Part shown: positions 1 through 64,000 of the stretch, in pieces
Position numbering within the stretch: the first letter of the stretch is position 1
Layout of the letters: every line of letters begins with the position of its first letter
Origin: Desulfobulbaceae bacterium
Lineage (GTDB): Bacteria; Desulfobacterota; Desulfobulbia; Desulfobulbales; Desulfobulbaceae
Assembly (NCBI GenBank): GCA_019163135.1
Contig: JAFLKR010000073.1
Location: 1 to 64,000, forward strand
DNA: 64,000 bases
Reading direction: 5' to 3'
Notes under the pieces: model-generated
The model's database searches: none
Told to the model about the DNA's origin: nothing
What the model saw: the letters and a program-made list of their open reading frames with translations, nothing else
Translations under genes and position numbers: made by a program

Positions 1-358
1 AGGCCTTATCAACGGGGATGTGCTGATCGTTACCAGTGAGGATGCGCGCTGTTGAATGATAGGTCAGTCCGCTTATGCGGTCGCGGACGACCTGCGCCTT
101 TTCCTCCGAAACCCGGGTGGCAAGGACCACGGCGGGCATGCGTAGCAGGGCCGTAAGAATCTCGACCATCTGATCGGCGGACTTGTTTTCGCCGAAAACC
201 GCTTCGGGCAGCCCGGTGCGGAGGGAGCGATGGTGGTCCAGTCGGGCGGAATCCAAGACCTCCACCGGCCAGTGGCGGAGTCGTTCAAGGGCCTGGTTGA
301 CCTCAATTTCTCCGGTCTGGACCTGCTGTAAAAGTGTGGTAAGGCTCTGTTCATTCAT
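1..358 (-). CDS. larB: LarB, nickel-pincer cofactor biosynthesis (5' part only)
   Basis: Read on the minus strand from the ATG at 358, the frame stays open to the window edge for about 119 codons and starts MNEQSLTTLLQQVQTGEI. It is absent from the ORF track because its stop lies outside; the 73..354 entry is a shadow in another frame. The helical N-terminus followed by LDHHRSLRTGLPEAVF resembles LarB, the AIR-carboxylase-like enzyme that carboxylates nicotinic acid adenine dinucleotide in lactate-racemase cofactor synthesis. The PurE-like C-terminal domain is not in the window. It is divergent from the next gene. Family recognition is by pattern only, without a search. Confidence 0.72.
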   Translation of the reverse strand, partial: MNEQSLTTLLQQVQTGEIEVNQALERLRHWPVEVLDSARLDHHRSLRTGLPEAVFGENKSADQMVEILTALLRMPAVVLATRVSEEKAQVVRDRISGLTYHSTARILTGNDQHIPVDKA

Positions 359-410
359 GGAAAGTGACTCGTTAAAATTTGGCTTCGACTCTACCATGGG
401 GGAATCAGCT

Positions 411-425
411 CGTAAACAGTTTACG
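411..425. promoter_or_regulatory. Perfect 7-1-7 palindrome between divergent genes
   Basis: CGTAAACAGTTTACG is a perfect inverted repeat around a single central base. It lies in the 143-bp divergent spacer between larB (minus) and the kinase pair (plus). The size and position suit a dimeric regulator site, but no regulator is adjacent and no convincing promoter was found around it. It may be chance. Confidence 0.3.
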
Positions 426-501
426 CTGGTCTCAGGTTCTGTTAAATTGCCGCCAACCTCAAACCAAACAGGGCTGCCCGGTGTAGCTCGGAGACTTTCT
501 T

Positions 502-1518
502 ATGCCTAATGACCATCTACCACCTTTCCTGCAGGCGTTGCTGCGGGCTGATCGTTATGACCATCCCGCATCGGACATCCAACTTCTCCAAACCCATATT
601 TCCTATGTCATCCTCGCCGGTGGGTTCGTCTATAAATTCAAAAAACCAGTGAACTTCGGTTTTCTCGACTTCTCCGATCTTGATAAGCGACGTTATTGTT
701 GTCAACAGGAACTGCTCCTCAATCGTAGACTTTGCCCCGATGTCTATCTGGGCCTGGTTGAGGTCACCGCCGAATCGGACGGGAGTTGGCAACTCAATGG
801 CAAGGGCGAGATCGTTGAATACGGGGTTAAAATGGTGCGGATGCCGGAAGAGAGAATGATGACGCAGCTCATCCGTTCCGGAGAACTGCATGACTCCCAC
901 ATCGACGCTCTGGTGGAGGTGCTGGCGGACTTCTATCAAAGGGCCGAGGGTGGAGACGAGATCAAGCGTTTCGGCACGGCAACTGCGGTTGGCGTCAATG
1001 TGCTTGAAAACTTTGAACAGACCAGAAATTTTATTGACCAGGGGGCGCTGGGCCAGGTTCAGTTTGATCAGATATCCAGCTATGCCCGTGGCGTACTCGC
1101 CCGGGAGGAACTGTTCCAGCGACGAATCGACGGCGGCTTTATCCGGGACTGCCACGGCGATCTTTACTCCGCCAACATCTGTCTGGCGGACAAGGTCTAC
1201 ATTTACGACTGCATCGAATTTAATCAGCGTTTTCGTTACTGCGATGTTGCCAGCGATGTGGCCTTTCTGGCCATGGATCTGGATTTTTATGGACTCGACG
1301 GGTTGGCGCGCCGGTTTATCGAAAGATTTATCCTGAAAACGGCTGATCCGGGTTTGGCAGAGATGCTCAATTTCTACAAATGCTACCGTGCCTATGTTCG
1401 TGGTAAGATTGGTTTATTTACGGCAAGCGATCCGGCAGTCGATCCGGCGGTCAAAACGGCCTGCCTGGAGAATGCCGCCAAATATTTTATCCTGGCCCAG
1501 CGTTATGCCGTTGCCTGA
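502..1518 (+). CDS. Aminoglycoside-phosphotransferase-like kinase (COG2187 N-terminal half)
   Basis: This 338-residue protein has a protein-kinase-like APH fold signature. An N-terminal lobe has GGFVYKFKKPV with a candidate ATP-binding lysine near residues 40-48. A catalytic loop reads RDCHGDLYSANICL near residue 213 (HGD..N), followed by YDCIEFN as the likely metal-binding segment. A GGAG lies 7-8 nt before the ATG. Many bacteria carry this domain fused to the P-loop domain that here is the next, overlapping gene, and the substrate of that family is not established. True aminoglycoside resistance is unlikely. Confidence 0.75.
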   Translation: MPNDHLPPFLQALLRADRYDHPASDIQLLQTHISYVILAGGFVYKFKKPVNFGFLDFSDLDKRRYCCQQELLLNRRLCPDVYLGLVEVTAESDGSWQLNGKGEIVEYGVKMVRMPEERMMTQLIRSGELHDSHIDALVEVLADFYQRAEGGDEIKRFGTATAVGVNVLENFEQTRNFIDQGALGQVQFDQISSYARGVLAREELFQRRIDGGFIRDCHGDLYSANICLADKVYIYDCIEFNQRFRYCDVASDVAFLAMDLDFYGLDGLARRFIERFILKTADPGLAEMLNFYKCYRAYVRGKIGLFTASDPAVDPAVKTACLENAAKYFILAQRYAVA

Positions 1519-2122
1519 CTTCACCCCTCGCCTCCCCGTCACCGGCGAGTATCTTGTGGTGGTTTTTTTTGGCATGACGGCCTCAGGCAAATCAACCCTT
1601 GGGCAGGCGTGGGCCCAGGCTTGCCGGGCGAGCTATCACAACACCGACCGGGTGAGGAAGGAACTGGCGGGGGTCCAGGCTACGGCTCGGCGTCCGGATC
1701 AGATCTCGGGTGGAATTTATTCCCCCGATTTTACCGAGAAGACCTACCAAGCCATGCTTGATCGCACCCGGAAGGATTTTACTCAGGGGTACGACATGGT
1801 GGTGCTTGATGGCTCTTACAGCCGTCGTCACGATCGTGAGCAGGTCAGGCAGGTGGCGGAAGCGATCGGCGCCCGCTGTATCTTTATCTTCTGCACCTGC
1901 TCGGATAGGGAGGTGCAGCGTCGTCTCGATTGTCGAACTCGTGATCCGGAGGCGGTCTCCGATGGTCGCTGGGAAATCTACCAGCATCAGAAGGCTACCT
2001 TTGAAATACCGGGCGGCGATGAGGAAGGGGAGCGCATCACCCTCAACACCGAGCAGAGTGTTGAGGGCATGCTGGAATGGCTGGGGACGCATCCCTTGTT
2101 CAGGGAGGGCAGCCACTGTTAG
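1505..2122 (+). CDS. P-loop kinase/ATPase (COG0645-like, split partner of the upstream gene)
   Basis: The ORF track opens at 1388, but that part only shadows the upstream gene. The ATG at 1505 overlaps the upstream stop by 14 nt and gives 205 residues. Residues 19-30 contain the Walker A segment FFGMTASGKST; VVLDGSYSRRHDRE matches the acidic strand and arginine lid of small nucleotide or gluconate-type kinases. In fused homologues this domain follows the APH-like domain directly, so here the two halves are separate but overlapping reading frames, probably translationally coupled. The substrate is unknown. Confidence 0.72.
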   Translation: MPLPDFTPRLPVTGEYLVVVFFGMTASGKSTLGQAWAQACRASYHNTDRVRKELAGVQATARRPDQISGGIYSPDFTEKTYQAMLDRTRKDFTQGYDMVVLDGSYSRRHDREQVRQVAEAIGARCIFIFCTCSDREVQRRLDCRTRDPEAVSDGRWEIYQHQKATFEIPGGDEEGERITLNTEQSVEGMLEWLGTHPLFREGSHC

Positions 2123-2129
2123 AAGGTGT

Positions 2130-2996
2130 TTACTGCGCCGGCGTGGCCGGATCGTCGACTTTGTTTTGGGTACTCTCCGGGGTCGGGGGCTGCGTCGTTG
2201 TTTTATCTGCGGCTGAAGCGGCGGCTTCTCTATCGGCCGGGGCGGTGGTCATGAATTCCGGCAGCCATTTTCGCATACCCCACTCAGGCGCTTTTCCCGC
2301 CTGCAGTTGTTCAAGCAGTGCCTTGGCTTGAGGAGCCATGGTGGAGTCGGGATACATGGCCAGAAGATATTTCAGCCGATGCTTGGCCTCCTCATAATGA
2401 TTGGTTCGGACATAAAAAACCGCGACCATATACTCATGATTGACCAGAAACTCTTTGGCGTCCTTAATCCTGGCTTTGGCTTCTTTTGCATAGGGTGACT
2501 GGGGGTAAGTCTGAATCACTCGGGTAAAGGATTTAATGGCATCCTTGGGTCCGGAGGTATCCCTATCGATTCGGTCCGTACGGCTGAAGTCGCACATGCC
2601 GATCTGGAACAAGACATAGGGGATGGCTTCGTTGGTCGGGTGACGCTCTTCAAACTCTTTATAAAGCGCTTTGGCTTCGGTGTATTGCTTGTTGTAATAA
2701 TAAGCGTCGGCGGCTTTGAGTTCGGCCAGCATGGCTTGGGCACTGAACGGATGCTCATCGAGGATGAGTTTGAAGGCCTTGATAGCATCGCTGTAATTGC
2801 CGACATCATAGGCATCCATGCCTTGGACGATCAAGATGTCGGGGGGGAGCGATTTCGGGTCCTCTTCTTCACCAAAAGAAAATTTGTTGAACATGCCACT
2901 GAAGGTCGAACAGCCTGAAAGCGTTGTTACTGCGAGCATTAGAAGAATCAGGAGGAGCCGTTTGCGCCTGCTGGATGATTGGATATGTTGCGACAT
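2130..2996 (-). CDS. bamD: Outer membrane assembly lipoprotein BamD
   Basis: This 288-residue protein has a basic N-terminus, one hydrophobic segment and a lipobox ending LSGC at Cys29, so it should be an outer-membrane lipoprotein. The following tetratricopeptide-like repeats (GMDAYDVGNYSDAIKAFKLI, then YYNKQYTEAKALYKEFEERHP and KSFTRVIQTYPQSPYAKEA) match BamD, an essential partner of BamA in inserting beta-barrel proteins. The last 40 residues are Ala/Thr/Pro-rich and probably disordered. It ends 8 nt from the convergent P-loop kinase gene. Its start lies 12 nt beyond the end of trxB, so it may be co-transcribed with trxA-trxB. Confidence 0.9.
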   Translation of the reverse strand: MSQHIQSSSRRKRLLLILLMLAVTTLSGCSTFSGMFNKFSFGEEEDPKSLPPDILIVQGMDAYDVGNYSDAIKAFKLILDEHPFSAQAMLAELKAADAYYYNKQYTEAKALYKEFEERHPTNEAIPYVLFQIGMCDFSRTDRIDRDTSGPKDAIKSFTRVIQTYPQSPYAKEAKARIKDAKEFLVNHEYMVAVFYVRTNHYEEAKHRLKYLLAMYPDSTMAPQAKALLEQLQAGKAPEWGMRKWLPEFMTTAPADREAAASAADKTTTQPPTPESTQNKVDDPATPAQ

Positions 2997-3008
2997 GATA
3001 GGGGCCCC

Positions 3009-3968
3009 TTATTCGCTGCAGTTGAGAGGTTGGTCCGGCGCCTGGTTGCCGAGAAAATGCTCGGCGGATAACTCGGCGACAGCACCTTCTCCGGCGGCAT
3101 TGATTATTTGACGGGAACGTTTGCTGCGGATATCGCCGGCGGCATAGACCCCTGGGATATTCGTCGCCATTTCTTCATCGGTGATGACGAATCCGGCGGC
3201 ATCGATCCGCAGTTGCTCCAAGGGCAGAATGGCATTGTTGGCGGCGATACCGATCAGCACAAAGATACCGGTTACTTTTAGGATTGATTCGTCGCCGCCA
3301 TGGTGCACCAGCAGGAGTTCCTCCACACCGTTCTTGTCACCCTTGATTTCCTTGATCTGGGTGTTCCAGAGAAAATCGATTTTAGGGTTGCAGAAGGCCT
3401 TTTCCTGCAGGATTTTTGTAGCCCGTAGTTCACTTCGACGGTGGATGACCGTGACCCTTGCGGCGAATTTGGTCAAATGCAGGGCATCCTGGATGGCGGT
3501 ATTGCCGCCCCCAACCACCGCGATTTCCTGATTCCGATAAAAGGGGCCGTCGCAGGTAGCGCAATAGGAGACCCCGCGACCGGAAAATTCCGATTCGCCG
3601 GGGATTTCTAGTTTGCGTGGTTTGGCACCGGTGCAGAGGATAATAGTTTTCGCCGTGAGGATTTCGCCGTTATCCAGGGTGATCGTTTTGAGGTCACCGA
3701 TTAAGTTGAGAGACTTAATGGTCGCGAATTTTTTTTCTAGCCCAAAGCGATCCGCATGGGCGGTCATTTTGTCGATCAGGTCAAATCCGGAAATTCCATC
3801 CGCAAATCCCGGATAATTATCAACCCAGTCGGTCACCAGCACCTGGCCGCCGGTGGCCCCTTTTTCAACAAGTAAGGTTTTAAGACGACCACGGGCGGCA
3901 TACAATCCGGCCGTCAGGCCCGCCGGCCCGCCACCGACGATAATTAGCTGATATTGTGCCTGTTGCAT
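3009..3968 (-). CDS. trxB: Thioredoxin reductase
   Basis: A 319-residue flavoprotein that reduces thioredoxin with NADPH. The FAD motif GGGPAGLTAGLYAA is at residues 12-25, the redox pair is C136-A-T-C139, the NAD(P) loop is VVGGGNTA near 151, and an HRR..LR sequence favours NADPH. I start at the ATG at 3968 instead of the TTG at 4013 in the ORF track, because that TTG lies inside the loop of the hairpin separating trxA from trxB. No strong ribosome binding site is seen. trxA is immediately upstream. Confidence 0.93.
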   Translation of the reverse strand: MQQAQYQLIIVGGGPAGLTAGLYAARGRLKTLLVEKGATGGQVLVTDWVDNYPGFADGISGFDLIDKMTAHADRFGLEKKFATIKSLNLIGDLKTITLDNGEILTAKTIILCTGAKPRKLEIPGESEFSGRGVSYCATCDGPFYRNQEIAVVGGGNTAIQDALHLTKFAARVTVIHRRSELRATKILQEKAFCNPKIDFLWNTQIKEIKGDKNGVEELLLVHHGGDESILKVTGIFVLIGIAANNAILPLEQLRIDAAGFVITDEEMATNIPGVYAAGDIRSKRSRQIINAAGEGAVAELSAEHFLGNQAPDQPLNCSE

Positions 3969-3980
3969 GGTCGTTTGCAC

Positions 3981-4024
3981 CAAAAAGAAGGCACGATCCT
4001 TTGCGGTGCGCAAAAAATCGTGCC
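3981..4024 (-). terminator. Hairpin with U-rich tail between trxA and trxB
   Basis: On the minus strand GGCACGAT and ATCGTGCC form a perfect 8-bp stem (4024-4017 with 3997-3990) around a 19-nt loop, followed by TTCTTTTT. It sits 13 nt after trxA and about 12 nt before the trxB ATG. This geometry fits a partial intrinsic terminator that lowers trxB expression relative to trxA. Confidence 0.7.
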
Positions 4025-4037
4025 GGAAAAGGAAAAC

Positions 4038-4367
4038 CTAGATGGCTTTTTTGATCAAATCCTGGAGTTGCGATTTGCCCACGGCTCCGGTAATCTGATC
4101 GACAACTTCACCGCCTTTAAAAAGAATGAGCGTCGGGATGGCGCGAATCCCGAATTTTCCGGGGGTAGCGGGGTTGTCGTCCACATTCATTTTAGCGATA
4201 ACGACTTTGCCTTCAAATTCGGCTGCAAGCTCGTCAATAACCGGACCGATAGCCTTACATGGGCCACACCATGGCGCCCAAAAATCAACCAGGCAGGGAA
4301 GCTCGTTTCCAACAACCTTGGCATCGAATTCACCGTCAGATATGTGCATTACATTGTCACTTGCCAT
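4038..4367 (-). CDS. trxA: Thioredoxin
   Basis: A 109-residue cytoplasmic thioredoxin with the standard active site WCGPC (Cys34, Cys37), the cis-proline segment AIPTLILFKGG and normal length. It reduces protein disulfides such as those in reductases and peroxidases. AAGGAG lies 8 nt before the ATG. trxB follows downstream, so the reductase-thioredoxin pair is co-directional. hemL is divergent. Confidence 0.95.
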   Translation of the reverse strand: MASDNVMHISDGEFDAKVVGNELPCLVDFWAPWCGPCKAIGPVIDELAAEFEGKVVIAKMNVDDNPATPGKFGIRAIPTLILFKGGEVVDQITGAVGKSQLQDLIKKAI

Positions 4368-4548
4368 CTTTATCTCTCCTTTTGAACAGCCATCGAAAAC
4401 AGTTGTAAAATTTTTATGAATTCTAACTGGTTACGTAATGATAAGATACATAGGCAATCATTCTACCTTGCGCGTCAGTAGGTGACAAGAAAAAATTGAC
4501 ATCTTTCGGCTTCTGTCAAGTCGGCCCTCTGCTGATTTCTTTTTGGTT

Positions 4549-4578
4549 TTGACATCTGAAAAACCTCCATGCTATAAA
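4549..4578 (+). promoter_or_regulatory. Sigma70-type promoter of hemL
   Basis: TTGACA (4549-4554) and TATAAA (4573-4578) are 18 bp apart, close to consensus. The predicted transcription start is near 4585, about 55 nt before the hemL ATG. This also argues against the upstream start at 4543 used in the ORF track, which would precede the transcript. Confidence 0.8.
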
Positions 4579-4638
4579 GAACGTTACTGTCGAAACAGCC
4601 TCGGAAACATCTTCGCCGTATTTTTTACCAGGAGCCCC

Positions 4639-5928
4639 ATGAAAACAGATCGATCAGCATATCTTTTTGCCCAGGCCCAAAAATTCATTCCAGGCGGCGT
4701 CAATTCCCCGGTGAGGGCCTGCCGATCCGTCGGCTGTGACCCATTATTCATCAAAAAGGCGGCCGGGTGCATAATCACCGATGTCGACGGCAATACCTTT
4801 ATAGATTTTGTTGGCTCATGGGGCCCGATGATTCTCGGGCATGCCCATCCGGAGGTGGTGGAGGCGATCCAAAAGACCGCTCTTGATGGTACCAGTTTTG
4901 GTGCACCGTGTTCTTTGGAAGTCGAATTGGCCGAAATGGTGTGCGCTGCCATGCCCTCGCTGCAGAAAGTCCGCTTTGTCAACTCAGGAACCGAAGCCAC
5001 CATGAGTGCCATCCGCGTGGCTCGCGGATACACCGGCAAAAAGAAAGTGGTGAAATTTGACGGATGTTATCATGGTCACGCCGATTCCTTCCTGGTGAAG
5101 GCTGGTTCGGGCGTGATCACCCTCGGTATACCGGGCAGTCCTGGAGTTCCAGAGGAAATTGTTCGCAATACCTTATCGATTCCCTATAACGACATCGCGA
5201 TTTTGGAGCACACCCTGCGGGATGCCTCCCTCGATATTGCCTGCGTTATCGTTGAACCGGTGGCCGGCAATATGGGAGTGGTCGTTCCTGAAATCAATTT
5301 CCTCCGAAAACTTAGGGCCTTGACCAGTGAACTCGGGATTGTGCTGATTTTCGATGAGGTCATCACCGGGTTTCGTTTAGCCTTGGGCGGGGCACAGGAG
5401 CGTTTCGGCGTCACCCCTGATCTCACCTGCCTCGGTAAAATCATCGGCGGTGGTTTGCCAGTGGGGGCCTACGGGGGCAAAGCGGAAATCATGGATATGG
5501 TGGCCCCCGATGGCCCGGTCTATCAGGCCGGAACGCTGTCCGGCAATCCCCTGGCTATGGCGGCAGGACTAGCGATGCTCAAGGTAGTCAACCGACCTGG
5601 TTTTTACGCAGACCTGGAAGAGAAGAGTGCCTGGTTCGGCGGGGAAATGGCCAAGATTGTCGCAAAATTTTCTATCCCGACCGTCTTCAACCGGATCGGT
5701 TCCATGATGACCTGCTTCTTCGTTAAGGAACCGGTCACGGATTTCGAGTCGGCCATGCGCGCCGATACTGGGCTCTACGGTCAATATTATCGTCAGATGC
5801 TGGCGGGCGGTGTTTGGCTTGCCCCCTCGCAGTTTGAAGCAGCTTTTCTTTCGGCTGCACATGACCGGGAGCATTTGGAAAAAGCGTTAATGGTGACTGA
5901 ATCGTCATTCAAAAAATTGATAGTTTAA
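4639..5928 (+). CDS. hemL: Glutamate-1-semialdehyde 2,1-aminomutase
   Basis: Converts glutamate-1-semialdehyde to 5-aminolevulinate in the C5 route of tetrapyrrole synthesis. It is a PLP enzyme of aminotransferase class III. From the ATG at 4639 it is 429 residues, the usual length. NSGTEATMSAIRVARG is near residue 116, the cofactor aspartate lies in LIFDEVITGF near 239, and the Schiff-base lysine is K267 in CLGKIIGGG. CAGGAG precedes the chosen ATG, and the promoter lies downstream of the longer start. The product would feed heme, siroheme and B12. Confidence 0.95.
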   Translation: MKTDRSAYLFAQAQKFIPGGVNSPVRACRSVGCDPLFIKKAAGCIITDVDGNTFIDFVGSWGPMILGHAHPEVVEAIQKTALDGTSFGAPCSLEVELAEMVCAAMPSLQKVRFVNSGTEATMSAIRVARGYTGKKKVVKFDGCYHGHADSFLVKAGSGVITLGIPGSPGVPEEIVRNTLSIPYNDIAILEHTLRDASLDIACVIVEPVAGNMGVVVPEINFLRKLRALTSELGIVLIFDEVITGFRLALGGAQERFGVTPDLTCLGKIIGGGLPVGAYGGKAEIMDMVAPDGPVYQAGTLSGNPLAMAAGLAMLKVVNRPGFYADLEEKSAWFGGEMAKIVAKFSIPTVFNRIGSMMTCFFVKEPVTDFESAMRADTGLYGQYYRQMLAGGVWLAPSQFEAAFLSAAHDREHLEKALMVTESSFKKLIV

Positions 5929-6012
5929 TTAAAAAAATATTGCGCTTGCCAGTCGCGCATGCTACCTGTACCAGCGATTATCAAGTCTCCAATGGTGGAG
6001 AAGGAGCGACAG

Positions 6013-6240
6013 ATGTCTGATGAGCGCAGAGAAATGTTCAGGCAACTGGCGGTCTACAGTCAGGTAGGCATGACCTTTGTTTTTTCCATCCTGATTGGAT
6101 TTGGAATAGGGTGGGCGATTGACAATAAGCTTTTTGACGGTAAAACGGCCCCTTATTTTTCGTTTATTTTTTTGGGTTTTGGCATCCTGGCCGGATTTAA
6201 GAACCTCTGGGACCTGACCAAGAAGATGCAGGATGAATAA
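6013..6240 (+). CDS. atpZ: AtpZ/AtpI-family F0F1 accessory protein
   Basis: A 75-residue protein with two predicted membrane helices: GMTFVFSILIGFGIGWAID and a second around FSFIFLGFGILAGFKNL, with a short loop. This is the AtpZ pattern, a small protein commonly first in F0 operons and linked to ATP-synthase assembly or cation handling. The ATG at 6013 is preceded by GAAGGAG; the track start at 5959 has no such site. Its last codons overlap the next gene by 8 nt. Confidence 0.8.
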   Translation: MSDERREMFRQLAVYSQVGMTFVFSILIGFGIGWAIDNKLFDGKTAPYFSFIFLGFGILAGFKNLWDLTKKMQDE

Positions 6241-6679
6241 ACTGTGCAAGGTAAAAGGGCGCGGAGCCGAATCGGAAACCCTCGTCGCTCGTCAGGTGAT
6301 GGTCTTTAGTGCGCTATTGTTGATCGTACTGGCGGCCGGTGGCTGGTATATGCATAGCTTGACCTTTGCCTGCTCGGTACTGATTGGCGGTGTGCTGGTC
6401 AATGGTAGCTTTTGGCTGCTGAAAAATGATATTCAACGGATAATGCAGCGGGTTGTTGATGCTGACGGGCTCGAAAACGCTGCGTTTTCCTTTGAAAAAA
6501 CAAGATTTTTTTTGAGGTTTTATGCCCGGCTGGTTGTTCTGGGTTTATTGTTATTTGTGCTGGCCTCGCGGGTGACGATTAATGTAATCGGCTTAACCCT
6601 GGGGCTGGCCACGGTTATGTTCAGTGTTGTTATTATCGGCTTGAGCACAGGAAAATGCTGGAGGCCGAGCAAAGCTTGA
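6233..6679 (+). CDS. atpI: ATP synthase subunit I-like membrane protein
   Basis: A 148-residue protein with four likely transmembrane segments in two hairpins (around residues 24-42, 46-66, 95-112, 117-137). It lies between atpZ and atpB, where AtpI usually sits. AtpI assists c-ring assembly in characterised systems. The sequence is poorly conserved, so the call rests on topology and position. It overlaps atpZ by 8 nt and is probably translationally coupled. Confidence 0.75.
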   Translation: MNKLCKVKGRGAESETLVARQVMVFSALLLIVLAAGGWYMHSLTFACSVLIGGVLVNGSFWLLKNDIQRIMQRVVDADGLENAAFSFEKTRFFLRFYARLVVLGLLLFVLASRVTINVIGLTLGLATVMFSVVIIGLSTGKCWRPSKA

Positions 6680-6693
6680 GGAGAATGTAGGTT

Positions 6694-7416
6694 ATGGAAC
6701 ATCCGATATTATTTATTTCATTGATTCTGCAAGGATTAGGATTGCCGGTACCTCACACTCCGGTCGGCCATACCCTCCTGGAAAAGCTGTGTGAGCCGTA
6801 TATGACCTATACTTGGATGGTCATGGCTTTTCTCATCATTGTCCCTAAACTAACCATGGGGAAACTGGAGATGGTACCGGGTAGCGGTCAAAATTTCTGG
6901 GAAGTGATGATCGGCGGCTTGATGGACTTTTTCGCCGAGAATCTTGGCGAAAAAGGGGCGAAAATGTTGTTCCCGATGATGGCTACTTTTTTCTTTTATA
7001 TCATTTTGGCCAACATGATCGGGCTTATTCCCGGTTTCATGTCGCCTACGTCCAGCCTCAATATCACTCTGGGAATGACGATCATTGTTTGGGTCACTCA
7101 CCATGTTTTGGGATTCAGGTACCATGGGCTTAAATATTACAAGCATTTCATGGGGCCGAGCAAGGTTTTGGCTCCGTTTATGTTTCTGCTGGAGATGATC
7201 AGTAACTTCGCACGGCTGATTTCACTCTCCATGCGTCTTTTCGGTAACATTTTCGCGAAAGAGGTTCTGCTGGCCGTACTTTTCATGCTGGCAGGCGCTT
7301 TCTTTGCCCCACTGCCTATCCTGTGCCTGGGTGTATTGGTATCGGTGATCCAGGCGGTAGTTTTTGTCCTGCTCGCCGTGCTCTACTGCGCTGGTGCTAT
7401 GGAACACGCTCATTAA
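6694..7416 (+). CDS. atpB: ATP synthase F0 subunit a
   Basis: A 240-residue integral membrane protein forming the ion half-channels next to the c-ring. The essential arginine is R181 in LISLSMRLFGNIFAKE, and the protein is strongly hydrophobic with about five to six helices. LGLPVPHTPVGHTL resembles the N-terminal part of bacterial a subunits. GAGGAG lies upstream. It is followed by atpE. No F1 genes are in the window, so the alpha3-beta3 part is encoded elsewhere. Confidence 0.94.
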   Translation: MEHPILFISLILQGLGLPVPHTPVGHTLLEKLCEPYMTYTWMVMAFLIIVPKLTMGKLEMVPGSGQNFWEVMIGGLMDFFAENLGEKGAKMLFPMMATFFFYIILANMIGLIPGFMSPTSSLNITLGMTIIVWVTHHVLGFRYHGLKYYKHFMGPSKVLAPFMFLLEMISNFARLISLSMRLFGNIFAKEVLLAVLFMLAGAFFAPLPILCLGVLVSVIQAVVFVLLAVLYCAGAMEHAH

Positions 7417-7489
7417 TAAGTTTTTTAGGTTTCCGTTCTACGGAGAAGAAGGCCAACTTTATATAATTTAAGTACGGAGGAACAAAACA

Positions 7490-7750
7490 ATGGATAAACT
7501 TAGTCTTGCTTTGATTTGTATCGGCGCTGCTCTCAGTATCGGTCTGGCCGGTCACGGTGCAGGTATTGGTATGGGAAATGGTTTGCGTGGCGCATGTGAC
7601 GGCGTAGCTCGTAATCCTGAAGCCAAGGGCGCCATTACCACCACCATGATTCTTGGTATGGCTCTGTGTGAGTCCATCGCCATTTATGGTCTGGTTATCG
7701 CTTTCATCCTGCTCTATGCCAACCCCTTCAAAGCAGCGCTCGGTCTATAA
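7490..7750 (+). CDS. atpE: ATP synthase F0 subunit c
   Basis: An 86-residue hairpin of two helices that assembles the proton-translocating ring. Helix 1 carries the glycine-repeat packing motif GHGAGIGMGNG. The polar loop is ARNPEAKG, and the ion-carrying carboxylate is E61 in LCESIAIYG. The glutamine that coordinates sodium in Ilyobacter-type rings aligns with Met28 here, which points to protons despite the E-S pair. CGGAGG lies 10 nt before the ATG, suiting high expression. A terminator follows. Confidence 0.95.
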   Translation: MDKLSLALICIGAALSIGLAGHGAGIGMGNGLRGACDGVARNPEAKGAITTTMILGMALCESIAIYGLVIAFILLYANPFKAALGL

Positions 7751-7780
7751 TTCAGATCGATAAAAGGGAATTCCCTTATG

Positions 7781-7812
7781 AAGGGCTGCGGCTGTTGCCG
7801 TAGCCCTTTTTT
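7781..7812 (+). terminator. Rho-independent terminator after atpE
   Basis: AAGGGCTGCGG pairs with CCGTAGCCCTT (one G-T pair) around a 6-nt loop and is followed by a T tract. It ends the F0 operon 31 nt after atpE. The -35 of a possible promoter for the next gene overlaps its right arm. Confidence 0.9.
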
Positions 7813-7823
7813 ATTGCTATTCT
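7795..7823 (+). promoter_or_regulatory. Possible promoter for the nucleoside phosphorylase gene
   Basis: TTGCCG (7795-7800) and TATTCT (7818-7823) are 17 bp apart, each matching consensus at 4 of 6 positions. The expected transcription start falls on or beside the ATG at 7830, and no Shine-Dalgarno sequence precedes that ATG. The mRNA would be leaderless or nearly so. Sequence evidence only. Confidence 0.4.
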
Positions 7824-7829
7824 CCCGCC

Positions 7830-8552
7830 ATGACCACTTGTGTTATCAACCCTCAATGGAACAAAGGGGAGCCTCGGCTTTCCCCTGCTGGGATTCTGGC
7901 TGTCAATCCGTCGGATAGTACCGTTTTTCCCGAATTGGCTAAACGCCATGGTCTGCAACGGGCTTTTCTTTTCAATGCGGGGCTGTATTCCGGCGACGCG
8001 CTGTTTCTTGCAGGCCCGGCCGTTGGTGCCCCGATGGCGGTTATTTGCCTGGAAAAACTCATCGCCTTGGGAGCTACCCGGATTGTCCTTTACGGCTGGT
8101 GTGGCTCCCTCATCCCCTCCCTACGTGTGGGCGATCTTTTTGTGCCGACTGGATGTCTGAGTGAAGAGGGCACCAGCAGCCATTACCCCCCCCCGGCCCA
8201 TCCCTTTGATGAATCTTTTTCCCTTGCCCTCTGCAACGCCCTGTCAACTAAGGGTTACCAGACCAAACGAGGAGCGATTTGGACCACAGATGCCGTGTAC
8301 CGGGAGACCCGGGACAAAGTGCAGCGCTACGGCACACAGGGCTTGATGGCCGTTGACATGGAATATGCCGCCCTCCGAGCGGTCGCCGCGTTTCGCGGTG
8401 TCAGTCTGGCGGCCGTACTCCTGGTTTCAGATGAATTATATCATCAGGAATGGACACCACGGTTTCATCAAAAAACGTTTCGCACAGAATCTAAAAACCT
8501 CATCGACCAACTCTGTGCGTTGATTCAATCCAGTGAACTGGGGACGATATGA
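7830..8552 (+). CDS. Nucleoside phosphorylase family protein
   Basis: A 240-residue PNP/UDP phosphorylase-superfamily protein that probably cleaves a nucleoside with phosphate to free base and ribose-1-phosphate. LYGWCGSLIPSLRVGDLFVP is the phosphate/ribose region, and LMAVDMEYAALRAVAAF is the conserved M-E nucleoside-binding segment. The base specificity cannot be assigned. It contains a run of nine C residues (8186-8194) encoding Tyr-Pro-Pro-Pro. Its stop overlaps the rimO start as ATGA. A distinct paralogue, MqnB, lies at 50.7 kb. Confidence 0.82.
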   Translation: MTTCVINPQWNKGEPRLSPAGILAVNPSDSTVFPELAKRHGLQRAFLFNAGLYSGDALFLAGPAVGAPMAVICLEKLIALGATRIVLYGWCGSLIPSLRVGDLFVPTGCLSEEGTSSHYPPPAHPFDESFSLALCNALSTKGYQTKRGAIWTTDAVYRETRDKVQRYGTQGLMAVDMEYAALRAVAAFRGVSLAAVLLVSDELYHQEWTPRFHQKTFRTESKNLIDQLCALIQSSELGTI

Positions 8553-9895
8553 AGACATTATTTATGGTTAGTTTGGGGTGCCCTAAGAATCTGGTCGATT
8601 CCGAAGTGATGCTCGCGGCCCTGGAGCAGGCCGGATTCACCGCAGTGGAAGAGCCGGAGGCAGCATCCCTCATCTTGGTCAATACCTGTGGGTTCATTCG
8701 TCCAGCAGTGGAAGAGGCGATTGATGAAATTCTTGGCTTGGCTGCCTATAAGGAAGAGGACCCGGAGAAATTGCTGGTGGTCGCCGGATGCATGGTGCAG
8801 CGCTATGGTGCGGCATTGCTGACGGAACTACCGGAAGTTGATCTTTTCATTGGACTCGACGATTTTCCTCGCATCGCTCAACTCGTCCATGATATCTCCC
8901 CGGTCAACAGGATGGTCATCACCCTCGGCCCGGCCCACTATGTAATGGATCATAGGGTTGCACGCCGGGTTTCCACTCCGTTTTTCCGATCTTATCTGAA
9001 AATTACCGAGGGCTGTGACAACCGCTGCACCTATTGCATGATCCCTTCGATTCGCGGCCCGCTACGTAGCAGGACCGTTGACGATTTGGTCGCCGAGGCG
9101 GCCATTTTGGAACAGTCGGGAGTCAGAGAACTTTCATTGATTGCTCAGGATCTGACCGCCTATGGAAATGATCTGGGCTATGCTGTCAATCTGGTCGATT
9201 TATTGGAAGCACTCCTGCAACAGACCTTCATTCCATGGCTGCGCCTTCTCTATTTATACCCATCGAGTGTGACTGATTCCCTCTTGCAGTTGATGGCCCA
9301 ACAACCGCGCGTGCTTCCCTATCTCGATATCCCCTTTCAGCACGTGAGCGACCGGGTCTTGCTGGCCATGCACCGCCATTATACCCGGTCTGTGCTCGAT
9401 GATCTGGTGCAGCGAATCAGGCGATATATTCCCGAGTGCGCGATCCGGACCACTATACTTATCGGATTTCCTGGAGAAACCGACGATGATGTCGACCAAT
9501 TGGTTTTGGCCCTGGAAGCCTGGCAATTAGATCATGTTGGCGTCTTTCAGTATCAGGATGAGGAGGGAAGTCAGGCCGCCGGGTTATCGCACAAGGTATC
9601 AGATATAGAAAAAGAGACCCGATATCAGCGGGTGATGGAAACGCAGGCCGCAATAAGCATCAGGCGCCAGGCGCGGTTTGTCGGCAGAGTGGAACCGGTA
9701 CTTGTTGAAGGCGTCAGCAGGCAAAGCGAACTTCTATTAGAAGGGCGGAGTCGATTTCAGGCTCCGGAAATAGACGGTTGCGTGTATATAACTGCAGGGC
9801 AGGTTCGCCCCGGCGATATCGTACCTATGCGAATCACCGAGGCGCACACCTATGATTTAGTCGGCGAAGTAGTTAACGAGCAGGAAAATCGTTGA
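8549..9895 (+). CDS. rimO: Ribosomal protein S12 methylthiotransferase RimO
   Basis: A 448-residue radical SAM enzyme adding a methylthio group to Asp89 of ribosomal protein S12. The N-terminal MTTase domain binds an auxiliary cluster through Cys11, Cys47 and Cys81. The radical SAM motif is C156-DNR-C160-TY-C163. The C-terminal third is TRAM-like (FVGRVEPVLVEGVSRQ onward). SLGCPKNLVDSE at the start separates RimO from MiaB. The start overlaps the upstream stop as ATGA. Confidence 0.93.
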   Translation: MKTLFMVSLGCPKNLVDSEVMLAALEQAGFTAVEEPEAASLILVNTCGFIRPAVEEAIDEILGLAAYKEEDPEKLLVVAGCMVQRYGAALLTELPEVDLFIGLDDFPRIAQLVHDISPVNRMVITLGPAHYVMDHRVARRVSTPFFRSYLKITEGCDNRCTYCMIPSIRGPLRSRTVDDLVAEAAILEQSGVRELSLIAQDLTAYGNDLGYAVNLVDLLEALLQQTFIPWLRLLYLYPSSVTDSLLQLMAQQPRVLPYLDIPFQHVSDRVLLAMHRHYTRSVLDDLVQRIRRYIPECAIRTTILIGFPGETDDDVDQLVLALEAWQLDHVGVFQYQDEEGSQAAGLSHKVSDIEKETRYQRVMETQAAISIRRQARFVGRVEPVLVEGVSRQSELLLEGRSRFQAPEIDGCVYITAGQVRPGDIVPMRITEAHTYDLVGEVVNEQENR

Positions 9896-9911
9896 TCGTC
9901 TGAGGCGGTAC

Positions 9912-10199
9912 TTATTTGCCGTTGCTTTTATTGACCTGTTCCCGCAAATCTTTACCTACTTTGAAGAAGGGTAGTTTTTTAGGTTTGACTTTAATTCTTT
10001 CCCCGGTTTTAGGGTTACGGCCGGTGTAGGATTCATACTCTTTAACGACAAAGCTGCCAAATCCTCGAATTTCTATGGATTCACCCCTGGCTAGAGCGTC
10101 GCTCATCGTGTCGATGATTGTATTGGTTATCGAGGCTGCTTCACGGATAGGAATGTTCATCGCCTCGGCCAAGGCTTCAATCAATTCGGATTTGTTCAT
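9912..10199 (-). CDS. HU/IHF-family DNA-binding protein
   Basis: A 95-residue nucleoid protein. From the ATG at 10199 (track start 10217 gives MQGETS first) it reads MNKSELIEALAEAMN. The beta-arm core is IEIRGFGSFVVKEYESYTGRNPKTG, with the arm-tip proline in RNPKTG. The extended KVKPKKLPFFKVGKDLRE tail looks more like IHF beta than HU. GGGAGAGA precedes the start. It ends 16 nt from the convergent rimO. Whether it acts as HU or half of an IHF heterodimer cannot be told. Confidence 0.9.
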   Translation of the reverse strand: MNKSELIEALAEAMNIPIREAASITNTIIDTMSDALARGESIEIRGFGSFVVKEYESYTGRNPKTGERIKVKPKKLPFFKVGKDLREQVNKSNGK

Positions 10200-10283
10200 A
10201 CTTGTCTCTCCCTGCAAGTTCCTCTACGGATTAACTGAAAAACGCCTGACTTTTTCGCTTGGTTTAACTGTGAAAAATACTGA

Positions 10284-10312
10284 AATATATAAATATAACT
10301 GATTTCAGGTAA
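10284..10312 (-). promoter_or_regulatory. Promoter of the HU/IHF gene
   Basis: On the minus strand TTACCT (10312-10307) and TATATT (10289-10284) are 17 bp apart in an AT-rich spacer between rluB and the HU/IHF gene. This would give a leader of about 80 nt and let the nucleoid protein be expressed independently of the upstream run. Confidence 0.5.
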
Positions 10313-10322
10313 CTGTAGGAAT

Positions 10323-11066
10323 TTAAGCAGGTATGTTTTTGATTGTAAAGGGAATTTTTCCCGAAAAAATTTTTTTTAGGTCATCTGAGGTCAGAACCCG
10401 GTATTTCCCGGCAGGAAGCGCACCTATTCGGAGGTTACCATAGGCGGTTCTCTTTAAATGAAGGACCCGGTGGTTGACCGCCTGGAACATTTTTCGGACT
10501 TGCCGCTTCTTCCCTTCATGGATAATAATTTCTACCAAGGTCTGCTCTTTGCGGCGCTGCAGTACTCTGATTTTTGCTGGACTGGTTCTGACACCGTCGA
10601 TTTCTATGCCCTGTTCCAGAGCACTGATCCTCTCTTTGGAGGGCGAACCGGTCACCAAGGCCTCATAGGTCTTGTTCACTTCAAAACTGGGATGGAGGAT
10701 GGCGTTGCCTAGTTCGCCGTCATTGGTCATGAGTAAGGCCCCTTCGGTTTCAAGATCAAGACGTCCGACCGGGAAGAGCCGCAGGGAGATATCAGGCATC
10801 AGGTCGGAAACAATAGGACGTCCCTGAGGGTCGGAGAGGGTGGTGACATAGCCGGCGGGTTTATTCAAAAGGATATAAACCTTATGCTCAAGGTTGATCG
10901 GTGTGCCGTCGCAAGTGATCGTGTCGCGGGCAGGGTCGGCCTTGTAGCCCATTTCATCAACGACTTGCCCGTTGATCTGGATTCGGCCATCACGGATCAG
11001 TTCTTCCGCCCGACGTCGGGAGGCAATACCTGCCTTAGCGAGGATTTTTTGTAATCGTTCTTCCAT
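10323..11066 (-). CDS. rluB: 23S rRNA pseudouridine synthase, RluB type
   Basis: A 247-residue protein with an N-terminal S4 RNA-binding domain (MEERLQKILAKAGIASRRRAEELI) and a RsuA/RluB/RluE catalytic domain. The catalytic aspartate is in PVGRLDLETEG near residue 105. It isomerises uridine in 23S rRNA, by family position 2605; RsuA/RluF-like specificities cannot be wholly excluded. It follows the UbiD-type gene with a 67-nt gap. Confidence 0.87.
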   Translation of the reverse strand: MEERLQKILAKAGIASRRRAEELIRDGRIQINGQVVDEMGYKADPARDTITCDGTPINLEHKVYILLNKPAGYVTTLSDPQGRPIVSDLMPDISLRLFPVGRLDLETEGALLMTNDGELGNAILHPSFEVNKTYEALVTGSPSKERISALEQGIEIDGVRTSPAKIRVLQRRKEQTLVEIIIHEGKKRQVRKMFQAVNHRVLHLKRTAYGNLRIGALPAGKYRVLTSDDLKKIFSGKIPFTIKNIPA

Positions 11067-11133
11067 AGTCTAAGGGTTGCCTTGCATCAAAGGGAGCCTT
11101 GCCGGCAACGGAGTCGTCGAAAAGATCATCGGG

Positions 11134-12906
11134 TTATCGATAGCGCGGCGGCAGGATCGTTGTGATCTTGTCATCCACCTTCTGTTTGGTCGCGGAATCC
11201 ACCTCAAGAACCTCGGTGTACCAGGGCTTCATTCGGCAGTCGAAGACGATTGGCGGTTGCAGGCCCACATGGAACCGGTGCACAGCTTGCTCCCGGCCAT
11301 GGATATCCGCTGCGGGCTCAAATCGGGTGAAAAAAGTCCAGAGAAATTCTTGCAGGGAGACCGTGGCAGCAGCGGTCGAGTCAACCAGCAGGATAACAGG
11401 CCAGGTCGCCACACCAGGCCATTGAGCTAAGGTTTTTCCCAACTCCGGCGAGGTCGCATACGAAGTTCCTTCGACCACCAGGGTGCCGGGGAGATAAACG
11501 GAAGGCCGCCCGCATTGTACCGGCAGCGAACCCGAGAATTCAAGGGGTAGTTCGCGGCATCTGGCTTGGCCCAGGCCGAGCATCATGGCCTTGGAACCCT
11601 TGTTGACCGAGGGGCCGGTATAATCCAGAGTGTCTTGAGAAACATTGGCAAAAACAAAGAGGTCCCGATCCCACTGAATACGTTCAAGGATATGCTGCCA
11701 GAGACGGGGGAAGTGGGAGACATCAATGCTGCCGTCGGTGACCAGAAGGAATTTGGTGAGCGAGAGTTGACCTTCGCCCAGGATGCGCAGACCGGCGGCA
11801 AAGGCCTCCCGCGGGTAGCGGTCAGTGACCCGGGCCGCAGCCAGGCAATGAAAGCCGGTTTCGCCGTAGGTCTTTAACTGAACGACCCCTTTCATCACCA
11901 GCGGAAAAAGCGGCGAGAGCAAATCCTGGAGAAAGTCGCCGATGAAATAATCCTCCTGCCGGGGCCGTCCGACCACCGTCGCCGGATAGATGGCATCCTT
12001 GCGATGATAAAGATGGGTCGTCTGGAAAATCGGGTAGTCATGCTGGAGCGAATTGTAGCCGTAATGATCGCCAAAAGGGCCTTCGGGGTGCCGGATGTGG
12101 GGCGGTACATGGCCTTTGATGGCAAACTCCGCCTCTGCAACCAGTTGATGGCCGCCTCTGGGGTCGTCGACCATCTCCAGCTTTTTGCCCTGGAGCAGCG
12201 AGGCGAGGATCAGTTCCGGAATATTTTCGGGCAGTGGAGCTATTGCGGCTAGCATCAGGGCGGGAGGACCGCCGATATAGAGGGTTAAGGGGAGCGCCTG
12301 GTTCTTTTGTTCGGCGGCATGGTAATGGAAGCCACCGCCTTTATGAATCTGCCAATGAATGCCAGTGGTGGTGTCATCAAAGCGCTGTATGCGGTACATG
12401 CCAAGATTATGGCCCAAGCCATCCGGGTGTTCGGTGTAAACCAGCGGCAGGGTGACAAAGGCCCCGCCGTCCGAATGCCAGGAAGTGAGCATCGGGAGTT
12501 CGCTCAATCGGGCAGGTTGTCGGCAGCAATCAAGGATAGGGCCGTGTTTTTTTCGTTTGAGACCGACGTGGAGTCCCTGGCTCAGGAGCGAACGGGCCTG
12601 CCACAGCGAAGCAAGCGATGGCGGCATGGAATTTTCCACCAGATCGACCAGGCCGCGAACAAAATCAAGCGGGCGCCGCCCAAAGGCCAGTTCCAAACGG
12701 TGATTGGTGCCAAACAGATTGGTCACCACCGGAAAAAGGGAATTCCTGACATTGGTGAACAGGAGGGCAGGGCCGCCTTGGGTAATGACCCGGCGATGGA
12801 TCTCGGCTATTTCAAGATAGGGATCGACCGGGGCATCGATTGTGAGCAGTTGGTCGTTTTTACGCAACAGTTCAAGGAACTCGCGCAGGTTGACAAGTGA
12901 ATGCAT
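11134..12906 (-). CDS. UbiD-family decarboxylase, probable menaquinone (futalosine) step
   Basis: A 590-residue UbiD-type decarboxylase using prenylated FMN. HIRHPEGPFGDHYGY contains the conserved Arg and Glu (E275), and R172 in MYRIQRF and the WQIHKGGGFHYH segment match the metal/phosphate site. The length matches the long form of epsilon- and deltaproteobacterial menaquinone decarboxylases more than the roughly 490-residue E. coli UbiD. mqnB and mqnD near 50.7-52.2 kb make a role in futalosine-route menaquinone synthesis the best guess (MqnL-like). It cannot be excluded that it acts on another aromatic acid. Confidence 0.8.
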   Translation of the reverse strand: MHSLVNLREFLELLRKNDQLLTIDAPVDPYLEIAEIHRRVITQGGPALLFTNVRNSLFPVVTNLFGTNHRLELAFGRRPLDFVRGLVDLVENSMPPSLASLWQARSLLSQGLHVGLKRKKHGPILDCCRQPARLSELPMLTSWHSDGGAFVTLPLVYTEHPDGLGHNLGMYRIQRFDDTTTGIHWQIHKGGGFHYHAAEQKNQALPLTLYIGGPPALMLAAIAPLPENIPELILASLLQGKKLEMVDDPRGGHQLVAEAEFAIKGHVPPHIRHPEGPFGDHYGYNSLQHDYPIFQTTHLYHRKDAIYPATVVGRPRQEDYFIGDFLQDLLSPLFPLVMKGVVQLKTYGETGFHCLAAARVTDRYPREAFAAGLRILGEGQLSLTKFLLVTDGSIDVSHFPRLWQHILERIQWDRDLFVFANVSQDTLDYTGPSVNKGSKAMMLGLGQARCRELPLEFSGSLPVQCGRPSVYLPGTLVVEGTSYATSPELGKTLAQWPGVATWPVILLVDSTAAATVSLQEFLWTFFTRFEPAADIHGREQAVHRFHVGLQPPIVFDCRMKPWYTEVLEVDSATKQKVDDKITTILPPRYR

Positions 12907-12958
12907 GGTGTTTTTTGGTTTGCAACCGGAAAAAGGTTACGGCAATTGCCGATATCCG

Positions 12959-13174
12959 TCAATCATGGTGATGTTGTTCACCGAGAAAGAGGGCGTGGTA
13001 CTCGTCACCGCTCAGGTGGTTTTTCATGATCCCGGTCAACAGATCGACCACTTGATGGATCTCCGGTTCGGTCATGCGGGGAACGAGTACGTCGAGGAGC
13101 CGTTCCTCACTGAAATGCTGCAGAAAGGAGATGAGCGATTGTTCATCGGTGGCGCGATTGATTCCAAAATACAT
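12959..13174 (-). CDS. Small conserved-looking protein, function unknown
   Basis: A 71-residue acidic helical protein starting MYFGINRATDEQSLISFLQ and ending in a His-rich tail (EQHHHD). GAGG lies 8 nt before the ATG and it sits in a same-strand run, 24 nt after yjbQ and 52 nt before the UbiD-type gene, which supports a real gene. The two-helix pattern and the sentence-like EERLLDVLVPRMTEPEIHQVVDLL suggest a conserved soluble protein. No function is inferred. Confidence 0.7.
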   Translation of the reverse strand: MYFGINRATDEQSLISFLQHFSEERLLDVLVPRMTEPEIHQVVDLLTGIMKNHLSGDEYHALFLGEQHHHD

Positions 13175-13198
13175 GCGGGTTCCTCTGTGGTGATCAGG

Positions 13199-13600
13199 TC
13201 AGCCGGCGATGATTTTCCACCAGAGCTTCCGGTTGCGGGGCCCATCAAATTCGCAGAAAAAGATACGCTGCCAGGTCCCCAACTGCAAACGTCCCTGATG
13301 TATAAACACGGTAACCGATGAGCCGGTAAGCGCGGCCATCAGGTGCGCTGGCGAGTTGCCTTCGCCATGCAGATAAGGATAATCGGCGGGGACGATCCGG
13401 CCAAGGCCACCAAGAATATCTCGCTGGACATCTGGATCCGCCCCCTCGTTAATGATAAGTCCTGCGGTAGTATGAGGATTGTAAAGAACACAAATACCCT
13501 CTTCGATGCCGCTCGCGGTTGCAGCCTGCTGCATCCGGCCGGTCAGGTCGATCATCTCCCGACGACCGGTGGTGGTGACCGCCAGTTCATTGTTGGGCAA
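13199..13600 (-). CDS. YjbQ family (UPF0047) protein
   Basis: A 133-residue single-domain protein of the YjbQ family, with LYNPHTTAGLIINEGADPDV and YLHGEGNSPAHLMAAL typical of its trimeric fold and metal-binding histidines. Some members show weak thiamine-phosphate synthase activity, but the physiological role is unsettled. The start codon is TTG, preceded by AGGAG six nt upstream; no in-frame ATG is well placed. It lies in the nine-gene minus-strand run. Confidence 0.88.
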   Translation of the reverse strand: MPNNELAVTTTGRREMIDLTGRMQQAATASGIEEGICVLYNPHTTAGLIINEGADPDVQRDILGGLGRIVPADYPYLHGEGNSPAHLMAALTGSSVTVFIHQGRLQLGTWQRIFFCEFDGPRNRKLWWKIIAG

Positions 13601-13619
13601 TGGTATCTCCTACTGCGGT

Positions 13620-14060
13620 TTACTGCTGCAATTCCCAACGGCCAGACTGGTCACGGCACGCGGTGCTATAGGTTCGCTGTGGTTTGCCGTCGATAATGGC
13701 TTCGATTTCTGCCTTTCTGCACACCCGATTGGTGGATTGGTTTTGATAGGCCGGTTGCGGTGTGACCGTATACTGGTTGCCACTGTCAGGATTGACCCAG
13801 GACGTGCGCTGGTTGGACATCCCTCGTTCATAGGTGTGATTGAGTTGTTCCCGGTCGTATTTATCCATTTCATTGCCGACAATATAACCCAGCATACCGC
13901 CCACTGCGGCGCCGATCAGGGTAGCTCCAGTGTTGTGGCCGATAGCCTGTCCGACGAGGGCGCCGGCCGCCGCTCCACCGACTGCTCCAGTCTGCCCCTT
14001 GGTGGCGCAGGAGGAAAGCAGCAGCATAAAAAGCAGTGCAATAATGCTCAGGTACTTCAT
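13620..14060 (-). CDS. Glycine-zipper outer-membrane lipoprotein
   Basis: A 146-residue lipoprotein. The signal peptide ends LLLSSCATKG with Cys18 as the lipid site. A glycine zipper follows (AVGGAAAGALVGQAIGHNTGATLIGAAVGGMLGYIVG, residues 26-62), then a soluble region with RTSWVNPDSGNQYTVTPQP and C-terminal cysteines, as in 17-kDa surface-antigen/RcnB-like proteins. AAGGAG precedes the ATG. It overlaps the rmuC stop as ATGA. Likely an envelope-integrity protein; no specific role can be given. Confidence 0.82.
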   Translation of the reverse strand: MKYLSIIALLFMLLLSSCATKGQTGAVGGAAAGALVGQAIGHNTGATLIGAAVGGMLGYIVGNEMDKYDREQLNHTYERGMSNQRTSWVNPDSGNQYTVTPQPAYQNQSTNRVCRKAEIEAIIDGKPQRTYSTACRDQSGRWELQQ

Positions 14061-15406
14061 GGTGTTTCTCCTTGTGAGGATGATGCGTGTTTGAGAGCTT
14101 CCGGCAGTTCCTTGCTCGACTGTACCCCCAGATTTTTTAATGCTTCGGTCTTGGCTATCAGGTTGCCCTGACCGGAAGATAATCGGTTTTTGGCGGTGTG
14201 CCAGGCCTGTTGCGTTTGATTGAGACGGGTCCCAATTTCCTCAAAAGCCTCAACAAAACCGACAAATTTATCATAAAGACTCCCCGCTTGTTTGGCAATG
14301 ATTAAACTATTGCGGTTTTGCTCGTCCATGCGCCATAGGTGGTGGATAGTTTTGAGGATGGCCAGCAACGTCGATGGGCTGGCTAGGATGACCTTCCGGT
14401 GCATGGCGTTGGTCAGCATTTCCGGGTCCTGCTCCACCGCGAGTTGAAACGCCCCCTCGATCGGTATGAAGAGGAGAACGAAATCCAGCGAGCCCGAACC
14501 GGTGAGGTGGTGATACTGTTTGGCGGCGAGTGCGCTGGTATGCTTTCGGATGGAATCAATATGGAGCTTGATGTGTTGCTGTTTCAAGCTGGCATCGGGA
14601 GCATTGTTCGCGGCCATGAAGGCCTTGAGCGAGACCTTGGCGTCGATGATAACCGTTCGGTTCTCCGGGAGATAGACCAGCGCATCCGGTTGATAGGTTG
14701 ATCCTTCCGTGGTTTTGAAACTCATTTGGACGGCGAATTCTTTGCCGTTGCGCAACCCCGAGGCCTCAAGGAGTTTGGTCAAAACCATTTCCCCCCACTG
14801 TCCCTGGAGTTTGTTGTTGCCGCGCAGTGCTTCCGTCAGATTTTTAGCGTCCGTGCTGACCTGCTGGTTAAGCTGCTTGAGGTGCTCGATCTCCTTGATC
14901 ATCGATATCCGGTCCCGGGCATCACGGTCATAGACATCTTCGACTTTTCTTTTGAACTCCTGCACTTGGTCGCGGAAGGGGCGCAGGAGCAGGGTCAGGG
15001 CTGATTCATGCTGTTTGTTGAGCAGTTCGCCTTTTTCGGTGATGATTTTTCCAGCCAGCAAGTGGAAATCCTGCTCAAGCTGTTTGCGGGTTTCGCCCAG
15101 CAGGATATCCCGCTCATCCACCTGCTGCTGCATCACCGTGCAGGCAGTCTGCAGTGAGGCGTTATCGGCATCGATTTTTCGGCATTCGCGGGCGATTTCA
15201 TTTCTCTCCAGCCGGAGTCGTTGCGTCTCAGCCTCAAAATGTCGTGACTCCTCCTGCAAGCGTTCCAAGCGGAGGGAGAGAATCAATTGCCGGCGTTGGG
15301 AACGGTTGTGCGCAAGCAGAAAGACAATGACTGCAATGACGGCACCCGCGGCCATCCCAAGAGAGAAAGGATAAAGCAGCAACGGATCGAAGGGGAGAGG
15401 ATTCAC
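14057..15406 (-). CDS. rmuC: DNA recombination protein RmuC
   Basis: A 449-residue protein with an N-terminal membrane anchor (residues 8-32), a long coiled coil (about 40-165), then the RmuC nuclease-like domain: GQWGEMVLTKLLEASGLRNG, PDALVYLPENRTVIIDAKVSLKAF and FVLLFIPIEGAFQLAVEQDP. RmuC limits inversion at short inverted repeats in E. coli. The DAKVS segment resembles the metal-binding core of PD-(D/E)XK nucleases. The stop overlaps the lipoprotein start. Confidence 0.92.
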   Translation of the reverse strand: MNPLPFDPLLLYPFSLGMAAGAVIAVIVFLLAHNRSQRRQLILSLRLERLQEESRHFEAETQRLRLERNEIARECRKIDADNASLQTACTVMQQQVDERDILLGETRKQLEQDFHLLAGKIITEKGELLNKQHESALTLLLRPFRDQVQEFKRKVEDVYDRDARDRISMIKEIEHLKQLNQQVSTDAKNLTEALRGNNKLQGQWGEMVLTKLLEASGLRNGKEFAVQMSFKTTEGSTYQPDALVYLPENRTVIIDAKVSLKAFMAANNAPDASLKQQHIKLHIDSIRKHTSALAAKQYHHLTGSGSLDFVLLFIPIEGAFQLAVEQDPEMLTNAMHRKVILASPSTLLAILKTIHHLWRMDEQNRNSLIIAKQAGSLYDKFVGFVEAFEEIGTRLNQTQQAWHTAKNRLSSGQGNLIAKTEALKNLGVQSSKELPEALKHASSSQGETP

Positions 15407-15444
15407 AGATCAGGGGGAAGGGGCGTGGAGGCCATCCTGTAAGC

Positions 15445-15750
15445 TCAGCTGCGACGGGACAATCGACGCAGTTCCTCCAATTCTTCCAACAGTTCAAGCG
15501 CCAGGGCGCAGCCAGGAAGGTTGACGCGAAGGTCGTGCTGCAGCCTGACCGCGGTTTGCACCCGTTTGATAGCGACAAAGGTAAATCGCCATTCCTGCGG
15601 CGACGGACCTTCGGGCGTGACAACCCCTTCTTCGATCATGTCATGGACAATTTCTGCGCTCACTCCGCAAAGCCTGCAGAGATCGGCAAAGGTGCAGCGG
15701 GTTTCTTCATTGAGAACCATACCCTGGACGTAGATTCTTTGCTCGGTCAT
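15445..15750 (-). CDS. cbpM: CbpM-like chaperone modulator
   Basis: A 101-residue MerR-like helix-turn-helix protein of the CbpM type, with TFADLCRLCGVSAEIVHDMIEEG followed by a C-terminal helix. In E. coli CbpM binds the J-domain of CbpA and inhibits it. Here it starts one base after the cbpA stop, the usual pairing. Direct DNA binding is less likely than control of the adjacent co-chaperone. Confidence 0.85.
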   Translation of the reverse strand: MTEQRIYVQGMVLNEETRCTFADLCRLCGVSAEIVHDMIEEGVVTPEGPSPQEWRFTFVAIKRVQTAVRLQHDLRVNLPGCALALELLEELEELRRLSRRS

Positions 15751-15751
15751 A

Positions 15752-16696
15752 TCAAATTCCCAGTTCGGAGCGAGGATTGAATGGCATCATTTTCGCCATA
15801 GTGGCGTAAAGCTGGCGTTGCTCTTCGGTCTTTGCTTCCGGGGCCACAATGTGCAAGGTGACGATCTGGTCGCCTTGGTGCCTGCCGGTCGACAACCCCT
15901 TGCCCTTGAGGCGGAGTTTTTTGCCGCCCTGCGACCCCGGCGGTATCTTCAACTGAACATTGCCACCCAGAGTCGGGACTGTAAGGGAGGCACCCAGCGC
16001 CGCTTCCCAGGGGGCGATCGGCAGGGTGAGATGAATGTCCCGTTTTTCGGCATGAAAAAAACGATGCTCCGCAAAGGCGATCTCGAGAAACAGGTCGCCG
16101 GGAGGACTGCCGCCGTAACCGGGAAGCCCCTGCCCTTCAAGGCGGATTCGTTGTCCTTCGATTATTCCTTTAGGGATGACGATGTGCAGCCGGTGGGGAC
16201 TGGTCCGGACATGACCGTGGTCGTCGACCTCCGGGCGAGTCAAGGTGATGGTTTGATTTGCGCCTGCGTAGGCATCCGCCAAATTAATAACGATTTTGGC
16301 GTGCTGGTCTTCCCCTTTCATCCGAAAGGCCTGTCGGTGTGTCCCGGCCGTCCGTTCCTGACCGAACAGCGATTCAAAAAAATCGCTGAATCCGGCGGCA
16401 TCGCCCCCGGTATAGCCGGCTCCCCGAAACTCGAAACCGGCATCCCAGTTGGGCGGCGGTTCAAACTTTTGACCATCCCGCCAATTGGCGCCGAATTTGT
16501 CGTAGGCGGCCCGCTTCTCGGGGTCTTTCAAAACTTCATAGGCTTCGATAACATCCTTGAATTTGGCCTCGGCGTCCCGTTCCTTACTGACGTCGGGGTG
16601 GTATTTTCGGGCCACTTTGCGGTAGGCTTGTTTGATCTGGTCCTGGGCGGCATCGCGGGCAACGCCTAATACCTGGTAGTAATCTTTGTATTCCAT
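15752..16696 (-). CDS. cbpA: CbpA/DnaJ-type co-chaperone
   Basis: A 314-residue Hsp40. The J-domain occupies residues 1-68 with the HPD motif in KYHPDVSKERD. It has a Gly/Phe-rich stretch and two C-terminal substrate-binding domains, but no CXXCXGXG zinc domain, which separates CbpA from DnaJ. It stimulates DnaK and in E. coli also binds curved DNA. It heads the minus-strand run cbpA-cbpM-rmuC. Confidence 0.92.
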   Translation of the reverse strand: MEYKDYYQVLGVARDAAQDQIKQAYRKVARKYHPDVSKERDAEAKFKDVIEAYEVLKDPEKRAAYDKFGANWRDGQKFEPPPNWDAGFEFRGAGYTGGDAAGFSDFFESLFGQERTAGTHRQAFRMKGEDQHAKIVINLADAYAGANQTITLTRPEVDDHGHVRTSPHRLHIVIPKGIIEGQRIRLEGQGLPGYGGSPPGDLFLEIAFAEHRFFHAEKRDIHLTLPIAPWEAALGASLTVPTLGGNVQLKIPPGSQGGKKLRLKGKGLSTGRHQGDQIVTLHIVAPEAKTEEQRQLYATMAKMMPFNPRSELGI

Positions 16697-16801
16697 GCGG
16701 CTATCCGTGAAGCGGTGAGGAGAATATCTGATTTACAAGGATAAATAGTAAGGTTAGCTTCTTAAAAAGAAAAGAAAAAAATGGGGGGGATGGCTTTCTC
16801 C

Positions 16802-16831
16802 TTGAAGAGCAGGCAAGGTTTCTTTTATGCT
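16802..16831 (+). promoter_or_regulatory. Possible promoter giving a leaderless shikimate kinase mRNA
   Basis: TTGAAG (16802-16807) and TATGCT (16826-16831) are 18 bp apart. Transcription would begin at or next to the ATG at 16839, and no ribosome binding site precedes that ATG. Each hexamer matches consensus at 4 of 6 positions, so support is moderate. Confidence 0.35.
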
Positions 16832-16838
16832 ATAGAAC

Positions 16839-17444
16839 ATGAATGAAAAAGCAAAGAACATTGTTTTGACCGGCTTCCGGGCAACTGGAAAATCTTTGGT
16901 TGGCAAGATGCTGGCCGAGCGACTCGGGTATGCGTTTATTGATGCCGATAATGTGCTCTGTGAGCGACTTGGCGGCTCCATTGCCAATATTGTCGCCCGT
17001 CACGGCTGGGCCTTTTTCCGGCAGGCAGAGCGCGCACTGCTGGCCGAGGTGCCAGCGATGGTCCGGACGGTGCTGGCCACAGGTGGTGGTGCCATCGAGC
17101 ATCAGGAACAATGGCAGCGGCTCAGCGACTGCTGTTATATTGTTTGGCTTGAGGCCGATGCCGCAACCCTCAGGCAGCGGATGGGGGATGATCCCAACTC
17201 AGCGGGGCAACGTCCATCTTTGACCGGTCGCCCGATCCAAGACGAAATAGCGGAACTGTTGCAAAAACGCGAGCCGCTGTATTCGGCTGGTTCGGATTTG
17301 CGACTTGATACCGCCGCTCATGGACCCGCAGCCCTGGTGGATCGGATTATCAGCGCACTGCGGAGCGATTTAGGGGTAAGCGATGAAGATGGTGCGTTCA
17401 GGGCTGTCGAGTGCCGTGGGATAGATTCGCCAAAGAATCCATAA
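16839..17444 (+). CDS. aroK: Shikimate kinase
   Basis: Phosphorylates shikimate with ATP in aromatic amino-acid synthesis. The Walker A sequence is GFRATGKSLVG (residues 12-22). LATGGGAIEHQEQW holds the substrate-binding glycines, and PLYSAGSDLRLDT is the adenine/lid end. At 201 residues it is about 25-30 longer than usual because of a C-terminal tail (SDEDGAFRAVECRGIDSPKNP) that overlaps the GT5 frame only if that gene starts at its first possible codon. No Shine-Dalgarno precedes the ATG. Confidence 0.88.
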   Translation: MNEKAKNIVLTGFRATGKSLVGKMLAERLGYAFIDADNVLCERLGGSIANIVARHGWAFFRQAERALLAEVPAMVRTVLATGGGAIEHQEQWQRLSDCCYIVWLEADAATLRQRMGDDPNSAGQRPSLTGRPIQDEIAELLQKREPLYSAGSDLRLDTAAHGPAALVDRIISALRSDLGVSDEDGAFRAVECRGIDSPKNP

Positions 17445-17455
17445 GGGAAAAAGAT

Positions 17456-19108
17456 GTGAAAGCAGCAGACGAAAACAAAGAAATCCGGTCGGTCTGGATG
17501 GTAAGCCGTGAATATGAAGGTCTGGCCGGAGCGGGAGGGGTGAAGGATGTCTGCCGCCAACTGGCGGAAACCCTTGCGGCCTCTGGCCATTGCTCGGTCC
17601 GGGTGGTCTTGCCTCGCTACGGGTTCATGGATGCCGCCCGTCTGGGATTTTCCCTTGCCGGGATAGGCTTGCACAGCGGTCGTATCGGCGGGCGCCGGTA
17701 CGGAGAGATTTTTGAGGTTGATATGAATTACACCGCTGAGGAGCGGCGGGAAGCGGTGGCGATCTGGCGGTCCGAGCTCAATGGCGTCACGGTCTTTCTG
17801 GTCGAGGCTGATCGGTTTGCAACCAAGCGCGGGGTTTACACCTATACCGAGGAGGATGAGCAGGAAGTCGCATGGCAACGCCGCGGCGGCGGCCATTTCG
17901 ATTATTTTGCCATGAATATCCTCTTGCAGAAAGCCGCTTTGGACCTGATGATTCTGCTTGATGAACATCCCGATGTCATTCATTGCCAGGATGGCCATGC
18001 GGCCACCCTGCCGGCGATGATGCGCGAGAATTGCGGCTATCGGCCTTATTTCAGTAGGACCGGGGCCGTGGTCACTATTCATAATGCCGGTTTAGGCTAT
18101 CACCAGGAAGTCGATGATCTGGCGTTTGCCAAGGCGGTCACCGGCCTGCCAAAGCGGGTGATTCTGTCGGGCAGGCTCGGGGTGAGTTTTGATCCGTTCA
18201 TTGCGGCCTCGGATTACGCCATCCTTAATACGGTCAGCGAGAATTATGGTCGGGAATTGCAGCAGACACCCGACGATGCCCGCACGGGCTGGCTGGGGCA
18301 CACCCTTCTGGAGCAAGGTGTGACGTTGGCCGGTATTACAAATGGCATTGATCCCGCCTCTTTTGACCCGACCCGACCAGAACAGCTGGGGCTGGCGGCG
18401 GGGTATGATGTCGGACGTGGAGAGCTTGACGGAAAGCAGCGCTGCAAGGCGGCTCTCTTGGCACAGATTGCCGGGAACGGTCCGTGGGAGCAAGTGAAGC
18501 AGTTCGGTGCCCTGGGGGGGGCGGGGGAGGTGCCGTTGTTCACCTTTATCGGCCGCTTGACTCAACAAAAAGGGGTGGATATTCTCATCCAGGCGATTAT
18601 CGAGTTGTTGCAGCAGGAGTCATTGTCCCAGTTTTTAGTGTTCGGGTCCGGTGCTCCGGAGTTTGAAAAACAGCTGGAACTCCTCGCTACCTCAGGAGCC
18701 GGCCAGGGAAAGGTTTGCTTTCTCAGGGGCTATGATCCTTTTTTGGTCAATAAAGTGTATGCGGCTGGCGATTTTTTCCTGATCCCATCGCGTTACGAAC
18801 CCTGCGGCCTCACCGATTATATCGCTCAGTTGCTCGGGAATTTGCCGATCGTTCATCGGGTTGGCGGACTGGTCAAGGTCCTGGATGGGCAAACCGGTTT
18901 TTCCTACAACGACAATTCACCCGTCGCCCTGGCAGCGGCAATAATGCGGGCCTTGACGCTTTATCGCCAGGATCCGTCCGGGATTAGAGCCATGCAGATG
19001 GCAGCGGTCGAACGGATTGCCCGTTATCACACCTGGGAAAAGGTGAGAGGCGACTATCTCCACCTTTATCAACAGGCAAGACCGATGTCCAGCCAGGATA
19101 GGTGGTGA
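17456..19108 (+). CDS. GT5 glycogen/starch synthase-like glycosyltransferase (variant)
   Basis: A GT-B family 5 protein, 550 residues from the GTG at 17456 (AAGGGA upstream; the track start at 17411 overlaps aroK). The C-terminal donor site reads SRYEPCGLTDYIAQLLGNLP and GRLTQQKGVDILIQAI, and VVTIHNAGLGY matches the acceptor domain. At the N-terminus the canonical K-T-G-G-L lysine, which contacts the donor diphosphate in glycogen synthases, is replaced: SREYEGLAGAGGVKDV. It may use another donor or acceptor. A G8 tract lies at 18514-18521. Confidence 0.82.
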   Translation: MKAADENKEIRSVWMVSREYEGLAGAGGVKDVCRQLAETLAASGHCSVRVVLPRYGFMDAARLGFSLAGIGLHSGRIGGRRYGEIFEVDMNYTAEERREAVAIWRSELNGVTVFLVEADRFATKRGVYTYTEEDEQEVAWQRRGGGHFDYFAMNILLQKAALDLMILLDEHPDVIHCQDGHAATLPAMMRENCGYRPYFSRTGAVVTIHNAGLGYHQEVDDLAFAKAVTGLPKRVILSGRLGVSFDPFIAASDYAILNTVSENYGRELQQTPDDARTGWLGHTLLEQGVTLAGITNGIDPASFDPTRPEQLGLAAGYDVGRGELDGKQRCKAALLAQIAGNGPWEQVKQFGALGGAGEVPLFTFIGRLTQQKGVDILIQAIIELLQQESLSQFLVFGSGAPEFEKQLELLATSGAGQGKVCFLRGYDPFLVNKVYAAGDFFLIPSRYEPCGLTDYIAQLLGNLPIVHRVGGLVKVLDGQTGFSYNDNSPVALAAAIMRALTLYRQDPSGIRAMQMAAVERIARYHTWEKVRGDYLHLYQQARPMSSQDRW

Positions 19109-19111
19109 GGG

Positions 19112-20023
19112 GTGGATTGCAGCCGTAATAACATCCTGTCTGGGGATTCGGGGGCGTACGGTCGTGACTGGCTCTGCGGCCGCAAGGATCATTGTACTCG
19201 TGAGGTCCTCAGTGAATTTTTTCATCTCGTTGGCTGGTTTCAAAAACTTTATGGTGGGTATCTCCGTGCTCGCGGCCTCGACAAATTCGGAGAAGACAGT
19301 TTACCCGGTAGGCATGAACAGCAAGCTCAGGTTGAATTACTCGAGCAGTTCAGTGCAATGGTGGGTACAGAAAAGAACAATGGTCCGCTTTGGCAACTGA
19401 AAGATCTCTGCCACCTGGTCTGGCCGCAGGAGGCACGGCAACGGCAGCTCCAAGGGGGGCTGATTGACTGGTTGGTCGGCTCATTGTTCCATGAGGCCAT
19501 GAAATTAAAAGAGAATCTCTACCTGCTCAACAATTACGGGACAGCAGCTGTTGCGGTTGACGGCCTGGCCGATTACAATGTATCGCGCTACCGGCAATCG
19601 CCGGCGATTATCCGCATGGTTGACATGGTGGCACTGGTTGCACGCATCACAGGAAATGTGGCTCGCCAGATGGAACGAATGGGGTATTTGTTTGGCCAGG
19701 TAAAGTATCTTTTCAGGATGATGTTGCCCGATCTGGTTGAAAATAAGCTGATCCTTCGACTGCTGGCGGAACAGGAAGGGGTAGTCAGTGAACTTTGGGG
19801 TGAGTCGCTGGACGCACTCTTTTATGATATTTTTGCTGGCGCCCCTGCCGATGGCTTCTGTCTGGCCGGTGCCAGTTATCTGCAGGGGCAATGGTACCGG
19901 CAGTCTCTGGAAATGTACCAGAGGGCTCTGGCTTGCGACCGGCATTGTGACGAAGCCATCGTTAGATTGGCACACCTGGGAGCTATCCTTCGGGATGAAC
20001 CGGGGCTGCCCAACGGAAAATGA
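19112..20023 (+). CDS. Hypothetical protein beside the GT5 gene
   Basis: A 303-residue soluble, mostly helical protein I do not recognise. It starts at GTG four bases after the GT5 stop, so the two are probably co-translated. The middle carries aromatic-rich helices (GWFQKLYGGYLRARGLDKF, LYLLNNYGTAAVAVDGLADYNVSRYR). The last 60 residues look like one tetratricopeptide repeat (GQWYRQSLEMYQRALACDRHCDEA). The Cys-containing N-terminus (MDCSRNNILSG..RDWLCGRKDHC) is unusual. Its place between the GT5 gene and gapA suggests a role in carbohydrate storage. Confidence 0.65.
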   Translation: MDCSRNNILSGDSGAYGRDWLCGRKDHCTREVLSEFFHLVGWFQKLYGGYLRARGLDKFGEDSLPGRHEQQAQVELLEQFSAMVGTEKNNGPLWQLKDLCHLVWPQEARQRQLQGGLIDWLVGSLFHEAMKLKENLYLLNNYGTAAVAVDGLADYNVSRYRQSPAIIRMVDMVALVARITGNVARQMERMGYLFGQVKYLFRMMLPDLVENKLILRLLAEQEGVVSELWGESLDALFYDIFAGAPADGFCLAGASYLQGQWYRQSLEMYQRALACDRHCDEAIVRLAHLGAILRDEPGLPNGK

Positions 20024-20064
20024 CAAGCACGTAATCCTAAACTTTTGAAAAGGAGTAGAATACC

Positions 20065-21069
20065 ATGGCGATAAAAGTAGGTATTAATGGATTCGGCAGA
20101 ATCGGGAGAAACATTTTCAGGGCCTTGAGCAAAGATCCCGCCTTTGCCGGCATTGAAATCGTCGGGATCAATGATCTCACCGATGTGAAGACTATCGCCC
20201 ATCTGATGAAATACGATTCCATCATGGGGCGGTCGGATCAAGAGATCACGGTCGGAGAAAACGGTATCATCGTGGATGGCAAAGCAATTCCCATCACCAG
20301 TCATCGCAAACCCAACGAAATTCCCTGGGGGACTCTCGGGGCTGAGTATGTGCTGGAATGCACAGGGCTTTTTTGCGACATGGAATCAGCCAAGGCCCAT
20401 ATCGATGCCGGGGCAGCCAAGGTTATTATTTCAGCCCCCGCCAAAGGCGAGGTTAAAACCATTGTCATGGGCGTCAATGAGGATGAATACGATCCAACCG
20501 TGCATCATGTGGTGTCTAACGCCTCTTGCACCACCAACTGCCTGGCACCGGTTGCCCAGGTTATTTTGGATAATTTCGGGATCAAACGAGGTCTGATGAC
20601 CACAATTCATTCCTACACGGGCGACCAGCGACTCTTGGATTTTCCGCACTCCGATCTTCGCCGGGCCCGGGCCGCAGCGATGTCGATGGTGCCGACCAAG
20701 ACCGGGGCCGCAGCGGCGGTCGCCCTGGTTATCCCTGAATTAAAAAATAAATTTGACGGGTTGGCAGTTCGTGTCCCCACTCCTGATGTTTCTCTTGTTG
20801 ACGTAGTGATCGAGGTCGAACGGGAAACCACGGTTCAGGAGGTTAACAAGGCCCTCGCCGCCGCCGCCAACCGCTACCTTGGCTATACTGAAGAGCCTCT
20901 GGTATCGATTGATTTCCAGGGGGATCCCCATTCCTCTATTGTCGATGGACTGTGCACCAAGGTATTGGGTACCTCCGTCAAAATTATGAGTTGGTATGAC
21001 AACGAATGGGGCTATTCCAACCGGATGCTGGACTTGGTGCTGCATATGGAGGCCAGTAAACCGCTGTAA
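20065..21069 (+). CDS. gapA: Glyceraldehyde-3-phosphate dehydrogenase, type I
   Basis: A 334-residue phosphorylating GAPDH. The NAD-binding GINGFGRIGRNIFR is at residues 5-18, the catalytic cysteine is in VVSNASCTTNCLAP near 152, and HSYTGDQRLLD follows. The Asp of GINDLTD near residue 32 favours NAD over NADP. AAAAGGAG lies 12 nt before the ATG. It serves glycolysis or gluconeogenesis. Confidence 0.95.
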   Translation: MAIKVGINGFGRIGRNIFRALSKDPAFAGIEIVGINDLTDVKTIAHLMKYDSIMGRSDQEITVGENGIIVDGKAIPITSHRKPNEIPWGTLGAEYVLECTGLFCDMESAKAHIDAGAAKVIISAPAKGEVKTIVMGVNEDEYDPTVHHVVSNASCTTNCLAPVAQVILDNFGIKRGLMTTIHSYTGDQRLLDFPHSDLRRARAAAMSMVPTKTGAAAAVALVIPELKNKFDGLAVRVPTPDVSLVDVVIEVERETTVQEVNKALAAAANRYLGYTEEPLVSIDFQGDPHSSIVDGLCTKVLGTSVKIMSWYDNEWGYSNRMLDLVLHMEASKPL

Positions 21070-21120
21070 GCAGATTTTTTGGGAAAATGGTTTTGAAAAT
21101 TGCCCAACAGAGAGCACCGG

Positions 21121-21184
21121 AGAAAAAAAAACCGGGCTTTTTCCATCAAACCTGTGCAACTTGGTTTGATGGAAAAACCCGGTT
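21121..21184 (-). terminator. Long hairpin with T tract on the minus strand
   Basis: AACCGGGCTTTTTCCATCAAACC (21130-21152) pairs with GGTTTGATGGAAAAACCCGGTT (21163-21184) except for one bulged base, a 22-bp stem with a 10-nt loop. The A run preceding it becomes a T9 tract on the minus strand, so it terminates transcription from the small cysteine-rich gene. It can also act as a barrier after gapA in the plus direction. The stem is longer than a normal terminator. Confidence 0.8.
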
Positions 21185-21239
21185 GTTCATTCACAAATGA
21201 CGTGCCGAGTTTGAATTCCGCACGCTTACAAATTTGTTC

Positions 21240-21410
21240 TTACTCTTCTATATACCCCTTTCCTTTGCAGGTCGGGCATTTCTGATCGGGGGTGCATATC
21301 TGCCCATCTTCGTTTTTTCCTTGCCATTCACCGCTGGTCTCGCACACGCCTGCGATTACTTTTTTTCCCATACAGGTTGGACATGGAGTTTTCTTTACTT
21401 CTTGAGCCAT
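21240..21410 (-). CDS. Small CXXC-CXXC cysteine-rich protein (not in ORF track)
   Basis: A 56-codon frame beginning MAQEVKKTPCPTCMGKK and ending KCPTCKGKGYIEE. Cysteines at 10, 13, 23, 39, 45 and 48 form two CPTC(M/K)GK sequences resembling the CXXCXGXG repeats of the DnaJ zinc domain. A strong AAAGGAGG lies 9 nt before the ATG and a long terminator follows, so the sequence supports a real single-gene transcript. It is likely a zinc-binding mini-protein. Function unknown. Confidence 0.75.
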   Translation of the reverse strand: MAQEVKKTPCPTCMGKKVIAGVCETSGEWQGKNEDGQICTPDQKCPTCKGKGYIEE

Positions 21411-22086
21411 AGTTCGTGCCTCCTTTTAGGTTGAATAAAAAAAAAATTCCTTGAGCCTCTTGCAAAAATACCAAAAAAATAACACTTGGTAGATTCGGAT
21501 AACCATTACCAGATTTTAATCACATCGTTCGTAGATTAGCTACTAGTTACTAAAGTTGCAATTTTAAACTTTTGCTAGAGCCTTTTATTGCTATTATTTT
21601 ATACCGATACCATAGAAAAACAAGGGTAGATCCTTGATTTTTTATGGGTTTTGGTCGTGTTGTCTTTTTGTTGAGACGTGGATCGGCAGTGACTAATTTA
21701 AAATTATATTCTTTTTTACGGCTTTTTTCACCCAGGTTTTAATGCAATACCATACACCCATTTTGATAAAACCGATATCCAGACGCCCTTGCTTTTTGCC
21801 GGTTGGAGGCGAACCATGCAATCGTGGCAGGATGTACCGGCAAACAGGATCTTGCCTTGGGGCTGCGGTGATATTGGAGAGGTCCATGATCTCTTTTTAT
21901 ATTTATTGTTGATCACAGCATAGTAATTGAGGTGGGCGAACCAAGTATCACTTCACCGCCAAATAGGCCGAAAAAACCCTTGTTGGTTCTCCTGGGGTGA
22001 ACTGTAGCCATCGACGACAATGACCGGGACGTTATGTACCCAAGGATTTCATGAACGGTTAGGGGTAAATCTTGGTGTATGTTTGT
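21411..22086. other. 676-bp AT-rich stretch without a convincing intact gene
   Basis: No frame longer than about 64 codons is open, and those entries (21693..21887, 21728..21916) lack ribosome binding sites. Between 21730 and 22080 the minus strand holds coding-like fragments in different frames: LPLTVHEILG, VPVIVVDGYSSPQEN, GFFGLFGGEVILGSP. This could be a decayed gene. The part next to 21410 should contain the promoter of the small cysteine-rich gene, but no clear -35/-10 was identified. Confidence 0.4.
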
Positions 22087-23550
22087 TCAGCGAGATAAAT
22101 GTTGGATGAAAATAGGCCGGGAATTGAGGGCGCTACTGGCTGCATCAATGGCTTGGGTGGCAAGTAAACCTCCTGGGGTTGCTAAAGACTCATTTCCCAA
22201 AACTAGATGCACAACTTCGCTGGCACACAGTTTGTTCGCCGAAGTGACAGGGATCAGGGTTTCTTCATTGTTACTTTCATTGTAACTGAGCAACTGTCCG
22301 TTCGTCAGTAGTGTGGCCATGGCCCTGATATCTTTACATTGGATCGGAAAAAATTTATCGTTCAGCAGGTTGATAGGGGTGGGCAACCGTTCTTCAAAAT
22401 TGTCATAGACGGTTTGCAGGATATCAAAAGCCATCTGGAGACGTCGTTGCGGTGACAGGTTCGTGGTGGGGTTACCAATATATTGCCGGTGGTGCTGAAT
22501 GGCATGGGCCAAGGAAGCCCCGAGGAGGATGGAGGTCCAGCCGATTTGGAGCCAGATAAGGAAGAGCGGAACGGAGGCGAACGAGCCGTAGATGGCGTTG
22601 TAACTGGCGACCCCTACCTGCAGGGTGATATAGATTTTTTGGAAAATAAACCAGGATATTGAGGCGAAAAGGGCTCCGATCAGGGCAGCCCCGGTCTTAA
22701 CTTTAACGTGGGGGAAAAACAGATACATGATCATCAGGGTGATGACAATGAACACAAAAGGGACGAAATTGATGAAAAAAGCTGCCACCCAGGCAGTCGG
22801 TACGATAACGCTCACCTGACTCATGATTTTTTTACTGGCAAGAATAGCCTCAGCAGCCAGGGCGATATTTAGTGATATGGGCAGCAGGATCAACAAGGCG
22901 AGATAATCCATGATCTTGCGGAAGAAGGAACGTCCCTTGTGGGTATGCCAGATGGCGTTCATTGCATTTTCTACTGAGGAAAGTACCAGGATTACCACTC
23001 CGATCAGGCCGATAACCCCGAGGATGCCAAGGGTCGCGAAGTTGGTCTGCTTGACATAGCCAAAGATGAGGTCGACGGCACTGTGCAGATAGGCGGTTCT
23101 TGCGGTTTGGGTGGGACCTGTGGCGGGTATCGACGCAGGGGGCGGGCTTGGTTTGGTAAGGGCAGGGTCCAGGGTGTTGTTCCGCACTTCATGGGGAAGC
23201 GCTGGCGGTTCAAGCTGTTCGATGATTCTGATGGCCGCCATTTTGAGCTGTTCATCGCTGCCGAGTCCTTTGAGAATGGAGGTGCTCAGCGCCAGGATAG
23301 GAATCAGGGAGAGGATAATTGAATAGGTCAGCGCTGATGCCCGGATGGCAAGGTGCGTCCGAAAAAATTCCTGATACATGATCAGCAGGATACGGAGACA
23401 GATGCGGAAAAAATCAACGACCTTGTTTTTTGAGGGGATGGGCGTAAAGGCCCATTGATGGATACGCCTGGAACGATGCGAATGATCGGAGCGCGCCTTC
23501 GCATCGGGCAAGGTGGACGAATCGTTTGCAGCCCCCGGTAAATCGGTCAT
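22087..23550 (-). CDS. YihY/BrkB-family membrane protein
   Basis: A 487-residue inner-membrane protein of the YihY family (formerly misnamed RNase BN). Six helices are recognisable, including [19 protein letters not shown] near the start and [32 protein letters not shown]. Between helices 1 and 2 is a Pro-rich insertion ([16 protein letters not shown]). The last 130 residues look like a soluble winged-helix-type extension ([21 protein letters not shown]). The ATG at 23550 overlaps the kinase stop; the longer start at 23574 lacks support. Confidence 0.85.
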
Positions 23551-25697
23551 CTCCCCAGCTCTTGATGTAACCATTTTTCGATAATTTCATAAATGATTTC
23601 CCGCTTCACTGGTTTGGTAATGTAATCGTTCATGCCGGCCTCCAGGCAGATTTCCCGATCGCCTTTCATAGCATTGGCGGTCATGGCAATAATCGGGATG
23701 GTGGTGAAACCCCGGTTCCGTAGTTCCCTGGTTGCGGCGAGTCCATCCAATTCCGGCATCTGGATGTCCATGAGGATGAGATCGAACCGTTCAGGGGTTG
23801 CGGTGAAGGTGTCCACGGTCTTGCGGCCGTTGTTGGCCACTTCCACCTTGTAGCCCGCCTTGGTGAGGATCAGGACCGCAAGTTTCTGGTTGACCGGGTT
23901 GTCTTCAGCCAGCAGGATGCGGACGGATTGCTTGAGCGCCTCTCGAACGCTGTATTGGGTAATGAAGGTTTCTTTGACCGGGCTTGAGTCAGTAGGTTCT
24001 TCCAGGCTCATTAGTCTTTCGATGGTCTTGAAGAGGATTTCCCGCCGGGTCGGTTTAGTGAGAAAGGCATCGAACCCGGCATCTTTGCAGCGTTGGGCGT
24101 TTCTGTCTGTTGAGGAGGTGTAGGCAAGTAATGGTATTTTTGCGGTTTCAGGAATCTGGTGGCGGATCATCCCGGCCAGTGTGTAGCCGTCCGGCGCCGG
24201 CATTTGGATATCAAGAATGATGAGATCGAACAACTGGTTGTCGGTGATGGTCTGTTGGAGCACGGATGCGACTTGGGAGCTGTCATGAATGGCGACGACC
24301 TCAAGATCAGCGGTTTTGAGGATGTGACTTAAGATACTGAGGTTGGTCAGGTTGTCATCCACCACCAAAATCCGTTTTTTTGCCAGGGTGACTTTGTTAA
24401 ACGTTTTAGTGTACGGTTGCGGCGCTTTTTTAAGTTTTGCGGTGAAATGAAAGATGCTGCCCTGGCCAGCTTGGCTCTCGGCCCAAACGTGACCCTCCAT
24501 TAACCCAGCGATTTTTCGGCATATGGAAAGTCCCAGGCCGGTACCGCCGTATTCCCTGGTGGTGGACCCGTCGGCCTGACGGAAAGCCTCGAAGATGGAT
24601 TCGAGTTTATCCTCGGGGATACCGATCCCTGTATCTCGAATGCGAGCGTGGAGCGTGATGCTCTCTTTAGTCTCTTCATCGACCATGAGCGACAACTCGA
24701 GTTCACCGTTTTTGGTAAATTTAGCCGAATTCCCCATCAAATTGACCAGGACCTGACGAAACCGGCCCGGATCACCCATAACATTGGCCGGAAGGGCATC
24801 GTCGATCCTGCAAAGCACCTCAATCGGGCGTGAGGCGACCTTTGGCCTGACCAGGTCGCAGACATCCTGCACCGTGATCTCTGGATCGAAGCTGATGCAT
24901 TCGAGATCGAGTTTGCCTGCTTCCACTTTGGAAAAATCTAGAATATCGTTGATTAAGGAGAGCAGAGCATCGGAACTGCGTTTGATGGTCTGGGCAAATT
25001 CCACCTGCTCCCCATCCAGTCCGGTATCCAGAAGCATATCCGTGAAGCCGATTATGCCGTTCATCGGGGTACGGATTTCGTGGCTCATTGCTGCCAGGAA
25101 TTCACTTTTGGCAATATTAGCCGCTTCGGCCGCCCTTTTGGCGGTCCGCAATTCTGCGGTTTGCTGCTTGATCTCCGCTTGTAGCGTGTCGGAATAGTTG
25201 CGTTGCTGTTCCTGTATTTTTCGATAATTTTGCTCGTTTTCCACCATGATATCCTGGAATTTTTTCTCCAGGACCGCTGATTTCCGGTCGAATTGTTTTT
25301 TCTGGATACGGAGCCTGTTTACGGTTTCCACCGTTTCACGGTGTGCCAGGAAGAGACGGACCCCGAGGCGAATGACGGTTGAGATCCAAATACTGGCATC
25401 AGGTTGTCCGGGATTCTTGGCGGTAGCCAGGACATACCCTTGAAGGTCCGGGACTGCTAACAAAGAGAAGGGACGATTATCCAGGAAGAAGGAAACCTCG
25501 GACGATTTTTTCTCGTGTTCCTCGATGCATTGGATGGCCAGTTCGGCCCTCAAAGGGAAATGGTCGGAGGCAACATGGCCGGAATGATTCAGGCAGAAAA
25601 ATTGGAGCAACTCGGTTTCTTGCTCGAGATGGGTACGCAATGCAATCAATTCATTGATCGGGTCGACCAGGTCGGCAAACAGGGGTGTCAGGGTCAT
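23547..25697 (-). CDS. Hybrid sensor histidine kinase with two receiver domains
   Basis: A 716-residue cytoplasmic signalling protein without membrane segments. A roughly 120-residue N-terminal sensor region, not recognised but GAF-like in length, is followed by a coiled coil (about 120-195). HisKA has H206 in [11 protein letters not shown], and the HATPase domain carries DTGIGIP and GGTGLGLS. Receiver 1 has phospho-acceptor D496 in [11 protein letters not shown]. Receiver 2 has D644 in [11 protein letters not shown]. It lies between an HDOD protein and YihY, overlapping the latter. No output regulator is nearby. Confidence 0.93.
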
Positions 25698-25709
25698 CGG
25701 AAAATAACC

Positions 25710-26555
25710 TCAGCTGCCATACATTTTTTTGGTTTTTTCCAGTTCCTCCGGAAGATCTTCCGCAAGCACCTTGTATTCTTCAACGTTGGTTTGAATATGG
25801 GTCGCCAGGGAGGGCGCCAGGTTGGTCGTGAGTCCATCCTTGATGGCTGAAAATCCCATTTGATGGATAATATATTCGCTCATCTGCAGAATTCCGGTCG
25901 GCGAATGGGGATTGATAGCGCCATTGCTCTGATGATGATCGCGTATGGCCTCGGCGATCGGGTCGGGGATGCGCCATTCCTTGGCGAGGATGTAGCCTAT
26001 CTGGCAATGATCGGTGTTGAACAGTTCCTGTTCCAGTTCAATGAGCGAGGGGCCATCGGCAACCAGTCGCTCGATAAGTTTAAGAAAGGTTTCCTGGTCC
26101 GCCTCTATTTCAACAATCAATCCAATATCATGCAGGATGCCACAGAGATAGGCATCGTCGCCATTAAGGGCGAAAATACGTTCGGCAATCATTTTACAGC
26201 AGATGCTGGAAGCGGCGCTGTGGAGCCACAAGTGCTGTGGGGAGAATTCGGTAGTGCCCGAAATGCTGCGAAGCAGTCCCTGGATGGCATCGGTCACCGC
26301 AATATTATGGAGATTTTTCATGCCCAGGAGTGCGACTGCCCGAGAAATGGAATCGACCTTACGAGTTAACCCAAAATAAGAACTGTTGACCAGGGTCAAC
26401 AGTCTGGCGACCAGGGCGGGATCTAAACGAATGACTTCTTCAAAATCCTGCAGGGTCGATTCTTCATCGTTGACCAATTGAACAAGCTTCGCCACAATAT
26501 GAGGCAATGTTTTGATTTTTTTAAATTTCTCAATCAGCGCTTCGGCTGTGGACAT
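25710..26555 (-). CDS. HDOD domain signalling protein
   Basis: A 281-residue protein built on a single HDOD domain. Typical segments are LPHIVAKLVQLVNDEESTLQDFEEVIRLDPALVARLLTLVNSSYFG and RAVALLGMKNLHNIAV. HLWLHSAASSICCKMIAE and CGILHDIGLIVE follow the family's degenerate HD pattern. HDOD proteins in Desulfobacterota often work beside two-component systems. The next gene, 12 nt downstream, is a hybrid kinase. GAGGAG precedes the ATG. Confidence 0.9.
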   Translation of the reverse strand: MSTAEALIEKFKKIKTLPHIVAKLVQLVNDEESTLQDFEEVIRLDPALVARLLTLVNSSYFGLTRKVDSISRAVALLGMKNLHNIAVTDAIQGLLRSISGTTEFSPQHLWLHSAASSICCKMIAERIFALNGDDAYLCGILHDIGLIVEIEADQETFLKLIERLVADGPSLIELEQELFNTDHCQIGYILAKEWRIPDPIAEAIRDHHQSNGAINPHSPTGILQMSEYIIHQMGFSAIKDGLTTNLAPSLATHIQTNVEEYKVLAEDLPEELEKTKKMYGS

Positions 26556-26606
26556 GGGAAGGCTCCTCTTGTTAGTCGGGCCACAAGGCAGATGCGAGCG
26601 GAGGGG

Positions 26607-26969
26607 TTACCGTAAAATTTCTTTTTTACTGACGGCCTCGGCTTTAATTCGGTCGAGCAGTTCGGCGAGCACTGGTTTGATGTTTTCCCGGATATCACCG
26701 GCCACGATGATGAACAGCAGATCGTCCCCAGGGACAAAACGACCGGAATGGGCTTCAACTATTATGTCATAAATACCAGGCCGTTCAAGGTATTCTTGCC
26801 TTAATCGGTCTATCTTCCCGTGATCCACCGTCGTTTCCAGTGCGGTAACCTGCTGCCGATTATGGCGCGACCAACTACGTACCGTTCCGTTATGGATAAG
26901 GATCATCCCGACTTTATCGATGAAATCGGGCCGTTTCTTCATGTTGGCAATAGTTGCTGAAATATCCAT
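26607..26969 (-). CDS. Short MoaE-like protein
   Basis: A 120-residue protein with the MoaE pattern: GMILIHNGTVRSWSR, VDHGKIDRLRQEY, IYDIIVEAHSGRFVPGDDLLFIIVAGDIRENIKPVL. MoaE is the large subunit of molybdopterin synthase. It is about 30 residues shorter than E. coli MoaE and lacks the C-terminal PIWKKE-type lysine segment used in catalysis. It could be a divergent synthase subunit or a regulator. The ATG at 26969 has AAGGA at good spacing; the track start at 26999 does not. No moaD is adjacent. Confidence 0.75.
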   Translation of the reverse strand: MDISATIANMKKRPDFIDKVGMILIHNGTVRSWSRHNRQQVTALETTVDHGKIDRLRQEYLERPGIYDIIVEAHSGRFVPGDDLLFIIVAGDIRENIKPVLAELLDRIKAEAVSKKEILR

Positions 26970-27008
26970 ATCGTCCTTCTTGCAGCGGTAGGGTTTCATT
27001 GAGGAGTC

Positions 27009-28394
27009 TTAGAGTTTCTTTATCGTGGCCTTTGGAATAATCAATTTTTCTCCAATTCGGATTTCGGCGAGCCCGTTCCTGCAATTTGCCGCCAGTAAAG
27101 TCTTTGGGGAAAGTTGAAACTGCCGGGCAATGGAGGATAAGGTGTCTCCCCTTTGCACAGTGTAACTGGAGATTGATTTAGACGGTTCGATCCTTTTCTG
27201 AGTTGTAACTTCTGGAGTGGAATTTTCTTTTCCAGTTTTCATCTTGGACTGCAGGGCTAGGGCCTGTTTGTTCGCAGGCAATCGCACGAGATAACCTTTG
27301 GGCACTGATTTTTGTCCGTTGAGCACGGGTTCCAGAAGAGCGGCATTCAGTCGGGTGAATTCCTGAGGGGAGACTCGAAAGGATGAGCGTAACCGTGCAA
27401 TGGGCGTGTCTTCCTTGAGGCGCAACGTGGTCGTTGCTTCCGGTCGTTCGTAGGGAACCCGGGAATCGGCTGCCAATCGTTTGGCCACGCGCGTGGCCGC
27501 CAGGAATTCCGAGTAAAAATTGCGGGAAGCAAATTTGAAATAACCCTGGCTGTAGGATTTGAAAATATTTTCATAATTGCCGTGTTCATTGACCGCCCGG
27601 ACCATGCCGGCACGGCCATAATTATAAGCAGTGAGGGCCAGCGGCCAGGTCTCGAGCTGCGCGTAGTTTTCTTTGAGCAGTTTAGCGGCGGCCTGAGTGG
27701 CCAGATAAGGGTCGTAGCGCTCGTCAACATTTTCATTGATGGTCAGGTAATCCCTGCCGGTGGACCGGGTGAACTGCCAGAGACCGGCGGCGCCAGCTTT
27801 GCTGTAGGCCTTCGGATTAAAGGAAGATTCCACGTGTGGGAGGTAGGCCAGTTCCGCAGGCAGTCCTTGTGAGACAAAAAAACTTTTGAATTGGGCAATA
27901 TATTTACCGGAACGGATGAGGCCCTCGTAAAATCGGTCTTTCTGGCCGATTTGCAACCGGATATTATCTCTCGCTTCCTGATAGGTGGTATGGCGTTGCT
28001 GGGAAAAGAGTGCGGCTATTTTTCTTTCTTCCAGAGTGGTCGGTTTTTCCCCGGACTCGAGGTTGGCAAGTATCGTGTCGATCCGGTTTTTTTCATGCTT
28101 AATGCGTTCACTATTTATCTTGGCCGAACCGGGGACTTCCCAATCTTCGAGGTCGATAACGGCATAGATTCTACTGAGATCGTCGATGTCGTGCAATATT
28201 CCCTGCCGGGTAGAATAACGGCTGTACACTTCTTCCCAGAATTTAACGTTGGCGTTAATGCACGGATACAGAGGAAATTGTTCAGCCGCCAAGGTGTTGG
28301 TTACGGTCAGGCAGAATGAACCTAACAACCAGCAAAGGGTAATGTGAAATAATCTGGATTTTTGTTCTTGTCTTTTCGGTGAGATGCAGTTCAT
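27009..28394 (-). CDS. MltD-like lytic transglycosylase with LysM
   Basis: A 461-residue exported enzyme cleaving the glycan strands of peptidoglycan. It has a signal peptide (about 20-37), and a lytic-transglycosylase catalytic domain near 180-300 with the glutamate in LPHVESSFNPKAYSKAGAAGLWQF. One C-terminal LysM domain reads YTVQRGDTLSSIARQFQLSPKTLLAAN. E. coli MltD has two LysM copies; only one is clear here. It heads the minus-strand set ending at YihY. Confidence 0.92.
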   Translation of the reverse strand: MNCISPKRQEQKSRLFHITLCWLLGSFCLTVTNTLAAEQFPLYPCINANVKFWEEVYSRYSTRQGILHDIDDLSRIYAVIDLEDWEVPGSAKINSERIKHEKNRIDTILANLESGEKPTTLEERKIAALFSQQRHTTYQEARDNIRLQIGQKDRFYEGLIRSGKYIAQFKSFFVSQGLPAELAYLPHVESSFNPKAYSKAGAAGLWQFTRSTGRDYLTINENVDERYDPYLATQAAAKLLKENYAQLETWPLALTAYNYGRAGMVRAVNEHGNYENIFKSYSQGYFKFASRNFYSEFLAATRVAKRLAADSRVPYERPEATTTLRLKEDTPIARLRSSFRVSPQEFTRLNAALLEPVLNGQKSVPKGYLVRLPANKQALALQSKMKTGKENSTPEVTTQKRIEPSKSISSYTVQRGDTLSSIARQFQLSPKTLLAANCRNGLAEIRIGEKLIIPKATIKKL

Positions 28395-28533
28395 GGTATG
28401 ATAATAAAAAACACAGTCGAAGAAAAAATAATGGGTTGGTAGCTGATAGACCTGCAGATATTATATCACATTGCAAACAGCCCGGCGATAGAAGTCACAA
28501 AACTTGGTTGTTTGAAGATAACATAGGGTATTT

Positions 28534-29019
28534 ATGTATAAACCCATAATAGGGACTCTTGGCTATATTTTATCGCCAGACGGCCTGCAGACGCTGCTCG
28601 TTCATCGCAATGCACGGGTTGCGGATCAGCATTTAGGCAAGTATAACGGTCTGGGCGGTAAAATGAAAGCAAACGAAGATGTGCTCAGTTGCATGAAAAG
28701 AGAAATCCGAGAGGAGTCAGGCTTGGAGTGTACCGCCATGCAGTTGCGCGGTACCATCAACTGGACCGGTTTCGGGCCCGAAGGAGAGGATTGGCTCGGC
28801 TTTATTTTTCTGATCACCGGGTATATCGGTACGGCCCGGCAGACCAATGAAGAGGGCGATCTGATCTGGCACCCGATTGCCAACCTCGACCAGTTGCCGA
28901 TGTGGGAGGGGGATCGTTACTTTCTACCTTTGGTTTTTGATGGTGATCCCCGAACTTTTCATGGCGTTATGCCCTATGAAAACAGTAGGCCGCTTGCATG
29001 GGAATACTTTCGGTGTTAG
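28534..29019 (+). CDS. Nudix hydrolase, MutT-like
   Basis: A 161-residue protein with a full Nudix box GGKMKANEDVLSCMKREIREESGLE (GX5EX7REUXEEXGU). Length and MYKPIIGTLGYILSPDG resemble 8-oxo-dGTP or dihydroneopterin-triphosphate-cleaving Nudix enzymes. The substrate is not determinable. TAGGGT lies before the ATG. It is divergent from mltD. Confidence 0.88.
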   Translation: MYKPIIGTLGYILSPDGLQTLLVHRNARVADQHLGKYNGLGGKMKANEDVLSCMKREIREESGLECTAMQLRGTINWTGFGPEGEDWLGFIFLITGYIGTARQTNEEGDLIWHPIANLDQLPMWEGDRYFLPLVFDGDPRTFHGVMPYENSRPLAWEYFRC

Positions 29020-29182
29020 CTTTCCAGTTCTAAAAAAGAATATCCGGAGCCTTGCATCCTTGCAAAATCCTTGCGTTCAGGGATGGTGATCTGTATATTG
29101 ATGTCCTATTCAGTTCTATCATAATTTCGGAAGGTTATGGTTTTTCAACCTTTTCGGCAACTTAAAAGTCAGAGGGAATGTC

Positions 29183-29494
29183 ATGGAGAATAATGCGGAA
29201 TTAATTCGCTTGGAGGAGTTTGTAGATAAACTGTTGACGAAATACAATAACCTGAAGGCTGAGTATCACGCGCTGCAGGATACCCTGCGGGAACGTGATG
29301 CTGAATGTGCCGATCTGAAAAATAATGTTTTCAATCTTAGTACTGAGCGTTCTGAGGTCGGAAATCGGGTGGCAGGTTTGATAGGTCGTATTGAGCAGTG
29401 GGAATGCGAGCATGATGCTGCTGCTGAAAAAAGCAATAATAGCGGTGTGCAGGGTTTTTTATTCAGCGATGACGCTGAAAGTAAAAACAATTGA
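29183..29494 (+). CDS. zapB: ZapB-like coiled-coil division protein
   Basis: A 103-residue protein, nearly all coiled coil (LEEFVDKLLTKYNNLKAEYHALQDTLRERDAEC..) with an acidic flexible tail. Position immediately before zapA supports ZapB, which joins the FtsZ ring through ZapA in characterised bacteria. GGGA precedes the ATG. Coiled coils resemble each other easily, so the name relies mainly on context. Confidence 0.75.
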   Translation: MENNAELIRLEEFVDKLLTKYNNLKAEYHALQDTLRERDAECADLKNNVFNLSTERSEVGNRVAGLIGRIEQWECEHDAAAEKSNNSGVQGFLFSDDAESKNN

Positions 29495-29512
29495 GGCTGA
29501 CGATCGATACTG

Positions 29513-29800
29513 ATGCAGGATCGTCTTGTTCGCTTCAATCTCTTCGGACAGGAATATACTTTTTACAGTGACGCTCCAGAGGATGAGGTTGAATCAGCTA
29601 TAGCTCTTCTTCGTCATGAGTTGGAAGGCAATGAAAAAATGAGCCGAAGTTCCGTGCCCTCAAACAAGGTGCTGGTTTTGGGGTGTTTACGCATGGCGGC
29701 TAAATATACCCAACTGAATCGAGAGTATAAGGAGTTTCGGCAAGAGCAGGAACGGTCGGTTGCCCATCTGATCGACAAGGTTTCCGCTGAATTGGACTAA
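29513..29800 (+). CDS. zapA: Cell division protein ZapA
   Basis: A 95-residue FtsZ-ring protein. RLVRFNLFGQEYTFYSDAPEDEVESAIALL is the globular ZapA head and the rest is a coiled-coil tail. It bundles FtsZ filaments. It lies 18 nt after zapB and is followed by the 6S RNA candidate, a gene order known in many proteobacteria. Confidence 0.85.
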   Translation: MQDRLVRFNLFGQEYTFYSDAPEDEVESAIALLRHELEGNEKMSRSSVPSNKVLVLGCLRMAAKYTQLNREYKEFRQEQERSVAHLIDKVSAELD

Positions 29801-29820
29801 TCTGCTAGTAAAATATCGTT

Positions 29821-29847
29821 TTGTTTGGCAGGTCATTCTGATATACT
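29821..29847 (+). promoter_or_regulatory. Promoter of the 6S RNA candidate
   Basis: A -10 TATACT (29842-29847) differs from consensus at one base. The -35 is less clear: TTGTTT (29821-29826) leaves a 15-bp spacer. Transcription would start at about 29854, which sets the proposed RNA 5' end. Confidence 0.55.
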
Positions 29848-29853
29848 ATTTTT

Positions 29854-30039
29854 AAGAACACAATGTGGCCCCTGCTCTGTTGGTGATTAACGGAGTATTA
29901 AGCCAACTCACATGATTAGGGTAGCTTTATTGTCGAAATATGGAAATCTTAACTGCTTTCCAGACGGCGACATGGGCATTACCCACCTAATTATATTAGG
30001 TTTTGATCATTCCGTTGACACGGCAGCGTGGGGGTTTTT
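29854..30039 (+). ncRNA. ssrS: 6S RNA candidate
   Basis: About 186 nt immediately downstream of zapA. CCCCTGCTCTG (29869-29879) pairs with CAGCGTGGGGG (30024-30034) with one mismatch, then AACGGA with TCCGTT. A central bulge follows, containing ACCTAATTATATTAGGT on the 3' side. Then come ATTAGGGTA/TACCC..TAAT and an end hairpin TGTCG..TGGAAA/TTTCCA..CGACA. The 3' end is GGGGG followed by TTTTT. Length, rod shape with a central bubble and position after zapA all match 6S RNA, the sigma70-polymerase inhibitor. No alignment was run. Confidence 0.68.
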
Positions 30040-30478
30040 AAGATTACCAGCTAATCAGACCGCTGTTTAATATAGACACCGCTTTGGTGGTGTTTAAAGA
30101 GGATAGTAGCGTGTGCAGAGTAACGGACAGAGTAGGTCTAGTGCTAGAAAGACAATCCTGAGGCGATCAGGTTTACTATATTTGAGTAACCTTCCACACA
30201 GGCTGTTTTCAAGTAAAACAACTGCCGGAATTTTTTTTCATAGGCGGTATTTTTCTTGTTATTCTATAGGTCTATGACCACAGAGTGTGCTAAGCAGGTG
30301 CTGGACGAGCCCCTGATGGGCCTGTTGCTGTTATTATAGCAGTGTTTCTGTTTTGTAACTCTCTTCCTCCAAACGTCACTCCCGCTCTTTTCCTCTCTTC
30401 TTGCAGCAACTTCGTTACTTTGAGCGATCAAAGGGTTGGGTTGCGCTATTTTTTATATATTCAAGTAGGTGTTTTGAC
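30040..30478 (+). other. Structured 439-bp stretch upstream of rny
   Basis: No credible ORF. Several hairpins are visible: ACACC..GGTGT (30076-30093), CCTGA-GGCGA-TCAGG (30158-30172), GGTTTACT/AGTAACC (30170-30191), and GCCC..GGGC (30309-30321), with GTGTG near 30111 able to pair with CACAC near 30195. It may be a second small RNA, the RNase Y mRNA leader, or both. No known riboswitch class was recognised. Confidence 0.4.
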
Positions 30479-32044
30479 ATGGAATTAAATGTGATAACGC
30501 TGCTTTTGGCGTTGGTGAATCTAGTCGCCGGGCTGGCTATTGGTATACTTCTGCGTAAAAGGCTGGTGGAGGGCAACCAGAAAAATATTGCCTTGCAGGG
30601 GCGGCAGATTATTGAAAACTCCATCAGCGAAGCCGAACAGATAAAAAAAGAGGCCTTGCTGCAGGCAAAAGAAGAATCTTTTTTAATCAAGCAGGAAGCT
30701 GATCGCGAACTGAAGGCGAGTCGGCAGGAACTTAAGGATGATCAGCGTCGACTGAATCGCAAGTTTGATGAAATCCAACGTGAATTTCAAATTCTGGAAG
30801 AAAAACAGACGAGTTTGAAATATCGTGAGGAACATTTGGCCGCCAGTGAAGTAGAGGTCGTTGAGAAGAAACAACAACTTGATACTCTTGTCGATGAGCA
30901 GCGCTATAAATTAGAGAAGATTGCCGGAATTGATCGCGATGAGGCCAAGCAGCAACTCATGCAATCCATTGAAAGTGAGGCACGTATGGATTGCGCTAAA
31001 AGGCTTTCGCGCATAGAAAATGAAATGAAAATGGAGGCTGATCGTAAAGGCAAGAACATTCTGGCGTTAGCCATAGCGAGATATGCCGGGGATTATGTCG
31101 CCGATAAGACGGTATCGATGGTTCCCCTGCCTAATGATGAGATGAAAGGGCGAATTATAGGCCGTGAGGGTCGAAATATCCGTGCCATCGAGGCGGCGAC
31201 CGGTATCGATATCATTATTGATGATACCCCTGAAGCGGTTATTCTTTCGGGTTTCAATCCTATACGACGGGAGATTGCCCGTCGTGCGCTGGAACAACTC
31301 ATTTCCGATGGGCGGATTCATCCGGCTCGTATTGAAGAGGTTGTTGCGAAGGTATCCGAGGAACTTGAGGTTGGTATTCGAGAATCCGGGGAACAGGCAA
31401 CCTTTGATGTCGGCGCCCATGGTATGCATGTGGACTTGATCAATTTGATCGGCCGCCTCAAATACCGCACCAGTTATGGCCAGAATATCCTGCAGCACTC
31501 CTTAGAGGTCGCCTTCCTTTGCGGGGTGATGGCTGCGGAGTTGGGTTTGGATGTTAAAAAAGCAAAAAGGGCCGGCCTGTTGCATGATATCGGCAAGGCA
31601 GTCGATCATGAGGTAGAAGGGTCCCATGCGATCATCGGCCGTGACCTTGCCCGTAAATACGGCGAGGCCGAGGATATCGTTTACGCCATCGGTGCCCATC
31701 ACGAAGACCAACCGCCTAAGAGCGTGCTGGACGTGCTGGTGCAGTCAGCAGATGCTCTTTCCGGAGCACGGCCTGGGGCCAGAAAGGAGATGCTGCAGAG
31801 TTATGTCAAACGCCTTGATGATCTCGAAAATATCGCCAATAGCTTTAGCGGCGTCGACAAATCTTATGCCATCCAAGCTGGGCGTGATCTCCGCATTATC
31901 GTTGATAGTCAGAAGGTCAAGGATGAGGAGGCGACTCTGTTGAGTCGCGATATAGCCAAGGCAATCGAAGAGCAGTTGACCTATCCGGGACAAATCCGGG
32001 TTACGGTCATTCGTGAGACCAGAGCGGTGGAATACGCCAAGTAA
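30479..32044 (+). CDS. rny: Ribonuclease Y
   Basis: A 521-residue membrane-anchored endoribonuclease that initiates mRNA decay. An N-terminal helix (residues 5-22), a long coiled coil (about 30-190), a KH domain with [22 protein letters not shown], and an HD domain with [12 protein letters not shown] (metal-binding) are all present. The ATG at 30479 gives the standard [12 protein letters not shown] start; the earlier track start at 30401 adds a non-homologous prefix. AGTAGGTG lies upstream. tyrS follows after 6 nt. Confidence 0.94.
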
Positions 32045-32050
32045 GGGGAA

Positions 32051-33268
32051 ATGATGAAGTCCGTAGCAGAACAGATAGCCCTGATAGAACGGGGCGCCGT
32101 TGATTTTCATTCCAAAGAAGATTTGGTTAAGAAATTGAACCGATCTTTGGAAACCGGTGTGCCGCTCACCATCAAGGCTGGCTTTGACCCCACCGCGCCA
32201 GATCTACATCTGGGGCATACGGTTTTGATTCAGAAAATGCGCCATTTTCAAATGTTAGGGCATCAAGTCAACTTTTTGATTGGTGATTTTACCGGCCTGA
32301 TCGGTGATCCGACCGGCAAATCCGACACTCGGCCACCGCTCACCCCGGAAGATGTTAAGCGCAATGCCGAAACCTATAAGGAGCAGGTTTTTAAAATCCT
32401 TGATCCTGAAAAAACCAAAGTGGTTTTCAATTCAAGTTGGCTCGGTCAACTCACCTCCTTTGAGATGATTCGGTTGGCCTCCGAACTGACCGTAGCCAGG
32501 ATGCTTGAACGCGATGATTTTAAAAAACGGTTCGAATCCAATCGGCCAATTTCCATACATGAATTTCTGTATCCTCTGATTCAGGGGTACGACTCGGTGG
32601 CCATGAAAGCCGATGTCGAACTCGGCGGCACTGACCAGTTGTTCAACCTGCTGATGGGCAGGGACCTGCAACGCAGTCGTGGTCAGGAGCCCCAAGTGGT
32701 TTTGACCATGCCGTTGCTGGAAGGTTTGGATGGGGTCAATAAGATGAGCAAATCATTGGGTAATTATATCGGCATTTCAGAGGCGCCGGACAGTATCTTT
32801 GGCAAGGTCATGTCAATCAGTGACGATCTTATGTTCCGATATTATGAATTGCTCAGTGATCTTCCCATGGCTGAAATCGTAACTCTGAAAGGGCAAATAG
32901 CCGCTGGGCAACTTCACCCCAAGGCTGTTAAAGTACAGTTGGCCAAAGAGTTGGTAGCGCGATTTCACAACCAGGCAGCGGCAGAAGATGCGGAGCGCAA
33001 TTTTGACCAGATTTTCGCCCGGCATGAAATGCCCGACGAAATTGAAGAGGTGAAGGTCGTTGTCGGAGAGCCGGAAATTTGGGTGCCAAAGCTTTTATTG
33101 GATGCGGGGTTGGTGAAATCAACTTCCGATGGGCGTCGAATGATCCAGCAACATGCCGTCTCCATCGAAGGTGAAAAGGTGAGTGACATCAACGCGGTTG
33201 TCCCTGCGCATGGTACGCTGCTCCTCAAAGTGGGCAAGCGAAGATTTTGCAAGGTGATTTTTTCCTGA
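32051..33268 (+). CDS. tyrS: Tyrosyl-tRNA synthetase
   Basis: A class I synthetase of 405 residues. The HIGH-type motif is [13 protein letters not shown] near residue 52, and the KMSKS motif is present in [14 protein letters not shown]-terminal S4 RNA-binding domain covers about 340-405. Its length and sequence fit the TyrZ-like branch. It probably shares a transcript with rny. A bidirectional terminator follows. Confidence 0.94.
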
Positions 33269-33293
33269 TTTTCAGGCGCTAAAAAAAATGATG

Positions 33294-33338
33294 AACACCA
33301 AGAGCGGCTTCTCCGAAGAGAATGCCGCTCTTGGTGTT
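33294..33338. terminator. Bidirectional terminator between tyrS and fur
   Basis: AACACCAAGAGCGGC pairs perfectly with GCCGCTCTTGGTGTT around a 15-nt loop. On the minus strand a T8 run lies a few bases beyond the stem; on the plus strand only TTTC follows. It separates convergent genes. Confidence 0.8.
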
Positions 33339-33366
33339 TCGAGAATTTGGAACCGTTGTGCCCGTA

Positions 33367-33786
33367 TTATTGGGCAAGGGTTTTATTTTGGTGTTGTTGG
33401 CAGGCGCTGCAGATTCCCGTGAATTCGATATGATGTCCGATGATCAGGTACGAAGTGGTGTCGGCCGCTTGGGCAACCAATTCGTTGATGACGGGAATGT
33501 TAATATCGTCTACTTTGCCGCAGATTGAGCAACGGATATGGTAATGCGCCTCAGTGGTGGCATCAAATCGTTTCTGGGTACCACCCACCTCGATTTTAAG
33601 GATCATTCCACTGTCTGCCATCAATTCAAGATTGCGATAGACCGTACCGAGTCCGATGCGGGGCAGTCGCTTGCGGACCATGTCGTAGAGTTCGCTGGCA
33701 GTGGGGTGGGTCTTTACTTTGGCCAATTCTTCAAGAATGATATGGCGCTGGGTGGTCAGCCGAATCATCGGTGCGGGAGCGTTCAT
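33367..33786 (-). CDS. Fur-family metal-dependent repressor
   Basis: A 139-residue regulator. The N-terminal winged helix is RLTTQRHIILEELAKVKTHPTASELYDMVRKRLPRIGLGTVYRNLELM. The C-terminal part has AHYHIRCSICGKVDDI and a second CXXC in GICSACQ, which together bind structural zinc. It is closest in pattern to PerR-like short Fur proteins, but peroxide versus iron sensing cannot be decided. I use the ATG at 33786 with AGGAAA upstream; the track start at 33801 has no site. Confidence 0.9.
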   Translation of the reverse strand: MNAPAPMIRLTTQRHIILEELAKVKTHPTASELYDMVRKRLPRIGLGTVYRNLELMADSGMILKIEVGGTQKRFDATTEAHYHIRCSICGKVDDINIPVINELVAQAADTTSYLIIGHHIEFTGICSACQQHQNKTLAQ

Positions 33787-33813
33787 GGGGTTTCCTATCA
33801 TTGAAATGCCAAC

Positions 33814-33848
33814 AGTTAATAAATAATAGTTATCAGTAATTAAATAAC
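33814..33848. promoter_or_regulatory. AT-rich candidate operator upstream of the Fur-family gene
   Basis: A 35-bp stretch rich in TTAAT/ATTAA repeats (GTTAATAAATAATAGTTATC and AGTAATTAAATAAC) lies between the Fur-family gene and dus. Its composition resembles Fur/PerR boxes and would fit autoregulation, but the symmetry is imperfect and the match subjective. Confidence 0.3.
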
Positions 33849-33916
33849 ATGCCGATTGTTTTTATGTCAAGGTTGAAGTGGAGAAAACCGGTTTTGCATT
33901 GGGCTGGAAGAGAATT

Positions 33917-34942
33917 ATGATTGCCGGGCTCAAAAAAATCTGGCCGCCTCTCCTGCTGGCGCCGATGGCGGGTTTGACCCATTCGGCTTTACGCACGAGT
34001 ATTCTCAGTTTCGGGGGAATCGGGCTCTTGAGCACGGAAATGTTAGCTGCGGCCCGTTTGCCTGCGGAAAATGTCCGTCTCTCTCCCTATCTGGTACGCA
34101 CTCCGGAGGAATCACCGCTTTCTTATCAACTGTTGTTAAGCAGTGAACATAATATACCCAAGGTGTTCGCCGCCCTGCATCGTTTCAATGCAGATGCTAT
34201 AGATCTCAATCTTGGCTGTCCTGCACCTGTGGTCCGTAGAGCTGGAGGCGGGAGTAGTTTAATGGAAGATCCGGAACGGGTGCGAAAAATCGTTCAATGT
34301 GCTCGGCGAAATACCGCTTTGCCGTTGACCGCCAAAATTCGGCTTGGAGAAACACTTGATTCACAGAAATTAAGGGATTTTTGTTTAATGCTGGCCGGGG
34401 AGGGGATTGATATGCTGACGGTCCATGCCCGTTTGCGTGCCGAGCCATTTGCCAGGCGGCCTCGCTGGGAGTGGATTGCAAAGGTGAAGGAATGGATTGA
34501 TATCCCGGTGGTCGCCAACGGGTCGATTGATTCGGTCAGCAGTGCCCGTGCCTGCATTGAGGAAAGCGGTGCAGACGGGATAATGATTGGGCGCGCGGCG
34601 GCTGTGACCCCATGGATATTTGCAGATATTGCCAGGGAAATTTACAAATTGCCTCTCCCCACAGTAAAAATTTCGCTGCCGTCCCTGTATCAAAACTTCA
34701 CCAGGGCTTTGGTCGAGCGGTTCCAGCCTGAGCGGCGGCTTGGACGCCTCAAGGAGTTCACCCATTACTTTGCTAAGAACTATTTTTTTGGTCATCATTT
34801 AGCTGCTAAGGTCCAGGCTAGCCTAACCATGGAGGATGCTTGGGTAAGGGCCGTTGAGTTTTTTGGTGAGAACGATTCCGATGGCACCTCTGGTCTGGTG
34901 GCATCGTTTGCGGCATTCGTCAGGGGCGAAGAGGGGGGTTGA
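33917..34942 (+). CDS. dus: tRNA-dihydrouridine synthase
   Basis: An FMN-dependent enzyme reducing uridine in the tRNA D-loop, 341 residues from the ATG at 33917 (GGAAGAG upstream; the GTG at 33878 lacks one). LLLAPMAGLTHSALR is the FMN-binding start, IDLNLGCPAPVVRRAGGGSSLM carries the active cysteine, and VVANGSIDSVSSA and GADGIMIGRAA bind the cofactor phosphate. The subtype is not assigned. Its last 23 nt overlap the convergent radical SAM gene. Confidence 0.92.
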   Translation: MIAGLKKIWPPLLLAPMAGLTHSALRTSILSFGGIGLLSTEMLAAARLPAENVRLSPYLVRTPEESPLSYQLLLSSEHNIPKVFAALHRFNADAIDLNLGCPAPVVRRAGGGSSLMEDPERVRKIVQCARRNTALPLTAKIRLGETLDSQKLRDFCLMLAGEGIDMLTVHARLRAEPFARRPRWEWIAKVKEWIDIPVVANGSIDSVSSARACIEESGADGIMIGRAAAVTPWIFADIAREIYKLPLPTVKISLPSLYQNFTRALVERFQPERRLGRLKEFTHYFAKNYFFGHHLAAKVQASLTMEDAWVRAVEFFGENDSDGTSGLVASFAAFVRGEEGG

Positions 34943-36215
34943 AGTACCCAAAGCCAAGGGCCGGGAATTTCTTTTTGAGCTTGGCTAACCAATTTTTGAT
35001 GCCGAGCGGTGCGGCGGTAGGGGCATGGTCGATGACTCGCAGGTAGGCTTCAGGGTCCATGTTGAGGTTGCGTAATTGAATGAAGTCCGGGCGATATTCG
35101 CAAATTAGTTGCGAAAGTGCTGCAAATTCGACGGGGTCGTCGGTACAGCCTGGAAGAATGAAGTAATTGAGGGAAACATGCCGATTGTGCTGCTTCATCA
35201 CTGTAATGGAACGACAAACATCGGTCAGTGAAAAACCTTTGGGCTGGTAATATCGGCGGTGTTTTTCACTTTGAGCGCTGTTCAGGGAAATACGGATCGA
35301 GTCTAATCCGGCCTTGGCCAGATAATCGACAGCTTCGGGCAGGCTGCCGTTGGTATTTAGATTGATGGTGCCTCTATCTGTTTGTGACCTCATCAGGCGA
35401 ATGCTTTTTGCCATAACCTCGGCTTGGAGCAGTGGTTCCCCTTCGCATCCCTGGCCAAAACTGACGATGGGTCGGGGGGCGGCCTTGAGGTGATCAACGG
35501 CCACTTCGGCAAGCTCTTTTTCCGTGGGTACAAAAGTAATCCGATCTTGAGTCGAGGGGCAACACCCGGAAGGCTGGAGCGAAATACAGCCTGCACAGGC
35601 GGCGTTGCAGGTGGGGGAGCAGGGTAGGGGGGCTTCCCAGCGTCCTAGAAAATAATTGCGGGCAGCGGGGCAACCGTAGGTCAGGCAACATTTGCCGAGA
35701 TGTTGGATCAGGCGGTTTTTCGGGAAACGTTGGAGTTGTTTCTTCGTGCGCTGATCAAGGATCCGCTGATTGAACTGATCGGCATCCTGCCGGCAGTCTT
35801 GGTCACTTCGGAAACCGGCCACCCAGAATTTTCCCTCGGCCCATCCCACAGCAGTATATGCAAAGAGCGGCAATAGGGCATTTTGAGGACTGCGGTTTTT
35901 ATAGGCCGCAGTGTAGATGGCGGTATATGCAGGTGCCATGAAGGCGGCCACGGCCTGTATCGGTTCGCCGGGGCTGAAAGGGTTGGCATCGAGCAGGGCT
36001 GGCTGTTTGCTTTCCGGTTCAAAGCCCACCGGCAATCGATCTGGCAGGGTGAAGAACTCGCTTCCGAGCGGCAGTTCAATCAAATCTTCAAGTCGGGGTA
36101 GGGAAAATAGTCCTGCCGAACTGCCAGCCATATGCAGCCCGCTGTAATCCAGTATTTCTCCTTTACTGTTGGCGAAAAGCAGTGAAGGGAGCGTTTTGGG
36201 ATGTAAAACCGTCAT
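34920..36215 (-). CDS. Radical SAM protein with a long N-terminal region
   Basis: A 431-residue protein. The cluster motif C-NAA-C-AG-C (TCNAACAGCISLQ, about residue 211) is the canonical CX3CX2C. SFGQGCEGEPLLQAE corresponds to the GGE-like loop. The first 185 residues, including LHPKTLPSLLFANSKGEILDYSG, are not recognised, and an extra cysteine set KCCLTYGCPAARNYF precedes the motif. This looks like a conserved uncharacterised radical SAM lineage; the reaction cannot be inferred. It ends inside dus on the opposite strand. A 140-residue unknown protein lies upstream by 12 nt. Confidence 0.8.
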   Translation of the reverse strand: MTVLHPKTLPSLLFANSKGEILDYSGLHMAGSSAGLFSLPRLEDLIELPLGSEFFTLPDRLPVGFEPESKQPALLDANPFSPGEPIQAVAAFMAPAYTAIYTAAYKNRSPQNALLPLFAYTAVGWAEGKFWVAGFRSDQDCRQDADQFNQRILDQRTKKQLQRFPKNRLIQHLGKCCLTYGCPAARNYFLGRWEAPLPCSPTCNAACAGCISLQPSGCCPSTQDRITFVPTEKELAEVAVDHLKAAPRPIVSFGQGCEGEPLLQAEVMAKSIRLMRSQTDRGTINLNTNGSLPEAVDYLAKAGLDSIRISLNSAQSEKHRRYYQPKGFSLTDVCRSITVMKQHNRHVSLNYFILPGCTDDPVEFAALSQLICEYRPDFIQLRNLNMDPEAYLRVIDHAPTAAPLGIKNWLAKLKKKFPALGFGYFNPPLRP

Positions 36216-36227
36216 GGTCGGACAGGG

Positions 36228-36650
36228 TCATTTGGGGCGAATTTTGGCAAGCACGGAATCAACCGCGCTGTAAATTTCCATATCATCGCCAAAGACATCC
36301 TGGATATGGGAGTTGTTGAGCAGGTCTTCAATGATGAACTGGGTGAGATACAGGCTGATTACATTCGGATCCTGTGTCAGGTTGCGGATCGGGGCAATCT
36401 TAAACTGCATGTCGAATTCTTCCATATCACCGAGGCGCTGCAGTTGCTTTTCCATTACCTCCTGAATGGCCTGCACTGAATTGGTCTCGATGATATGAAG
36501 ATCCAACAGGCGTTGTACCAGGGATATGGCAAGTTCCGGCGCGAGTTCGCGGGATTTTTTCAACATGAATTGCCGTTCACGTTCCCTTTTTCGGTCAATA
36601 GCGTCTATAGTTTTATTGGTTGAGTTGCTGGGATTGATGTGGCGGGCCAT
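36228..36650 (-). CDS. Hypothetical helical protein upstream of the radical SAM gene
   Basis: A 140-residue charged protein with a basic N-terminus (MARHINPSNSTNKTIDAIDRKRERERQFMLKK) and helical remainder (LAPELAISLVQRLLDLHIIETNSVQAIQEVM). It has no signal peptide, membrane segment or cysteines. Only 12 nt separate it from the radical SAM gene, suggesting one transcript. It does not look like a RiPP precursor (too long, no repeat core). Function unknown. Confidence 0.7.
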   Translation of the reverse strand: MARHINPSNSTNKTIDAIDRKRERERQFMLKKSRELAPELAISLVQRLLDLHIIETNSVQAIQEVMEKQLQRLGDMEEFDMQFKIAPIRNLTQDPNVISLYLTQFIIEDLLNNSHIQDVFGDDMEIYSAVDSVLAKIRPK

Positions 36651-37055
36651 GGGTGTGCTCCTCAGGTGTTAATTGCGTCTAATCAGGTACTGTTTTTCGC
36701 ATGTGTATTTTGTTGGCAATCAACCGGCGATGGGCTGATGTTGCCTTCTTCCGCATTTCATTTTTCCCTACCCGGTTGGTTCGGTAAAAAGGCATTCAGC
36801 CTTCTGGTTACAGTCAACGGGATTTCAAATCACAGGCTTCTTTTGGTAGCGGACAAAAAGGTTGTCTGCAAGCTGTTCCTAGGAGATGCCCGGACAGGAA
36901 ACCATTTTCGTCTTGAGTTGCGAGGCTGTGCAATGGGAGGGTGAAGGTTCTTATACTGTAACTCACAGTGATAAGCACTGCTTTTGTTCAGGAAAAGCCC
37001 TTTTCAGTGGTTGTTTGCACATTCTCGTGGGGGGAGTGATCCGGGTACCTCTTTT
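36651..37055. other. 405-bp intergenic stretch
   Basis: No supported gene. The track entry 36639..36944 (+) has no ribosome binding site and unlikely composition. A short stem CAGTG-ATAAG-CACTG (36966-36980) and a minus-strand TATAAG (36955-36950) are the only signals noticed; neither is convincing as a promoter of the 140-residue protein gene. Confidence 0.4.
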
Positions 37056-39272
37056 TTACCCTAAAGACTGCTCGCTCTGATAGAGACTGCGAAACCGGTC
37101 GATAGTATCCTGGGTTTGCGGATCAAGTTGCAGGCCGTACTGCTCAATATATTCGGCGGCCATCCGATGGGTATTGAAGATCGGTATATTCAGCCGCAGG
37201 TTGTTGAGTGCCCGCGCTAAATACTGCTGCGGCTGAGCATAGAACATCCCGAGCACAGAGGGCAACAACTCATAGAATGCGCTGGCGTCTTCCGAGTAGA
37301 GCAATGCGTCGGGATCTTCGCTGAGGTCGGCATCGTCAACCGGCCCTTCGTAACCAAACTTCCAACCGGTCTGGCCGTCATGGTACCCTTCTACCCACCA
37401 ACCGTCCATGATGCTGATGTTGGGGACACCGTTCATAGCCGCTTTCATGCCGCTGGTGCCGCTAGCCTCAAGTGGTCGTTTGGGACTATTGAGCCAAGCG
37501 TGCACGCCAGCGACCATGAGTTTTGCCACATGCATGTCGTAGCCAGGAATAAAAATGAGCTTTCCCAAGCCATTGCTGCGCTGGTAGAGTTCTTCCTGAT
37601 TATCGAGGATCAGTTTAAGAACATACTTGCCCGGTTCATCAGCGGGATGGGCTTTTCCGGCAAAGAGAAAGTTGACGGGCCAGTTATTTTTGATGAGAAT
37701 GTCGGAAAGTCGGCCGATATCGTCGAAAATGAGATCTGCCCTTTTGTAGGTGGAAAATCTTCGGGCAAATCCTATGGTGAATACCCCCGGTTGCAGCCAG
37801 TCACTTTCAGGGAGGCTGGAGAGATAATTGGGAGGATCGATCCAGGTTTCGACCATCTCTTCACGATGACTTCTCAGCATCGCATTGATATAGCCAATTA
37901 ACAAACGATTGTCCCGATTCCAGGCATCTTGCAGGGCAGAGGCAAGTAGCGGGAGTTCGTGGTTTGGTGTTGAGACAAAGCAGCCTGGATCGTCTCGCCA
38001 GTTTTGCAGAGAAGGGGTTTGATCAAAACAGCAGGCGCGGTTCTCGCTGATCCAGGTCAGGTGATGTACGCCGTTTGTTATAGCCTTGATTTTATGTGAA
38101 AAAGCTGGGAATTGTTTTTTGGTGACATCGCGATGCAACCGACTGACGCTGTTGATCGCCCGGTTGATCCGCATGGCCATAGCAGTGAAATTGTATTCGT
38201 GGATGGTTTCTTCGTCGTGGGCAAGAAGGTTGAGAATCCGTTGGAAGGCCTTATGGCTGATCGCCGAATACACATCACGGGCAAAGCGGTCGTGCCCTGC
38301 CTTTACCGGGGTGTGGATGGTGTAAACAATCTTATGGGAGACACGTTCTGCGGCGGCGAGAACGTCGTCGTCTGTAATGGTCTCAGGGAAAGTTTCGCCA
38401 AAGGTGTTTTGGAGTTCTTGAAGAATCAGATGCAGCGATACCGTTACCCCGTGTTGTTCATTGAGATGAATGGTGCCGCAGGTGAACCCTAAACTGTCGA
38501 GGAGCGGCAGGATAGCGGAGCCCAGCATCCGTCGTTGATTTGCCTTGATGATAATCGATTTGGCGTTGTAGAGTTGGTGCGCTGATTCTCTAATCCAAAC
38601 CGGGGCATCCGGCAGGCTGTAGTCCAGCAGAAATTCGGGTACGAAATAATCGAGCCTGCCGGCTATTTCCATTTTCATCCAGACCTGCGCTTTGATCAGC
38701 GTAGGCTTGTGCTGCCCATTGTAAAAAGGGATGGCAATCGTCAACGGTTGATCTGGAGATTGGGGGTCTCGAAGTTGAAAGAGGGTGGGGGTACCTTCCG
38801 GTGTCCAGCAGGTTGCATGGTCGATCTGCCCTACCTTGGAGTCAACAATCTGCGAAAAATATCCTTCTCGGTACAACAGGCTGATGGCCAGGGCAGGAAT
38901 GTGGGTGTCGGCGAAACTCTTGAGGGTGTCGCCGGCGAGTACACCGAGTCCGCCACTATAATTAGGGATTTTTCGAGGACCGTATAAATATTTTTGCAGG
39001 AGTGCATTAAGCTTTGGGTCAGAACTTTCGCTGATGTTTTGTTGCTCGAGCAAGTCTTTGAGGGGGTGAAAAACATCGGGGTCGGCACCGATTTCCATCG
39101 AGACATAGGCAACGGAGTTACCTGCAGAGTTGGTCAGGTTTTTCCAGACGGTGTCGAATACCTGCTGGGTGACACCGAAAAAGGTGCCGAAGCGATTGGA
39201 ACTTATGAGTTCTTCCGGGTGAAGGTGAGCAGTTGTTGATGGCAAGTTCATGAAACTAAATATTTTTCTCAT
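37056..39272 (-). CDS. glgP: Alpha-glucan phosphorylase (GT35)
   Basis: Releases glucose-1-phosphate from alpha-1,4-glucan using PLP. It has 738 residues, shorter than the roughly 815-residue E. coli GlgP, and fits the short alpha-glucan phosphorylase branch. The PLP lysine is in EASGTSGMKAAMNGVPNISIMDGWW near residue 608. The N-terminal domain carries VAYVSMEIGADPDVFHPLKD and PNYSGGLGVLAGD. No ribosome binding site is clear for either 39272 or the ATG at 39251. It is separate from the GT5 gene at 17.5 kb. Confidence 0.92.
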   Translation of the reverse strand: MRKIFSFMNLPSTTAHLHPEELISSNRFGTFFGVTQQVFDTVWKNLTNSAGNSVAYVSMEIGADPDVFHPLKDLLEQQNISESSDPKLNALLQKYLYGPRKIPNYSGGLGVLAGDTLKSFADTHIPALAISLLYREGYFSQIVDSKVGQIDHATCWTPEGTPTLFQLRDPQSPDQPLTIAIPFYNGQHKPTLIKAQVWMKMEIAGRLDYFVPEFLLDYSLPDAPVWIRESAHQLYNAKSIIIKANQRRMLGSAILPLLDSLGFTCGTIHLNEQHGVTVSLHLILQELQNTFGETFPETITDDDVLAAAERVSHKIVYTIHTPVKAGHDRFARDVYSAISHKAFQRILNLLAHDEETIHEYNFTAMAMRINRAINSVSRLHRDVTKKQFPAFSHKIKAITNGVHHLTWISENRACCFDQTPSLQNWRDDPGCFVSTPNHELPLLASALQDAWNRDNRLLIGYINAMLRSHREEMVETWIDPPNYLSSLPESDWLQPGVFTIGFARRFSTYKRADLIFDDIGRLSDILIKNNWPVNFLFAGKAHPADEPGKYVLKLILDNQEELYQRSNGLGKLIFIPGYDMHVAKLMVAGVHAWLNSPKRPLEASGTSGMKAAMNGVPNISIMDGWWVEGYHDGQTGWKFGYEGPVDDADLSEDPDALLYSEDASAFYELLPSVLGMFYAQPQQYLARALNNLRLNIPIFNTHRMAAEYIEQYGLQLDPQTQDTIDRFRSLYQSEQSLG

Positions 39273-39441
39273 TTAAGAAGGAAAGGTGCTCCCTGCGGAG
39301 TGCATCAAAGAAGTTTAGAAAGGGTGCCTGACTTTTGCAAGGAAATTTAATTTTCGGGAAAAAATAGTTGTATTTCTTAGTTGGTGCAGTAAATTACGAT
39401 CTGTGCATTTTATGGATAATTAATTTATATGGGAGAGAGTG

Positions 39442-39954
39442 ATGAGTGGTAAAAAAATGTTGTATTTGGCTACTTTAGGGGTGCTTCTTTTAGGTCTGAG
39501 TCTCACGGGATGTAGCAAGAAGGAGCCGGAAACCGCACAGCAGATGACGGGGACAGAAGGTGCCGGTACAGCAGAATCGCTGGAGAGTGCGGACACAGGA
39601 ATTATGGAAGGACGTACTTCAGGACCGATGGTGCCGATTTACTTTGAATACGACAGTTCAAAAGTTACTGGAGAGCAAGTCCAGCGGATTGAGACCAATG
39701 CTGATTTCATCAAGAAGAATCCTGCTCTTACAATTCGAATCGAAGGAAACTGCGACCCACGAGGAACCCAGGAGTACAACCTGGCCCTAGGTGAGCGCCG
39801 GGCACAGAGCGCTAAGGCCTATCTCATTAACTTGGGAGTCAATTCTAATAATTTGACCACGGTTAGCTTCGGCGAAGAAAAATTGCTTCTTTTTGGCCAT
39901 GATGAAATTTCATGGGCACAGAACAGGCGTGATGATTTTGTTATTGTAAAATAA
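39442..39954 (+). CDS. pal: Pal-type OmpA-domain lipoprotein
   Basis: A 170-residue outer-membrane lipoprotein. Signal peptide with lipobox LSLTGCSKK, an acidic Gly/Thr-rich linker, then a C-terminal OmpA/Pal peptidoglycan-binding domain (PIYFEYDSSKV, TIRIEGNCDPRGTQEYNLALGERRAQSAKAYL). GGGAGAG precedes the ATG at 39442; the track begins one codon earlier at GTG. No tolB or tolQRA neighbours are present, so whether it works with Tol is uncertain. Confidence 0.87.
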   Translation: MSGKKMLYLATLGVLLLGLSLTGCSKKEPETAQQMTGTEGAGTAESLESADTGIMEGRTSGPMVPIYFEYDSSKVTGEQVQRIETNADFIKKNPALTIRIEGNCDPRGTQEYNLALGERRAQSAKAYLINLGVNSNNLTTVSFGEEKLLLFGHDEISWAQNRRDDFVIVK

Positions 39955-39976
39955 CATGTAATTTTAGTTTGTTTCT

Positions 39977-40013
39977 AACCGGGTTGGGGACTTTTCCCTT
40001 GCCCGGTTTTTGT
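39977..40013 (+). terminator. Rho-independent terminator after pal
   Basis: AACCGGG pairs with CCCGGTT and an inner GGGGA with TCCC, followed by a T-rich tail. It sits 22 nt after the pal stop. Confidence 0.82.
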
Positions 40014-40104
40014 TTTCCCCCTTATCCGGTTTGCAGCACTTGCAATCAAGAGTGCCGAAGGATGGGAGGGATGTCCCTCATTATTTTTTTTAGGAGCTAC
40101 ATAA

Positions 40105-40635
40105 GTGAATATTATTAAAAGCGCGTTTGGCTGCATCGGCAGCCTGTTGATTATGGCAGCGGTCATCTGCAATAGCCAGGCTTGGGCGGCTGAAACCAAG
40201 ATTGGGGTTATTGACATGAAAAAAGTGCTTTCTACCTCCACCTCAGGGCAGAAAGCTCAGGATATTATCGAGCAGAAAATGAAAACCCTGCAGAGTTCCT
40301 TTAAAACTGAGGAAAATGATCTCATCGCCCTGCAAAAGGAAATTGAAAAAAAGGGTTCTGCTTGGAGCGATACCGTAAAGCGGGAAAAAGCCACGGCATT
40401 TCAGAAAAAGCGTAGTGAGCTCGGAGCAAAGCAGGAAGAGGCCAATAACGAAATGAAGAAACTGCGGGAGCAGCACGTTAATCCTATTTTGAAAAAACTT
40501 GAGGAAATCGTGGAGAAAGTGGCTAAGAGTGAGGGCTATTCTTTGGTCCTGCCTCGCAATGTTGTGCTTTATGCCACTGATACCGTTGATATTTCCGACA
40601 AGGTCACCACAGAACTCAATAAGGTGATGAAGTAA
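40105..40635 (+). CDS. OmpH/Skp-family periplasmic chaperone
   Basis: A 176-residue protein with a signal peptide ending CNSQAWAAE, then KIGVIDMKKVLSTSTSGQKAQDIIEQKMK and a long coiled coil, the Skp jellyfish pattern of a short body with helical tentacles. Skp guides outer-membrane proteins towards the Bam complex. It starts with GTG, with AGGAG 9 nt upstream. The heptose kinase gene follows 37 nt downstream. Confidence 0.88.
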   Translation: MNIIKSAFGCIGSLLIMAAVICNSQAWAAETKIGVIDMKKVLSTSTSGQKAQDIIEQKMKTLQSSFKTEENDLIALQKEIEKKGSAWSDTVKREKATAFQKKRSELGAKQEEANNEMKKLREQHVNPILKKLEEIVEKVAKSEGYSLVLPRNVVLYATDTVDISDKVTTELNKVMK

Positions 40636-40672
40636 TGTTGATGATGGTTCGATAATCACCTTTCCCGGCGTC

Positions 40673-41668
40673 ATGCATACATTGCGGGACCTTGTTCCCC
40701 GTTTCGCTAAGGCCAAGGTACTGGTTATCGGTGATATCATCATTGATCATTTCCTTTGGGGAATGGCTTCTCGTATTTCTCCGGAAGCTCCGGTGCCGGT
40801 GGTCAACGTGCAACGCGAAGACCTCCTGTTGGGAGGAAGTGCCAATGTCCTGAGAAATATAGTGTCCCTCGGAGGAAACGGCGCCTTATGCGGTCTTATC
40901 GGCGACGATGCCATGGGCCGTAAAGTTGTGGAGTTGGTCGAGGCCCTGGGGGCCTCGACCAGTGGTTTGGTCATCGGGCAACGCCCGACGACAGTTAAAA
41001 CCAGGGTTGTTGCTCAGGGGCAACAGGTTGTCCGTTTTGATCGGGAACAGACAGGTCATCCGTCTAAACGATCTCTCGACGCCCTGTTGGGATATTTGGA
41101 AGCTCATCTCCATGCTTTTGATGCCGTGATGGTTTCCGATTATGCCAAAGGGGTCGTTAGCGAGCAACTCATGACCAGGTTACGTCAACTCCTTGCCTTA
41201 ATCAGGGCTCGAGAACAGCGTATAATGCCCCTGATTATCGATCCCAAACCTTCGAATTTTCACTGCTTTGTCGGGGCAACCGTTATAACCCCCAATCATC
41301 ATGAGGCCATGCAGATGGCCTCCATACGGATTGCCGACGAGCACAGTCTGCTGGCTGCCGCCCGTCAAATCCGTGAGGATCTAGGCTGTGAGGCGGTCCT
41401 GGTCACCAGGGGCGAGGCCGGCATGGCCTTGTTGCAGGGGGATGCTGACCTGGTAACCATCCCGACCATGGCCAAGGAAGTCTATGATGTGACTGGCGCC
41501 GGCGATACGGTGGCTGCCACCCTGGCACTGGGCCTCGCTTCCGGCTGCTCGATGAACGAAGCCGCTGTCCTGGCTAACCACGCTGCAGGCATCGTTGTCG
41601 GCAAGATTGGTACGGCCTGTGTTTCGGCCGCCGAATTGTTGGGCACGCTTTCCCGAGACGACGTCTGA
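40673..41668 (+). CDS. rfaE1: D-glycero-beta-D-manno-heptose-7-phosphate kinase
   Basis: A 331-residue ribokinase-family enzyme matching the kinase domain of HldE: VLVIGDIIIDHFLWGMASRISPEAPVPVVNVQRE at the start and DVTGAGDTVAATLALGLASG at the end (catalytic Asp). It makes heptose-1,7-bisphosphate for the LPS inner core. The adenylyltransferase half of the bifunctional E. coli HldE is absent here, so a separate RfaE2 is expected elsewhere. Confidence 0.93.
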   Translation: MHTLRDLVPRFAKAKVLVIGDIIIDHFLWGMASRISPEAPVPVVNVQREDLLLGGSANVLRNIVSLGGNGALCGLIGDDAMGRKVVELVEALGASTSGLVIGQRPTTVKTRVVAQGQQVVRFDREQTGHPSKRSLDALLGYLEAHLHAFDAVMVSDYAKGVVSEQLMTRLRQLLALIRAREQRIMPLIIDPKPSNFHCFVGATVITPNHHEAMQMASIRIADEHSLLAAARQIREDLGCEAVLVTRGEAGMALLQGDADLVTIPTMAKEVYDVTGAGDTVAATLALGLASGCSMNEAAVLANHAAGIVVGKIGTACVSAAELLGTLSRDDV

Positions 41669-41740
41669 CGGCATCTTGTTTCTGCCGACGACGTACCGTT
41701 TTTACAAATTGTCACCAAAACCTATCAGGGGTACCAAATA

Positions 41741-42622
41741 ATGCGACCAAGAAGCATGACCGGGTTTGGCCGTGGCGAGGCACTAGGCGAAGGCAGAACC
41801 TGGGTTGCCGAAGTCAGAACCGTCAATCACCGTTTTCTCGATCAACGGGTGATCTTGCCACGGCTTTTTGCAGCGCTGGAAGAACCGGTAAAAAAGATGG
41901 TGGCCGCGGCGCTGGACCGTGGTCGCGTCGATATCACCTTTAGTTTGCTTGGACTGGCCGTCGCTGAACCACGGCTTGTTATCAACGAATGTGTTGCTCG
42001 GCAGTACCACCACTGTCTCCAGCAACTGGTCAACGATTACGGGCTTGATTCTGCGGTCACCCTCAAAGACATGCTGACCTCTCGCGATGTGATCAGTCTC
42101 GAGGAGCAACGCCCGGATATGGATGCGGAATGGCCGCTGATCAGCCAAGCCTTGACTGCGGCGCTCAACGACTGCGATATTATGCGGGAAAAAGAAGGGC
42201 AAGCCCTGCAGACGGATTTATTGAATCGGTTGGTTAAATTCGAGGCCATTGTCGGCCAGATCGAAAATATGCTCCCGGAATTGCAGCAGCAAAGGCAAGC
42301 CGACCTCCGACTCAGGGTAAACAAACTGCTTGATGGGCTTGATATCGACCCTGTTCGACTGGCTCAGGAAACGGCCATCATGGCCGACAAAAGCGATGTC
42401 ACCGAAGAAATTACGCGGCTTGGCAGCCATATGGCACAGTTTCGGGCTTTTCTCGTCAGTGATGAACCGGTGGGACGACGCCTTGATTTCCTCATGCAGG
42501 AATTTCTTCGGGAAGTCAACACCCTTTCGTCTAAGATCGCCAACGCCAGCATCGCTCATCTGGGCGTTGAAATGAAAAATGAAATTGAGAAACTTCGCGA
42601 ACAGGTGCAGAACATCGAATGA
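41741..42622 (+). CDS. yicC: YicC/YloC-family protein
   Basis: A 293-residue protein of the YicC family. RSMTGFGRGEALGEGRTWVAEVRTVNHRFLDQRVILPR and the C-terminal GRRLDFLMQEFLREVNTLSSKIANASIAHLGVEMKNEIEKLREQVQNIE are characteristic. Recent work describes YicC/YloC members as endoribonucleases. It is first in yicC-remA-gmk-rlmB, a frequent gene order. Confidence 0.92.
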   Translation: MRPRSMTGFGRGEALGEGRTWVAEVRTVNHRFLDQRVILPRLFAALEEPVKKMVAAALDRGRVDITFSLLGLAVAEPRLVINECVARQYHHCLQQLVNDYGLDSAVTLKDMLTSRDVISLEEQRPDMDAEWPLISQALTAALNDCDIMREKEGQALQTDLLNRLVKFEAIVGQIENMLPELQQQRQADLRLRVNKLLDGLDIDPVRLAQETAIMADKSDVTEEITRLGSHMAQFRAFLVSDEPVGRRLDFLMQEFLREVNTLSSKIANASIAHLGVEMKNEIEKLREQVQNIE

Positions 42623-42692
42623 GAGCGTATCGAGCACTAAATCTTTTCTTCGGTTTCCCACAATATCCTTTTTGAGTACACAGTGAGCCTCA

Positions 42693-42998
42693 ATGGACAG
42701 CAGATTAATTAATATCGGTTTTGGCAATGCCGTCAAGATCAGCCGCATTCTGGCCGTGGTCAATCCGGGATCTTCACCAATCCGGAAATTGAAAGATGAT
42801 GCCCGTGTGGAAAAAAAGTTAATTGACGTCACTGAAGGCCGACGAACCAGGGCCATTCTTATCCTTGATTCCGGACACTTGGTCTTGTCTTCGGTCCAGC
42901 CGGAAACCATCAGCCAGCGTCTGCTTGCTTTGGATCAGGAGCAGCGGCATCCCGTTGGGCTCATGGAAAAAGGTCAGAGAGAGACCGGCAATGAGTAA
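42693..42998 (+). CDS. RemA-like protein (DUF370)
   Basis: A 101-residue protein with [35 protein letters not shown] and [29 protein letters not shown], the DUF370 pattern. RemA in Bacillus activates matrix genes by forming DNA-wrapping rings. In this lineage the role is unknown. Its final codons overlap the gmk start by 8 nt. Confidence 0.88.
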
Positions 42999-43599
42999 GA
43001 GGTTGTTGCTGGTGCTCTCTGCCCCTTCCGGGTGCGGGAAGACCACTATTGTTAACCGGGTCATGAAGAGTCTGCCCGGACTGGTTTTTTCGGTGTCCCA
43101 CACCACGCGATTACCCCGGCCAGGAGAAATCGACGGTGTGCACTATCATTTTGTGGCTCCCGGAGTTTTTACCCAGCTACGCGATGGGCAGCCAACCGGA
43201 TTTCTTGAATGGGCCGAGGTTCACGGCAACCTGTACGGGACCAGCGTCAAGGAAGTCCAACGGCATCAGCGGGCCGGTCGCGACGTCATGCTCGATATTG
43301 ATGTCCAAGGTGCAGCCCAAGTCCGTGCGCATGCCAATCCGATCACGATTTTCATTGCCCCGCCTTCGTTAACTGAACTGGAGCGCCGCCTTCGCGGCCG
43401 AGGTACGGAAAGCGAGGCGACGGTGGCCGTACGGCTTGCCAACGCCTGCAAGGAGTTGGCCTGTATTCCCGCCTACGATTATCTGATCATCAACGATCGA
43501 CTCGACGAGGCGGTGGAGAGTTTGCGCAGCATTATCATTGCCGAACGAAGCCGGCAGCGGCGCACGCCTGCTGGTCAGGCGATGCACTGGGGGACATGA
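42991..43599 (+). CDS. gmk: Guanylate kinase
   Basis: A 202-residue enzyme phosphorylating GMP to GDP. The P-loop [16 protein letters not shown] starts at residue 10. [20 protein letters not shown] is the GMP-binding part and [13 protein letters not shown] follows. The ORF track extends far upstream to 42823 through remA. The ATG at 42991 matches the family start. The stop overlaps rlmB as ATGA. Confidence 0.95.
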
Positions 43600-44402
43600 T
43601 GGAAGGAAAGAAAAAAGGGGAAGGGATGGTGCAGAACACCCGTCCGTTAACCGATGAGCCGTCCGATGACCTGCTCTGGGGGATCAATGCGGTCTGGGAA
43701 GCCCTTTCACAGAATCCGGGCGGCATCAGTGAGATTTTCGTGCAGGAGGGCAAGGCCGGTGCTCGTCTCCAGCAGATTATTGATTTAGCTAAAGACCATG
43801 CCATCGTTGTTCGTTTTGTTGACGCCGACAGAATGCGGGTTCCTCGCCATTGCCGGCATCAGGGGGTGGTGGCCAGGCAAACTGAGGCCCGGTTGATGTC
43901 GTTGGATGATCTACTGGTAAGTTTGGGCGGCGGTGAGGCACCGGGTGCCCCACGGCTACTGGTGCTCGATTCCATCCAGGATCCCCACAATCTTGGCTCC
44001 ATTCTTCGCTCAGCCCTGGCCGCCGGTTTTTTGCATGTCATCATGACCCGGGAGCGGAGTGTGCCGATCACCGGGACCGTCGCCCGTACCTCCGCTGGCG
44101 CGGTTGCGCATCTGCGGATTTGTCAGGTGGTAAATTTGGCGGAGACCCTCAAAACTTTGAAAGAACGCGGCTTCTGGATCTTCGGGGCCGTGGTGGAAAG
44201 TGACGCCACCTCGCTGTACGCCACCGAATTTTCTGGTCCGATCTGCGTGGTCATTGGCAGCGAGGGTAAGGGCATCCGACCGTTGGTCAGAAAACAATGC
44301 GATTTTCTGGTGACCATTCCAATGCGTGCGTCGTTCAATTCGCTTAATGCTTCGGTGGCTGCGGCGATCATCATGTTTGAAATCGACCGTCGGTCGAGCT
44401 GA
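43596..44402 (+). CDS. rlmB: 23S rRNA 2'-O-methyltransferase RlmB (TrmH/SpoU family)
   Basis: A 268-residue SPOUT methyltransferase. An N-terminal substrate-binding domain (LLWGINAVWEALSQNPGGISEIFVQ) is followed by the knotted catalytic domain: VLDSIQDPHNLGSILRSALAAGF, VIGSEGKGIRPLVRKQCD and IPMRASFNSLNASVAAAIIMFE. It methylates G2251 of 23S rRNA by family assignment. The start overlaps gmk as ATGA; two in-frame ATGs are adjacent. The charged tract KKKGEG is lineage specific. Confidence 0.9.
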   Translation: MMEGKKKGEGMVQNTRPLTDEPSDDLLWGINAVWEALSQNPGGISEIFVQEGKAGARLQQIIDLAKDHAIVVRFVDADRMRVPRHCRHQGVVARQTEARLMSLDDLLVSLGGGEAPGAPRLLVLDSIQDPHNLGSILRSALAAGFLHVIMTRERSVPITGTVARTSAGAVAHLRICQVVNLAETLKTLKERGFWIFGAVVESDATSLYATEFSGPICVVIGSEGKGIRPLVRKQCDFLVTIPMRASFNSLNASVAAAIIMFEIDRRSS

Positions 44403-44424
44403 GTTTCGTTGTTGAGGAAAAACT

Positions 44425-44457
44425 GGCTCGGGAGTGGTAAGGCACCGCTCCCGGGCC
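44425..44457. terminator. Hairpin between convergent rlmB and the S1-domain gene
   Basis: GGCTCGGGAGTGGT pairs with ACCGCTCCCGGGCC over 14 positions, with two G-T pairs, around a 5-nt loop. On the minus strand CAGTTTTTCC follows, giving a T5 tract. It can terminate both genes. Confidence 0.78.
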
Positions 44458-44464
44458 ACGATCT

Positions 44465-45625
44465 TTATCTTTTTTTCTTTTCCTGCTTCTTGAACAGATC
44501 GCCAAAGGTGCCCATGGAGGTTGCTTCCTTGGTTGCCGGCGGCGGCGTGTATTGCTCCCCTGCCGGTTCCTTGGCGACATAATCCTCAGGCGTTAAAGCC
44601 AGCCGTTTCTGGACGGTATCAACGGATTCGATTTTAACGGTCAGTTCTTGACCTGCTTCCAGCACCTCACGGGGATGATGGATTCTCCGCCCTGCTCCGA
44701 TCTTGGAGATATGGAGCAGCCCATCGATACCCGGTTCCAGGGTGACAAAGGCACCGAAGTCAGCCAACCGGGATACCCTGCCCTGATGGACGGAACCTAC
44801 GGGATACTTGCTTAGGACCTGATCCCAAGGGTTGGCGGTGGTCTCCCGCAGGCTCAAGGAGATTCGGTCTTTTTCCCAATCCAGCCGTTTGATGACCACC
44901 TGCACTTGCTGACCGCGACTGAGGATATCCTCAACCCGTTCGGTCTGCCCCCAAGCGAGTTCTGAGATAGGAATGAGACCATCCACCCCGCCGATATCGA
45001 CAAAGGCGCCGAAATCGCGTAGCGAAGTGACGGTACCGCTGACCTGCATGCCCTCGGTAAGTTTTTCCTTGAGCAACTCACGTTCCTGGGCCCGTTGATC
45101 TTCCTGGACGGCTCGTGCCGAAAGGATGATGTTTTTGCCCTGGCTGCCGAACTCGATAATTTTAAAGGCAAGGGTTTTGTCGATATAGTCTTCCCCGTTT
45201 TCAACTTTACGAATATCCATCTGCGAGTAGGGACAGAAACCTCGTTGGCCGGCAACCGTGACCGAAAAACCACCTTTGATTTCACCCGTGACTTTGCCTT
45301 CGACCGGGATGCCGGATTGAAAGGCTTCTTCGAGTTCGCGTGAACTCGTCTGGCCGGAGCCGAGTCGGGTGGTAAACACCATCTCGCCATTCCGCGCCGC
45401 CAGGAAAAAGACCTTGATGCGATCACCGATGGCGACGAGCAACTCTCCTGCCTCGTTGCGCAATGCGGAGGCATTCAGGACACCTTCACTTTTGCCGCCG
45501 ACATCAAGAAAAATATTGTCACCACTGATGCCGACAACGAGTGCTTCCACGCGATCGCCGGGCTGCATGTTTTTGCGGGAAACGGTTTTTACCTGGAAAA
45601 GATCTGCAAAGGATTCGTCGCTCAT
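44465..45625 (-). CDS. S1 RNA-binding-domain protein (S1-like)
   Basis: A 386-residue protein with four S1 repeats: around residues 22-90 (GDRVEALVVGISGDNIFLDVGGKSEGVL), 105-170, 190-260 (TEGMQVSGTVTSLRDFGAFVDIGGVDGLIPISEL) and 275-350 (GSVHQGRVSRLADFGAFVTLEPGIDGLLHIS). It ends in a lysine-rich tail. Ribosomal S1 usually has five or six repeats and is longer, so this is a paralogue or a shortened S1 acting in mRNA binding. GGAACAG lies upstream. Confidence 0.85.
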   Translation of the reverse strand: MSDESFADLFQVKTVSRKNMQPGDRVEALVVGISGDNIFLDVGGKSEGVLNASALRNEAGELLVAIGDRIKVFFLAARNGEMVFTTRLGSGQTSSRELEEAFQSGIPVEGKVTGEIKGGFSVTVAGQRGFCPYSQMDIRKVENGEDYIDKTLAFKIIEFGSQGKNIILSARAVQEDQRAQERELLKEKLTEGMQVSGTVTSLRDFGAFVDIGGVDGLIPISELAWGQTERVEDILSRGQQVQVVIKRLDWEKDRISLSLRETTANPWDQVLSKYPVGSVHQGRVSRLADFGAFVTLEPGIDGLLHISKIGAGRRIHHPREVLEAGQELTVKIESVDTVQKRLALTPEDYVAKEPAGEQYTPPPATKEATSMGTFGDLFKKQEKKKR

Positions 45626-45717
45626 TGTTTTCTACTGTTCCAATAAGAGTTATCCAGCATTGAAAACTCGCAGGCGAGTTTTGTACTGGCGCTGTAATCG
45701 CATCCCTTCGGGATGGA

Positions 45718-46233
45718 TCAATCGTCTAACAACAACTTGCTGCCGACTTCAAGTCGGTGTACTGAAAAGTCATCGGTATCGAGCAGGGCAAAGGACGGAT
45801 TCGCATCCTTGCCCAGAAGATCGCCGGGATTGATCAGCAGGCAGGCGCCCAGCCGTTCAACTGAAAAAATATGATCATGCCCATAACAGACAAGGTCATA
45901 GGCACCCGAGAGCGCCAACTCGCGGGCCAGTTCCGGATAATGATTAAAGGCGATACGGTGCGAGTCGGCAACCAGGGTTCCGTGAAAGCCATGGTGGCGG
46001 ATATTGTCTAGCCCGGTGGCGCATCGCGAGGCAATAAGATGTTGATCGCCGGCATTGTTGCCGTAAATCAAATGCACCGGTCCTTGGAATGCATGCAGAT
46101 AGGCCAGCATAAAGGGCGAGATCAGATCGCCGCAGTGAATCAGCAGATCAGCACCTTCCCGGTTGGCAAGACTCACGGCCCGTCGCAGGTTGGGGATGTG
46201 GTCATGGCTATCTGATAAAATGGCGATACGCAT
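45718..46233 (-). CDS. YfcE-type metallophosphoesterase
   Basis: A 171-residue calcineurin-like phosphoesterase. MRIAILSDSHDHIPNLRRAV, LIHCGDL, LIYGNNAGD and CYGHDH are the metal-binding motifs. The ATG at 46233 is used; the track start at 46242 is a TTG overlapping the upstream stop. Substrates of this family are varied (model phosphodiesters) and not assignable. It lies 5 nt after the 83-codon ORF. Confidence 0.87.
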   Translation of the reverse strand: MRIAILSDSHDHIPNLRRAVSLANREGADLLIHCGDLISPFMLAYLHAFQGPVHLIYGNNAGDQHLIASRCATGLDNIRHHGFHGTLVADSHRIAFNHYPELARELALSGAYDLVCYGHDHIFSVERLGACLLINPGDLLGKDANPSFALLDTDDFSVHRLEVGSKLLLDD

Positions 46234-46238
46234 GGAAG

Positions 46239-46490
46239 TCAACGTGCAGAGACGGCCGGGACGAGGCGGAGGTCGCGGTACCGGGTACGCATGTTTTCGT
46301 TCCGAACCGACCGATCGTGCCTCAACTGATCTTTTTTAACCCGGTTCCAGGATTGCGGCAACTCCTTTTGCACCGATGGTTGTTGTCTGCCAGTCAGGCT
46401 GACGTTCCAAGTGGCATGGCTACCCTTGTGAAAGGGGCGGAAACCGAGGAAATTGAGGGGTGCCGGCCACATGGGTCGATTCGGATTCAT
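46239..46490 (-). CDS. 83-codon ORF between lolA and the phosphoesterase gene
   Basis: It fits exactly between neighbours: its ATG overlaps the lolA stop as ATGA, and its stop is 5 nt before the phosphoesterase ATG. The product is basic and unrecognised (MNPNRPMWPAPLNFLGFRPF ... LRHDRSVRNENMRTRYRDLRLVPA), with no signal peptide or membrane segment. The tight coupling favours a real gene, but the proline- and arginine-rich sequence could also be translated noise. No function is inferred. Confidence 0.45.
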   Translation of the reverse strand: MNPNRPMWPAPLNFLGFRPFHKGSHATWNVSLTGRQQPSVQKELPQSWNRVKKDQLRHDRSVRNENMRTRYRDLRLVPAVSAR

Positions 46491-47215
46491 TGACGGATAG
46501 TTTCGGTACCGGGCGCCAGGTCAAGTTTGAGCAGGGATTCCACCCGCTGCCGGTTCCCCGTCGGCAGGGTGTTAAAGCGCACCGTGGAGAAGGTGAGTTC
46601 GGTCAGGGAGCCGAAATGATCTTCCATGAGCAGCCGATGGATGGTCTGGTCTCCACTGAGCCAGAGCTGAATCCTTTTTACTTGGGGATGCGGCTGCCGA
46701 GGGGTAAGGAGAACCGATATGTAACCGGACGGAGGTTCGTTGAGGAAGAACTGTCGGTCCGGATCGCTGGCCACAAATTCCTCGAGCAGGCTGGTGGTGC
46801 CGGTAAAAATCGCATAGGTGATGTCGGATTCCATCTCGCCTGCCGGAGAGATGATCAGCTGTTTGTCATGGGGAGTGTAGATAGAGAACTCCTTGCCGTC
46901 GTTGATAATGGTCTGCACCATGGGTTCAGTGTAGTCCCAGCGCATGATGCCTTTTCCGGTCGGTGCAGAGGCGCCCGGTTGGGTTGTGGGCCGATAAAAT
47001 ACGGCCTTGCCGCTCCCCTGCTTGACCCGACTGTTGGTCGAGGTGGATTGGGAAAAATCGAATTCGAGGCTGTGGAGTTGCTGGTATTTTTTTTGCAATT
47101 TCAAAATGTTGTTCGCTGGTCCCTGGGTGGATTCGGCACTGTAGCCAGAGAGAGGCAGGGCGGTCACCAGGCACAGGGTCAGGAAAAACAAGAGGGCTTG
47201 GAGGGCGTTAGACAT
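46487..47215 (-). CDS. lolA: LolA-like periplasmic lipoprotein carrier
   Basis: A 242-residue exported protein, signal peptide about residues 1-27 (FFLTLCLVTALPLSGYSAES). KLQKKYQQLHSLEFDFSQST, the LolA-type outer strand, and GKGIMRWDYTEPMVQTIINDGKEFSIYTPHDKQLI follow. LolA ferries lipoproteins to the outer membrane, matching the many lipoproteins in this window. It overlaps murI by 8 nt. Confidence 0.88.
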   Translation of the reverse strand: MSNALQALLFFLTLCLVTALPLSGYSAESTQGPANNILKLQKKYQQLHSLEFDFSQSTSTNSRVKQGSGKAVFYRPTTQPGASAPTGKGIMRWDYTEPMVQTIINDGKEFSIYTPHDKQLIISPAGEMESDITYAIFTGTTSLLEEFVASDPDRQFFLNEPPSGYISVLLTPRQPHPQVKRIQLWLSGDQTIHRLLMEDHFGSLTELTFSTVRFNTLPTGNRQRVESLLKLDLAPGTETIRQ

Positions 47216-47996
47216 CTATTTTCTCCAGGAGGACGGTACGACCGAAGATTTTGCCAGCCAAGGCGTGCACCGGCGAGGGGATATCCGATACAAAAAAACG
47301 GTTGGGGGTATCCGGAGCGTAGAGTGCTGCGCGAAGTTCTGCATCGGTATCTAGTAGTTGCTTGAGATGCAGGGCCACTTCAACTGAAGAGTCAATAATA
47401 TGTACTTTGCGGCCGATCCGAGGTGCGATGATTTTCTTCAGCAGCGGGTAGTGGGTGCAACCGAGGATGAGGGTATCGATCTGCTTGTCGCGCAGGGGGT
47501 GCAGATATTTTTTGACGATCATTTTGGTCTCCCGGCGTTCCATCCACCCCTCTTCGACCAGCGGCACCAGCAAGGGGCAGGCCTGGCTGTACACCCGGCA
47601 TTCCGGGCGGGCATCCTGAAGGCGTTGTTCATAGAGGCCGGAGTTGATGGTGGCCCTGGTGCCGATCACACCGATCCGTCCGTTCTTACTGACTGCCGCC
47701 GCCTTGGCCACCGCCGGGAAAATAACATCGATAATCGATTGGCTGTAATGACTCCGCAGGAAACCGGATGCTGTACTCGCGGCAGAGTTGCAGGCGATGA
47801 CGATCAGCTTTGCCCCCTGTCGAAGCAGGAATTCGGTGTTGCGATGGGAATATTCGGTGATCATCGCCGGGCTTTTGGAGCCATAGGGGGTTCGGGCGAG
47901 ATCGCCGAGATAGATCAGGGGAAACCCTGGACATAATTGTTCAACGGCACGGGCGACGGTCATGCCGCCGACACCGGAATCAAAAATACCGATCAT
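47208..47996 (-). CDS. murI: Glutamate racemase
   Basis: Converts L- to D-glutamate for peptidoglycan. It has 262 residues. GIFDSGVGGMTVARAV is the first Asp/Ser motif. Catalytic cysteines are in VIACNSAAS near residue 72 and LGCTHYPLL near 183. Length is normal. The end overlaps lolA by 8 nt. The ribosome binding site is weak. Confidence 0.94.
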   Translation of the reverse strand: MIGIFDSGVGGMTVARAVEQLCPGFPLIYLGDLARTPYGSKSPAMITEYSHRNTEFLLRQGAKLIVIACNSAASTASGFLRSHYSQSIIDVIFPAVAKAAAVSKNGRIGVIGTRATINSGLYEQRLQDARPECRVYSQACPLLVPLVEEGWMERRETKMIVKKYLHPLRDKQIDTLILGCTHYPLLKKIIAPRIGRKVHIIDSSVEVALHLKQLLDTDAELRAALYAPDTPNRFFVSDIPSPVHALAGKIFGRTVLLEKIDV

Positions 47997-48177
47997 CTTG
48001 TCTTATCTGGTGGCTGGTGATTGGGAACAGGGAGCGAAGGGGGCTCCAACGCATACTGCTTGCAGTGCTGGCGTTGCAGAAGGATTGTGTCCAGAGTGCC
48101 GGGCGCATCCAGGGCGGACGGCAACATTGATTCGCTGCCGTCCGGAGCCTTTCCCTTGATCTGTTTCGATCGAGAAT
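47997..48177. other. Two strong hairpins between mucR and murI
   Basis: CAACGC..GCGTTG encloses TACTGC-TT-GCAGT (about 48048-48077), and further right CGGACGGCA pairs perfectly with TGCCGTCCG (48115-48144) with a 12-nt loop. Neither is followed by a clear T tract on either strand. They may be mRNA processing or stabilising structures, or copies of a dispersed repeat. Confidence 0.45.
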
Positions 48178-48621
48178 TTATTTCTTTTTAGTGGTATCTT
48201 TCGTCCGCGCTTCGATAGCTTTGCGGAGGTTAGCGGGCAATCCCCGCTCTTTTCCCGATTGGGAACGTTTTTCGGAGAGCGCCTTGGCGCAGAGCGGCTG
48301 CCGGGCGGAAAAACCATGTTTCCGCCGGTATTCCTTGGAGTTGAGATCATGAGATTTCAAGTGCTTTGGACTCAGCATCTTGAACTCCTGGCCACATTCC
48401 AGACAGATAATTTTATTTTTCTGGATGGATTTTTTAGGATCCATAACAGGAATTGACTCTTCCGGCTCTGCTTCAATCCCTGTGGATTCAGAATCCTGAA
48501 GAGATTTAAGGGTTTGGAATGTATCGTTAAGCGCTGCCTTTATTTCTTCCGTGGTCATCTGTTTGCTGCTGATTTGTGATTGAATGATTTCGGCAGTCAT
48601 TTCAACGAGTGATTTACTCAT
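48178..48621 (-). CDS. MucR/Ros-type zinc-finger regulator
   Basis: A 147-residue protein from the ATG at 48621, preceded by AGGAGAG; the track start at 48741 is not supported. The N-terminus MSKSLVEMTAEIIQSQISSKQMTTEEIKAAL is the MucR oligomerisation type. The single prokaryotic zinc finger is CLECGQEFKMLSPKHLKSHDLNSKEYRRKHGF, followed by a basic tail. MucR/Ros proteins are H-NS-like silencers or repressors, here of unknown targets. Confidence 0.88.
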   Translation of the reverse strand: MSKSLVEMTAEIIQSQISSKQMTTEEIKAALNDTFQTLKSLQDSESTGIEAEPEESIPVMDPKKSIQKNKIICLECGQEFKMLSPKHLKSHDLNSKEYRRKHGFSARQPLCAKALSEKRSQSGKERGLPANLRKAIEARTKDTTKKK

Positions 48622-48643
48622 CGGTCTCTCCTGAGTATTAAAA

Positions 48644-48649
48644 ATTATA
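48644..48649 (-). promoter_or_regulatory. -10 box of the MucR-type gene
   Basis: TATAAT is a perfect -10 on the minus strand, 23 nt upstream of the ATG region. The matching -35 region (CATGAT at 17 bp) is poor, so the promoter may need an activator or be autoregulated. The 369-bp stretch 48622-48990 holds no gene. Confidence 0.5.
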
Positions 48650-48897
48650 TAGGTACAAGTCGCAGTATCATGCGATTGTTGCAAACATAGAACACGAATT
48701 GAAGCAATGCAAATGTTTTGTTTGATGGTATCGACAATCATGGTTCCATTGCAGGCTCACTGCAAGGTCATGTTGATTTTCAAAGGAGGTCGCTTGTAAC
48801 CGGCTAGGGATTAATTCGTTTCGGCAGGGTGTCGTTGCGATGTTTATGCATACTGCAACTGATTTTTCCTGCCTGACGGATTATTCCGCCATGGGAG

Positions 48898-48926
48898 TTG
48901 ACAGGGGGAGGCAGAACCATTAAATT
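48898..48926 (+). promoter_or_regulatory. Promoter of the FmdB-family gene
   Basis: TTGACA (48898-48903) and TAAATT (48921-48926) are 17 bp apart, a good sigma70 match. Transcription would begin near 48933, leaving a leader of about 58 nt with GAGGTG just before the ATG. Confidence 0.7.
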
Positions 48927-48990
48927 TGGCGTGTTTGATGAGTCGGTATTTTTTTTAACCTTAATATAGACAGCGTTGTGAGGTGTTGCC

Positions 48991-49278
48991 ATGCCAGTGT
49001 ATGAGTATGAGTGTGGAGGGTGTGAAAAGGTTTTTGAGGTCCAGCAGCGCATAGCCGATGGACCGCTGACCGCCTGCCCCGTTTGTGGTGGTGAGGTGCG
49101 TAAGCTGATTTCCATGAGTTCCTTTCAATTGAAAGGCAGCGGTTGGTACAACGACGGCTACAGCGGTCGGTCAAACGACAAGGCAGCTCCGTGCGAGACC
49201 GTATCTGCCGTCAAGGATGCCGGAGTCACTCCTCCCTGCGGCGGCGGGGCTTGCAGCCATTGTCCGGCGGCCACCTGA
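48991..49278 (+). CDS. FmdB-family zinc ribbon protein
   Basis: A 95-residue protein. MPVYEYECGGCEKVFEVQQRIADGPLTACPVCGGEVRKLIS is the FmdB zinc ribbon with Cys8, 11, 29 and 32. The tail has a Gly-rich cysteine cluster (CGGGACSHCPAAT). FmdB was named from a formamidase operon; the true role is unknown, and this gene has no amide-metabolism neighbours. Confidence 0.9.
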   Translation: MPVYEYECGGCEKVFEVQQRIADGPLTACPVCGGEVRKLISMSSFQLKGSGWYNDGYSGRSNDKAAPCETVSAVKDAGVTPPCGGGACSHCPAAT

Positions 49279-49303
49279 TCGATTTGCAGTTTGTTTTCTT
49301 CGA

Positions 49304-49327
49304 CCCGGCCTTGCGCCGGGTTTTTTT
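49304..49327 (+). terminator. Rho-independent terminator after the FmdB-family gene
   Basis: CCCGGC-CTTGC-GCCGGG is followed by seven T bases, 25 nt after the stop. Confidence 0.9.
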
Positions 49328-49372
49328 ATTGCCGGCAGGGCACCCCATCATAGTTCTCCCTGAATAGGGAAG

Positions 49373-50476
49373 TCAGGATTTAGTGATGATGGCCATAGCA
49401 TCACCATAGGAGAAAAAACGATAGTCTCCGGCAACGGCCTCCTGGTAAGCGGCCATTATCCTTTGGTGGCCGGCCAAGGCCGAAACCAGGAAGAGCAGCG
49501 ATGATTTCGGCAGGTGGAAATTGGTGATCAGGTTGTCCACAATCCTGAATTGAAATCCGGGATAAATGAAAAGATCGCATTCGCCGGTCAGGGGGTGGAT
49601 CTGGCCCTGCTCGTCGGCGGCAAATTCAAGGGTTCGCACTGTGGTGGTCCCCACCGCCCAGATTCTGCCGCCCGCCGCTTTCACCCGGTTGATTTTTTCC
49701 GCGGTGCCTGCTGAAACTTCCACTCTTTCCTGGTGAATGACATGCTCGCGGATATCCTCGGTTCGGACTGGTGCAAAAGTGCCATAGCCGACATGAAGCA
49801 TGATGCTGACGATATCAATCCCCTTGGCGGTGATCTTGGCGAGGAGGTCATCGCTGAAATGCAGGCCGGCTGTGGGGGCGGCAACCGAGCCGGTATGGCG
49901 GGCGTAGCGGGTTTGATACCGGTGCAGGTCGTCGCCATAACAGCCGTCCGGGCGATTGATGTAGGGCGGTAGCGGCATCTGGCCGTGCGCTTCCAGCAGG
50001 GCCTCCAGCGTTTGCTCGTTGAGCGGGTGGTACTGAAGAGTCACCTGCGCTTTGCCGTCCTCGCTGAAACTGTCGATCCGGGCCCTGAGCACTTTGCTGA
50101 AATTGAGCAAATCACCGGGCTTGGGTCGTTTGGAACTTTTGATCAGGGCGGGCGCTGTGGCTTCCCGCCATAGGGCTGGCAGGTTTTCGCCGGAAACGAC
50201 CTGAGGAAAGGAGAGCAGGAAAAGCTCAACCTTACCGCCGGTCTGTTTGTGTCCCAGCAGTCGTGCCGGAAAGACCTTGGTGTTATTGATAACTAGGAGG
50301 TCGGATTCCCGGAGCTTATCAATGATGTCGGCGAATTGATGGTGGGCGAGGGTGGCCTGCGTAGTGTCGAGGACCAGCAGGCGGGAACGGTCACGCTCCG
50401 GTGCCGGGAACTGGGCTATTCGGTCCGCTGGCAACTCGTAATCGTAATCGTCCAGATGGTGGGGATAGTCATTCAT
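49373..50476 (-). CDS. queA: tRNA preQ1(34) ribosyltransferase-isomerase QueA
   Basis: Transfers the ribosyl group of SAM to 7-aminomethyl-7-deazaguanine in tRNA, forming epoxyqueuosine. It has 367 residues from the ATG at 50476. DDYDYELPADRIAQFPAPERDRSRLLVLD, LVINNTKVFPARLLG, VAAPTAGLHFSDDLL and MLHVGYGTFAPVR are family hallmarks. The track extends upstream to 50530 without support. No other queuosine genes are present. Confidence 0.95.
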   Translation of the reverse strand: MNDYPHHLDDYDYELPADRIAQFPAPERDRSRLLVLDTTQATLAHHQFADIIDKLRESDLLVINNTKVFPARLLGHKQTGGKVELFLLSFPQVVSGENLPALWREATAPALIKSSKRPKPGDLLNFSKVLRARIDSFSEDGKAQVTLQYHPLNEQTLEALLEAHGQMPLPPYINRPDGCYGDDLHRYQTRYARHTGSVAAPTAGLHFSDDLLAKITAKGIDIVSIMLHVGYGTFAPVRTEDIREHVIHQERVEVSAGTAEKINRVKAAGGRIWAVGTTTVRTLEFAADEQGQIHPLTGECDLFIYPGFQFRIVDNLITNFHLPKSSLLFLVSALAGHQRIMAAYQEAVAGDYRFFSYGDAMAIITKS

Positions 50477-50698
50477 GGGAAACAGGGGCTTGGGCATAGG
50501 TATAGACAGGGTGATTTTGTTGCAAAGCACGACAGCCTACTTTACATTGCCCAAAAAGTCTTGGTCCAAATTATCCCGGACCCCCGATCGAATCCTCGGG
50601 CCGGGCTGAAATGCTGCAACTTTGAACCCCTTTACCGGATTGACCTCGGACTGCTCGGAATCCTTTTTCAATAATATATTTGTCTCCTTCATTACGCT

Positions 50699-51364
50699 AT
50701 GTATCTGGTCACCGCTGCCACCGCCTTTGAAATGGAGGCCTTTCGCCGAGCATGTCCGCCCGCCGTGCGCTATCAACAACTGCTCACCGGCATCGGTCCG
50801 GTTGAGGCCGCCGTCCAGGTGACGTCGTATCTGGCCAGGGCTTCCGTCTCGTTCAAAGGGGTGGTCAATCTCGGGGTTGCCGGAGCGTACCAGCAAGACC
50901 AGAACGAACCAGGCGTCGGGCTGCTGGATATCTGTCTGGCCGAACGTGAGGTGCTGGGCGATCTAGGCATCTGTTATCAGGATGCGGTTGAATCGTTGCG
51001 GGGCGAATCTTTCGAAATTCAGGATACATTTCCACTGGACCGCCAACTGCTGCACCGCGCGGAAGCCTTGATCATTCGTGGCAAGATGGTTGCCAAGCGC
51101 GGGACCTTCGTTACGGTGAATTGCGTCAGCGGTTCCCGGCAGCGAGGCGCTCTGCTGGCTCGGCGGCACCAGGCTCTTTGTGAGAATATGGAGGGCGCCG
51201 CGGTTGCCCGGGTTTGTGTCCAGTTCGGTCTGCCGCTGCTTGAGCTTCGTTGCATTTCCAATCTGGTCGAGGACCGCAACCTGCAGAATTGGCAATTGAA
51301 AAAGGCCTGCACCTGTTGCGGCGAAGTGGCAGCGCTTGTTTTGGAAGGATTGTCGCATGACTGA
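50699..51364 (+). CDS. mqnB: Futalosine hydrolase
   Basis: A 221-residue nucleoside-phosphorylase-fold enzyme that removes the base from futalosine in the alternative menaquinone pathway. LLTGIGPVEAAVQVTSYL, VNLGVAGAYQ and LCENMEGAAVARVCVQFGLPLLELRCISN (M-E base site, then RCISN) fit MqnB. Direct overlap with mqnD makes the assignment firm. No Shine-Dalgarno is visible before the ATG. Confidence 0.9.
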   Translation: MYLVTAATAFEMEAFRRACPPAVRYQQLLTGIGPVEAAVQVTSYLARASVSFKGVVNLGVAGAYQQDQNEPGVGLLDICLAEREVLGDLGICYQDAVESLRGESFEIQDTFPLDRQLLHRAEALIIRGKMVAKRGTFVTVNCVSGSRQRGALLARRHQALCENMEGAAVARVCVQFGLPLLELRCISNLVEDRNLQNWQLKKACTCCGEVAALVLEGLSHD

Positions 51365-52193
51365 AACACCAATATTGTCGCTAGGCTTTTCGCCTTGTCC
51401 CAATGACACCTACATCTTTCACGGTTTGGTCCACGGCAAGGTGCCGTTAACCCGGGCGGCTTTGGCCGAGCCGTTGCTGGAGGATGTGGAAACCTTGAAC
51501 GATTGGGCCTTGCACGGGCGGCTGGATGTGACCAAGTTGTCTTTTCACGCCCTGGGCCATGTGCTTGATCGCTATGCCCTGCTTCGAGCCGGCGCCGCCT
51601 TGGGCCGGGGTTGCGGCCCCTTGCTGCTCACCGGGGGCGGCGACAAAAAGGCCAGCGTCAGCGACTGGAAGATCGCCATTCCCGGAACCTATACCACCGC
51701 AGCTTTGCTGCTGCGCCTTTATCAACCGGCCTGCCGCAATCTGGTTGTCATGCGGTTTGACCGGATCATGGAGGCCATCGCCAGCGGCGCGGTTGACGGC
51801 GGAGTGGTCATCCACGAAAGCAGATTCACCTATCATTTCATGAAGTTGCATTGTGTCCAGGATCTTGGCCAGTGGTGGGAGCAGACCACCGGCCTGCCGA
51901 TTCCTCTGGGTTGTATCGCCGTCAAGAAAGCACTGGCCCCGGCGATCCGTGAAGAGATCGATGCCGCGATTTCCGCCAGCATCGGCTGGGCCGATGACCA
52001 CCCCGCCGACAGCTTGGACTATATACAGGCTCATGCTCAGGAGATGGAACCGGAGGTAATCCGCGGCCATATTGGGTTGTACGTCAATCAGTATTCGCGT
52101 GATCTCGGGACCGAGGGCTTGCATGCCGTGCAGGAACTGCTGCGGCGCGGCGCGGCAGCCGGCCTTTTTCCCCTGCGGCCTGACTGGCGATGA
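51357..52193 (+). CDS. mqnD: 1,4-dihydroxy-6-naphthoate synthase MqnD
   Basis: A 278-residue enzyme opening cyclic dehypoxanthinylfutalosine to 1,4-dihydroxy-6-naphthoate. LSLGFSPCPNDTYIFHGLVHG at the start and VVIHESRFTYHFMKLHCVQDLGQWWEQTTGLPIPLGCIAVKK in the middle are typical. The ATG at 51357 overlaps mqnB by 8 nt; the track start at 51336 does not match the family start. The mobA start overlaps its stop as ATGA. Confidence 0.93.
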   Translation: MTETPILSLGFSPCPNDTYIFHGLVHGKVPLTRAALAEPLLEDVETLNDWALHGRLDVTKLSFHALGHVLDRYALLRAGAALGRGCGPLLLTGGGDKKASVSDWKIAIPGTYTTAALLLRLYQPACRNLVVMRFDRIMEAIASGAVDGGVVIHESRFTYHFMKLHCVQDLGQWWEQTTGLPIPLGCIAVKKALAPAIREEIDAAISASIGWADDHPADSLDYIQAHAQEMEPEVIRGHIGLYVNQYSRDLGTEGLHAVQELLRRGAAAGLFPLRPDWR

Positions 52194-52825
52194 AACCGGA
52201 CAGCCGGGAGGCGATAAACCCGGTTTGGGGTTGTGTGCTGATCGGCGGCAGAAGTCGCCGCATGGGGGCGCCCAAGCACCTGATCGAGATGGACGGGCGT
52301 GCCTGGATCGAACAGACGGTGGCGATTATGCGACAGCAGGTTGCCGAGGTGGTGATCGCCGGTGCCGGCACCTTGCCCCCATCTCTTGCGAATGTGAAGC
52401 GGGTTGATGATATCCTCGGTCTGGCCGGCCCGCTTGCCGGTATCCTCGCTGCTTTTCGCAGCTACCCGCAGGTTTCCTGGCTGGTAGTGGCCTGCGATCT
52501 TCCGGATATGCAGGAGGCCGCTTTGCAGTGGCTGCTTGATTGCCACCGACCCGGGGTGGTGGCGGTGATGCCGGAGTTGGCAGGGGATGGCCGGATTGAA
52601 CCGTTGTTGGCCTATTACGATCAATCTTGCCGCCAACTGCTGGAAGCCATGGCCGCCAGCGGTCAGCGCCGGATGAATCGCCTGCAGGCAGCGGCCGGCG
52701 TCATCACCCCGCAGCCGCCTCTCCATCTTCGGGGTTGCTGGCGTAATGTCAACACGCCCGAAGAACTCGTCCGGGATTCGGCGGCAGCCAATTCTTGCCG
52801 GTCAACGACAATAATCAGCAAGTGA
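52190..52825 (+). CDS. mobA: Molybdenum cofactor guanylyltransferase MobA
   Basis: A 211-residue nucleotidyltransferase joining GMP to molybdopterin. VLIGGRSRRMGAPKHLIEMDGRAW is the GTP-binding signature (GGxSxRMGxxK variant), and VVACDLPDM and NVNTPEEL are conserved. It serves bis-MGD enzymes such as formate dehydrogenases. The short MoaE-like gene at 26.6 kb belongs to the same pathway. Confidence 0.88.
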   Translation: MKPDSREAINPVWGCVLIGGRSRRMGAPKHLIEMDGRAWIEQTVAIMRQQVAEVVIAGAGTLPPSLANVKRVDDILGLAGPLAGILAAFRSYPQVSWLVVACDLPDMQEAALQWLLDCHRPGVVAVMPELAGDGRIEPLLAYYDQSCRQLLEAMAASGQRRMNRLQAAAGVITPQPPLHLRGCWRNVNTPEELVRDSAAANSCRSTTIISK

Positions 52826-52850
52826 ACCCGCAGAGGCGAAGGTAATCCAT

Positions 52851-54200
52851 ATGGAGCACATTCTGGCCACCATCACTCGTCGGGATCCGGAGCAGCAGGA
52901 ATTTCACCAGGTGATCAGGGAATTTCTGGCAACCATTGCGCCGGTCCTTGACCGTCAGCCCCGCTATCGCCAGCAGGCCATTCTGATGCGAATTATCGAG
53001 CCTGAGCGGATGATCCTGTTCCGTGTGCCCTGGATGGATGACCAGGGCGAGGTTCATGTCAATCGCGGCTACCGGGTGGAGATGAATTCCGCCATTGGCC
53101 CGTACAAAGGCGGGCTTCGTTTCCATCCCTCTGTCAACCTCTCGATTATCAAGTTTCTGGCCTTTGAACAGGTCTTTAAAAACAGTTTGACTACATTGCC
53201 CATGGGGGGCGGCAAGGGTGGCGCTGATTTTGATCCCAAGGGCCGGTCCGATGCCGAGGTCATGCGGTTTTGTCAAGCTTTCATGGCCGAACTCTTTCGG
53301 CATATCGGCGAGGATACCGATGTGCCGGCTGGCGATATCGGGGTCGGTGCCCGGGAGATTGGCTATCTTTTCGGGATGTATAAAAAATTGTCGAATAAAT
53401 TTACCGGCGTGCTCACCGGCAAGGGGCTGGGCTGGGGCGGTAGCCTGATCAGGCCTGAGGCCACCGGCTACGGCGTAGTCTATTTTGCCGCGGAGATGTA
53501 TGGGCGATGCGGGGAGAATCTGGTCGGCAAACGCTGCCTGGTCTCAGGGTCGGGCAACGTCGCCCAGTTCACCGTGGAGAAGATCCTGCAGTTGGGGGGC
53601 AAGGTGCTGACCCTGTCGGATTCCTCCGGTTTTATTTATGATGAAGAAGGCATCGACAGCGGCAAGCTCGACTTCATCAAGGAACTCAAAAATATTCGTC
53701 GTGGGCGGCTGCGCGAGTACACCCGACAGTACCCGCGGGCCTCGTATGTAGTCGCCGATCCGGCCTTGGGGTATAATCCGTTATGGATGCACCGGGCCGA
53801 TTGCGCCATTCCTGCCGCCACCCAGAACGAGATCAGCGGCCGGGATGCCCGCCATCTGGTTGAGGGCGGGGTGCGGCTGGTCTGCGAAGGGGCCAATATG
53901 CCTTCGACCCTCGAGGCGATCAATATCTTCCGGGAACACCAGATCCTGTTCGGACCTTCCAAGGCCGCCAATGCCGGAGGGGTGGCGGTGTCCGGGTTGG
54001 AAATGGCCCAGGATTCCATGCGGATGAGTTGGTCCCGTGAGATCGTCGATAACCGGCTCCAGACGATTATGAAAAGTATTCACCGGACCTGCCTCGAGGC
54101 TGCGGCAAACTATGGCATGGAGGGGGATTATCTGGCTGGGGCTAATATCGCCGGATTCGTCAAAGTCGCCGACGCCATGCTTGATCAGGGGTTGGTGTAA
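52851..54200 (+). CDS. gdhA: NADP-type glutamate dehydrogenase
   Basis: A 449-residue hexameric GDH that aminates 2-oxoglutarate. PYKGGLRFHPSVNLSIIKFLAFEQVFKNSLTTLPMGGGKGGADFDPKGRSDAEVMRFCQAFM contains the catalytic lysines. SGSGNVAQFTVEKILQLGGKV is the dinucleotide fold. The typical 447-450 length points to the NADP anabolic form. It supplies glutamate, the precursor used by murI and hemL routes. Confidence 0.95.
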   Translation: MEHILATITRRDPEQQEFHQVIREFLATIAPVLDRQPRYRQQAILMRIIEPERMILFRVPWMDDQGEVHVNRGYRVEMNSAIGPYKGGLRFHPSVNLSIIKFLAFEQVFKNSLTTLPMGGGKGGADFDPKGRSDAEVMRFCQAFMAELFRHIGEDTDVPAGDIGVGAREIGYLFGMYKKLSNKFTGVLTGKGLGWGGSLIRPEATGYGVVYFAAEMYGRCGENLVGKRCLVSGSGNVAQFTVEKILQLGGKVLTLSDSSGFIYDEEGIDSGKLDFIKELKNIRRGRLREYTRQYPRASYVVADPALGYNPLWMHRADCAIPAATQNEISGRDARHLVEGGVRLVCEGANMPSTLEAINIFREHQILFGPSKAANAGGVAVSGLEMAQDSMRMSWSREIVDNRLQTIMKSIHRTCLEAAANYGMEGDYLAGANIAGFVKVADAMLDQGLV

Positions 54201-54221
54201 ACCGGGACGAGGAGGTTTGCT

Positions 54222-54959
54222 GTGACAGGAAGAGAGGAGGCGCGTCAGGATATTCCGCCTGGGCTGGATCGGGACCTGGAACGTTATTTTGTCAACGCGG
54301 TTGCCGAGTGTCCCTACGGTATGGAGCAGCGAGCTGTCTATCATCAGGCGGTGCTCGGCCGTCTCGACGATACCGCCATGGGGGAGTTTCTGGCCTACGG
54401 GTACCGGCGCAACGGCAACTGCATGTATAATATGCGCTGTCCGGGATGCAGTCTGTGTGTGCCGATTCGGTTGCGGCCGGAACGGTTTTGCCCCAACCGC
54501 AATCAGCGTCGTGTCTGGAAGAAAAATCAGGATGTGGCGGTGGAGATAAGCCCGTTGACCATGTCTCGGGAGAATCTTGACTTGCTCCAGCGCTTCCTTT
54601 CCACCCGTTTTCCGGGCGGCAGCAGTCGCGCCGATAGTTATTATACCGGTTTTTTCATCACCAGTATCAGTCGATGTTTTGAGGTCCGTTATCGAATTGG
54701 CGAGCAGTTGCTCGGGGTCGCTGTGGTCGACGCGGCACCGTCCTGGTTTAATGCGGTTTATTTCTTTTTCGATCCGGAGCAGGGATGGCGCAGTCCCGGC
54801 ACCTTGAACATCATGACCCTGAACCACATCTGCAACACCCAGAAAATCGATTATCTCTATCTTGGCTACTGGATCGACGGCCACCCCGGCATGGATTACA
54901 AGCGTGCCTTCCGTCCGCACGAGTTGCTGATCGATGGGGTTTGGCAGGAGCAAAACTGA
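54222..54959 (+). CDS. bpt: Bpt/ATE-type aminoacyl-tRNA-protein transferase
   Basis: A 245-residue member of the bacterial ATE family that adds Leu to N-terminal Asp/Glu (Bpt), marking substrates for ClpS-ClpAP. The N-terminal cysteines are in AECPYGMEQRAVYHQ and NMRCPGCSLCVPIRL. The catalytic GNAT-like half has SYYTGFF, LGVAVVDAAPSWFNAVYFFFDPEQGWRSPGTL and YLYLGYWIDGHPGMDYK. The start is GTG. Confidence 0.9.
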   Translation: MTGREEARQDIPPGLDRDLERYFVNAVAECPYGMEQRAVYHQAVLGRLDDTAMGEFLAYGYRRNGNCMYNMRCPGCSLCVPIRLRPERFCPNRNQRRVWKKNQDVAVEISPLTMSRENLDLLQRFLSTRFPGGSSRADSYYTGFFITSISRCFEVRYRIGEQLLGVAVVDAAPSWFNAVYFFFDPEQGWRSPGTLNIMTLNHICNTQKIDYLYLGYWIDGHPGMDYKRAFRPHELLIDGVWQEQN

Positions 54960-55094
54960 TCTGTTGGGGCCGAGGCCTTGCTTGTCCTCGGGCCTGATCT
55001 CGGCCGATCGCCCATCTTCCCACTGTTGATTCGACCGCCGTCTTGCCGGCCTTGGGTGTATTCTAAGTGGCGCTGGTCGTCCGTTCGGAGTACA

Positions 55095-55139
55095 GAAAAA
55101 GTAAGGGCACAGGAAACCGCTTGCCGGTCTCCTGCGCCC
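55095..55139 (-). terminator. Rho-independent terminator after aspS
   Basis: On the minus strand GGGCGCAGGAGACCG pairs with CGGTTTCCTGTGCCC (one G-T and one mismatch) around GCAAG, followed by TTACTTTTTC. It ends the hisS-aspS pair 24 nt after aspS. Confidence 0.85.
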
Positions 55140-55163
55140 TGTCGGATTGCTCCGATTTTGCGT

Positions 55164-56951
55164 TTATTCTTTTTCTTTCCAGTCCGGGCGCAGGTGCAGT
55201 TCGGTCAATTGCTTGCGGGCTACCGAGGAAGGGGCCTCGGTGAGGGGGCAAGTCGCCTTCTGGGTCTTGGGGAAGGCGATGACGTCACGGATGGAGGAAG
55301 ACCCGGTGAGGAGCATCATCAGACGGTCGACGCCAAAGGCAATGCCGCCGTGGGGCGGGGCGCCAAGCTCAAGGGCGCGGAGGAGAAAACCGAATTTTTC
55401 CTGGGCCTCCTCTGCTTCAATGCCCAGGGCCTTGAACACCGTTTTCTGCATGGCCGGGCTGTGGATACGGATCGAGCCGCCGCCGATCTCATTGCCGTTG
55501 AGGACCAGGTCGTAGGCCCGGCTTTTAACCTCGCCGGGGTTGGTCACCAGCAAGTCCAACTGGTCCTCATTGGGGGCGGTGAAGGGATGGTGCACCGCCG
55601 TGTAGCGTTTTTGTTCCTCGTCGTACTCGAGCAGCGGAAAATCGGTGACCCAGAGAAAATTGAAGGACCCCGCTTCAGCTAAGCCGAGCCGCCGGGACAA
55701 CTCAAGGCGGAGCTCGGAGAGGACCTGGTGGACGGTCTTGGCTTTGTCCGCTCCAAAAAGAATGAGATCGCCGGGTTGGGCGTCGAGGGCCTCGGCCATG
55801 GCCTTGATTTCCTCTTCACTGAAGAATTTGGTGATCGGTGATTGCCATTCCTCCTCTTTGACCTTGATCCACGCCATCCCGCGGGCCCCGAATCGGCCAG
55901 CGAATTCGGTCAGGTCGTCGAGGTCCTTACGCGAGAAACCGCCGCAGCCCTTAGCATTGATTGCCTTGATCACGCCGCCTTTTTCAATGACGGTGTTGAA
56001 CACCTTGAATCCGCATCCTCGCAACGTCTCGGTCAGGTCGACCAGTTCCAGGCCGAAGCGGGAGTCGGGCCGGTCGGTGCCAAAACGCCGTATGGCTTCG
56101 TCATAGGTTATTTGCTGGAAGGGCGGCTGCAGATCGATGTCTTTGATGGCCTTGAACAGGGATTTAATCATGCCTTCGACGATGGTGATGATCTCGGCTT
56201 CGGTGATAAAGCTCAACTCCATATCGATCTGGGTGAATTCGGGCTGGCGGTCGGCCCGAAGATCTTCGTCGCGAAAGCATTTGACGATCTGATAATACCG
56301 ATCCATGCCCGCAACCATCAGAATCTGTTTAAACAACTGCGGCGACTGGGGCAGGGCAAAGAATTTGCCGGCATTGACTCGGCTTGGCACCAGATAGTCC
56401 CGCGCGCCCTCCGGGGTGGAGCGGGTGAGCATCGGGGTTTCGATCTCAAGGAAATTGTGCTCGTTGAGATAGGCGCGGACGTTTTGCAGGGCCTGATGCC
56501 GGAGGATGAGATTCTTGGCAATTTCCGGGCGTCGCAGGTCCAGGTAGCGGTACTGCAGCCGGAGGTTGTCAGAGATCTCGATATCTTCGTCCAGCGGGAA
56601 GGGCGGGGTTTCGCTGGTGTTGAGGATCCGAAGTTCATCGACTAGAATTTCGATGGCGCCGGTCTTGAGTTTTTGGTTTTCCATATCGCCAGGGCGCTTG
56701 GTAACCCGGCCACGTACGGCGATGACCCATTCGCTGCGCAGTTGATGCGCCTTAGCATGGATCTCCCCATTGATTGCAGGGTTGAAGACAATCTGAGTAA
56801 TGCCCCAGCGGTCGCGCAGATCGATAAAAATAACTCCGCCATGATCACGGCGGCGGAGCACCCAGCCCATGAGAATGGTTTCCTGGTTGAGGAAATCGAG
56901 GCTGAGGTCGTTGCAGGTGTGTGTGCGCCGGAGCGCTCCCATTGATTCCAT
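55164..56951 (-). CDS. aspS: Aspartyl-tRNA synthetase (bacterial, probably non-discriminating)
   Basis: A class IIb synthetase of 595 residues. An OB-fold anticodon domain (1-105) is followed by the catalytic core, with [25 protein letters not shown] (motif 1 area), [24 protein letters not shown] (motif 2), a GAD insertion and [14 protein letters not shown] (motif 3). In the anticodon domain [15 protein letters not shown] has His where E. coli has Leu, a residue tied to Asn-tRNA charging in non-discriminating AspRS. GGAGAACAGAC precedes the ATG. Confidence 0.95.
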
Positions 56952-57062
56952 GTCTGTTCTCCAAAGATAAAGCAGGTCAGCCGACGGGCTGATCTGGAAA
57001 AAACTATATTGGCGTTCTGTGTCTTGGTCGGAGGCGGTGGGGCGACGCCGGTGGTGATACCG

Positions 57063-58337
57063 TTACTTGGTCGTGGTTTTAAGGCATTGCAGCAGTTGCA
57101 GGCACTGTTGCTCCAGGGAGCCGGAAAGGGCGAACGGTTGCTGTTCCTGGGTGTGCATGTTCCTGAGGATGCCTTCCTGTCGTGCCCATTCTTCATCACC
57201 GACAATCAGGGTGAAACGGGCTCGTACCCGGCCTGCCTGTTTGAGCTGGGCCTTCAGGCTGCGGCCGCTGTAATCGATCGCCGCCTTGATCCCTGCTTTG
57301 CGCAGGAGATGGGCCAACAGGCTGCAAGGGCCCAACGTGTCGCTGCCCAGGGCGGCAAGAAAAATATCCATGACGGTGCCGGCCGGCTGGCTATCGGCCT
57401 GCTGTTCCATCAACAGGGCGATCCGCTCCAGTCCCATGGCGAACCCGATACCGGACAGCGCCGGCCCGCCCAGGCTCTGGATCAGGCCGTCGTATCGGCC
57501 GCCCGCGCCTACCGCCGCCTGGGCACCCAGATCGGTGGTGAGGAATTCGAAGGTGGTACGGGTGTAATAGTCGAGGCCGCGGACCATGAAACGGTTGATC
57601 TGGAAAGGGATCTGCAGGGCCTGCAGCGCCGTCTGCACCTCCCGGAAATGGTGATCGCATTCCGGGCAGAGGGCATCAAGCATGGAAGGCGCATCCTGCA
57701 CCAACGCCCGGCAATGCGGTTTTTTGCAATCCAGTACCCGGAGGGGATTGGTGTGGGTCCGGCGCTTGCAGTCCTCGCACAGGCCCTCGATCGACTGCTC
57801 GAGAAAGGCAACCAGTGCCGTTTTAAAAGGAGGCCGGCATTCCGGGCATCCCAGGGAGTTCAGCTCCAAACTGACGGTCAGGTCGAGTTCGTCCATCAGC
57901 ATTTGGCCCATGGCGATCAGCTCCGCATCAATGCGCGGTTCCACTGCCCCGATAATTTCGGCATCGAGTTGATGGAATTGGCGGAGTCGACCCATCTGCG
58001 GCCGTTCATGGCGAAACATCGGACCAATGGTGTAGAGCCGTTGCACCGGTTGCTGGACGTGCAGTCCGTGTTCGATGAAAGCCCGCATGATCGAGGCGGT
58101 GGCCTCCGGCCGCATGGTGATGCCTTTGTCGGCAAAGGTATACATTTCTTTTTCGACCACATCGGTGGCCTCGCCGATGGAGCGGACAAACAGTTCCGTT
58201 TTTTCCAGGATCGGCATCCGGATTTCCTGGAGGCCGAAACGCTCAAAAATATCCCGGGCACGTTGCTCAATTAATTGCCACCGGCCTACGCTGTCGGGTA
58301 AAATATCCTTAAAGCCATTGATAGCTTGAATTTTCAA
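57063..58337 (-). CDS. hisS: Histidyl-tRNA synthetase
   Basis: A 424-residue class II synthetase. Motif 1 is near IQAINGFKDILPDSVGRWQLIE, motif 2 in MFRHERPQMGRLRQFHQLDAE, the HisA motif is GLDYYTRTTFEF and motif 3 is GIGFAMGLERIALL. Residues about 170-245 include four cysteine pairs (CPECRPP, CEDCKRR, CKKPHC, CPECDHH), unlike E. coli. The start is TTG with GGAG 7 nt upstream. aspS follows after 111 nt. Confidence 0.94.
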   Translation of the reverse strand: MKIQAINGFKDILPDSVGRWQLIEQRARDIFERFGLQEIRMPILEKTELFVRSIGEATDVVEKEMYTFADKGITMRPEATASIMRAFIEHGLHVQQPVQRLYTIGPMFRHERPQMGRLRQFHQLDAEIIGAVEPRIDAELIAMGQMLMDELDLTVSLELNSLGCPECRPPFKTALVAFLEQSIEGLCEDCKRRTHTNPLRVLDCKKPHCRALVQDAPSMLDALCPECDHHFREVQTALQALQIPFQINRFMVRGLDYYTRTTFEFLTTDLGAQAAVGAGGRYDGLIQSLGGPALSGIGFAMGLERIALLMEQQADSQPAGTVMDIFLAALGSDTLGPCSLLAHLLRKAGIKAAIDYSGRSLKAQLKQAGRVRARFTLIVGDEEWARQEGILRNMHTQEQQPFALSGSLEQQCLQLLQCLKTTTK

Positions 58338-58416
58338 GGAAAAACTCCATTCTCTTCCATGGGCGACGTTTGATGCCTCCCGATAATCGTGTTGAATCTG
58401 CTCATAAAAAATAAGA

Positions 58417-58445
58417 ATCTAATCGTAAAACGGGTGAAAAGTCAA
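58417..58445 (-). promoter_or_regulatory. Promoter of hisS (and aspS)
   Basis: TTGACT (58445-58440) and TTAGAT (58422-58417) are 17 bp apart on the minus strand. The leader would be about 75 nt. No T-box or other leader structure was recognised. Confidence 0.65.
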
Positions 58446-58646
58446 GCCGATGTGGCCTTTTTGTGGTAGAATACCTAATATCTCTACTTAAATTCGGCCC
58501 TGTCGTTCCGGGCTGGTCTCCATGCTTGACAAACGGAAGGGAGCTCGGCATTCTTTCGGGTTCCAAAGGCGTTTACTATTGGGGGTAGGGAGTGTTTCCC
58601 CCGATGTTTTGCATTTTGCACCGTAATAATAGACCAAGAGGATTGA
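58446..58646 (+). other. Leader region of the flavin oxidoreductase gene
   Basis: No ORF. TTGACA at 58526-58531 with CATTCT 17 bp later is a possible weak promoter. A GGGGG..CCCCC stem follows at about 58579-58600, and AGAGGATTG is the ribosome binding site. Confidence 0.4.
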
Positions 58647-59624
58647 ATGAAACTGCCAGAATTAAAAATAGGCTCGCTCATAGCAAAAATTCCCATCATC
58701 CAGGGGGGCATGTCCATTCGTGTGTCTACCTCCGCCTTGGCCATACCGGTTGCTGAATGTGGTGGTATCGGCACCATCGGCGGTTCCGGGATCCCCGTTC
58801 CTGAGCTGCAGGAAGATATCCGTAAGGCCAAAAATGCCACCAAGGGGGTGATCGCTGTCAACATTATGTACGCCATGAAAGATTTCTACGAGTTGGTGAT
58901 GGCTTCGATTGAAGCTGGCGCCGACATGATCATCACCGGCGCTGGTTTTTCCAGGGATATTTTCAAGATCGGCAAAACCCATAATATCCCCATTGTATCG
59001 ATCGTCTCCTCACCGGCATTCGCCACCTTGGCCGAGAAACTCGGGGCGGCCGCAGTCATTGTCGAAGCGGCCGAGGCTGGCGGGCATTTGGGAACCGATG
59101 TTGCGCTGCGTGATCTTTTTCCGACGATCCGCAAGGTTGTGTCTAAGGTACCGCTGATCGCCGCCGGCGGGATCACCGATGGTTTTGAAATGGCGGAGAT
59201 GATGGACAAGTACGGTGCCGATGGCGTGCAGATTGCCTCCCGTTTTGTCCTGAGCAACGAGTGCTCCGTCTCGCAGGAGTTTAAGGACACCTATCTCAAG
59301 GCCCAGAAGGATGATATTGTGCTGGTTTCTTCACCGGTGGGTATGCCGGGGCGGGCGGTCAAGACGCCTTTTGTCGAAAAGATGTTGAGCGGAGCCGATA
59401 TCTCGGCCGAAAAGTGTCGGTTCAAGTGTTTGAAGAAATGCAATTACAAATACTGCATCAACGACCGCCTGATGGCTTCTCAGCAAGGCGATATCGAAAA
59501 CGGATTGGTCTTCTCCGGAGCCAATACCTTTAAAATGAAAGAGATCTTGTCCGTTCAGGAAATCTTTGACCGTTTCGTCAAGGCGGCGGAGTCGGTATAT
59601 AAGGAAAAGACCGTTCAAGCTTAA
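58647..59624 (+). CDS. Nitronate-monooxygenase-family flavoprotein with C-terminal Cys cluster
   Basis: A 325-residue FMN TIM-barrel protein of the 2-nitropropane dioxygenase/FabK superfamily. IPIIQGGMSIRVSTSALAIPVAECGGIGTIGGSG, VEAAEAGGHLGTD (with the HxG motif) and PLIAAGGITDG bind FMN. Residues about 260-285 carry CRFKCLKKCNYKYCIND, a four-cysteine segment not found in classic members. This may hold zinc or Fe-S. Actual substrates are unknown. Confidence 0.82.
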   Translation: MKLPELKIGSLIAKIPIIQGGMSIRVSTSALAIPVAECGGIGTIGGSGIPVPELQEDIRKAKNATKGVIAVNIMYAMKDFYELVMASIEAGADMIITGAGFSRDIFKIGKTHNIPIVSIVSSPAFATLAEKLGAAAVIVEAAEAGGHLGTDVALRDLFPTIRKVVSKVPLIAAGGITDGFEMAEMMDKYGADGVQIASRFVLSNECSVSQEFKDTYLKAQKDDIVLVSSPVGMPGRAVKTPFVEKMLSGADISAEKCRFKCLKKCNYKYCINDRLMASQQGDIENGLVFSGANTFKMKEILSVQEIFDRFVKAAESVYKEKTVQA

Positions 59625-59643
59625 GTTAATGAGGTTTTTATCC

Positions 59644-59679
59644 GTGATCAGTTGCCCCTTTTGTTCAAGCGCTCTATGA
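59644..59679 (+). promoter_or_regulatory. Short upstream ORF overlapping the pcnB start
   Basis: GAGG at 59631 lies 9 nt before a GTG at 59644, opening an 11-codon frame (VISCPFCSSAL) that ends in TGA at 59677-59679, overlapping the pcnB ATG as ATGA. Translation could be coupled to pcnB. Too short to judge coding by composition. Confidence 0.4.
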
Positions 59680-61082
59680 CCGCCCAACCGCAGGAGCAGG
59701 TTTCCGCACGGGAAGCCGTGCCGTCGGTTACAGCCACGATCATTCCCGAATCCGGCCACTCCATACGTGAGCAGCAGCTTGACCGTGAAGCGCTCAAGGT
59801 GCTCTATCGTCTGCGCGATGCTGGATTTAAGGGGTATCTGGTGGGTGGTGGAGTCCGCGATCTCTATCTTGGCCGCACGCCAAAGGATTTCGATATTTCC
59901 ACCGATGCACGCCCCGGTCAACTGCGGCAGTTGTTTCGCAACAGTCGCACCATTGGTCGTCGTTTTCGGCTGGTGCAGGTCTTTTTTCGGGGCAACAAAA
60001 TCATCGAGGTTTCGACCCTGCGTTCGCGCAGTGAATACGAAATTGATGGCAATGAGCAGGTGCTGCCGTCGAACAATACCTTCGGCACCCTGGAAGAAGA
60101 CGCCTTCCGGCGTGATTTGACCATTAACGCCCTCTTTTACGAAATCGAAAACCACACCATTATCGACTACATTGAAGGGGTGCAGGATCTTGACCGTGGC
60201 ATCATTCGGGTGGTCGGAGACCCTGACCGTCGGTTTATCAGGGATCCCGTTCGGATCATGCGGGTTATTCGCCATGCCGCCCGTACCGGTTTCACCATCG
60301 AAGCGGAAACCTACGCCGCCCTGCAGCGGCATTTGGATAAACTGCAACTCTGTCCGCCCTCCCGGATTCGTGATGAAATCCTTAAAGATCTGCAGTCCGG
60401 TGCCAGCCGCCCCTGGGCGGAACTCTGCATGAAATCATCCCTTTGGACAGCGCTTTTTCCGTTGTACGAAGAATGCCTGCAGGGGGAGAGCGGCGATAAG
60501 ATTCGTCAGGAACTCCTGCAGATGTTCGGGGCCCTGGATCGGCTCCACGTTCGTTCGGAGGAAGCGGAACCTGTGAAGATTCCGGAGTCCGTTCTCCTCG
60601 GAGCCCTCTTGCTGCCTTGGGCTTGTCAGCGTTTCAATCTGCCGGAGACCAATGTCCGGGGCCAAAAATTTTATGGCTTGTCGCGTCAAATCCGGGATGA
60701 TGTCGACCGCTACTTCGGCGAGCCGTTCAATGTGCAGCGGATGGCTAAGGAATCCATGACCACCCTGCTGATTAATCTGTCTACCTTCCATCATGCCCGC
60801 GCCCAGGGCGATGATCCCGGTTGGCTCAAGAAAAAAAGCTACTACAATGATTGTTCCCGTTTTTACGATCTCTATCTCGAATCGCAAGGAGTGGCGGCTG
60901 TCAAGCCGGAACATTTTGCGGTCGACCGCAAGGAGGTCGAAGAGGTCGTCGAGGTGGTTGAGGTGGTGCGTGCTGTGGGGGAGAACGGTGGCGAATCGAA
61001 ACCTCGTGGCAGGGGTGGGGTGAATCCGGCGTTCAGCAGCTCGCCGCAGGGGGTGTTTGGCCTGCGGCGGCCTCATGATTAG
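59676..61082 (+). CDS. pcnB: Poly(A) polymerase/tRNA nucleotidyltransferase-family protein (PcnB)
   Basis: A 468-residue class II nucleotidyltransferase. YLVGGGVRDLYLGRTPKDFDISTDARP contains the catalytic DxD. EDAFRRDLTINALFYE and RFIRDPVRIMRVIRHAARTGF follow. HSIREQQLDREALKVLYRL near the start is the PcnB type, distinct from CCA-adding enzymes. PcnB adds 3' tails that promote RNA decay. The C-terminus has an acidic/valine repeat (EVEEVVEVVEVV). I use the ATG at 59676 and not the TTG at 59652 in the track. Confidence 0.85.
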   Translation: MTAQPQEQVSAREAVPSVTATIIPESGHSIREQQLDREALKVLYRLRDAGFKGYLVGGGVRDLYLGRTPKDFDISTDARPGQLRQLFRNSRTIGRRFRLVQVFFRGNKIIEVSTLRSRSEYEIDGNEQVLPSNNTFGTLEEDAFRRDLTINALFYEIENHTIIDYIEGVQDLDRGIIRVVGDPDRRFIRDPVRIMRVIRHAARTGFTIEAETYAALQRHLDKLQLCPPSRIRDEILKDLQSGASRPWAELCMKSSLWTALFPLYEECLQGESGDKIRQELLQMFGALDRLHVRSEEAEPVKIPESVLLGALLLPWACQRFNLPETNVRGQKFYGLSRQIRDDVDRYFGEPFNVQRMAKESMTTLLINLSTFHHARAQGDDPGWLKKKSYYNDCSRFYDLYLESQGVAAVKPEHFAVDRKEVEEVVEVVEVVRAVGENGGESKPRGRGGVNPAFSSSPQGVFGLRRPHD

Positions 61083-61101
61083 CGGGCCGGGAGGGTGATG
61101 G

Positions 61102-61833
61102 TTGCGGTTTTTACTCTACAACATTCGTTATGCTGCCGGCGTCGGCAGTCGTTTTCATTTTCCTTTCCCCTATGCCGGTTATCTGCGGCGCTCCCACAGT
61201 AATTTCGATAAAATTCTTGAGTTCATCAGATCGGTTCAGCCGGATGTTATGGGCTTGGTTGAGGTGGATGGTGGTTCCTTTCGCACCGCCCAGCACTGCC
61301 AGGCGGAAATGATCGCTGAACAACTGGGCTACTATCATGTGATTGAGACCAAGTACGGTTCGGCCTCAATGGCGAATAAAATTCCCCTGTTGCGGACCCA
61401 GGGCAATGCCGTGCTCACTAAAATGCCGATTATCAGTCACCGTTTTCATTATTTTGACGAAGGGGTAAAGCGGTTGGTCATTCAGGTGTGCACGGAACGT
61501 CTGACCATTTTTCTGGTCCATCTTTCCCTGACCTACCGCAAACGGCAGTATCAACTTGAACGGTTGTACAAGTTGATCCGCGGGGTCGACCGGCCGATGA
61601 TCCTGGCCGGCGATTTCAATGTGTTATGGGGAATGCGGGAACTCGAGCTTTTTCTTGGTGCGACCGGTCTGGTCAGCGCCAATCCTGATAAACTGCCTAG
61701 TCATCCCAGCCGTGCGCCGAAGAGGGAACTTGATTTTATCCTTTATAGCCCGGAACTGAAGGTCGTTCATTTTCAAATTCCTCACGTTACCTACTCGGAT
61801 CATGCCCCGCTGGTGTGCGATTTTGAATTTTGA
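61102..61833 (+). CDS. Endonuclease/exonuclease/phosphatase-family protein
   Basis: A 243-residue EEP-fold hydrolase. MRFLLYNIRYAAG, MGLVEVDGG (metal Glu), HLSLTYRKRQYQLERL, LAGDFNVLWG and YSDHAPLVCDFEF (catalytic His) are the motif set. Starts with TTG, with GGGAGGG six nt upstream. The substrate is unknown; nucleic acid or phospholipid are both possible for EEP members. Confidence 0.87.
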   Translation: MRFLLYNIRYAAGVGSRFHFPFPYAGYLRRSHSNFDKILEFIRSVQPDVMGLVEVDGGSFRTAQHCQAEMIAEQLGYYHVIETKYGSASMANKIPLLRTQGNAVLTKMPIISHRFHYFDEGVKRLVIQVCTERLTIFLVHLSLTYRKRQYQLERLYKLIRGVDRPMILAGDFNVLWGMRELELFLGATGLVSANPDKLPSHPSRAPKRELDFILYSPELKVVHFQIPHVTYSDHAPLVCDFEF

Positions 61834-61859
61834 GCCGGCTCTGCCTGCGTTTTTTTGAT

Positions 61860-62636
61860 TTAGAGCCGGAGCGTTGTTGTCCGTTGCGGAAGGCCGATGA
61901 TGGAACCGTTGCGACCGGTGATCCCGTTGGCTGTTTTCGTTGCCCTCCGGTAGGAAAAAAACTGCTGGTTACAACGGGTGCAGAGAGCTGCAACCTCGAT
62001 GTGTTCCGGGCGTAACCCTGCCTTCACCAGTTGTTGTCGGCTGATCTCCCAGAAATCAAAAAAGTGTGGCTGGATTTGAAACCTGTGCATCCAGGCCGGC
62101 AACTCCTTGCGATAATGAATGAATTCGGCGCAGCACGGGCCTAGCGATGGGCTGATCGCGGCCACCAGATTGTCGGGGGTGACGCCAAAGTGTTCTTGCA
62201 GAGATCGAATCGTCTTGCCGATGATGTTGAGCACGCTGCCCCGCCAGCCGTTGTGGATTGCGGCAACGATTCCCTGTTGCGGTGCGGCGAGCAGGATAGC
62301 CTGGCAATCGGCCTGCTGGATCAAAAGACCGGTTCCCGGCAAGCTTGAGATCATGGCGTCGTAGCCGGTCACCTCGGCGACCAGGTGGGCCGGTTCGACC
62401 ACCAGCACCTGATCGGCATGGATCTGCTTGACGGAAACGAGATGGGGCAGGTGCAGGGCTTCGGCCGCGCGGGCTCGGTTGACCTGGACCCGCTCAGCCT
62501 GATCGCCGACTGAGTCGCTGAGGTTGAGGGAGGTAAAGGCGGCTGAGCTGACACCGCCGGCACAGGTGAACATGCCATGGGGAACAGGTAACAGCGGGCT
62601 GGTGTAATAGGGTAGTGGTGTTTTCTGGAGTTGCAT
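61860..62636 (-). CDS. pgeF: PgeF/YfiH-family protein (peptidoglycan editing factor)
   Basis: A 258-residue multicopper-oxidase-like fold protein of the YfiH family. LVSVKQIHADQVLVVE, QQADCQAILLAAPQQGIVAAIHNGWRGSVLNIIGK and PSLGPCCAEF hold the metal-binding Cys/His. In E. coli it removes L-Ser-containing errors from peptidoglycan precursors. The older laccase label is not supported by structure. It ends convergently with the EEP gene 26 nt apart. Confidence 0.9.
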   Translation of the reverse strand: MQLQKTPLPYYTSPLLPVPHGMFTCAGGVSSAAFTSLNLSDSVGDQAERVQVNRARAAEALHLPHLVSVKQIHADQVLVVEPAHLVAEVTGYDAMISSLPGTGLLIQQADCQAILLAAPQQGIVAAIHNGWRGSVLNIIGKTIRSLQEHFGVTPDNLVAAISPSLGPCCAEFIHYRKELPAWMHRFQIQPHFFDFWEISRQQLVKAGLRPEHIEVAALCTRCNQQFFSYRRATKTANGITGRNGSIIGLPQRTTTLRL

Positions 62637-62655
62637 CGGCGCATTGGCATCAATT

Positions 62656-62689
62656 AAAAAAGGGAAAGCCGTAGAGGCTTTCCCTTTTT
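62656..62689. terminator. Bidirectional terminator between the porin gene and pgeF
   Basis: AAAAAGGGAAAGCC-GTAGA-GGCTTTCCCTTTTT is a perfect 14-bp stem with T tracts on both strands. It ends the porin transcript before pgeF. Confidence 0.88.
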
Positions 62690-62716
62690 TAATTTATTGA
62701 GGTTGAATGGAGCAGA

Positions 62717-64000
62717 TTAGAAATAGGCCTCAAAAGTGAGGTAAACCTGATTGGCGCTTTCAACCGGATTCATGCCCAACGCCTGCAATTTATCCTTCTC
62801 ATCGTCCAGATCATAAGGTTTCATATTCCAATCAAATCCACCGGAATAATTATAGTCATAAAATTGCCATCCCAGCCGAATAAACGTCTTGGCATATTTT
62901 GAGATGGCCTCGCCGGTGGGCAGGTCATAAATCAGATACAGTTCATAGGCATTACCCCGAGTGGCCAGTTTCGACATATAGAGATCGTCATGCCCAGGGG
63001 TAAAGGACACCCAGTATTGCGAGCCGTAGTTGTACTCGGCACCGAGTTTCAGGCCCAGGTTGTCCAGATCGTAGCGGACACCGGCATAGAAGTTGTAGCC
63101 GTTTTCGGCATTGGTATTCGGACCTCCTCCGGTGAAGTACATGCTATACATGTCATTAAATAAGCCGTTGTTGTTGGGGTCGCTGTGGCTCCAACCGCCG
63201 GCCACAAAATAATTAAGATTTCTGACCTTGTCCATGTAGACGGTCGAGGTGTGGTACAACTGGCCGAGATCCTTTTGATCGCCGTACCCAATCGGCGGAG
63301 CTTGCCCTGCCCCATACCGGACGAAATCACTGGTAAAGGCAGGATAATTGAAGAGATTGTAGACGCCAAAGGCCTGGATGTTCAGGAAGCGAGAGCCCTT
63401 TTGGAAGACATCCCAATCGAAGCCCGCAAAATCGGTGTCATCAAGTGGGGCGTCTTCACCAAAGCCTTCATCGTACTGAAGCCCGTTTTCAAAACCGCGG
63501 CCGTAGCAGAAGCGGATGCGGCCTTCGCCCAAGGCATCAATACCCCAATTGTAGCCATAGCCAAGAGAAAGGCCATCAAACGGATAATCCATGTAGGAGA
63601 TCGGCGTCCCCATGCGGGTGTCGTTATTCATGCGGATTTGGGCAGGTGGACCATCGGTGGTCGGGCGCCGACCGACAGAGAACCAGAGCGGCAAGCCGCC
63701 GATGTTGTTCCAGTTGACAAAAGCGCGGTCGACATACAGGGCGCTGTCGTTGGGGGTACGTGAGGTGTTGCCGTCAAAAATGGGGAACCCGCCAGCGAGG
63801 TCTTCAGGAGTCGATTCCATGCCCCAGGCTTTATACATGGCCAATCGGCCTTTGAACTCCATGTTTTCGGTGGCTTTGACCCGCATGTTGAGGCGGAGGC
63901 GGTTGGTCATGAGGGTGTCATTTTCTTGGTCACCTCCCGCCGGGTAAAGACCTAGAATATTATTTTGAATGCCCGGAAGAAGTGTCCCCGCAGCGAAAAC
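62717..64000 (-). CDS. DUF3373-type outer-membrane porin (5' end outside window)
   Basis: The track starts at 63910, but the minus-strand frame is open to the window edge, with AAGTLLPGIQNN..NDTLMTNRLRLNMRV continuing upstream, so the N-terminus is missing. At least 428 codons are visible. Alternating aromatic/hydrophobic strands (WNNIGGLPLWFSVGRRPTTDG, KTFIRLGWQFYDYNYSGGFDW) and the terminal aromatic in YLTFEAYF are typical of a beta-barrel. This matches DUF3373 porins of Desulfobacterota. The solute is unknown. Confidence 0.85.
   Translation of the reverse strand, partial: VFAAGTLLPGIQNNILGLYPAGGDQENDTLMTNRLRLNMRVKATENMEFKGRLAMYKAWGMESTPEDLAGGFPIFDGNTSRTPNDSALYVDRAFVNWNNIGGLPLWFSVGRRPTTDGPPAQIRMNNDTRMGTPISYMDYPFDGLSLGYGYNWGIDALGEGRIRFCYGRGFENGLQYDEGFGEDAPLDDTDFAGFDWDVFQKGSRFLNIQAFGVYNLFNYPAFTSDFVRYGAGQAPPIGYGDQKDLGQLYHTSTVYMDKVRNLNYFVAGGWSHSDPNNNGLFNDMYSMYFTGGGPNTNAENGYNFYAGVRYDLDNLGLKLGAEYNYGSQYWVSFTPGHDDLYMSKLATRGNAYELYLIYDLPTGEAISKYAKTFIRLGWQFYDYNYSGGFDWNMKPYDLDDEKDKLQALGMNPVESANQVYLTFEAYF

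Follow-up and report, generated by a model that had tools for sequence, protein, structure and literature searches.

6S RNA is the small RNA by which bacteria hold back their main RNA polymerase, and the synthesis of product RNAs releases it from the polymerase again. In beta- and gammaproteobacteria the known gene arrangement is zapB-zapA-ssrS, followed by fau or EVE (PMC7641849), and in Oleidesulfovibrio alaskensis G20, likewise a sulfate reducer but a different one from the organism considered here, a 6S RNA, also in single copy, has been predicted computationally (PMC11124144). In the openly licensed papers searched, none was found that links 6S RNA with Desulfobulbus, nor any that links 6S RNA and zapA with a Desulfo- name or with the Deltaproteobacteria. 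The DNA analysed here, referred to as the window, is a stretch of 64,000 nt from a Desulfobulbaceae bacterium, and its positions 29854-30039 (plus strand) almost certainly encode the single 6S RNA (ssrS) of this organism, which very probably belongs to the Desulfobulbus group. This identification draws on homology to the Rfam family RF00013, on a structure conserved with covariation, on the presence of one copy only, on the synteny with zapB-zapA and on conservation of the -10 box.

Compared with the RF00013 (6S/SsrS) family as a whole, the locus shares a match over the full length of the model, the rod with a central bulge, a predicted size of about 180 nt, zapA upstream and single copy. It differs in a score just below the gathering cut-off, in a bulge whose 3' side bears a small, stable hairpin, and in the downstream gene, which is rny here whereas fau/ygfA or EVE follows in known 6S loci. 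With E. coli ssrS (zapA-ssrS-ygfA) it has in common zapB-zapA upstream on the same strand and a sigma70-type promoter of its own, predicted in the present case; on the other hand, rny replaces ygfA, and in the Desulfobulbus group the promoter lies at varying distances from the 6S body.

A first-pass annotation of this DNA had proposed a 6S candidate between zapA and rny and a search with RF00013 as a check. The candidate is borne out by a full-length RF00013 match, covariation in 45 relatives, zapA-6S synteny and single copy. The conserved 6S body (29866-30038, plus strand) aligns with the full model (1-187) at 44.7 bits, with an E-value of 1.4e-7 in a search run at an E-value threshold. As this falls 1.7 bits short of the curated threshold of 46.4 bits, a routine Rfam scan misses the gene, and scanning the whole window at the Rfam curated cut-offs gave zero matches. 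Genome-wide it is the sole RF00013 match, in an assembly with an estimated completeness of 98.95%. Related genomes carry RF00013 matches in 52 of 56 cases (the genome of the window counted), 48 of the 56 exceeding the cut-off. Since the Rfam score was borderline, a lineage covariance model was built from 38 relatives, with the window and its closest sister excluded. This leave-out model recovers the locus at 161.5 bits, with an E-value of 5.7e-45 for the window, and as a single copy across its own genome; it also gives a weaker match on the minus strand of the same locus (28.1 bits), which is expected because the complement of a rod-like RNA is partly alike. The E-values from RF00013 and from the leave-out model exclude chance, and the locus is an ordinary, well-supported 6S RNA gene that lies below the default cut-off. 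Among the relatives, G022 has a normal 6S RNA and in addition a very weak second RF00013 match (L049, G022:C30:17159-17325; 18.1 bits, E 0.19), which is probably due to chance.

The computed fold of the 6S RNA reaches -64.9 kcal/mol, against -44.67 +/- 3.7 kcal/mol for 200 dinucleotide shuffles, none of which is as low (z -5.47). Its closing stem (helix 1; 29868-30035, with the 5' arm from about 29868 and the 3' arm to about 30035, plus strand) is built from 8 bp and, after one mismatch, another 6 bp. The manual fold of the first-pass annotation, with an outer stem of 11 bp and one mismatch, is close to this, and its second helix, central bulge with a 3'-side hairpin and end hairpin are all present. 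Beyond the second helix, a large one-sided bulge carries the small hairpin on its 3' side (29988-29998, plus strand; UAAU...AUUA) and leads into the end arm, a terminal stem-loop at 29919-29984 (plus strand). The 5' side of the central bulge (29905-29918, plus strand), the predicted promoter-mimicking bubble, is unpaired in the consensus.

Absence of covariation in related genomes had been named beforehand as evidence that would speak against a 6S RNA; covariation was instead strong in the 45 relatives aligned. The RNAalifold consensus of these sequences contains 49 pairs, and 94.8% of the cells (49 pairs by 45 sequences) hold standard pairs. Changes on both sides occur in 29 of the 49 pairs. 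Cells with such changes number 231, the shuffles giving 56.8 +/- 7.9, and all 500 shuffles, which ignore relatedness, fall short of the observation on every measure. Sliding the partners by 1-3 columns lowers pairing to at most 48.6%, a control that leans in favour of the structure, which was derived from the alignment, the alignment itself not having been fitted to the structure. The leave-out lineage model serves as the independent check on both controls. Covariation extends over all nine 6S consensus helices, and these form the closing stem, the second helix, the end arm and the small 3'-side hairpin of the bulge. In the closing stem 96.7% of cells are paired and 6 of 15 pairs have changed on both sides, in the end arm (helices 4-8) 13 of 17 pairs have done so, and in the small hairpin (helix 9) 95.5% of cells are paired and the inner pair shows a compensatory change from UA to CG.

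The genes on either side were identified by Pfam matches above cut-off, all on the plus strand: zapB (29183-29494; PF06005, 36.8 bits) and zapA (29513-29800; PF05164, 36.2 bits), both for cell division proteins, upstream, and rny (30479-32044; PF12072, PF00013 and PF01966, i.e. RNase_Y_N, KH and HD), encoding RNase Y, downstream. The order zapB-zapA-RNA, as given in the first-pass annotation, is thereby confirmed, and the order zapB-zapA-6S-rny is kept through genus, family and order. By tblastn, almost every locus of the genus, family and order has zapB and zapA before 6S and rny after it, and in most relatives zapA is the immediate upstream neighbour. Deviations come mainly from short contigs or from loci in which zapA or zapB gave no match; at L015, L019, L023 and L045, tblastn did not find zapA, and 6S and rny are present at all four.

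A promoter for the 6S RNA is predicted at 29839-29847 (plus strand) as the extended -10 element TGATATACT, with the hexamer TATACT at 29842-29847 and a weak -35 region around 29819-29826. Both the position of TATACT and a 5' end at 29854, which is +7 from the -10 box, stand as first proposed, the 5' end as a prediction. In the 70 nt ahead of the 6S body, 30 of 34 genomes of the genus and family carry the motif TATANT, where shuffled sequence would give 5.2, and 15 genomes carry it as the extended TGNTATANT. Among the 30 relatives with the box, its spacing from the 6S body is almost always 11-31 nt and is 60 nt in one genome, and even the window and its nearest sister differ by 8 nt. Because of this variation, comparison does not fix the 5' end. 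A promoter-scan match further downstream (TTGACA-18-TAAGAT, 30015-30044) was discounted, as its letters are fixed by the closing stem of the 6S RNA.

At the 3' end, the body runs into a T run, GGGGGTTTTT, located at exactly 30030-30039 (plus strand), where five G and five T had been noted before; a 3' end at this T run is plausible from the sequence. The predicted primary transcript, bounded by the -10 box and the T run, would thus measure 186 nt (29854-30039), a fair estimate, with both ends predicted, and not a conserved property. Alternatively, the primary transcript could be longer, ending at a hairpin at 30048-30065 or reading on into rny, with nucleases cutting its 3' end back to about 30038; this would concern the ends alone and is compatible with the 6S identity. 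That hairpin (plus strand; CAGC...GCTG followed by TTTAATATA) possibly acts as a read-through terminator or as a 3' trailer of a pre-6S RNA. The hairpin and its T-rich stretch recur at the same place in many members of the genus and family, and in E. coli, ssrS and ygfA share a dicistronic transcript that is processed, as cited in PMC7641849; against this, the closing stem itself ends in five G and five T, which may suffice to stop transcription. On balance we lean slightly towards the shorter transcript and regard the longer one as a real possibility. The stem letters of the 30048-30065 hairpin differ among relatives.

It is very improbable that the structure is a cis element, either the 3' UTR of zapA or a leader of rny, rather than a free-standing 6S RNA. 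Its position on the same strand between the two genes, together with the conservation of the gap that leads on to rny, would fit such an element. Against it stand the full-length RF00013 homology, the covariation over all nine 6S helices, the conserved -10 box of its own that follows the stop codon of zapA and the T run where the closing stem ends, and the same place is occupied by 6S RNA in beta- and gammaproteobacteria (PMC7641849). The score slightly under the Rfam cut-off could also be taken as the mark of a decaying copy with a working one elsewhere, an explanation that we consider negligible given the intact helices, the lineage-model score with standard pairing almost throughout, and the failure to find a second copy in a genome this close to complete.

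Taking the locus as a 6S RNA gene, its function would be that of known 6S RNAs. It would be transcribed from its own sigma70 promoter and fold into a rod whose central bulge mimics an open promoter; it would then bind the sigma70 RNA polymerase holoenzyme, the housekeeping form, and block promoter binding as growth slows. Release would follow when the polymerase copies the 6S RNA as a template into short product RNAs, expected to start near U29908, a position that we assume by comparison with the E. coli 6S region. This mechanism follows established 6S biology (E. coli, as cited in PMC7641849, with release by product RNAs as general background) and the structure that the locus has in common with known 6S RNAs.

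The gap between 6S and rny (30040-30478, roughly 440 nt) contains a conserved hairpin element, CTGAGGCGATCAGGTTTACTATA (30158-30180, plus strand), recognised by a pattern search of relatives, with the consensus CTGAT-NNN-ATCAGGTTTACNATA. The pattern occurs once per genome in 18 of 56 relatives, and a reversed-pattern control gave zero. Almost every genus and family member has a looser variant, if the diverged hairpin of one subclade is counted as such; it mostly lies 113-144 nt past the 6S body, and 60-71 nt past it in that subclade. L023 has a short 6S-rny gap of 146 nt and lacks the element. The stricter pattern gave 16 hits in a collection of 84,980 species: 14 follow the 6S motif CCACCTA at a distance of 160-395 nt, one is too near a contig end to judge, and one, in a Bacteroidales MAG, is probably chance. 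Where the relatives with the element are named, they are species of Desulfobulbus or MAGs of the Desulfobulbaceae, which makes it very probable that the window comes from the Desulfobulbus group. In these pattern searches the element is thus essentially confined to the Desulfobulbaceae and nearly always downstream of 6S. Several sequences have G-U pairs in its stem, and in G026 both sides have changed with the pairing kept, suggesting an RNA rather than a DNA site; three other sequences have a mismatch in the stem. As 6S and rny are always neighbours, the element gives no choice between the two as its partner.

Just upstream of rny lies a terminator-like hairpin followed by a T run (30403-30454, plus strand), possibly an attenuator of rny. 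In G002, G013, G017 and G023 a near-perfect hairpin, then TTTTTT and ATATA, occupies the same place. Based on the single-copy conserved hairpin and the terminator-like hairpin against the start of rny in several species, the gap could be a functional RNA, namely a structured rny leader specific to Desulfobulbus and its family, a reading that we put forward tentatively and consider rather unlikely. In Bacillus subtilis RNase Y cleaves its own 5' UTR (PMC10303841), and by analogy a regulatory leader of rny would be a reasonable idea. Searched against Rfam, the gap of the window gave no match with an E-value below 0.27, and the gap in 20 relatives gave nothing consistent other than 6S. Owing to the poor alignment of the gap, one short hairpin was the only supported structure in its consensus fold, and z-scores against shuffled energies are only -0.03 to -3.1; for these reasons no general claim of a structured RNA is made for the gap. 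RNase P RNA was ruled out as its identity, as this RNA lies on another contig (299.8 bits), and a CRISPR-repeat-like match at 30064-30100 was taken as chance (20.4 bits against a cut-off of 45).

For the Desulfobulbus group, these results add a 6S gene overlooked at the standard Rfam cut-off, which helps annotation. They also show that zapB-zapA-6S synteny holds in this group, with rny downstream, and leave the general picture of 6S RNA unchanged. The conserved gap adjoining 6S may merit separate study: if it is indeed an rny leader, it might couple RNase Y levels to read-through from 6S or to cleavage of its own leader by RNase Y.
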